A stretch of DNA of 38,960 bases, taken from positions 1 to 38,960 of the forward strand of contig JAJFGP010000045.1 in NCBI GenBank assembly GCA_021776055.1, written 5' to 3'. This stretch comes from Kiloniellaceae bacterium (GTDB taxonomy: Bacteria > Pseudomonadota > Alphaproteobacteria > Kiloniellales > J153). The notes below the pieces were generated by a model. That model did no database searches. It was not told the origin of the DNA and was given only the letters and a program-made list of their open reading frames with translations. Below are positions 1 through 38,960 of the stretch, one piece after another (within the stretch, counting starts at the first letter, position 1; each line of letters starts with the position of its first letter). The position numbers were made by a program, and so were the translations under genes.

Positions 1-880
1 GCACGTTCGGGTTTACGTTGGCCCAGAATCCGTACTCGCTGGCCTGAATCTCCTCCCAGAACGTGCGCGGTCGCTGGTCGGTGAACTCGAAGGTCACGAT
101 ACTTTTCACCGACTTGAAACCGTATTTCCACGGCACCGCCAGGCGCAAGGGTGCGCCATTTTGCTTCGGCACGGGCTTGCCATAGAGGCCAGTGGCGATA
201 AAGGCCAGCTCGTTGGTGGCCTCGGCCAGGGTCAGCCCCTCCACATACGGCCAGGGATACCAGGAGGCTTTCTGCCCGCCCGCCACGTCCGCATTCTGGA
301 AGGTGACCATCTTCAGATACTTCGCCGAACCCAACGGCCGCGCCAGTTCGACCAGGGCTTTCAGCGGAAAACCGCTCCACGGCACGGCCATCGACCAGGC
401 CTCGACGCATCTGTGCCGATATAGCCGCTCTTCCAACGGCATCTTCGCCAATAAGTCGTCGATCTCCAGCTCCATGGGTTTTTCGACCATGCCGCTAATC
501 GCCACGCGCCAGGGACGAAGCGGCAGATTCTGCGCCTTCTTCCAAACATTCTTGGACGAACCGAATTCGTAGAAGTTGTTGTATGTGGTGGCCAGTTCCT
601 CGGGCGTAATATCGCGGTCCAGAACAAAGCGCGGATTACGCTCCACAGGATAGAGCGAGGCGGACGGGTCCGCCTCGCCGGCGGCATCGCTGGTCCCAAC
701 GGCCGCCGTCTGCGCGCTTGGGCTCGGCGCCTCGTCGCAGCCGGCCAAAAGTGCGGGCGCCGCCAGCAGGATAGGACCGGCAGCGGCCGCCTTGAGCAGG
801 CGCCGGCGGTTGTGGAAGACATCTTCCGGCGTTGCCGTGGAGTCAGGCAACTCCCAGCCCCGTTTGACCTTGATCAGCAT
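1..880 (-). CDS. msrP: Protein-methionine-sulfoxide reductase catalytic subunit MsrP (YedY-like molybdopterin oxidoreductase), C-terminus cut by window edge
   Basis: Reverse-strand reading from ATG (complement 878-880) gives MLIKVKRGWELPDSTATPEDVFHNRRRLLKAAAAG...LYRHRCVEAWSMAVPWSGFPL...NGAPLRLAVPWKYGFKSVKSIVTFEFTDQRPRTFW; Tat-like signal and the Cys-containing molybdopterin motif of YedY/MsrP. Not in the ORF track because it runs off the edge. Confidence 0.93.
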   Translation of the reverse strand, partial: MLIKVKRGWELPDSTATPEDVFHNRRRLLKAAAAGPILLAAPALLAGCDEAPSPSAQTAAVGTSDAAGEADPSASLYPVERNPRFVLDRDITPEELATTYNNFYEFGSSKNVWKKAQNLPLRPWRVAISGMVEKPMELEIDDLLAKMPLEERLYRHRCVEAWSMAVPWSGFPLKALVELARPLGSAKYLKMVTFQNADVAGGQKASWYPWPYVEGLTLAEATNELAFIATGLYGKPVPKQNGAPLRLAVPWKYGFKSVKSIVTFEFTDQRPRTFWEEIQASEYGFWANVNPNV

Positions 881-996
881 GACGGCTCTCCCATAGGTAG
901 CGGACTATAATCTCCGGTCCCAGTTAAGGAGTCGCAACGTCCCTGGCAAATCAACGAAACGCGAGCACCGGCCGGATAGCCCCGAATCCCGCCGAA

Positions 997-1290
997 TCAG
1001 TCCCCGTGGCCGACGATTTCGCCATCCCGATAGAGGAAATCATCGACCTGCTCGGCGAAATCCTCGTTATTCCGCCGCATCCATTCGAGGACCATGCAGG
1101 CGTGCTCCATCTCCTCGCGCATGTTGTGCAGCAGGATTTCGCGCAAGCTCGGGTCCTCGCAATCGTCCGCCCGCTGGCGGTACCAATCCACCGCCTCCAT
1201 CTCCTCGATCAACGAGGTGATGGCTTGGTGCAAGGTTAGGGTTTCCTCGCTCAACCGCTCCCGCGGCGCGTGCAGAGACTCGCTCGACAT
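997..1290 (-). CDS. Encapsulated-ferritin-like (EncFtn family) diiron protein, 97 aa
   Basis: EEMEAVDWYRQRADDCEDPSLREILLHNMREEMEHACMVLEWMRRN resembles the EncFtn core (E...Y...E..H) as recalled from Rhodospirillum rubrum EncFtn; starts 31 nt after the upstream EF-G-like gene. Confidence 0.82.
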   Translation of the reverse strand: MSSESLHAPRERLSEETLTLHQAITSLIEEMEAVDWYRQRADDCEDPSLREILLHNMREEMEHACMVLEWMRRNNEDFAEQVDDFLYRDGEIVGHGD

Positions 1291-1321
1291 ACATTACCCC
1301 CCTTCGCCGCCGGTCCGCCGG

Positions 1322-3358
1322 CTAATGTTCCGCTGCTTCCTGCCGCGACTGAATCACCTGTTCCGCGAGCCTGCCGGTAAGTTCCTGCAGGTGGTCGAAG
1401 CGCCATTCGAAGCTACCGACGCCGAACGTCAACGACCGCAACTCGATGATCAAATCCGCAAGTTCCGCCTGTGGCATGTTGCAACTGACCTCGTCCCAAC
1501 CCTCCCAGCCTAACTTGGGTGTCATGCCCAATATCTGCCCCCGCCGGCCGCTGATCAGACCGTGGGTCTTGGCGGTGAAATCGGACGGGACGGAGATGGT
1601 CACGCCGTAAACCGGCTCCAGCAAAACCGGGGCGCAATTCGGCATGCCCTCGGACATGGCCAGACGGCCGGCGGTCTTGAACGCCTGATCCGAGCTATCC
1701 ACCGAGTGGTATTGACCGTCGTACAGGGTCACCTCCACGTCGACCACGGGAAAGCCCAACGGCCCGCGCTGCAGGTATTCCTTGGCACCGTGTTCCACCG
1801 CCGGAATGTATTGCTTCGGAACGGAGCCGCCGACGATCTTGTCGTTGAAGCGGAAACCTTCACCGCGCGGCAACGGCTGAATCTCCACGTGTACGTCGCC
1901 AAACTGCCCATGCCCGCCGCTTTGCCGTTTGAAGCGGGAATGCTGGCGAACGCCTTTGCGGATGGTCTCCTTGTACGCAGTTTGCGGCCGCTCGACCTCG
2001 ACTTCGACGTTATATCGGCTCTTCAACCGTTCGAGGGCGATCTGCAGGTGAATCTCTCCCTGCCCCCACAGCAACATCTGTCTGGTATCGGCGTTGTGTT
2101 CGAGAACGAACGAGCCGTCTTCCTCGATCAACTTGGCAATGCTGCCGGTCAGCTTGACTTCGTCCTGCCGGTTCTTTGGCACAATGGCCTGAGCGAATAC
2201 CGGCTTCGGTGTCTTCGGCCAGAGCATACCCGAATCCCGGTTGGGGCCCGCAGCCGTCAGCAAATCGCCGGTCTGTGGTGATTCCATGCGGCCAAGGGCG
2301 ACCAAATCGCCAACACCCGCCTCCGCGACCTTCTGGTGCTCAGTCCCCATCATCCGATACAGCCCGGAGATGCGCTCGTCGCCGATGTTCATGCCGTCGC
2401 TGACGCTGCCGTGCCAGATACGCGCAACACCGACCTTGCCGGTATGCGATTGATGCAGCACCCGAACAACCGACGCGGCCAGTTCGCCGTCCAAAGCCAC
2501 GCCCAGGCGCTCCGCGGTCTCCGCCGGTGTCGGCGCTTCGTGGCGCAGTGCTTTCCACAGGCGGGTGATGCCATGGCTCGACTCCGCCGAGCCAAAGAGC
2601 ACCGGAACGATGAGATCCTGTTGCAGATCCTTGGTCAGCTGCTCATAGATGTCGCCCGTCGCCGGGACCTTGTCCTCGATAAGCTGTTCGAGCAGCGTAT
2701 CGTCGAAGTCGGCCAGGGATTCGAGCATCTCCTGCCGTGCCTCACCTTCGCGCGCCTTGATTCCCTCCGGCAACTCGATCAGTTCGGACGGCGATTCGCT
2801 GCCATATTTGTAGGCACGCTCGCTCGCCAGATCGACAAAGCCGGTTACCTGTTCGCCATCGCGAATCGGCACCTGCCGAAGCACCAGCGGCCGCGACGAG
2901 ACGGACTGCAAGGCCTCGAGTAACTCGCGCACCCGCGTGGTCGCCTTGTCCATCTTATTGACGAATAGAATGTGCGGAATCTTGAAATCGTCGAGCATCT
3001 TGAACAGCGGCGCCAAGGTCAGGGCGCGGCCGACTTCGGGCTCGGCAACGATAACGGCCACATCCGCCGCCATCAGGGCGGTATTGCGGTCGTGCATCAA
3101 CTCGACCGAGCCAGGACAGTCGACCACCGACCAATGCTCGCCCAAATACTCACAATTAGCGAAGTTGGGCTCGGTGCTCATCTGCCGGTGCCGCGCCTCG
3201 GCCGAGGCGTCGCCAACCGTATTACCCTGGATAATCGATCCCTTGCGGTGAGTCGCCCCGGCTACGTGTAACATAGCCTCCAGCAGCGTGGTCTTGCCAC
3301 TGGTATAGGGCCCAACGAGCACGGCGCAGCGCGCCGCAGGTACCTCCCTATCCGTCAT
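1322..3358 (-). CDS. Elongation factor G-like translational GTPase (non-canonical FusA paralogue)
   Basis: Likely start MTDREVPAARCAVLVGPYTSGKTTLLEAML (internal to ORF 1322..3529); G1 GPYTSGKT, G4 NKMD, EF-G domain IV/V-like C-terminus; degenerate switch I and DCPGS instead of DTPGH. Confidence 0.9.
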   Translation of the reverse strand: MTDREVPAARCAVLVGPYTSGKTTLLEAMLHVAGATHRKGSIIQGNTVGDASAEARHRQMSTEPNFANCEYLGEHWSVVDCPGSVELMHDRNTALMAADVAVIVAEPEVGRALTLAPLFKMLDDFKIPHILFVNKMDKATTRVRELLEALQSVSSRPLVLRQVPIRDGEQVTGFVDLASERAYKYGSESPSELIELPEGIKAREGEARQEMLESLADFDDTLLEQLIEDKVPATGDIYEQLTKDLQQDLIVPVLFGSAESSHGITRLWKALRHEAPTPAETAERLGVALDGELAASVVRVLHQSHTGKVGVARIWHGSVSDGMNIGDERISGLYRMMGTEHQKVAEAGVGDLVALGRMESPQTGDLLTAAGPNRDSGMLWPKTPKPVFAQAIVPKNRQDEVKLTGSIAKLIEEDGSFVLEHNADTRQMLLWGQGEIHLQIALERLKSRYNVEVEVERPQTAYKETIRKGVRQHSRFKRQSGGHGQFGDVHVEIQPLPRGEGFRFNDKIVGGSVPKQYIPAVEHGAKEYLQRGPLGFPVVDVEVTLYDGQYHSVDSSDQAFKTAGRLAMSEGMPNCAPVLLEPVYGVTISVPSDFTAKTHGLISGRRGQILGMTPKLGWEGWDEVSCNMPQAELADLIIELRSLTFGVGSFEWRFDHLQELTGRLAEQVIQSRQEAAEH

Positions 3359-3576
3359 TCGTCCCTCCCGTCTATCCGCCGATTGACGATGCAAGGGCCG
3401 GCCCGTCGAGGGCTCTGACGCCCCGCCTGGAACCATGTTTTCAAACTCCCGCCGATGCGGCAACAGAAAACGCCCCTGGATGGACGGGTCGGCGGGATTC
3501 CGGGGACGCGATGGTAAACGCCGGGGCATCCAGGCTGGAACGAATAAGGAACCGGACTAGGTCTGGTCCGGCAACT

Positions 3577-5921
<2,345 letters not shown>

Positions 5922-5928
5922 GGCAGCC

Positions 5929-7521
5929 CTAGTAACCCAGGGCGCAGCCATCCTTGCGCGGGTCGGAGGCGCCAGTCAGCGTTCCGGTCTGCCGATCGAT
6001 GGCAATCGCCTGGGCACCGCCGATCGGCTTTTCGGAGCGCGCTATCGTATGACCGCGCGTCTTGAGGCCATCGAGACTCTCGGCCGGCACACCGCTTTCC
6101 ACCTCCACGGGGCCCATGGGCGGCGCATAGACACGCGGTAAATCGATGGCCTCCTGCAGGTCGAGGCCGAAGTCGAAATGATTGCTCAGGAAATGTGCGT
6201 GACCCATGGCCTGGTATTGACCGCCCATGACGCCGAACGGCATGACCGCGTGGCTGTCCTTGACCACCATGCCGGGGATGATCGTATGCATGGGCCGCTT
6301 GCCCGGTGCGATACAATTCGGATGCGCCGGATCGGTGTTGAAGCTATGCCCACGGCTTTGCAAGACCACGCCGGTCTTCGGACTAACCAAGCCACTGCCG
6401 AAGGAATGGAAAATGGAGTTGATAAAGCTAACCGCGTTGCGGTCGCGGTCGACGACACACAGATAGACCGTATCCGCATGCACCGGGAATAGGCTTGGCG
6501 GCAGATCGGCCATGGCCTTGTCGGGCCGGATACACTCCCGCAGGCGCGCCGCATGATCCGCCGAGAGCAGCACATCGACCGGCACATCGACTTGCGCCGG
6601 ATCGGCGATCAGATCATCGCGGTCGCGGTAGGCCAGGCGCGCCGCCTCTATCTCCAAATGCAGGCGCTCGGCGGAAAGCGGATCGTCCATGCCGGTGAAC
6701 GCGCCAGCGAGGATGTTCAATATCTCCAACGCCACCAACCCTTGTCCGTTCGGTGGGCATTCGTAGACATCGTGGCCGTGATACGCGGTCTTGATCGGCG
6801 TGACATACTCGCCGCGCGCTGCCGCGAAGTCGTCCGCGGTGTGCAACCCGCCCAGACCGCGCAGGTAAGCAACCATGTCATCGGCCACCGGCCCGCTATA
6901 GAACCCATCGCGGCCACGCACGGCGATGCGCTCCAGGGTCGCTGCCAGCGCCGGCTGTTTATGCACATCGCCCACGCGCGGCGGCGCCCCGCCGGGCAGA
7001 AATGTCCGTGCCGCCGTTACGTCACGGCGCAACAGATCGTGTGAGGCCGCCCAATCGGCGGCGACCCGGTCATGAACGGGATAGCCGTCGCGCGCATAGG
7101 ATATGGCCGGCTGCAGAAGCTCTCCCAACTCGCGGCTGCCATGATCGGCCAGCAACTGCGCCCAGGCATCGACAGCACCGGGGATGGTCACCGCGTGCGG
7201 CGATTGCTGCGCAATGGTCTCGATCCCACGCTCCCGGTACCAAGCGGCGTTCGCCGCCGCCGGCGCCCGGCCGGAGCCGTTGAAGGCGACAACCTCGGCG
7301 CCACCGCTCGGCGCATAGAGAACAAAGCAATCGCCGCCGATACCCGTCGACTGCGGCTCGACCACGCACTGCACGGCGCATGCGGCCACCGCCGCGTCCA
7401 TGGCATTGCCGCCATCGCGCAAAACCGCCAGCGCCGCTGCCGTGGCGAGGGGGTGCGAGGTCGCCGCCATGCCATTCAAGGCACGCACGGGCGAACGGCC
7501 GGGAAGTTCAAGATTGCGCAT
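5929..7521 (-). CDS. ggt: Gamma-glutamyltransferase family protein
   Basis: MAATSHPLATAAALAVLRDGGNAMDAAVAACAVQCVVEPQSTGIGGDCF...DTVYLCVVDRDRNAVSFINSIFHSFGSGLV; Ntn-hydrolase catalytic region of GGT. Confidence 0.92.
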   Translation of the reverse strand: MRNLELPGRSPVRALNGMAATSHPLATAAALAVLRDGGNAMDAAVAACAVQCVVEPQSTGIGGDCFVLYAPSGGAEVVAFNGSGRAPAAANAAWYRERGIETIAQQSPHAVTIPGAVDAWAQLLADHGSRELGELLQPAISYARDGYPVHDRVAADWAASHDLLRRDVTAARTFLPGGAPPRVGDVHKQPALAATLERIAVRGRDGFYSGPVADDMVAYLRGLGGLHTADDFAAARGEYVTPIKTAYHGHDVYECPPNGQGLVALEILNILAGAFTGMDDPLSAERLHLEIEAARLAYRDRDDLIADPAQVDVPVDVLLSADHAARLRECIRPDKAMADLPPSLFPVHADTVYLCVVDRDRNAVSFINSIFHSFGSGLVSPKTGVVLQSRGHSFNTDPAHPNCIAPGKRPMHTIIPGMVVKDSHAVMPFGVMGGQYQAMGHAHFLSNHFDFGLDLQEAIDLPRVYAPPMGPVEVESGVPAESLDGLKTRGHTIARSEKPIGGAQAIAIDRQTGTLTGASDPRKDGCALGY

Positions 7522-7577
7522 GGGTATGACCTATCAGGTCGCTGCCTTCAGGCCAAGAGAACCGATGATGTACCGCT

Positions 7578-8207
7578 TTATTTTAGCCGCAGGTTCGCCA
7601 GGAAGATGGCGACGGCGCTATCCACGGCACGGTCGACCTCGGATTGCGTTGGCGCGTCGCGCACCCCCAGGAGCAACGGCAGCAAGAAGGGACCGCTGAT
7701 AAGTCCAATGAACTGCATGGCCGCCAAATGCGGATCGGGCATGGCCAACTCTTCCTGTTGGGCCAAGTCGGTCAAATAAGTTGCCAGCAGTTCCCGGGCG
7801 CGCCCCGGTCCTTCCTGCCAGTAGGTCCGGCCCAACTCCGGGAATTGGGTCACACCGGCGATCACCGTGCGGAAAAGCGAGATGATCTCCGGTTCCATCA
7901 GTTTGTGCGTAATTGCCAGGCCGATGGTCCGCAGAACCGCCTCCGGCGGGCCGGCCAGATCGTCGCTTACTTGCGGCCCACTCGATTCCTCGCACATTTT
8001 GTGCATAACGCCGGCGAAGAGGGCTTCCTTGTTTTGGAAATGGCTATAGACGGTGGCCTTGGAGACGCCTGCCTCTGCCGCGATCGCGTCCATGCTGATC
8101 ACGTCATAGCTGGCCGTCAGGAACAGCTTACAGGCCGCGCTGACGATCAGCTCCTGCTTCGACGGCGATGCCGCGGCGATCTCGGTCTGCGCATTCTGTG
8201 CCGTCAT
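7578..8207 (-). CDS. TetR/AcrR family transcriptional regulator
   Basis: MTAQNAQTEIAAASPSKQELIVSAACKLFLTASYDVISMDAIAAEAGVSKATVYSHFQNKEALFAGVM; classic TetR HTH. Upstream in-frame start at 8225 also possible. Confidence 0.93.
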   Translation of the reverse strand: MTAQNAQTEIAAASPSKQELIVSAACKLFLTASYDVISMDAIAAEAGVSKATVYSHFQNKEALFAGVMHKMCEESSGPQVSDDLAGPPEAVLRTIGLAITHKLMEPEIISLFRTVIAGVTQFPELGRTYWQEGPGRARELLATYLTDLAQQEELAMPDPHLAAMQFIGLISGPFLLPLLLGVRDAPTQSEVDRAVDSAVAIFLANLRLK

Positions 8208-8230
8208 ACTGTCCACCTCGCGCATTTCGG

Positions 8231-8280
8231 GTCTGGACTAGACCGTACAGTCCAACTATACTAAACCGTACAGTCTGGTA
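8231..8280. promoter_or_regulatory. Putative TetR operators: two copies of an imperfect palindrome (GACCGTACAGTC and AACCGTACAGTC) in the divergent tetR/RND promoter
   Basis: GACCGTACAGTC at 8241-8252 and AACCGTACAGTC at 8264-8275, each an imperfect inverted repeat around GTAC, 23 bp apart start to start; first copy also flanked by GGACT...AGTCC. Confidence 0.7.
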
Positions 8281-8366
8281 GAATGACTGTTTCCGGCGCG
8301 AAAAGCAAGCCTTGAGCGTTCATTAAACCGCCATAAAAACGAACGGGCACAGAGGGGATCTCGACC

Positions 8367-10793
8367 ATGACGTCTGGTACCAGCAATTCGGCCTCCGGCA
8401 ACCGGTCCGGTGGGCCCACCCCAACACCCCCCCGCCAGGGCCTGTTCTCCGACGCCTTTGCGGTGGCCTTTACCCAATGGGTCATCCGCTGGCGCTGGGC
8501 CGTGATTCTTCTGTGCCTCGTTGCCGCCTTCGCCGCCGCCTCCGGTGGCCGCTTTCTCGGCTTTGCCTCGGATTACCGGATATTTTTTAGCAGCGGTAAC
8601 CCGCAGCTGGAAGCTTTCGAGACCATGCAGCGGGTCTATTCCAAGGACGACAATATCAGCTTTGTCATCAAGCCGGCCGAAGGCGAGATTTTCACGCCGG
8701 AGCTGCTGGCCTCCATCCGCGATTTGACGGAAGCCGCGTGGAAGATTCCCTTCTCCACCCGCGTGGATAGCCTGACCAACTTCCAGCACAGCTATGCCGA
8801 TGGCGACGATCTGACCGTACGCGACTTGGTGCCGGCGTCGGCGACACTGGATGCGGCGACCATTGCCGAGGTCCGTGCGGTCGCCATGAGCGAGCCGCTG
8901 CTTATCGACCGCACGATTTCGCCCGATGGCACTACCACCAACGTCAATGTGACCGTCACCCTGCCGCAGAAGAATGTGGAAGAGATTCCCGCCGTCATGG
9001 TCTATGCGCGGGATCTGGCCGCCAAGTTCCAAGCCGAACACCCCGGTGCACGGGTGGCATTGACCGGCTTGGTGGCCCTGAACTCGGCCTTCTTCGAGGC
9101 CAGCATCAAGGACATGGGCACGTTGGTGCCGATGATGTACGGCGTCTTGCTCCTGATGATGGTGCTGTTCCTGCGCTCGGTCTCGGGCACCTTCGCCACA
9201 CTTCTGGTTATCGGCCTATCCGCCGCTACGGCGATGGGCCTGGCCGGCTGGTTCGGTATCCGCTTAACGCCGCCGTCCTCCGTGGCCCCAACGGTCATCC
9301 TGACCATCGCCATCGCCGATTCGATCCACATTCTGGTCTCCATGTTCAAGGCCATGCGCCACGGCATGGAAAAGCGCGCGGCGATCGTCGAGGCCATGCG
9401 CATCAACTTCGGTCCGGTGTTCCTGACCAGCCTGACCACGATCATCGGCTTCTCGAGCCTGAATTTCAGTGATGCTCCCCCGTTCGCCCATCTGGGCAAC
9501 ATCACCTCGATGGGGGTCGCCGCCGCCTGGGCCTATTCGATCCTATTCCTGCCGGCCCTGATGGCCGTCTTGCCGCTGCGAACGAAGGCGCAATCGGACG
9601 GCAAGATCACCGGCATGGAGCATTTTGCCGAGTTTGTAATCCGCAACCGGCGGCCGGTGCTCTTCTCGACTATCGCCCTGGCAGTTGGCCTTGGCGCCAT
9701 GGTGCCGCGGACGGCCGTGAACGACGATTTCGTCGGATATTTTGACGAATCCATCCAGTTCCGCACCGATACGGACTTCGCGATGGAAAACTTGTCCGGG
9801 ATTTACCAGTTGCAATGGTCGCTCCCGGCGACGGGTCCTGGCGGTATCAGTGAGCCGGAATATCTGCAGCGGATCGATGCCTTCGACAATTGGCTACGCG
9901 AGCAGCCTGGCGTCGTGCACGTTCAGACATTGACGGACATCTTCCGCCGCCTGAACAAGAACATGCACGCCGACGATTCGGCTTGGTACAAGTTGCCCGA
10001 GGAACGGGATCTCGCGGCTCAATACCTGCTGCTCTTCGAGATGTCCCTGCCCTATGGCCTGGATCTGAACAACCAGATCAATGTCGATAAATCGGCCATG
10101 CGGGTAATTGCGACAGCCGACAACATTTCGACCAACGAGTTGCGGGCCATCGATGCCCGCGCCGCCGATTGGTTGCAGGCCAACGTGACGTCGGAACGGA
10201 TCGATGCCTCCGGGCCGGTCATGATGTTCGCCTATATTACCCAACGGAACATGATCGGCATGCTCACCGGCACCGCCATGGCCCTTGTGCTTATCTCGTT
10301 CTCGTTGACCATTGCCCTGCGCGATATCCGGCTCGGCCTGATCAGCCTGGTCCCCAACCTGTTGCCGGCGATCATGGCCTTTGGCATCTGGGCGATCGTT
10401 GTCGGCCAGGTCGATGTGGCCTCGTCCATCGTTACCGCAACGAGTCTGGGCATTATCGTCGATGCGACCGTGCATTTCCTGAGCAAGTACCAGCGCGCCC
10501 GGCGAGAAAAGAATTTGGATGCCGAGGGCGCGGTGCGCTATGCCTTCTCGACCGTGGGGGTCGCCCTTTTGGTCACCGCGGTAATTCTCATCGGCGGGTT
10601 CGGCGTCCTGGCGTTTTCGACCTTCAAGCTGAACGAGAGCATGGGCATCCTAACGGCCATCACCATCGCCGTGGCCTTGATCGCCGATTTCCTGCTCTTG
10701 CCTGCCCTGTTGCTGACTATCGACCGGCGCCAATCATCTAAAAACCAGGAGGCTTCACATGCCGAACGCCCTGCACCACAAGCCGCGCAGTAG
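8367..10793 (+). CDS. RND superfamily (MMPL/HAE3-type) exporter, 808 aa
   Basis: Two blocks of TM helices (VPMMYGVLLLMMVLFLRSVSGTFATLLVIGLSAATAMGL..., GMLTGTAMALVLISFSLTIALRDIRLGLISLVPNLLPAIMAFG...) with SIHILVSMFKAMRHG and TVHFLSKYQRARR, typical of HAE3 RND exporters. Confidence 0.92.
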   Translation: MTSGTSNSASGNRSGGPTPTPPRQGLFSDAFAVAFTQWVIRWRWAVILLCLVAAFAAASGGRFLGFASDYRIFFSSGNPQLEAFETMQRVYSKDDNISFVIKPAEGEIFTPELLASIRDLTEAAWKIPFSTRVDSLTNFQHSYADGDDLTVRDLVPASATLDAATIAEVRAVAMSEPLLIDRTISPDGTTTNVNVTVTLPQKNVEEIPAVMVYARDLAAKFQAEHPGARVALTGLVALNSAFFEASIKDMGTLVPMMYGVLLLMMVLFLRSVSGTFATLLVIGLSAATAMGLAGWFGIRLTPPSSVAPTVILTIAIADSIHILVSMFKAMRHGMEKRAAIVEAMRINFGPVFLTSLTTIIGFSSLNFSDAPPFAHLGNITSMGVAAAWAYSILFLPALMAVLPLRTKAQSDGKITGMEHFAEFVIRNRRPVLFSTIALAVGLGAMVPRTAVNDDFVGYFDESIQFRTDTDFAMENLSGIYQLQWSLPATGPGGISEPEYLQRIDAFDNWLREQPGVVHVQTLTDIFRRLNKNMHADDSAWYKLPEERDLAAQYLLLFEMSLPYGLDLNNQINVDKSAMRVIATADNISTNELRAIDARAADWLQANVTSERIDASGPVMMFAYITQRNMIGMLTGTAMALVLISFSLTIALRDIRLGLISLVPNLLPAIMAFGIWAIVVGQVDVASSIVTATSLGIIVDATVHFLSKYQRARREKNLDAEGAVRYAFSTVGVALLVTAVILIGGFGVLAFSTFKLNESMGILTAITIAVALIADFLLLPALLLTIDRRQSSKNQEASHAERPAPQAAQ

Positions 10794-11589
10794 TGCCATG
10801 CTCGCGCAATTCGGCCTGGCCGCCGCTATCGTCGCATTCTCGGTCCTGCCCGCCACGGCTCAGACGCCCGAGGAGAAAGGCCGGACTATCGCCGAGGAGG
10901 TGGATAGCCGCGACGTGGGTTGGGGCGACAGCACCACGACCCTGGAGATGATCCTAAGCAACAGCCAGGGCGAAACCAGCACCCGCGTACTGCGGTCGCA
11001 AAACTTGGAGGTCAACGGTGATGGCCTGGGCGATAGGAGCCTGACCATCTTTGACCGACCGCGCGACGTCGAAGGAACCGCGTTCCTGTCGCACACTAAG
11101 ATCACCGAGGCGGACGATCAATGGCTGTACCTGCCCGCGCTCAAGCGGGTGAAGCGGATTTCGTCGGCCAACAAGTCGGGCCCCTTTATGGGCAGCGAAT
11201 TCGCCTACGAGGACCTGCTTAGCCAGGAGGTGGAGAAATACACCTACCGCTGGCTGCGCGACGAGCCGTGCGGCGATCTGCAATGCACCGTCATCGAACG
11301 CTTCCCGGTCTATGAAAACTCGGGCTACACCCGACAGGAAGTTTGGATCGACACGGGCGAATACCGAATCCAGAAAATTGATTTCTACGATCGCAAAGAA
11401 TCGCTACTCAAAACGCTCCTCTATTCGGACTATCGCCAGTATCTTGGAAAATATTGGCGCGGCCACACCCTGGTGATGGCCAACCACCAGACCGGCAAGG
11501 GAACCACGTTGAAATTTGCCGACTACGAGTTTCAAATCGGCGTCCGTGAGAACGACTTCACACCCGACCGATTGAAACGGGTGCGGTGA
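10759..11589 (+). CDS. Outer membrane lipoprotein-sorting protein (LolA-like)
   Basis: Signal peptide, then ...TTTLEMILSNSQGETSTRVLRSQNLEV...SLTIFDRPRDVEGTAFLSHTK..DDQWLYLPALKRVKRISSANKSGPFMGSEFAYEDL; AGGAGG just upstream of ATG; overlaps RND gene end. Confidence 0.9.
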   Translation: MPNALHHKPRSSAMLAQFGLAAAIVAFSVLPATAQTPEEKGRTIAEEVDSRDVGWGDSTTTLEMILSNSQGETSTRVLRSQNLEVNGDGLGDRSLTIFDRPRDVEGTAFLSHTKITEADDQWLYLPALKRVKRISSANKSGPFMGSEFAYEDLLSQEVEKYTYRWLRDEPCGDLQCTVIERFPVYENSGYTRQEVWIDTGEYRIQKIDFYDRKESLLKTLLYSDYRQYLGKYWRGHTLVMANHQTGKGTTLKFADYEFQIGVRENDFTPDRLKRVR

Positions 11590-12815
11590 GTTCGGTCGTC
11601 AGACGGCAGATCGGCTGGGCTGTCGCCGTAGCCGCGGTTCCGCTGCTTGCCGGTACGGTTCCGGCCGGCGCCGGCGAGCTAAGCTGGTCCGCCGAGGTTG
11701 CCAGCGAGGTCCGCGTCTTCCCCTACCGGCCGGCATTTCCGCGCCAAGATAACGACGCCTTGGTCCCGTCGATCTCGGTCGAGCCCGAGATCGTTTACGA
11801 ATGGAATAACCGAGACGACCGTTTCACGTTCGTCCCGTTTGCGCGTCTGGATGCCGGTGACGATGCACGCAGCCACCTGGACGTGCGTGAGGCCAATTGG
11901 CTGCATCTGGACGACGATTGGGATCTCATCGTCGGCGTCGCCAAGGTCTACTGGGGTGTCACCGAATCACGCCACCTGGTGAACATCATCAACCAGACCG
12001 ACGGCGTGGAGGACGTTGACGAGGAAGACAAGCTTGGCCAGCCCATGGTCAACGGAAATATAAACACCGACTGGGGCACCTTCGGGGCCTTCGTTCTGCC
12101 CGGCTTTCGCGAGCGAACCTTCCCCAACGCCGATGCCCGCCTGGGCGGCCCGCTGCCCATCGATGACGACAATGCCACTTATGATTCCGGTGCCGAGGAA
12201 CGGCACGTGGACTTCGCCGCGCGCTGGCGCAAAACCTTCGGCGATTGGGATGTCGGGTTATCGGAATTCGTCGGGACAAGCCGGGAGCCTCGCTTCATTG
12301 CGGGCACTCGAAACGGCGAAAGCGTCCTGGTGCCGCATTACGATCAGATCGATCAGACCGGTCTGGACCTACAATTCACCGGCGAGGCGACGCTGTGGAA
12401 ACTCGAAGCCGTGACTCGTGGTGGCCAAGGCGATCGCTTTTTCGCCGCGGTCGGCGGCCTGGAGCACACCTTCTTTGGCGCCTTCGATACCAATGCCGAC
12501 ATCGGCTTGCTGGCCGAATACCTTTACGATGGGCGGGACGAAGTCGGGGCCCCAGCGACGAGTGCCGACGACGACATCTTTCTCGCCACCCGCCTCACCC
12601 TGAATGACGAGCAGGACACCGCTCTCTTGGCCGGGGTCATCGTCGACCGGGACACCCAGGCTACCCTCCTCACCATCGAAGCGGAGCGGCGCCTGGGCGA
12701 TAGCTGGAAGCTGGAACTGGAAAGCCGCCTGTTCCTGAACGTGCCCTCTGGCGACCCCCTGGTCGCCGTGCGCAACGACGACTTCATCACCCTGCGCCTG
12801 ACCCGATACTTCTAG
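11586..12815 (+). CDS. Predicted outer membrane beta-barrel protein (porin-like), 409 aa
   Basis: GTG start overlapping previous stop (GTGA); signal peptide; alternating amphipathic strands rich in acidic/aromatic residues; C-terminal FITLRLTRYF ending in Phe (beta-signal). Confidence 0.75.
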   Translation: MSSVVRRQIGWAVAVAAVPLLAGTVPAGAGELSWSAEVASEVRVFPYRPAFPRQDNDALVPSISVEPEIVYEWNNRDDRFTFVPFARLDAGDDARSHLDVREANWLHLDDDWDLIVGVAKVYWGVTESRHLVNIINQTDGVEDVDEEDKLGQPMVNGNINTDWGTFGAFVLPGFRERTFPNADARLGGPLPIDDDNATYDSGAEERHVDFAARWRKTFGDWDVGLSEFVGTSREPRFIAGTRNGESVLVPHYDQIDQTGLDLQFTGEATLWKLEAVTRGGQGDRFFAAVGGLEHTFFGAFDTNADIGLLAEYLYDGRDEVGAPATSADDDIFLATRLTLNDEQDTALLAGVIVDRDTQATLLTIEAERRLGDSWKLELESRLFLNVPSGDPLVAVRNDDFITLRLTRYF

Positions 12816-12910
12816 ATCGCGCCAACCCCCCAAGACCACCATTCCGGCCCAATTGGCCCTAAAGTTCCCGATGCGTTACCCTTTATTAACGCTGCTGGCA
12901 CGGATTCTTA

Positions 12911-13939
12911 ATGGCACGCGCGCGAAAATCAGCCATGCACGACACCCCGGACCCGACATGGCGGCCAAAGATCGGACTAGCCCTTGGTAGCGGCGTCGCC
13001 CGAGGTTGGGCCCATATCGGCGTCCTGCGGGCCCTGGAGCGCTATGGCTTCAAACCCGACATCGTCACCGGCACATCCGTAGGCGCCCTGATCGGCGGCG
13101 CTTACGTGGCTGGCCGTATCGACACCCTGGAGGCCTGGGTGCGCGCCCTAAACAAGGTCAAGATCGCCTCCTATCTGGACTTCCGGGTGCGCGGCGGTGG
13201 CATGATCGGCGGCCGTCATCTGGTCGACGCCATGCGGCAGCACCTGGGCGATACCCTCATCGAGGACCTGCCCATCCCATTCGCAGCCATTGCCACCGAT
13301 CTGGTGACCGGTCACGAGGTTTGGCTGCGCAAAGGGAGCTTGGTCGAGGCGATGCGCACCTCTTTCTCTCTGCCGGGCGCCTTCGAACCGATGCAAAAAA
13401 ACCACCGCTGGCTGGTCGATGGGGCGCTGGTCAACCCAGTGCCCGTATCCGTCTGCATGGCCTTGGGCGCGCAGATGACCATCGCCGTCAACGTAAACGC
13501 GGATATCATCGGCAAACAGCGGCGGACCGGCTCTGCGGTCCCCAGCATCGCCGGCTTCGACCTTCTGCAAGAAATCGAGAATGCCAAGACGCCGGGAAAA
13601 CGTTCCAAGCTTAGCGCCCTGGCGCGCCGCGTCTTTAAGCGCGAGCCGACCCAGCCGAGCATGTTCGGTGTGATGATTTCGTCCTTGGGCATTGTGCAGG
13701 ATCGCATTTCCCGCTCGCGCCTAGCCGGCGAACCGCCGGATGTCCACATCACCCCGCGTCTTGGTCACGTGGGCCTGTTCGAATTCGACCGCGCCGACGA
13801 GATCATTGCCGAGGGCGAGGCCGCCGTGGAGCGGGCGCTCCCCGATTTGCGCGATGCGCTGGCGATCTTCGGCCGAGACCTCAACGGCGATGACAACGGG
13901 CAGGACGAGACCGAAGTCCAAAAGAAAGCCGCGCCCTGA
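12911..13939 (+). CDS. Patatin-like phospholipase family protein (RssA-like)
   Basis: KIGLALGSGVARGWAHIGVLRALERYGFKPDIVTGTSVGALIGGAYVAG (GTSVGA nucleophile elbow) and catalytic DGALVNPVPV. Confidence 0.93.
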   Translation: MARARKSAMHDTPDPTWRPKIGLALGSGVARGWAHIGVLRALERYGFKPDIVTGTSVGALIGGAYVAGRIDTLEAWVRALNKVKIASYLDFRVRGGGMIGGRHLVDAMRQHLGDTLIEDLPIPFAAIATDLVTGHEVWLRKGSLVEAMRTSFSLPGAFEPMQKNHRWLVDGALVNPVPVSVCMALGAQMTIAVNVNADIIGKQRRTGSAVPSIAGFDLLQEIENAKTPGKRSKLSALARRVFKREPTQPSMFGVMISSLGIVQDRISRSRLAGEPPDVHITPRLGHVGLFEFDRADEIIAEGEAAVERALPDLRDALAIFGRDLNGDDNGQDETEVQKKAAP

Positions 13940-13957
13940 CTCTCGTGGGGCAGTCCC

Positions 13958-14983
13958 CTAATCCCAGTCGAGAATGACCTTGCCGGCGCGGCCGGAGCGC
14001 ATCACGTCGAAGCCTTGTTGAAAATCACCGATGGCGAAGGCATGCGTGAGCACCGGGGTAATATCCAGCCCGCTTTGCAGCATGGTCGTCATCTTATACC
14101 AGGTCTCGAACATCTCCCGCCCATAGATGCCTTTCAGGGTCAGGCCCTTGAAGATGACGTGATTCCAATCGATGGGCGCGGCTTCGGGCGGGATGCCTAG
14201 AATGGCAACACGGCCGCCGTGATTCATGGTGCGCAGCATGTCCTGCAAGGCCTGCACATTGCCCGACATCTCCAGCCCCACATCGAAACCTTCGACCATG
14301 CCCAACTCGTCCATGACCTGGTCCAGGCTACCTTTGGTAACATTGACGGTCCGTGTCGCCCCCATCTTGGCGGCCAGGTTGAGCCGGTAGTCGTTCACAT
14401 CGGTAACGACGATGAAGCGGGCGCCTACGTGCCGGGCGATCGCCGCCGCCATGATGCCGATGGGCCCGGCTCCGGTGATCAGCACATCCTCGCCCACCAT
14501 GCCAAAGGACAGGGCCGAGTGGGTGGCATTGCCGAACGGATCGAAGATGGCCGCCAGTTCGTCCGGCACATCGTCCGGTAACGGAAAGGCATTGGCCGCC
14601 GGCAGGCACAGGTACTCCGCGAAGCTGCCCGGCCGGTTGACGCCGACACCTACCGTATTACGGCATAAGTGCCGCCGCCCGGCGCGGCAGTTTCGGCAGT
14701 GGCCGCAGGTCACGTGCCCCTCGCCCGAGACCCGCTCGCCAATATGGAATCCTTGCACCTCGCTGCCGATCTTGGCCACCTCGCCGACGAACTCGTGACC
14801 GACGGTCATGGGCACCGGGATGGTCTGCTGCGACCAGGCATCCCAGTTGTAGATATGGATGTCGGTGCCACAGATCGCCGATTTGCGAATCTTGATGAGA
14901 ACGTCGTTGTGGCCGATCTCGGGAACCGGCACGTCCTCCATCCAGATTCCCGGTTCGGCACGGCTCTTGACCAGTGCCTTCAT
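13958..14983 (-). CDS. tdh: L-threonine 3-dehydrogenase
   Basis: [69 protein letters not shown]; strongly Tdh-like; 4-nt overlap with kbl. Confidence 0.97.
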
Positions 14984-16191
14984 GTACCACCCCCGGATGC
15001 GGACTGGATAACGCCGAGCGCTCGGCCCACCTTGGCAAAGGCATCGATTGCCTGATCGATCTGTGCCCGACTGTGTGCCGCCGACATTTGCGTGCGAATG
15101 CGCGCTTGGCCAATGGGGACCACCGGATAGGAAAAACCGATCACGTAGATACCCTCGGCGAGCAACTGTTCGGCCATATCGCTAGCCAGCTTGGCGTCAC
15201 CCAACATGACCGGAATGACCGGATGCCCCGCCCCCGCCAGGGTGAAGCCAAGATCGGTCATACGCGTGCGGAAATAGGTGCTGTTTTCGCGCAACCGCCG
15301 GCGCAGATCGTCGCTGCCCTGAAGCATGTCGAGAACCTTGAGAGACGCCGCGGCGATGGCCGGTGCCAAGCTGTTGGAAAAAAGATAAGGCCGCGAGCGC
15401 TGGCGCAGCCAGCTCACCACCTCGCCCGGCGCAGCCGTATAGCCGCCGGAGGCGCCGCCCAGGGCCTTGCCCAGGGTGCCGGTAAGAATATCGACGCGCC
15501 CCTCGACGCCGCAATGCTCGGGCGTGCCGCGGCCGTTCTCGCCCATGAAACCGACGGCATGGGAATCGTCGACCATCACCATCGCCCCATATTGCTCGGC
15601 CAAGTCACAGATGGCCGGCAGGTTGGCGACCACCCCATCCATCGAGAAAACCCCGTCGGTCGCGATCAACTTGAATCGGCAGTCGGCGGCGGCCTTGAGC
15701 TGCGTTTCCAGACCGGCCATATCGTTGTTGGCATAGCGCAGCCGCCGCGCCTTGCACAGGCGAACCCCGTCTATAATGCTGGCATGGTTGAGGGCATCGC
15801 TGATGATGGCGTCCTGCTCGCCCAAAAGTGTTTCGAACAAGCCGGTGTTGGCATCGAAACAGGAGGCATAAAGGATCGCCTCCTCCGTGCCGAGAAAATC
15901 CGCGATCCGCTGCTCCAGGGCCCGGTGCACGGTCTGCGTACCGCAAATGAAACGCACCGACGACATACCGAAACCATAAGCATCGAGACCGGCCTTCGCC
16001 GCCGCGACCATGTCCGGATGGTTGGACAGGCCGAGGTAGTTATTGGCACACAGGTTCAGGACCTCCTGGCCATCCTCCAGGCGAATTGCCGCCGCCTGAG
16101 GCGAGGCGATGACGCGCTCGTTCTTGAATAGCCCTTGCTCATGCAAAGCACGGCTTTCCTGCCGCAGGTGCTCAAGAAATTTCGGATCCAT
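14980..16191 (-). CDS. kbl: Glycine C-acetyltransferase (2-amino-3-ketobutyrate CoA ligase)
   Basis: [76 protein letters not shown]... near-identical in motif to E. coli Kbl. Confidence 0.97.
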
Positions 16192-16264
16192 AAGTGCCGT
16201 TCCACGCCGTTGCCGGGCAACTTAACACATCGCCTCCGGGACGCCAGTAGCGGCAGAGCGCCGT

Positions 16265-16411
16265 CTAGATGATCTCTGTTTTTAACTTACCGCAGCGGCG
16301 GCAGCGCCGCTTGCTGATGCCGCCGGGGGCGCCGAAGCTGAAGGTTGCATCGGTCAGCACGTAGTCGTGCAACCCGAGAAAGCAAAGGACGCGGCCGATA
16401 ATTTCTGGCAT
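16265..16411 (-). CDS. Small 48-aa Cys/His protein, possible zinc-ribbon-like
   Basis: MPEIIGRVLCFLGLHDYVLTDATFSFGAPGGISKRRCRRCGKLKTEII read on the reverse strand; ATG and TAG in frame (147 nt); not in ORF track because of size. Confidence 0.55.
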   Translation of the reverse strand: MPEIIGRVLCFLGLHDYVLTDATFSFGAPGGISKRRCRRCGKLKTEII

Positions 16412-16481
16412 CGCGCGAGTTCCTCGTCAGCGCATGCCCCGACAATAGTCTAACCGGTCCGGCGTCCTTTTGGCGACTCGC

Positions 16482-18119
16482 CTATAGAAGCGGTGGTGGC
16501 AAATCGGGCGAGCGGATGCCCAACCGTTGCAGCCCCAAATCGCGCGCCCTGCGGAAATCCTCGACGGCGCGCACCTTCTCGCCCTTCATATCCAAAGCGA
16601 AGCCACGATTGTAGTAGGCGGCCGGAAAACCCGGCTTGTTGGCAATGGCGGCGCTGTAGTCCTCGATCGCCTTGTCCAGGACACCCAGGTACTGATACGC
16701 ATTCGCCCGGTTGTACAGTGCTGCGGCCAGATGCTCCAACGCCAGGTCACCGCCGTCAATGGCCTGATCGTACAACTTAACCGCGGCGTCATAGTCGCCC
16801 GCCTGGGCAACGCCATAGCCGGCGCTGAAAGCTTGATACCCGTTGCCTGGCGCTACATCGATACCAGCCGACTGCGGCGCGACGGAGCCAAGCGGTGCGG
16901 CATCGCCTTGCGGCCGAGGGGCGGCCGGCCCTGGCGGCGGCGCCTCCACTTTCAAGCGGGCGAACAGTTCCTCGGTAACCCGGCCATCCGCGGGCAAGCC
17001 GCGCGCCCGCTGGTAGGTTTCGATGGCATCTCTGGTCCGCACCCGCATATTGCCATCGGCCGCGCCCGGATCGAGGCCAATCCGCTTAAGTTCCTGCTGC
17101 ACCTTCCAAATCAAGGTACGCTCGTAGCCGGCGCGGTCCGCCATGGCAGAGGGCTTAGCAACCGGCGCGGCAGGTTCGGCCCGCGCGGTCTGTGTGGCAA
17201 CTGCCGACGCCGCCGCCTCGTCCCGTTGTTTCAGCCGCGCGATCATGCCGGTTAGATTGAAGCCAACCTCGGCCTTGGGTACCACTGGCGGCTCGGTCAC
17301 CTCAGGGGTGGCTTCAGAAGCAGCTTCAGGCTGGGGTTCGACCGCCTCGGCCACCTCCGGTTCCGGTTCTGGCTCTGCTGGGGGCGCCGAGGCATCGGCT
17401 ACGTCAGAATCGGATGCCGGTTCTGTCGGCTCTGCGACCGCCGGGTCTGATGTGGGTTCGGGCTCGGGTTTTGGAGCCATCTCTTTCGCCGACTCAAGAT
17501 CGGGTTCCGCTACCTCGGTTTCGGCCACCTCTGGGGTTTCGGCCACCTCTGGGGTATCGGCCACCTCAGGTGCCGGTTCGATTGGCGGCTCCACCGCTTC
17601 AGCCGCGTCAGGCTTGGCAATCGGTTCGGCCGCCCCGGCATCGGCAATCTCGGGCTCTACGGCAGGCTCTACGGCGGGTTCCGTCGCGGGCGGGGGTTCG
17701 GGCGCCTTAGGGGCCGCTTCGGACGGAACCGCGTCTTGCAGCGCATCGGTTGCGGCAACCTCGGCCTCTGCCGCGCTGTCCGGCTCGGCTTCCACCGCCA
17801 CCTCGGGTGCCGCCTCAGGCACCGGGGGAGGCGCCGCCTCGCGCATCTCAACATAAACCTGAGAGACCTGGCGAAGCTCGCGCAGTAAATTGGCGCTGGG
17901 CTCGCCGTTGACGGGCAGGACAGCGAACTCCTGGTACAGACGGATCGCGGTTCGCGTCCGATCGTCGACCTCGCCGTCAATAACCCCCGGATCGAAATTT
18001 AGCTGAGCCAGGAGCTGCTCCATCTCCCGCAGATCGGCCTCGGGCAACTCCGCCGCCCCGGCGGGGAATCCACTGGCAAGCCCGAAAACAATGACCGCGG
18101 AGAACCAACTACCTTGCAT
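16482..18119 (-). CDS. Peptidoglycan-binding domain / TPR repeat protein with long Ala/Glu/Pro-rich linker, 545 aa
   Basis: Signal peptide; two PG_binding_1-like segments (LLAQLNFDPGVIDGEVDDRTRTAIRLYQ; QQELKRIGLDPGAADGNMRVRTRDAIETYQRARGLPADGRVTEELF) and TPR-like C-terminus (AALYNRANAYQYLGVLDKAIEDYSAAIANKPGFPAAYYNRGFALDMKGE). Confidence 0.85.
   Translation of the reverse strand: MQGSWFSAVIVFGLASGFPAGAAELPEADLREMEQLLAQLNFDPGVIDGEVDDRTRTAIRLYQEFAVLPVNGEPSANLLRELRQVSQVYVEMREAAPPPVPEAAPEVAVEAEPDSAAEAEVAATDALQDAVPSEAAPKAPEPPPATEPAVEPAVEPEIADAGAAEPIAKPDAAEAVEPPIEPAPEVADTPEVAETPEVAETEVAEPDLESAKEMAPKPEPEPTSDPAVAEPTEPASDSDVADASAPPAEPEPEPEVAEAVEPQPEAASEATPEVTEPPVVPKAEVGFNLTGMIARLKQRDEAAASAVATQTARAEPAAPVAKPSAMADRAGYERTLIWKVQQELKRIGLDPGAADGNMRVRTRDAIETYQRARGLPADGRVTEELFARLKVEAPPPGPAAPRPQGDAAPLGSVAPQSAGIDVAPGNGYQAFSAGYGVAQAGDYDAAVKLYDQAIDGGDLALEHLAAALYNRANAYQYLGVLDKAIEDYSAAIANKPGFPAAYYNRGFALDMKGEKVRAVEDFRRARDLGLQRLGIRSPDLPPPLL
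17524..17559. repeat. 18-bp tandem repeat (GCCACCTCTGGGGTwTCG x2, third degenerate copy follows) inside the PG-binding/TPR CDS linker
   Basis: 17524-17541 and 17542-17559 differ at one position; encode the Val-Ala-Glu/Asp-Thr-Pro-Glu repeats (EVADTPEVAETPEVAET) on the reverse strand. Confidence 0.8.
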
Positions 18120-18191
18120 ACGCCAGTCTCAATTTAATACCACACGGCGCATCAGACAGAGCACGGGCCAGATGGATCAATTCGGCCCAGA

Positions 18192-19079
18192 TCAATTCGG
18201 CCATGCCTGGATCTGGAACGCCGCCTTAAGCAAGTCGGTCTGCGGCACACCCAGCGGGTCGAACCATTTGGCGTAGATGGCATCGATCTCACCGGAACGG
18301 AACAAATCGGCAAGCACGGTATTCACCACCAGTCTGAAGTTCGAGTCGTCACGTCGCACGATCATGCCGTATGGGTCGTACGACAAGAATCGACCGACCA
18401 CTTCATAATTATCTGGCGATTCGGACTCCGCTGCCAAGCCATGCAACAGAATATGGTCGGTCGCAAAGGCATCGACGCGCCCGCTTTCCATCGCCTGGAA
18501 CCCTTCGGCGTGATCCTTCACCGGTAGAATTCTAAGGTCGAGATTCTGCCGCGCGGCAATTGCCTTGATGGCCCGCTCGTTTGTCGTACCTTGAGTCAGC
18601 GCGATGGACTTGCCGCCCATATCCTCGATTTCCTGAATGCCCGAGCCCTTTTTCACCAGCAGCTTCGTGCCGGTGATGAAGGTCGTATTGGCGAAATCGA
18701 CTTGTTGTTGCCGAGTCAGGTTGTTGGTGGTCGATCCGCATTCGATATCGACGGTGCCATTTGCAACCAAGAGGATTCGGGTTTTCGGATCGACCAGCAC
18801 GTAATCGACCTTGAGATCCGCCCGGCCAACCACATCCTTCACCTTCTCGACGATTCGCAGGCACAGATCGATCGAGTAGCCCATTGGTGGGCCACTATCT
18901 GTCAGGTACGAGAACGGAACGGACGATTCGCGATGGCCGATGACGATAGTTCCGGAGCGCTGAATCTTCAGCAATGTGCCGTGAAGTTCAGCCGCCGCTG
19001 CCGTTCCCGCACCGAAGAAAAAACTAAGCAGCACCAGGAACGCGCAAACTCGGTTTCTTGCCATGCCAACTTCCTTCAC
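18192..19079 (-). CDS. Amino-acid ABC transporter substrate-binding protein (family 3, GltI-like)
   Basis: Signal peptide; TLLKIQRSGTIVIGHRESSVPFSYLTDSGPPMGYSIDLCLRIVEKV...DIECGSTTNNLTRQQQVDFANTTFITGTKLLVKKGSG. Alternative start at 19064. Confidence 0.92.
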   Translation of the reverse strand: MKEVGMARNRVCAFLVLLSFFFGAGTAAAAELHGTLLKIQRSGTIVIGHRESSVPFSYLTDSGPPMGYSIDLCLRIVEKVKDVVGRADLKVDYVLVDPKTRILLVANGTVDIECGSTTNNLTRQQQVDFANTTFITGTKLLVKKGSGIQEIEDMGGKSIALTQGTTNERAIKAIAARQNLDLRILPVKDHAEGFQAMESGRVDAFATDHILLHGLAAESESPDNYEVVGRFLSYDPYGMIVRRDDSNFRLVVNTVLADLFRSGEIDAIYAKWFDPLGVPQTDLLKAAFQIQAWPN

Positions 19080-19291
19080 CTAATGGATCGGCGCACCCAC
19101 CCATTCTACGCCCGCACGCCTTGAGGTCATAGTCAGGATCCGTGATGAATGCTCACAAGGGCACCCTTCGCCACCTGTCGAATTCTGCCGTATTCAGGTC
19201 CAAACATATCATAATGTAACTATTTGTTCCCAGATTCATTGATTTTGCCTGGAGGGTCGGCTGTAGGGCCATGCGCTGATCGCCCGCCGGG

Positions 19292-20536
19292 TTATTCTGG
19301 TGCCGCCAGCTTAGCCCGCGCAGATGCCAGCAATGCGGCGCCGAGGGCCAACAGCATCGCCCCCGCGGCAACAACGAAAACACCACCGCCTAGGCCGCGG
19401 TCGATCAGCCAGCCAAAAAAGATCGGCGATAGCGCGCTACCCACGTTCAGCCCTGCGGTGACAAAGCCGAACACGGTGCCCACCGAACCGGGCGGCGCGA
19501 TGCTGCGCACCATCATATCGCGGGATGGCCGAATCATGCCTTGCGCCAAGCCGACGACTCCTAGCCCGACAATCATCGCCGCCAGCGGCAGCGAGACAAT
19601 TCCGAGAGTTGCCGCGATCCCGGCGGCCGCACAAAACCCGGCTACAATTACCAGATCGTGCCGGCGGGTACGGTCGGCGATCAAGCCGCCAAGCAGAACG
19701 CCCAGGGCACTGCAGACGAGCAGCGCCGTCAGGGCGAAGTTGGCGGCGGCCAGGGGCACGCCTCGGGAATCCACCAACACGGTCACGGCAAACCCGTTCA
19801 GTCCGCTGGAGCCGACCGCGGCAAAAACCATGTAGAAGAAAAACAGGATGATCGGCGCCGAGGCCAACATGCGCACAGGTGCCATCTTGGCTCCGGCTTT
19901 AGCAGCGGGCGCCTTGGCGGGCGGCGCCTGTTCAACGCGCGCTCTAACGTCCAGTTCCCGCCCCAGAATCAGGATCCAGGCCGCCGTCAGAATACCGCAC
20001 AGACCGGTGATTGCGAGGGCCAGGCGCCAGTCCCACAAGGCGGTCAGGAATGCCAAGGTCATGGGCGAAACGGCCCAACCGACATGGCCGGCGAAGGTAT
20101 GTAGACTAAAGGCGCGCCCCAGGCGCTGCGGGCTAATGCGTGCCGACATAACGGCGTAGTCGGCCGGGTGAAAGACGCTGTTGCCGACCCCCACGACCAA
20201 CATCAAGGCCACCATCACGCCATAGGCGGGCGCAAAGGCGATAGCGGCGATGCCGCCGCTCATCAGACTCAAGCCAACCACCAGCGGCAGACGGGCGCCG
20301 ACGCGGTCGACAAGAACGCCCACCGGCACCTGGCAAACCATGGTCGCGACGTTCGCCGCGGCCAGCAGGGCGCCGAGCGCCGCGTAACTGACCGCCATAT
20401 CCGCCTGCATCAGTGGGAATAGCGGCGGTAGGGCGATACCAAAGAAGTGTGAGAAGAAATGCCCCGCACCCACCAACCCGAGGATCTTGGCCTCGCGGCG
20501 CATGGGCGCAGCAGTGATGGCGGTTTCAGCGGGCAT
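19292..20536 (-). CDS. MFS transporter
   Basis: Twelve-TM-like hydrophobic pattern; LGALLAAANVATMVCQVPVGVLVDRVGARLPLVVGLSLMSGG (MFS signature). Start chosen at MPAETAITAAPMRREAKIL. Confidence 0.9.
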   Translation of the reverse strand: MPAETAITAAPMRREAKILGLVGAGHFFSHFFGIALPPLFPLMQADMAVSYAALGALLAAANVATMVCQVPVGVLVDRVGARLPLVVGLSLMSGGIAAIAFAPAYGVMVALMLVVGVGNSVFHPADYAVMSARISPQRLGRAFSLHTFAGHVGWAVSPMTLAFLTALWDWRLALAITGLCGILTAAWILILGRELDVRARVEQAPPAKAPAAKAGAKMAPVRMLASAPIILFFFYMVFAAVGSSGLNGFAVTVLVDSRGVPLAAANFALTALLVCSALGVLLGGLIADRTRRHDLVIVAGFCAAAGIAATLGIVSLPLAAMIVGLGVVGLAQGMIRPSRDMMVRSIAPPGSVGTVFGFVTAGLNVGSALSPIFFGWLIDRGLGGGVFVVAAGAMLLALGAALLASARAKLAAPE

Positions 20537-20689
20537 GGTCGGAGAGAAACCTCGGCAGGCGGCGGCCAGCCAAGTAGGCCAGCTTTCGCCCACGACCGGC
20601 AAGCCACGATTGCCGCACATCCTATGCTAAAATTCTTGTGGCATTGCTGGTGCCCGAGTCGCCCGGCGAGCCGAGTGGGGGATCTACCG

Positions 20690-21790
20690 ATGGCGAAACG
20701 CGACGCAGCACTGACTTATGCCGAACACCTGCAGCTCGAGCGCCTGCTCGATTGCCAAGTGCGGCGCTCCGAAATGCAGGGCCGCCCGGCGCACGACGAG
20801 ATGCTGTTCATCATCGTGCACCAAGCCTATGAGCTTTGGTTCAAGCAGATCCTCTTTGAGCTTGACCGGATCGAGACACTCTTCGCCGGTCCGCGCGCCG
20901 ACGACCGCGATCTTGGCTTGGTGGCACAGGGCATCGAGCGCATCGTCGCGGTGCAACGGCTGCTGATCCAACAGTTAGACGTGCTGGAGACCATGACACC
21001 CATGGACTTCCTCGACTTCCGTGATCTGCTGGTCCCCGCCTCCGGCTTTCAAAGCCTGCAGTTCCGCCTGATGGAAACCCGGCTGGGCCTGCGCCAAGGC
21101 GATCGGGTAACCTTCGAGGGCCGGCCCATCGACGCGCGCCTGACCGCCGCCGACCGCAAGCGCTTGCAAGCGGCCGCCAGCAAACCATCCTTGTCCGATC
21201 TGATCGAGCGCTGGCTGGAGCGCACGCCATTCCTGCATGGCTCCGGCTACGATTTCAGTGCCGTCTACCGGCAGGCGGTGGAGGACATGCTGGATAGCGA
21301 TGCCGCCCTGGTGCGCGCCAACCCGGCGCTGAGCGCGCCCGAAATCGAGGTCGAGACACGGGCCATCACCGCCTCGCGCGCCCGGTTCGAATCGATCTTC
21401 GACGAAGCACAGCACCGCGAGTTGGTAGCACAAGGAGTTTGGCGTTTATCCTGGCGGGCGCTGCAAGCGGCGATCTTCATCAACCTCTACCGCAACGAGC
21501 CGGTGCTGCAGCTTCCTTTCCGCCTGCTCAGCGGGCTCATGGACATCGACGAGACGTTGACCAATTGGCGTTACCGTCATGCCCTGATGGTACAGCGGAT
21601 GATCGGCCGCAAGGTGGGCACCGGCGGCTCGTCGGGCCACGACTATCTGCGCCAGACGGCGGAACGGCACCGTATCTTCGGCGACCTTTTCGCCCTCTCG
21701 ACTTTCTTCATACCACGCTCGCGCCTGCCGGAATTGCCGGCGGCCATGCGTCAAGCCATGGGTTATACCTACGCTGGAAAATCGAGGTGA
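20690..21790 (+). CDS. kynA: Tryptophan 2,3-dioxygenase
   Basis: MAKRDAALTYAEHLQLERLLDCQ...HDEMLFIIVHQAYELWFKQILFELDRIETLF...ETMTPMDFLDFRDLLVPASGFQSLQFRLMETRLGL; diagnostic TDO motifs. Confidence 0.95.
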   Translation: MAKRDAALTYAEHLQLERLLDCQVRRSEMQGRPAHDEMLFIIVHQAYELWFKQILFELDRIETLFAGPRADDRDLGLVAQGIERIVAVQRLLIQQLDVLETMTPMDFLDFRDLLVPASGFQSLQFRLMETRLGLRQGDRVTFEGRPIDARLTAADRKRLQAAASKPSLSDLIERWLERTPFLHGSGYDFSAVYRQAVEDMLDSDAALVRANPALSAPEIEVETRAITASRARFESIFDEAQHRELVAQGVWRLSWRALQAAIFINLYRNEPVLQLPFRLLSGLMDIDETLTNWRYRHALMVQRMIGRKVGTGGSSGHDYLRQTAERHRIFGDLFALSTFFIPRSRLPELPAAMRQAMGYTYAGKSR

Positions 21791-22953
21791 CCTACAAGGC
21801 TCACTTCCGCCGCTTCTTCGCCGCCGATCCCGACCGCCTGCACGTCGCCGCGCATAGCCACCACCCATGGCCGGATGTGACCTACGAAGCGCAGATGCAG
21901 TGCTGGAACGACGCGGCGCGCTTGGCGGACCGCAAATGGGCGCACCTCTTCGCCGACATCTGGCCCGCCGTGCAAGGACATATAGCCGCCCTGCTGGCCT
22001 TACCCGATCCCAACAGCCTCACGTTCGGCCCGAACACGCACGGCTTTCTTGTGCGCTTGCTCTCCTGCCTACCCAGCGGCCGGCCGATCCGGGTGCTCAC
22101 GACGGATGGAGAATTCCACTCCTTCGCCCGCCAGATACGCCGCTTGGAAGAAGAAGGGTTGGCGACCGTTCACCGCGTTCCCACCGAACCTTTCGCCAGT
22201 TTCTCCGAGCGGTTTGCCGATGCCGCGCGCCATGAGGCCGACCTCGTCTATGTCAGCCAGGTCTTTTACGATTCCGGGTTCGCGGTGGCTGATCTCACCA
22301 CCCTTGTTGATGCCGTAGCGGTCGGCAAGGCGATGATTGTGATCGACGGCTACCACGGCTTCCTCGCCTTACCGACCGACCTTGCCGCCGTTGCCAACCG
22401 CACCTTCTATCTGGCCGGTGGCTACAAGTATGCCATGGCCGGGGAAGGCGCCGTGTTCCTGCATGCCCCGCCCGACATCTGCCCGCGGCCACGCGATACC
22501 GGTTGGTATGCCGCCTTCACCGCGTTGGAGGAATTGAATGACGGCCACGTTGGGTACGCTACGGACGGCAGCCGCTTTCTCGGTGCCACCTTCGATCCCG
22601 TCGGTCTGTACCGCCTGCGTGCCGTCCTCGACTGGCTGACCGAGACCGGCATCGACGTGCCGATGATTCATGCGCACGTGCAGGCCCTACAACAGACATT
22701 CGTCGATGGATTGGCGAAACTGGATTTGCCAACTCTGAACCCGGATCAGCTAATCGTGCCGGTATCGGTTGCCGCACGTGGCCATTTCCTGACTTTCCGC
22801 ACACCCGAGGCGGGACCGATTTACCAACGCCTGTTGGCGGAAAACGTGATCACCGACTATCGCGGCGACAGGTTGAGGTTCGGATTCGGCCTCTATCACG
22901 ACGAACAGGATATCGACCGGCTCTGCCGCACTATTTCCGGCGCCTTGGCCTAG
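21787..22953 (+). CDS. Kynureninase-like PLP-dependent enzyme (aminotransferase class V fold)
   Basis: GTG start overlapping the kynA stop (GTGA); VTYKAHFRRFFAADPDRLHVAAHSHHPWPDV...LVYVSQVFYDSGFAVADL...MIVIDGYHGFLALP...FYLAGGYKYAMAGEGAVFLH; kynureninase-like layout with GGYKY PLP lysine region. Confidence 0.82.
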   Translation: MTYKAHFRRFFAADPDRLHVAAHSHHPWPDVTYEAQMQCWNDAARLADRKWAHLFADIWPAVQGHIAALLALPDPNSLTFGPNTHGFLVRLLSCLPSGRPIRVLTTDGEFHSFARQIRRLEEEGLATVHRVPTEPFASFSERFADAARHEADLVYVSQVFYDSGFAVADLTTLVDAVAVGKAMIVIDGYHGFLALPTDLAAVANRTFYLAGGYKYAMAGEGAVFLHAPPDICPRPRDTGWYAAFTALEELNDGHVGYATDGSRFLGATFDPVGLYRLRAVLDWLTETGIDVPMIHAHVQALQQTFVDGLAKLDLPTLNPDQLIVPVSVAARGHFLTFRTPEAGPIYQRLLAENVITDYRGDRLRFGFGLYHDEQDIDRLCRTISGALA

Positions 22954-25322
22954 AGCAGGCGCCCGCCGTCCTTGCGGCGAATGCCCACGACCGCCGGACG
23001 GGGCGGGTCGTCCGGCCGGCCTTCAATATTGCTCGGCCAATTGCTGCCCACGGGCACGGTCCGCCGCTGTGTGAAAACACGGCCATCGAGACCAAGCATC
23101 TCGATATCGCGAGTCACCGTCACGCCAGATTGATCGAGAGGCGCTTTTTTGCCTGGATGTTGAACCGAGAGGAGGAGCGTATCATCGCCGATGAAAGCAG
23201 GGCCGGTCAGCTCGCTGTGCATAGGGCCACTGGCCAGCGGCACGACCGATCCCGCCTCCGGCCCTTGGGCGGGGATAACAAATGCCCAGTTATTGCCAAA
23301 CACGCCCTCGATGGTGGATGCGGCGCGGCCGACGGCCGCATGATCGACGGGCAGCGGCACTGGATCGGGCCCCTCCGACAATCCATTCAGATAGCCGTTG
23401 GAAATATCGGTCAGGCACAACAAGTCGCCTCGGTCGGTAAAGGCGATATTGTCGATGCTGGAAAAGCCGGCGCCGTCTTTCGCGCCTGCTTCACCGCCTT
23501 GCAGAACACGCTCCCAGACGAAGGTCGCGCCAGTGCCGTCCGGGTCATCCTCGGCGATCTTGTAGAGTCCGCCGAACGGCTGGCTGCCCGCAACATCGGC
23601 ATTGAATTTACCGGTTTGGAAGATGCGTGAATCCGGATAGCCGTCGGGACCGGGCTTGCCCCGCGTGAAGGCAATATAGATCTCGCCAGTTGTTGGATGG
23701 ACGGCCAGTTCTTCCGGCCGCGCACTCGGCGTACCACCTATCAGATTACCCGCCGCGAACGCATCGCACAGCACAGCCCCGTACGAATCATAGAAATCGG
23801 CGATGGTCTTGCCACGATAGTCCGGCAGAATGTCCGCCTCGTTCTCAATGGTAACCGCAAGCATGTGACCATCCTCGCTCTCGCCAGCAACGCCGCGGCG
23901 GCGCGGCAAATAAAGCAGGCCGCCGTGGCTGGCCGATCCGGTGGCCGCAAGTTCGGCGGATGCCAGGGCGCTGGGCGATAGGGGCGCCGTCGGCGTCGAG
24001 AGGCGCAAGGGAATCCATGCCCCAGTGCCACGCATCGACTCACCGGTTGGCGGATCGAAACGCGCAACGTAGAGAGTTCCCTCTTCCAGAAGTTTGCTCG
24101 CGCGATCACGGTCGGTGGGATCGTCGAGCACGCCAGAACTCACATATCGCCACACGTGCCCGCCTTTTCTATCGTCGCCCATATACGTCACGACAGGCTG
24201 CCCCTTGGCGGCGCGGAGGGTCACGTTCTCGTGCCGGAAACGGCCGAGGGCTGTGTGCTTACGCACACGAAAATCCGGATCGGCCGGATCGGCCTCGACA
24301 ATCCAGCCGTACTTCTCGCCGACCAGGCCGAAAGAGAAACCGGCGGTGCGCAGAATATAGCCGGTCTGGGTGCCGTCGCGGCGCGTCTGCCCCTGAACGC
24401 CCATATGCCGACGGGCGCTGCCTTCGCTATTCTCTTCACCGACAAGCACGGTTCCCCACGGCGTGACCGTCCCCGCACAGGAAAAGGCGGTTCCGATGAT
24501 GCGATTACCAAGGCCATCAGCGCTGAGCCGCGCGAAGACGTCGGTAGCGGCTGGGCCCGTGCCGATCAGGTAATTGGAATCGCCGATCTGGTGCGCGCGA
24601 TTGCCCCACGACGTCACATCCTTGAAGTGATCTCGCCGCTCCGCATTGATCGCCAGACCCGAAAGACCGTGCAGACGCCGGTTCAGCGCGTGCCGCGCCA
24701 CGACAGCAAAACGCCCGTCCTTATCGCGGCGCAATCGCACCGCCGAGCCACCGAGGTTGTAAAGCTTCTCGCCGAGCAACTCGTGGATATCGTCGCGCGG
24801 CAAGGGAAACCCGACAAAAGTCTCGAAAACACCGCCGGTCCTGCCCATACCTTCCGACCCGTCCGGGGCCTCCACCGAAAACGGATGCGAGACGAACTCG
24901 TGGTTGATCCACAGCATGCCCTCGCCGGGCCGCTGTGGGTCCGGAATGAATCCGTTGAAGTCGTTGTTGTACCCAACGTAGTGACTGGCATCCGGAAACA
25001 CCCGATCGCCCCACCGGGCGATCACGTAACGCTCAAATTCCGGCGGCACGACCACATCATCGATCACCTCAAACGCCGCAAGCTCCGCCGTGGCCGAGGG
25101 TGGGAGGACATTCTGTGCCCCGGCCCGGCCGGCCAGGCTGCTTGGGCGGCGGGTATAGACCGGTAACGGGTGGGGCAATCGGAGTGGCGTAAAGCCGAGC
25201 GGACCCGCCGCCCCGCGACGGTCGCCACTGATCAGCCCGATTGGCAAAGCCCGCGCGGCAATACCCAAAACAGCGGCACCGCCCAAAAGGGCTAGAAGTC
25301 TCCGGCGCGTTACTGGAAGCAT
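22950..25322 (-). CDS. PhoX family phosphatase (DUF839), predicted Tat-exported
   Basis: MLPVTRRRLLALLGGAAVLGIAARALP Tat-like signal; DASHYVGYNNDFNGFIPDPQRPGEGMLWINHEFVSHPF; SGLAINAERRDHFKDVTSWGNRAHQIGD...TPWGTVLVGEENSEG; VYVA-type PhoX motifs. Confidence 0.88.
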   Translation of the reverse strand: MLPVTRRRLLALLGGAAVLGIAARALPIGLISGDRRGAAGPLGFTPLRLPHPLPVYTRRPSSLAGRAGAQNVLPPSATAELAAFEVIDDVVVPPEFERYVIARWGDRVFPDASHYVGYNNDFNGFIPDPQRPGEGMLWINHEFVSHPFSVEAPDGSEGMGRTGGVFETFVGFPLPRDDIHELLGEKLYNLGGSAVRLRRDKDGRFAVVARHALNRRLHGLSGLAINAERRDHFKDVTSWGNRAHQIGDSNYLIGTGPAATDVFARLSADGLGNRIIGTAFSCAGTVTPWGTVLVGEENSEGSARRHMGVQGQTRRDGTQTGYILRTAGFSFGLVGEKYGWIVEADPADPDFRVRKHTALGRFRHENVTLRAAKGQPVVTYMGDDRKGGHVWRYVSSGVLDDPTDRDRASKLLEEGTLYVARFDPPTGESMRGTGAWIPLRLSTPTAPLSPSALASAELAATGSASHGGLLYLPRRRGVAGESEDGHMLAVTIENEADILPDYRGKTIADFYDSYGAVLCDAFAAGNLIGGTPSARPEELAVHPTTGEIYIAFTRGKPGPDGYPDSRIFQTGKFNADVAGSQPFGGLYKIAEDDPDGTGATFVWERVLQGGEAGAKDGAGFSSIDNIAFTDRGDLLCLTDISNGYLNGLSEGPDPVPLPVDHAAVGRAASTIEGVFGNNWAFVIPAQGPEAGSVVPLASGPMHSELTGPAFIGDDTLLLSVQHPGKKAPLDQSGVTVTRDIEMLGLDGRVFTQRRTVPVGSNWPSNIEGRPDDPPRPAVVGIRRKDGGRLL

Positions 25323-25426
25323 TTAAATCTTTCGGACCATGGGATTGCCGCAAGCTGGCGGTTGAGCGGCAGCCTACACGGTGAACCTTTCACCCACATT
25401 ACAGCTGGCACCTACCTGGCGCGGCA

Positions 25427-26176
25427 TCAATCCGCGGCCAGGAATTCTCGATAGTCGGCGGTCAGATCGACGACCGCTCCGTCATAGAGCCGCTTGCCGG
25501 CCTCCGGCGAGGCCAACGCCGGATTCGAGCCGATCCGGCCATCGGGAAACCGGCGGCGATAATCCAGGGCATCCAGGATGGGCCCGTTCGGCGCGATGGC
25601 CGGGGACATCTCCACCGACTTGATGCTTTCCGGAAAAGCATATTGAGTCAGCGCCACTTCCGAGGGGGTGGCGTGGCTACCCTCGGCGTTGCCATAGAGC
25701 TCTCGTGAGAGCCGGCGCACGGCCGGACTGTCGTACCAGTTCTTCAGGCGGCAGCGCAGGCTCGGAGCGTTGCGGCGTTCGCCGTCCAAACTGCTCTCCG
25801 CATAGACCTCGGAGAAGGCGGCGCTAACAGTGGCGATGTTGCCGCCATGGCCATTGAGAAAATAGATGCGGGTGAAGCCGTGCCGGGCGAGCGACTGCAC
25901 CGTATCACGCACCACCGCGATGAGCGTGGAGGGCCGTAGGGTCATGCTGCCGGTAAAGGCCAAATGATGCTGTGCCATGCCCACCGAAATCGTCGGCGCG
26001 ACCAGCGCATCCGCCGCCTCGCCAACGCCCTTCGCGACTACCTCGGCACAGAGCGCGTCGGTACCAACAAGCCCGTTGGGCCCATGCTGCTCGGTCGAGC
26101 CGATGGGAATAATGATTCCCGTATCGCGTGCGAGCCGTTCCTCGACCTCGCGCCAGGTACAATGGTGCAGAAGCAT
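25427..26176 (-). CDS. Creatininase family protein
   Basis: MLLHHCTWREVEERLARDTGIIIPIGSTEQHGPNGLVGTDALCAEVVAKGVGE...FLNGHGGNIATVSAAF; creatininase/amidohydrolase metal-site motifs. Confidence 0.93.
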   Translation of the reverse strand: MLLHHCTWREVEERLARDTGIIIPIGSTEQHGPNGLVGTDALCAEVVAKGVGEAADALVAPTISVGMAQHHLAFTGSMTLRPSTLIAVVRDTVQSLARHGFTRIYFLNGHGGNIATVSAAFSEVYAESSLDGERRNAPSLRCRLKNWYDSPAVRRLSRELYGNAEGSHATPSEVALTQYAFPESIKSVEMSPAIAPNGPILDALDYRRRFPDGRIGSNPALASPEAGKRLYDGAVVDLTADYREFLAAD

Positions 26177-26355
26177 GTCGTTTCCTTCGGGGCCAGCCGA
26201 ATGTTGAGTCGCCGTTTGCCGCGCCGACTATAATCCGCGCCGCGACCGCCACGCCAGCGCCACGATTTGGCCGCGGAAATGCCGGTTGACAGGCGCGAGT
26301 CGCATCCGCACTTTCGATGTACCGATGCGAATCAACATACAGTGGCGCGCCTCGG

Positions 26356-26370
26356 TTAAGAAATGTTAAC
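26356..26370. promoter_or_regulatory. Possible CtrA-like box (TTAA-N6-TTAAC) upstream of the M23 peptidase gene
   Basis: TTAAGAAATGTTAAC at 26356-26370; spacing is 6 rather than the classical 7. Confidence 0.25.
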
Positions 26371-26479
26371 GAATGTCTTGCTAGGATACTAAGGAATCAA
26401 GACTGAATGAATCCGGGCGGCCGAGTTCGGTGGTCGCCACGACCAGGCAAGTAGCCGAAGTGACGGGGGATATTCCCAC

Positions 26480-27835
26480 TTGAGACGCGTTTGGCTACAA
26501 ATTCAACCCATCGTACGGTCCGCAAAGGCGACCACGCTTGCCGGCCTCCTCAGTTTGCCGCTGCTTGGCGGTCTCATCTACGCTCTCTGGCCGACCGACG
26601 TTTGGCAGCGCGGACCCAGCTTATCCATCGTCAATGCCGACCAGCTTTCGCGACCCCAGGAGCGCCAACTCGCGTCCGCGGCCGATGCCGAGACAGAGGC
26701 GCCGCAACCAACCCCCATCTCGCGCAACCTGCGCGTGGCCAGCGGCGATACGTTGATGGAAATGCTGACCAATGCCGGGGTTCAGCGGCAAGAGGCCCAC
26801 GAGGCCATCACCGCCCTGCGCGATGTCTTCAGTCCCCGCAAGCTACGCCCGGGACAGGAAATACGCGTTGAGCTGATCGCCGATACGCCCGACGCCGAGC
26901 CGCGTTTACTCGCGCTCAACCTGCAACCGGATGTCGAGCGCGACGTCCGGGTAATCCGATCCGAGAATGACGGCTTTATTGCCGAGGCGATCGCCCGGCC
27001 CTTGCAGGAAACCACCGTCCTGGTGACGGGCCAGATCGAGAACAACCTGTCCGCCGATGCATCCGCGGCGGGTGTGCCCACGCCGGTCCTCATCGAGATG
27101 ATTCGGATTTTTAGCTTCGATGTGGATTTCCAGCGCGGCATCCAGCCCGGCGATCGGTTCGAGGTGCTCTATGACGCCAAGCTGGAAGAGGACGGCTCTC
27201 TGGCCAAGACCGGCGACGTGCGGTACGCCGCGATGACGCTGTCCGGCAAGCGCCTGGATCTCTATGGCTTCACGCCGAAAAGCGGCTACAGCGATTTCTT
27301 CGACAGCAAAGGCCAGTCGGTGCGTAAAACCTTGATGCGCACGCCTATCGACGGCGCCCGGTTGTCCTCGCGCTTCGGCATGCGCAAGCATCCGATCCTG
27401 GGCTACACACGCATGCACCGGGGCACCGACTTCGCCGCCCCCAAGGGCACCCCCATCTATGCCGCCGGCGATGGCACCGTCCGCAAGGCGGGGCGCAAGG
27501 GCGCCTATGGCAAGTATGTGCGCATCCGCCATAACTCGACCTACGATACCGCCTATGCGCACATGAGCCGCATCGCCAAGGGTATGCGGTCCGGCACACG
27601 CGTCAAGCAGGGACAGATCATCGGCTATGTAGGAACCACCGGCCGCTCCACCGGCTCGCACCTGCATTACGAAGTGTTGGTCAACGGCAAGCAGGTCAAT
27701 CCGTCGAAAATCAAGCTGGCCTCGGGCGAGAAGCTAAAGGGCGCGGACTTGGAGCAGTTCGAGGACCAGCGAGCCGAAACCGACGCCCTACGCGGCGTCG
27801 GCCCAAGCATCGCCCAAACGGTCAAAGCCGATTGA
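26480..27835 (+). CDS. M23 family metallopeptidase (cell-wall endopeptidase), TTG start
   Basis: SRFGMRKHPILGYTRMHRGTDFAAPKGTPIYAAGDGTVRKAGRKGAYGKYVRIRHNSTYDTAYAHMSRIAKGMRSGTRVKQGQIIGYVGTTGRSTGSHLHYEVLVNG; complete LytM/M23 motifs. Confidence 0.95.
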   Translation: MRRVWLQIQPIVRSAKATTLAGLLSLPLLGGLIYALWPTDVWQRGPSLSIVNADQLSRPQERQLASAADAETEAPQPTPISRNLRVASGDTLMEMLTNAGVQRQEAHEAITALRDVFSPRKLRPGQEIRVELIADTPDAEPRLLALNLQPDVERDVRVIRSENDGFIAEAIARPLQETTVLVTGQIENNLSADASAAGVPTPVLIEMIRIFSFDVDFQRGIQPGDRFEVLYDAKLEEDGSLAKTGDVRYAAMTLSGKRLDLYGFTPKSGYSDFFDSKGQSVRKTLMRTPIDGARLSSRFGMRKHPILGYTRMHRGTDFAAPKGTPIYAAGDGTVRKAGRKGAYGKYVRIRHNSTYDTAYAHMSRIAKGMRSGTRVKQGQIIGYVGTTGRSTGSHLHYEVLVNGKQVNPSKIKLASGEKLKGADLEQFEDQRAETDALRGVGPSIAQTVKAD

Positions 27836-27939
27836 TTTAACGCGGAGAATCAGGCCGCAGGAGGTTGTTGAGGCCGCGAAGCTCTCGCCGGTCCATCTCT
27901 GCAGATCGCAAAGAACTGGTGTGTTTTCTTTTTTCCGTT

Positions 27940-28482
27940 CTAGAAATCCTGAACACCAGCCTTTCTCGCTAAGAATTCCAGCAACCTCGCACTGGAGAGT
28001 CCGAACTCCTCAATAATTGGATCAGGTTTTACCTGATTGCCATCGTCTGCTGCATCCAAATAGCTATCCATGCCTTCCAATGAGGCCTGATACCGAGCAA
28101 CATACGGGTCGATCTCCCGTTGGTATATCAAAGAAAATTCCACCGATCTCCATTGAAGCTTTGAGATATCGGTCTTTATATTCAGAAATATCTCATTCTT
28201 TTTGTCGGCGTCTAATGTCTTTTCGTGTAACAAGTTAAATTTGGCAATCAGCTCTTTCGTATCATTGTTCAACGCATTAATTGTCGATGTGTAAAATGCT
28301 GATCTTCGAGCCTCTTGTTCAAATTTATTGTTCACAAGAGGCGCTACAACTATCGCAACGAAAACGGAAATAGAAATAAGAGTTACCTTGCCTAGCACAC
28401 TCCATCCGGCTGGAAATTCAGGTTTATTCCAATCAGTAAATGAAATTTTGATCGCTCTAAAATATTTGTTTGTCATTTTCAT
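27940..28482 (-). CDS. Hypothetical 180-aa protein, one N-terminal TM segment and coiled-coil-like region; second gene of AT-rich two-gene unit
   Basis: VLGKVTLISISVFVAIVVAPLVNN TM; start ATG overlaps upstream stop by 1 nt (TAATG on reverse strand); AT-richer than flanks. Confidence 0.75.
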   Translation of the reverse strand: MKMTNKYFRAIKISFTDWNKPEFPAGWSVLGKVTLISISVFVAIVVAPLVNNKFEQEARRSAFYTSTINALNNDTKELIAKFNLLHEKTLDADKKNEIFLNIKTDISKLQWRSVEFSLIYQREIDPYVARYQASLEGMDSYLDAADDGNQVKPDPIIEEFGLSSARLLEFLARKAGVQDF

Positions 28483-29627
28483 TATTCAGTTTCAGAAGAA
28501 GTTTTTGCACCCACTTGATCTTTGGCTTTTTTACCTTTATCGTTTGCTTCCTCCGAGGTGCTATTTGATACAGATTTTACTATAGTCTTTATGATATTCT
28601 TTAATTCTTCTTCGCTTCTCCGATCTTTGTATTCACTGCTGTTTTCTATCTGCATACCCTCCACATTTGCCTCATTGAATTTCCCGGAAACCAAGAGCGC
28701 CAAACCCACCGCAACAAATACGCCGAGGCTCCTTCGGCCAACCACTCTGTAAAACCCTGGAGAATGAAAAGATTGCTCAAAATCGACAACATCTTCCTCT
28801 GAATAATATTCTGATATTATCTGCGAGAATGACTTGTTCCTAATCTCACCAAGTTCTTCCCTATCATGAAGGCCATACAGAGCGATCAAGAATGCAATGA
28901 TTTGCTGAGTCTCAAGAGTTTCAAGTGGGTTTCGTCCCCGATAACCAGGGCATTCTATATCAGCACCACTAGCTTCCCGCGACATGAAGCTAAGGAAGAC
29001 ATGCGAGAATACTTCTACGCCAAACGCTTCTCGATGAACCGGTATGACTGCATGTGGATTTTCTAAGCGCCTTGAGAGTTCTGTACTCAAGTCGCGCTTT
29101 GCGAATGAAGGAGAGAGCCAGCGAACTTGCCTATATGGGAAGGGGTCTCTTGGGTAGCGATCTAATGTAATTGTCCCCCTAACGCTTCCTTGACTGCCCA
29201 ATATGCCAGCCAAAATTCTGTTGTATTGACCTCTTGGCGGAATTAGAACGATGTCTCCCTTTTGCATTTCAGTATAAAAGCGCTTTATATTAGTGACATC
29301 GCTAGACATATAGCGATCACTTCTCGCAATATTATAATCACCAGGGCGGCGACTCGGCTCATTTATTTCTTGTCTACTATAATATTTCTTAACTGCCTCC
29401 GACATCATCACGTGTTGCTTAATCAGGTTATCTGATGCAAGCATTCGATTGCTTGCTCGCAGTCCCGGATAATCAAGGAATATCCCTTCCCCAGCTTCGA
29501 TTTGAGAAAAGTACTTTTTGCCCTTTCCTGCGTGAAACGCCCAAATCTTTGCATTGTCTGGTAGAAGCGCCGCGTTGATATCGATTCTCATTTCTTGCAA
29601 TCCATTATCCGGTGCAAATTCACTCAT
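28482..29627 (-). CDS. Hypothetical 381-aa protein with PUA/EVE-like (Mrr N-terminal-like) region and C-terminal TM segment
   Basis: KIWAFHAGKGKKYFSQIEAGEGIFLDYPGL...FYTEMQKGDIVLIPPRGQYNRILAGILGSQGSV...PFPYRQVRWLSPSFAKRDLSTELSRRLENPHAVIPV follows the layout of Mrr-type N-terminal/EVE-like domains; SLGVFVAVGLALLVSG predicted TM; AT-rich composition. Confidence 0.72.
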   Translation of the reverse strand: MSEFAPDNGLQEMRIDINAALLPDNAKIWAFHAGKGKKYFSQIEAGEGIFLDYPGLRASNRMLASDNLIKQHVMMSEAVKKYYSRQEINEPSRRPGDYNIARSDRYMSSDVTNIKRFYTEMQKGDIVLIPPRGQYNRILAGILGSQGSVRGTITLDRYPRDPFPYRQVRWLSPSFAKRDLSTELSRRLENPHAVIPVHREAFGVEVFSHVFLSFMSREASGADIECPGYRGRNPLETLETQQIIAFLIALYGLHDREELGEIRNKSFSQIISEYYSEEDVVDFEQSFHSPGFYRVVGRRSLGVFVAVGLALLVSGKFNEANVEGMQIENSSEYKDRRSEEELKNIIKTIVKSVSNSTSEEANDKGKKAKDQVGAKTSSETE

Positions 29628-29738
29628 CGTGTAGTTAGAAAAATGCTATGAAATTAAATTCATGATATCTATACAAAGACCGCTCGGGCAAGCGGGGCTC
29701 ACACTGAAAATGAGTGGTCACGAGACAGCACATACTTG

Positions 29739-29783
29739 CCCCAGTAACAGGCATCTGAGCGGATGCGAGGACGGTAACTGGGG
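29739..29783. repeat. Nested inverted repeats (CCCCAGT...ACTGGGG enclosing GCATC...GATGC) upstream of the AT-rich two-gene unit
   Basis: CCCCAGT 29739-29745 pairs with ACTGGGG 29777-29783; inner GCATC 29751-29755 pairs with GATGC 29762-29766. Confidence 0.55.
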
Positions 29784-29858
29784 AAAGGAAACGGGGAAGA
29801 TATAGGGAACAGTATATAATTTCACATGCTGCCCACATTTAGTCGAGGCGGATGCGTC

Positions 29859-30362
29859 TCAGTTCCAACCCACGCAGTACGGCTCGGGCTTGAGGTCTTC
29901 CGGCTCGCCGGCTAGGCCCGGCGGCGGGAATTTTGCTTTGAATGTAAAGGCGCTCGCAGTCGATCCTTGCTCGTCCAGGAAGCGCAAGCGGTCCAGGCCA
30001 TCTTGCACGCTAGGTTGTGTGCCCGCCGGCACCCACCAGAGCACCTGATAGGCACCCTTCGGCGGCGCGAACCATTCCCGCCGCTGGCGTAAGACCAGGC
30101 GGTGCGCGGACTTATAGGCGAAGTCGAACAGGGCCTCCACGCTTTCCCAGACCGACATGTTGATAATAAGGCGTGGATCATCCGTCGCCTGGATGTCGGT
30201 GGCATTGCCTGATCCGGTTTGCAGCCGCCAGACGAAACCGGGGCTGCTGTCCGCCAGAGCGTTCACTTCGTCCAAGCGTTCGATGAACTCCGCAATGCGC
30301 GGGTCTTCGAGCGCGTAGAGCGCGGTCGCCACGTTCATTTGCGCAATTTGCCAGTCTCGCAC
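29859..30362 (-). CDS. DUF3291 domain-containing protein
   Basis: WQIAQMNVATALYALEDPRIAEFIERLDEVNALADSSPGFVWRLQTGSGNATDIQATDDPRLIINMSVWESVEALFDFAYKSAHRLVLRQRREWF matches DUF3291 layout. Confidence 0.9.
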   Translation of the reverse strand: MRDWQIAQMNVATALYALEDPRIAEFIERLDEVNALADSSPGFVWRLQTGSGNATDIQATDDPRLIINMSVWESVEALFDFAYKSAHRLVLRQRREWFAPPKGAYQVLWWVPAGTQPSVQDGLDRLRFLDEQGSTASAFTFKAKFPPPGLAGEPEDLKPEPYCVGWN

Positions 30363-30394
30363 GCCCCTCTCCCCATCCCTGAACGCAGATTAGT

Positions 30395-32986
30395 TCAGGC
30401 AGCCTGCACGATCTCGCCATTGATGACCAGACCGTTGCCGTCGGCGCTTACATCAACCGTATCGCCGTCGCCTATCTTGCCTTCCAGGATCAGACCGGCC
30501 AGGGAGTTCTGCAACTCGCGCTGGATGACACGCTTGAGCGGTCGGGCACCGTAGACCGGGTCATAGCCTCGCTCGGCCAGCCAGGCGCGGGCCTGACCGT
30601 CCAGGTTGAGGGTGATCTTGCGGTCGTCCAGCATGGCCGCCAGGCGGGCGATCTGGATGTCGACGATGCCGGTCATCTGCGCTCGGCTGAGCCGGTGGAA
30701 CAACAGAATCTCGTCCAGCCGGTTGAGGAACTCCGGGCGGAAGGCGGCGCGGACCACCTCCATGACCTGCTCACGCACGGCACCGCTGTCTTCGCCGTCC
30801 GGCTGCGACGCCAGAATGTCGCCGCCCAGATTCGACGTCATGATGATCAAGGTGTTGCGGAAATCCACGACCCGGCCGTGCCCATCCGTCAGGCGCCCAT
30901 CGTCGAGCACCTGCAACAGGATGTTGAAGACATCCGGGTGCGCCTTCTCGATCTCGTCGAACAGGATGACCTGGAAGGGCCGGCGGCGCACCGCCTCGGT
31001 CAGCGCCCCGCCCTCCTCATAACCAACATAGCCGGGCGGCGCGCCGATCATGCGGGCGACCGAATGCTTTTCCATATACTCCGACATATCCAGGCGAATC
31101 ATCGCGCCCTCGTCGTCGAACAGGAAACGGGCCAGGGCCTTGGTTAGCTCGGTCTTGCCGACCCCCGTGGGACCGAGAAACACAAACGATCCGATCGGCC
31201 GCTGCGGGTCCTGCAGGCCGGCCCGGGCGCGGCGCACCGCATTCGAGATGGCGACAATCGCCTCTTCCTGGCCGATGACCTTGGCGCGCAGAGCATCTTC
31301 CATGCTCAACAGCTTGTCGCGTTCGCCCTGTAGCATCTTGTCGACCGGCACCCCGGTCCAGCGCGAGACAATGCCGGCGATCTCGGCCTCGGTGACATCC
31401 TCGTTCAGCATGCCGCCGTGCCCGGCGTCCTCGGCCGTGGCCAACTTGCGCTCCAAATCGGGGATCATGCCGTAGGCCAATTCGCCGGCCCGCTCCAGCT
31501 TGCCTTCGCGTTGGGCGATCTCCAGCTCGCCGCGGGCATGGTCCAGCTCTTCCTTCAACTTCTGAGACCCCGCCAGGGTATCCTTCTCGGCCTGCCATTG
31601 GCTGGTCAGGGTTTCCGACTGTTTTTCGAGACCGCGAATTTCACCGACCAGTTTTTTCAACCGCTCCTTCGAGGCCTTGTCGCTTTCCTTTTGCAGGGCC
31701 GCTTGCTCGATCTTCAGTTGGATCAGCTTGCGGTCGATTTCGTCGATCTCTTCCGGTTTCGAATCGACCTCCATGCGCAGGCGGCTGGCCGCCTCGTCAA
31801 TCAGGTCGATGGCCTTGTCCGGCAGGAACCGGTCGGTGATGTAGCGGTTGCTCAAGGTGGCGGCGGCGACGATGGCCGCGTCGGTAATCCGCACGCCATG
31901 ATGCAGCTCATACTTCTCTTTCAGGCCACGCAGGATCGAGACCGTCTCCTCGACGCTCGGTTCGGCCACATAGACCGATTGGAAGCGGCGGGCGAGGGCC
32001 GCGTCCTTTTCGATGTGCTGGCGATACTCATCCAGGGTGGTGGCGCCGACACAATGCAGATCGCCGCGCGCCAAAGCCGGCTTGAGCATGTTGGAGGCAT
32101 CCATGGCGCCGTCCGCCTTGCCGGCACCGATCAGAGTGTGCAACTCGTCGATAAAGACGATGATCTCACCCTCGGCGGCGGAGATTTCCTGCAGGACGGC
32201 CTTCAAGCGCTCCTCGAACTCGCCGCGAAATTTGGCGCCGGCGACCATGGCCCCCAGGTCCAGCGCCATGAGGCGCCGGTTTTTCAGGCTTTCCGGCACG
32301 TCGCCGTTGACGATGCGCTGGGCCAGGCCTTCGACGATAGCGGTCTTGCCCACGCCTGGTTCACCGATTAGCACCGGGTTGTTCTTGGTCCGGCGTGAGA
32401 GAACCTGGATGGTGCGGCGAATTTCTTCGTCGCGGCCGATGACCGGGTCCAGCTTGCCCTCGCGGGCCACGGCGGTCAGATCGCGCGCGTATTTCTTCAG
32501 GGCGTCATAGTTTGCCTCGGCCGAGGCGCTGTCCGCCTTGCGGCCCTTGCGCAGATCGTTGATGGCGGCGTTCAGCGATTGCGCCGTCACACCTGCATCC
32601 GCCAAAACCCGCGCGGAGGCCGTGCCGCTGGCCATGGCCAGGGCGAGCAACAAGCGCTCGGCGGTGACAAAGCTATCACCGGCTTTCTGGGCGATCGTCT
32701 CGGCTTGCTCGAAGACGCGCGCCATTTCCGCGCCCAGGTATGCTTGGCCGGCGCCGGAGCCTTCGACTCGCGGCAGCTTGCCCAGCGCCGCATCGACCGC
32801 CTGCAAGGCCCGGCCCGCATCGCCACCGGCGGCGCTAATCAGGTTGGCCGCCAGGCCCTCGCTATCGTCAAGGAGCACCTTGAGCAAATGCTCCGGGGTG
32901 ATTTGCTGATGACCAAGGCGCAGAGCCGCTGTCTGGGCGGCCTGCACGAAACCGCGCGAACGCTCGGTAAATTTCTCGAAATCCAT
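30395..32986 (-). CDS. clpB: ATP-dependent chaperone ClpB
   Basis: [39 protein letters not shown]...[18 protein letters not shown]...[17 protein letters not shown]...; two AAA+ modules and middle domain. Confidence 0.98.
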
Positions 32987-33088
32987 CTTCCCTCGCCCTC
33001 CTCGCCCGCACCCGCGCTAGGCAGCTTGCGGCCAACGATGCCTCAATTGAGCCCTACACCGCGTCCTAGTCTAGCGGCCCGCGGTGAA

Positions 33089-33117
33089 CGGCAGGTTGAT
33101 CAAGATCAGACCTGCCG
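33089..33117. repeat. Near-perfect inverted repeat (CGGCAGGTTGATC-AA-GATCAGACCTGCCG) in the divergent clpB/MOSC intergenic region
   Basis: Left arm 33089-33101, right arm 33104-33117; a single 1-nt bulge. Confidence 0.7.
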
Positions 33118-33230
33118 GAAGGCCCCCTCCAAGTTCGATATGGGGTGTTGCATTTAGGACACAAGGGCTGATTTCCGCGGCCTGGACAGACGGTTGACAT
33201 GGCCGGCTGCGGCTGGCTCCCTTGATCCTC

Positions 33231-34001
33231 ATGACCGATACAACCTCACGAATCGCCCATATCTACCGATACCCGGTCAAAGGCCTAAGTGCAGAATCCC
33301 TGCAGGAGGTGCATCTCAGCCCTGGCCAGGGCCTTCCGCACGACCGCCGGTTCGCCATTGCTCATGGTGCTACCCGCTTTGACCGGAAGGCTCCGCAATG
33401 GCTGCCCAAGACCAATTTTCTCATGCTCATGCGAGACGAGAAATTAGCACAGCTTAGCGTGGCTTTCGCGCCAGAGACCGGCATGCTGACCATAAGCCGC
33501 GGTGGAAAACCAGTGGTCCAGGCCAAGGCCGACGAGCCCATGGGTCAGACGCTGATCGGTCAGTTCTTCGCCGGCTTCATGGGCGATGCGGCCCGCGGCA
33601 CGCCACGCCTGCTGGAGGCCGCCGGGCACATGTTCAGTGACGTGCGGGAAAAATATATCTCGCTGATCAATCTGGCCAGCGTGCAGGATTTGGAACGGGT
33701 CGTCCGCCAGCCCGTAGACCCCTTGCGCTTCCGCGCCAACATTTACCTAACGGACACGCCGGCGTGGAGCGAGTTTTCCTGGGTTGGGTGCGAGTTTGCC
33801 ATCGGTGACACACGCCTGCGCGTCACTAAGAAAATCGAACGATGCGGGGCTACTAACGTCGACCCTGAAACAGCGGCGCGCGACATGAATATCCCGCGCG
33901 CACTACAGCAGGGTTTCGGGCACGTGGATATGGGCATCTATGCGGAGGTGCTGCACGGCGGCGACATCGCTACCGGCGATACCATCACGGTCCCGGCGTA
34001 G
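33231..34001 (+). CDS. MOSC domain-containing protein
   Basis: MTDTTSRIAHIYRYPVKGLSAESLQEVHLSPGQGLPHDRRFAIAH...RCGATNVDPETAARDMNIPRALQQGFGHVDMGIYAEVLHGGDIATGDTITV; MOSC N-terminal and C-terminal motifs. Confidence 0.93.
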   Translation: MTDTTSRIAHIYRYPVKGLSAESLQEVHLSPGQGLPHDRRFAIAHGATRFDRKAPQWLPKTNFLMLMRDEKLAQLSVAFAPETGMLTISRGGKPVVQAKADEPMGQTLIGQFFAGFMGDAARGTPRLLEAAGHMFSDVREKYISLINLASVQDLERVVRQPVDPLRFRANIYLTDTPAWSEFSWVGCEFAIGDTRLRVTKKIERCGATNVDPETAARDMNIPRALQQGFGHVDMGIYAEVLHGGDIATGDTITVPA

Positions 34002-34019
34002 ACCTGTAACCGGCGTCGT

Positions 34020-34709
34020 TTAGACGCTAACAGGCTCGCAATCGCCGCCGTTCGCTTTCGGCTGTGCGTCTGCGTTGTCCGATGCCCCGTTGTCCGATTG
34101 GGGCGCCGCGCCATTGCCCGTAACATTCTCCGCTACGGGTGCCGCCGGCGCTGTCCGCCGCGGCTGCCGGCCACCCCGATTCTCCGACCGTGCGGGCTTT
34201 GGGGGCGCGGGCTTTGGGGGCGCGGGCTGTGGTGATGCTTCCTGGCCATTGGCTGCCGGCGCTACCGGCGTCACCGGCGTCACCGGCTGCTGGCCGTTCC
34301 GAGCCCCGCCCGTCTGTTGGCCACCTTCTTGTCGGGCACCTTCATGACGGGTGTTTTCATGAGGAGCGCGATCCTGTCGGCCACCATCTCGCCGGTTATC
34401 GTCACGTCGGTTATCTTCGCTGCCGCGATCTTGCCGCGCTTGACCGTTCTGCTGTGGATCGGTGCTGGAATTAAGAACGCGGAAATAGTGTTCCGCGTAT
34501 TGATAGTAGGTCTCGGCGGCGACACGGTCGCTCGCCGAAACAGCATCCCGGGCCATGGCCAGGTACCGCTCGTAGACCTGGTGGGCATTGCCCCGAACGC
34601 GACCCTCGGGCCCGCTGCTATCGAAGTTATTCGGCCGTGACGGGCCGCTGTGTTGTTGTTTTCTGTTCGGCCTACCGCGCGGCCGACGCCCATTCGATAC
34701 TGGTTTCAT
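34020..34709 (-). CDS. DUF4167 domain-containing protein
   Basis: GRRPRGRPNRKQQHSGPSRPNNFDSSGPEGRVRGNAHQVYERYLAMARDAVSASDRVAAETYYQYAEHYFRVLNS; characteristic alphaproteobacterial DUF4167 N-terminus and low-complexity C-terminus. Confidence 0.93.
   Translation of the reverse strand: MKPVSNGRRPRGRPNRKQQHSGPSRPNNFDSSGPEGRVRGNAHQVYERYLAMARDAVSASDRVAAETYYQYAEHYFRVLNSSTDPQQNGQARQDRGSEDNRRDDNRRDGGRQDRAPHENTRHEGARQEGGQQTGGARNGQQPVTPVTPVAPAANGQEASPQPAPPKPAPPKPARSENRGGRQPRRTAPAAPVAENVTGNGAAPQSDNGASDNADAQPKANGGDCEPVSV
34192..34221. repeat. 15-bp tandem repeat (GCGGGCTTTGGGGGC x2) in the DUF4167 low-complexity tail
   Basis: Exact copies at 34192-34206 and 34207-34221; encode APPKP-type repeats on the reverse strand. 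Confidence 0.85.
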
Positions 34710-34739
34710 GAACCACTTGCTTCTAATTGTTTAGTTATC

Positions 34740-34895
34740 TTGCTTGCGCCTTCTAAGCATCGCCAAACTGGCGAGCGCGCGAGCACCTTGCCACAGACAC
34801 AAAATTGGGAGTCGTGGGGCGTCCTCTACGGACGCTGGAGCCATAGGCTCAACACCTCCAACTTAGAGAGGAACCAGCCGCATTCCAACTATTAT
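34740..34895 (-). ncRNA. Candidate structured RNA / structured 5' UTR between prmC and DUF4167
   Basis: Three strong hairpins in about 90 nt: TCGCCA/TGGCGA (34760-34774), GCGTCC/GGACGC (34819-34835), GAGCC/GGCTC (34838-34850). Strand inferred from neighbouring genes. Confidence 0.4.
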
Positions 34896-34900
34896 TTTCG

Positions 34901-35791
34901 CTAATCCACAGGCCGGGCGGCATTTCCGGCCAGAAGACAACGCCAGTTTCCTGCCAAATCCCGCTCGCGGCCGAATTCCGCCAAACCGGCGGCACGTAGC
35001 AGCGTTTCCACGGTATTGATCTGTGTCGTCCCTATTTCCAGCGCGGCGAGCCCTCCAGGGGCCATCAGCCGGGCAATCTCCGGGGCCAAGGCACGGTAGG
35101 CATCGAGGCCATCCGGGCCGCCGGCCAGCGCCAGGGGCGGATCAAAATCCTGCACTTCGAGCGCGAGATCGGGTAATTCGCCTGAAAGTATATAAGGCGG
35201 ATTACTAACAATTACTTGCCAGGCGCCCCCCAGGGCCGCACCCCAGGGCGCACAGAGAAAATCCGCCCGCCTGCCTAAGCCGAGAGCCGCCGCGTTTTCG
35301 CGCGCAACCTTTAGCGCTGCCTCCGAGATATCCACACCCAGACCGCGCGCCGCCGGCAGTTCGCTAAGCAACGCCAATAGCAAACAACCGCTGCCGGTAC
35401 CTAGATCGAGAATATCCAGCGGCGCGGTGCGATCGCCGAGGCGCGTAAGAACGGCTTCGACCAGGGTCTCGCTATCGGGCCTGGGATCCAGGGTATCGCA
35501 TGTAATCTTGAACGGCAGACTCCAAAATTCCCGCGTCCCGAGGATACGCGAGACCGGTTCGCGCCCCGCCCGGCGATCGAGCAAGACCTCGAACGCCGAC
35601 CGCTCGACCGCATCGAGGCGCCGCTCCGGCCGCAGCCGCAGCATATCCGGATCGGCCCCGAGTGCTGTGGCCAGAAGCAGCAGGGCATCGCGCCGCCCCG
35701 CCTCCACCCCGGCCTCGCGCAAGCGCGCCGCGCCGGTGGCCAGGGCCTGCGCTACGGTATCGTTATCTTCCTTGCTTGCCAGCGCCGTCAT
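34901..35791 (-). CDS. prmC: Peptide chain release factor N(5)-glutamine methyltransferase
   Basis: [22 protein letters not shown]...VSNPPYI (NPPY motif); overlaps prfA by 4 nt. Confidence 0.96.
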
Positions 35792-36864
35792 TGCATCGCC
35801 GCCAGGCGCGCGGCTTGATCCTCGGCGATGAGGGCATCGACGAACTCGTCCAATCCTTCACCAATCATGATCCGGTCCAGCTTGTAGAGGGTCAGATTGA
35901 TACGGTGGTCCGAAACTCGCCCCTGCGGAAAATTGTAGGTGCGGATGCGCTCGGAGCGGTCGCCGCTGCCCACTTGGCTACGCCGCGTCGCCGCCAGCTT
36001 GTCTTCCTGCTCCTGGCGCATGCGGTCATAGAGGCGGGCAAGCAGTACCTTCATGGCCTTGGCCCGGTTCTTGTGTTGCGATTTTTCGTCCTGGCACTGC
36101 ACGACAATGCCGCTGGGCATGTGCGTGATGCGCACGGCACTGTCGGTGGTATTCACATGCTGTCCGCCCGCGCCCTGCGACCGGTAGGTGTCGATTCGCA
36201 GATCCTTCTCTTCGACATGCACGTCCACGTCTTCGGCCTCGGGCAGCACCGCGATGGTCGCCGTCGAGGTATGAATGCGTCCACTGGATTCGGTCGTCGG
36301 CACGCGCTGTACCCGATGCACACCGGATTCGAACTTCAGCCGGGCGAACACCCCGGCGCCGGAAATGAGCGCGCTGCCTTCCTTGCAGCCGCCGATTTCC
36401 GTATCGCTGTAGGCCAGCGTCTCGAAGCGCCAACCGCGCGCCTCGGCATAGCGTTGATACATACGAAACAGATCGGCGGCGAACAGCGCCGCTTCATCGC
36501 CGCCCGTACCGGGGCGCACCTCCAGGATCGCGTTGCGCTGATCCGCCTCGTCCTTCGGCAGAAGCTGTAGCATGACCTGGCGCTCAAGCGTGGGCAGGCG
36601 GGTGTTCAACTCGTTGCGCTCGCTTTCCGCCAGCTTGCGCATTTCGGCATCGGTATCGTCCGCTGAGATCATATCGGTGAGGTCGCGCAACTCGCTCTGC
36701 GCCTCGCGCAGTTCCGTGATGCTTTCCACCGTCGTCGTGAGATCGGCGTATTCCCGCAGCATGCGCGTATAGTCGGCGGAGCCGGGTTGCTCGTGACTCG
36801 CGACACGGGCGCTCAGCTCGTCATAGCGGCGCAGCACACGATCCAGGTTTTCGTCCAAGTTCAC
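35788..36864 (-). CDS. prfA: Peptide chain release factor 1 (GTG start)
   Basis: [53 protein letters not shown] motif and RF1 codon-recognition region. Confidence 0.97.
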
Positions 36865-38135
36865 CTGTCTTCTTCTCCACTTTGATCAAGTTTGAACAGG
36901 CGGCGCAGGGCCGCGTCCAAATCCGTATCCGTATTCGCGTCCGCCGCCGCCTTGCGCAAAATCTCTGACGGATCGTGCAGTAGCCGGTTCAGGAGCAAAC
37001 GCGTCGCTTCATCGGGGCTAAGCCGCGAATCCGCCAGCACCTCGGCCCGCATGGCCTCGAACCGGCGGCGCAGCGCGGTTACGGAGGGCCCGGCGCCACG
37101 TTCGGCGCGACGCCGCTGAAACGCGGCGATCTCGTCATCCAGGATACGCCAGGCCGCGGCGGTGGCCGCTTCGCGCGTCGCCTTACCTTGCCGCGCCACC
37201 CGTTCCAAATCCGTCAAGTCAAACACGAAAGCGGCGTCAAGCTGAGCCACCGCCGGGTCGATATCGCCGGGCAGGGCAGCATCGATGAAGAATATCGCTT
37301 CGCGCCGGCGCCGTTTCAATGCCGTTTCGGCCAATTGGGCGGTAACCGCGTAACGCCCGGTGCCCACGGCAGAGACAACAATATCGGCGCCGGCCAAGGC
37401 ATCGCCAAGCTCCTCCCAAGGACGGAAATGGCAATCCAAGCGCCGCGCCGCCGCTTCACTGCGGGCAACGGATGTGTGCACGACCACCAGATCGCCGATA
37501 CCCGCATCCTTGAGCTCGGCAGCCAGGAACTCGCCCATTTCCCCCAAGCCAATCAGCAAGCCGGTGCGCCGCCCCAGATCGCCGTGAACATCGCGGGCAA
37601 CAAGCGTCGCCGAGGCGGCGATGGAAACCGGTTGCTGCGCCAACGGCGTTTCACCACGCACCCGTTTGGCGGCGCCATAGGCGGCCTGCAAAACCGGCTC
37701 GATGGTAGGGCCGATCAGCCCCGCTGCCGCTGCCTGCCGGTGGCACTCCTTTATCTGGCCAAGAACCTGCGGCTCACCGACCACCTGGCTATCCAGCGAG
37801 GCGGCCACGGCAAAGATGTGCCGGGCGGCTGCGTCGCCCCGATGACAGTAAACCTGCTCGCGCAACTCGGCCGTCTCGACGCCCGTCTCGCGGGCCAGCA
37901 GGTCAAGAAACACGGTGACCGGGTCGGGCTCGCCCGCCGCCGCCCACAACTCCATCCGTTCGCAGGTCGCCACCGCCATACATTCGGCAATACCCGACTC
38001 GCGCACGATCGCGAGCAACGCCGCCTGATCCGGCTCGCTGGCGAACAACCGCTCGCGCAGCACCGCCGACGCAGAGCGGCCGCTGATGCCGACCGCAACA
38101 AGGGATGTGTGCGATTCCACGGCCACCTGGGCCAA
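36861..38135 (-). CDS. hemA: Glutamyl-tRNA reductase (C5 pathway), slightly divergent
   Basis: ATCERMELW (catalytic Cys), [54 protein letters not shown]; 4-nt overlap with prfA. The annotated first codon is TTG; a nearby GTG may be the true start. Confidence 0.9.
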
Positions 38136-38144
38136 CGTTCCTAG

Positions 38145-38960
38145 CTAACGGAACCGGGCCAGGTGCTCGCTCAACGCATCTAGGGAGACGAGCTCCTGTT
38201 CACCGGAATCGAGGTCGCGGACCGTAGCGGCGTTGCCGGCCAATTCATCCTCGCCCAGGATGACGGCGGCGCGCGCGCCCACCTTGTTGGCCCGGCGCAT
38301 ACGTTTTTTCAGGTTGCCGGAGAAGCCCAGATCGACCGCGAACCCGGCCTGGCGCAACGCCTGGACAATGCGCAGGGCCCTGCTCTCCGCCGCATCACCC
38401 ATGGGAACCATGGCAATGGGCCGCGGCGCTGGTTCTTCGGACATCAGCATGGTCAGCCGCTCGATACCCGCCGCCCAGCCAACACCAGGCGTCGGCGGGC
38501 CGCCGAGTAGCTCCACCAATCCGTCATATCGGCCACCGCCGAGAACCGATGCCTGCGCGCCCAGATCCTCGGTGGTGAACTCGAAGATACTGTGGGTGTA
38601 GTAGTCGAGGCCGCGCACCAGTTGCGGGTTTTGCCGATAGGCAATCCCCAACTCATCGAGCCCTTCGGTCACCGCCGCGAAAAAGTCGCGGCTGGCCTGA
38701 TTCAGATACTCGCTCAACGCGGGTGCCCCTGCCGCTACCTTGCGGTCACCCGCGTCTTTCGAGTCCAGGATGCGCAACGGATTGCGTGCCAGGCGCTCAA
38801 CGCTCTCGGCCGAGAGTTTGTCTTTGTGATCGGAAAAATAGGCAACCAGAACGTCGCGATACGCCTTGCGGCTTTCGGGATCGCCGAGGGTGTTGATTTC
38901 CAGCTGCGTGCGCCCAAGCACACCGATCTCCGCCAGAATATCGACGCCAAGGGAAATCAT
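38145..38960 (-). CDS. hisS: Histidyl-tRNA synthetase, C-terminal part (N-terminus beyond window)
   Basis: INTLGDPESRKAYRDVLVAYF...QLVRGLDYYTHSIFEFTTEDLGAQASVLGGGRYDGLVELLGGPPTPGVGWAAGIERL; HisRS motifs. Confidence 0.97.
   Translation of the reverse strand: MISLGVDILAEIGVLGRTQLEINTLGDPESRKAYRDVLVAYFSDHKDKLSAESVERLARNPLRILDSKDAGDRKVAAGAPALSEYLNQASRDFFAAVTEGLDELGIAYRQNPQLVRGLDYYTHSIFEFTTEDLGAQASVLGGGRYDGLVELLGGPPTPGVGWAAGIERLTMLMSEEPAPRPIAMVPMGDAAESRALRIVQALRQAGFAVDLGFSGNLKKRMRRANKVGARAAVILGEDELAGNAATVRDLDSGEQELVSLDALSEHLARFR

Follow-up and report, generated by a model that had tools for sequence, protein, structure and literature searches.

An acquired AT-rich gene pair in a Kiloniellaceae bacterium encodes a candidate membrane-anchored nucleic-acid reader with a likely role in phage defence

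A pair of overlapping AT-rich genes, here termed A and B, was found as an acquired island in the window, i.e., the whole stretch of 38,960 nucleotides of contig JAJFGP010000045.1 that was analysed (Table 1). We consider the pair to be a mobile and probably anti-phage module, in which A is a membrane-tethered nucleic-acid reader acting at the membrane, and assign this reading a probability of roughly 0.58. Defence of some form is likely, the specific membrane-effector mechanism being less certain. Family, fold, mobility and genomic slot of the pair are supported by the comparisons described below.

Table 1. Position of the gene pair, its parts and the surrounding island in the window.
Feature	Coordinates	Strand	Basis and remarks
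Gene A, 381 aa	28482..29627	-	ORF; reader domain, middle domain, SPG motif, TM helix and charged tail
Reader domain of A (residues 27-201)	29025..29549	-	hhalign; PADLOC PDLC04806; Foldseek of relative L088
Middle domain of A (residues 204-291), ending in the S-P-G motif (residues 289-291)	28755..29018	-	hhalign of the middle domain alone
Predicted TM helix of A (about residues 299-315)	28683..28733	-	hydropathy 1.88
C-terminal tail of A	28485..28682	-	alignment of seven homologues
Gene B, 180 aa	27940..28482	-	ORF; N-terminal TM helix and soluble region
Predicted TM helix of B (about residues 29-47)	28342..28398	-	hydropathy 2.43
Acquired AT-rich island	27846..29864	.	between M23 peptidase and DUF3291 genes; G+C content and breaks in the match to congener G004

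Both reading frames of the original prediction were recovered exactly, with the one-base overlap of A and B lying in a TAATG sequence; B is probably made from the same transcript as A. The AT-richness was borne out by a G+C content of 0.434 in the island versus 0.627 in the rest of the window. The G+C and GC3 values were 0.434 and 0.39 for gene A and 0.401 and 0.43 for gene B, compared to 0.61-0.64 and 0.70-0.82 for the neighbouring genes. Apart from the island, the lowest 1.7-kb stretch of the window had a G+C content of 0.576, and a milder dip to 0.53-0.56 was seen at positions 18251-19250.

Pfam searches confirmed the predicted flanks, namely an M23 peptidase gene (PF01551, 4.5e-35) on one side and a DUF3291 gene (PF11695, 9e-55), followed by clpB, on the other. 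In the congener G004, only ~150 bp separate the M23 gene from the DUF3291 gene, versus ~2 kb in the window, with DNA homology between the two ending at position 27845 and restarting at 29865, and the A+B pair is absent from eight other genomes of the family. The island is therefore an insertion, in line with the horizontal acquisition that had been proposed; a vertically inherited host gene pair was ruled out by the empty site, the absence from the eight genomes and the GC3 contrast. A tRNA-borne island was rejected, as no tRNA was found. At the empty site of G004 (L024 2140-2293), a palindrome-like sequence of the GTCATCCCGGCC... type was noted between the two genes. In the more distant family member G005, the same gap is filled by ~4 kb of other genes (L025 1440-5480), which implies that this spot tolerates insertions.

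Analysis of seven full-length A homologues, including the window copy, revealed the predicted TM helix at the same position in all of them, as judged by hydropathy, and the single TM segment of A, at about residues 295-315, and the N-terminal one of B that had been proposed were thus both recovered. In the adjacent SPG motif, S289 and G291 were invariant in 17/17 alignment rows, and conserved positions of the reader were W29, D125, G141, R166 and W170. A pair of cysteines 24-26 residues apart is present in the tail of six of the seven A proteins, the window copy being the one without it. This pair suggests a periplasmic disulfide; if right, the tail would lie outside and the reader on the cytoplasmic side. 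Searches of Pfam and NCBIfam returned no nuclease family for either A or B, in agreement with the original prediction, in which no nuclease motif was recognised. Profile searches including these databases also gave no match of A or B to the McrB GTPase/AAA domain that marks McrBC and CoCoNuT systems. PHROG family phrog_10226, which is without known function, matched three of the seven A proteins (best 7.8e-6). Weak matches to other PHROGs, DUF4939, SieB and ZorC/ZorA were judged to be chance or coiled-coil similarity.

In Mrr-type proteins, the N-domain ahead of the nuclease is thought to confer specificity. The PADLOC PDC-S02 model PDLC04806 matched the window copy of A at 4.5e-6, and PDC-S02 models matched 7/7 phage and plasmid relatives (best 4.5e-23), in each case over the N-terminal part only. 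The full PDC-S02 protein of G802 consists of this N-domain and an Mrr_cat nuclease. When the A family was compared by hhalign with a PDC-S02-type profile, built from seven reader + Mrr_cat proteins, 144 columns were aligned at an E-value of 4.6e-9, placing residues 27-201 of the window copy on the N-domain, while controls with shuffled or reversed profiles gave E-values of ~0.05 or worse. The C-terminal half of A did not align with the nuclease half (E 0.27), and the Mrr_cat half, a PD-(D/E)XK nuclease, is absent from A. We conclude from these profile comparisons that the N-terminal domain of A and the N-domain of Mrr-type PDC-S02 proteins are homologous; A as an Mrr nuclease was rejected, given that the catalytic half is missing. 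The Pfam EVE profile (PF01878) did not match A, which lies below Pfam detection, and direct sequence comparison of the reader with Pfam EVE was weak (best E 7e-4, P 27%). A similar reader-like segment was observed upstream of the ATPase in two McrB-like AAA proteins (L038 886-2850 and L042 577-2952).

AlphaFold2 modelling of the window copy of A with four sequences reached a pLDDT of 38, too low for a usable model. Due to this shallow alignment, the phage relative L088 was folded with 17 sequences, yielding an overall pLDDT of 71.6, with most of the reader at 80-95. In a Foldseek comparison of L088 with the PDB, YTH m6A-reader domains made up nearly all of the top 42 matches. Also among these were 1zce, an EVE-family protein, and the EVE-HNH endonuclease VcaM4I (PMC7897488). 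Individual E-values were 1.4e-3 and weaker and TM-scores 0.4-0.5, with the list as a whole being coherent. Judged from the model of this relative, the reader domain of A probably has a YTH/EVE-like fold of the PUA superfamily. Of the N-terminal region first described as EVE/PUA-like or Mrr-like, the Mrr-type N-domain was thus retrieved by hhalign and the YTH/EVE fold on the relative, while a match to the Pfam EVE profile was not obtained.

Wherever a full-length A of the Alphaproteobacterial type was found, it is followed immediately by a B-type gene (7/7 loci). These are the window, a 6.3-kb Methylobacterium plasmid, a Rhodospirillales MAG, G350 (beside a transposase-like gene), Lichenibacterium minor, a Thioclava plasmid and an IMG/VR viral contig; all six homologues share the layout of the window copy of A. 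On the Thioclava plasmid, the pair is found a few kb from CD-NTase-like and SAVED genes, and on the viral contig A adjoins Rz-like and holin-like genes (gene names assigned by eye). The low G+C content of the pair was seen again in two other chromosomes. Taken together, the empty site, the plasmids, the viral contig and this recurring composition indicate that the pair is mobile. The points that the original prediction had singled out beforehand as decisive gave a PUA/EVE-like fold (checked on relative L088), recurring co-occurrence of the two genes and a distribution at odds with vertical conservation.

The Thioclava segment (plasmid p5, L014 19135-43633), in which the pair is accompanied by CD-NTase-like, SAVED, SNF2 and toxin/immunity genes, is a possible defence island. 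In the host chromosome, A and B stand alone amid housekeeping genes, with no defence island, and the window copy lies outside any recognised prophage. The proposed defence-island location may apply to relatives, with their plasmid, phage and CD-NTase-like/SAVED contexts, but does not apply to the window pair itself. In G159, a 193-aa stand-alone reader (L017 7257-7838) overlaps the start of an 823-aa gene and lies beside a phage structural-type gene; as the reader part occurs there alone, the domain appears modular.

Neither tblastn of the Alphaproteobacterial A proteins against phages nor viral scans by a single protein or by A1, which was too diverse for a genome scan, returned matches. The phage link emerged only via a scan with sequences of the PDC-S02 nuclease family, which brought in the viral protein L041, where the reader is combined with an NSPG motif and a TM segment. 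Using L041 in tblastn, relatives were found in Streptococcus phages, both temperate and satellite, in a Fusobacterium phage and on a Bacillus mycoides plasmid. Alignment of the A family with the Firmicutes phage group by hhalign extended over 251 columns (E 1.3e-13), beginning in the reader and including the TM segment, and the middle domain alone gave an E-value of 1.2e-6 between the Alphaproteobacterial and Firmicutes groups, with shuffled or reversed controls at 0.5 or above. By this measure, the phage proteins and A are the same family through the TM segment.

In 7/7 annotated phages, an integrase gene lies downstream, adjoining the A-like gene or one small gene away, and a regulator gene lies upstream in most of the seven. 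An integrase downstream of the A-like gene was also seen in 23/24 viral contigs, many of which are near-identical and not independent. Tha is a defence gene described from the cI-int lysogeny module of prophages (PMC11087260). The integrase-adjacent position of the phage relatives suggests a little-described phage-defence gene with a reader and without a nuclease. However, a gene located in the cI-int slot may instead be a regulator or unrelated cargo, which counts against the defence reading. One such role would be to regulate the mobile element itself or to tether its nucleic acid, e.g., by keeping its DNA or RNA at the membrane, without any part in defence. Besides the adjoining integrase and nearby repressor, an EVE/YTH-like domain able to bind host nucleic acid would suit this role, but the window copy is inserted by itself in the chromosome, with neither integrase nor repressor in the window, further copies are on plasmids, and the patchy, rare occurrence of the family (4/395 genomes of the class) resembles that of accessory defence genes. 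We regard this explanation as improbable.

The proximity to integrase genes in temperate and satellite phages, together with the predicted membrane anchoring, would also suit a superinfection-exclusion device that senses a phage protein or blocks injection, its reader having lost nucleic-acid binding to serve as a protein-interaction platform; the conserved tryptophan, aspartate, glycine and arginine positions named above could be structural and not ligand-binding. Speaking for nucleic-acid reading, this domain also occurs in fusion with nucleases, where PUA-superfamily domains are modification sensors (PMC7641849, PMC7897488), and the device is considered unlikely, if less so than a regulator or tether.

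Partner B is poorly conserved, with a predicted N-terminal TM helix in 7/7 B-type proteins as judged by hydropathy. Its match to SieB (PF14163) was weak and non-significant (E 0.1), under the curated cut-off, and no antitoxin family was matched in profile searches including Pfam and NCBIfam. No B partner was seen in the Streptococcus and Fusobacterium phage versions of A, and B therefore seems to have been added in one lineage rather than to be the universal effector. The idea of a reader-plus-membrane-effector pair holds in part: reader homology, TM segments, pairing and acquisition sustain it, and the absence of B from the phage versions speaks against it. That absence also bears on a toxin-antitoxin-like or addiction pair stabilising mobile elements, in which membrane damage by one protein would be restrained by the other. 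The gene overlap, the membrane location predicted for both products and a small plasmid carrying little besides the pair are compatible with such an arrangement, which is nevertheless very improbable, as A occurs alone in phages, B matched no antitoxin family in the profile searches and the large reader domain would be superfluous for a toxin.

In the preferred reading of an anti-phage module, A would join its reader to the middle domain, SPG motif and single TM helix in place of a nuclease, with B as a small, N-anchored membrane partner. Located at the inner membrane, A would sample DNA or RNA as it arrives from a phage, with a modified base on the foreign nucleic acid as a plausible ligand. 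Binding may be relayed to the TM region by way of the middle domain and SPG motif, upon which A, together with B in Gram-negatives, would block entry or damage the membrane, resulting in superinfection exclusion or abortive infection. Of this scheme, the activity in defence, the nature of the ligand and the effector mechanism are our inference. More tentatively, and with somewhat less than even chances, A may represent an undescribed but widespread class of modified-base readers anchored in the membrane and carried by temperate and satellite phages, plasmids and islands in Firmicutes, Fusobacteria and Alphaproteobacteria, which directly sense foreign nucleic acid and trigger a membrane effector without a nuclease or second messenger. 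The homologues in temperate phages of culturable hosts make the idea directly testable.

In defence, EVE/PUA-like readers are known in the role of nuclease specificity domains. Coupling such a reader to a TM helix would turn recognition of nucleic acid directly into an alarm at the membrane; no described case was found, and the word 'transmembrane' is absent from the EVE/DCD survey (PMC7641849). The membrane-anchored layout as a whole matched no Pfam, NCBIfam or PADLOC system, and no paper on it was found in a literature search that covered few subscription journals. The reader as N-domain of Mrr-type proteins is already known, and Kosinski et al. 2005 (PMC1189080) briefly mentioned its nuclease-free occurrence, describing some members of COG4127, which would correspond to PDC-S02, as consisting of the N-domain only or of the N-domain and an unrelated second domain. 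Added here are the likely YTH/EVE-like fold and a nuclease-free context for the reader.

Compared to known systems, B resembles SieB (PF14163) in being a small membrane protein, homology being unconfirmed at a match of E 0.1. Tha (PMC11087260) and the phage homologues of A are alike in lying near repressor and integrase genes, a likeness of position alone, and differ in that Tha is HEPN-based. With EVE-HNH modification-dependent endonucleases such as VcaM4I (PMC7897488) and with EVE/YTH proteins, A shares the reader fold as seen in relative L088, whereas, unlike these endonucleases, it is without a nuclease, predicted to be membrane-anchored and below Pfam EVE detection. Among the closest are the PDC-S02 reader + Mrr_cat nucleases of type IV restriction, whose N-terminal domain of ~145 residues is homologous over its whole length; in A, the Mrr_cat nuclease is replaced by the middle domain, SPG motif, TM helix and tail, and in Alphaproteobacteria the system comprises two genes.
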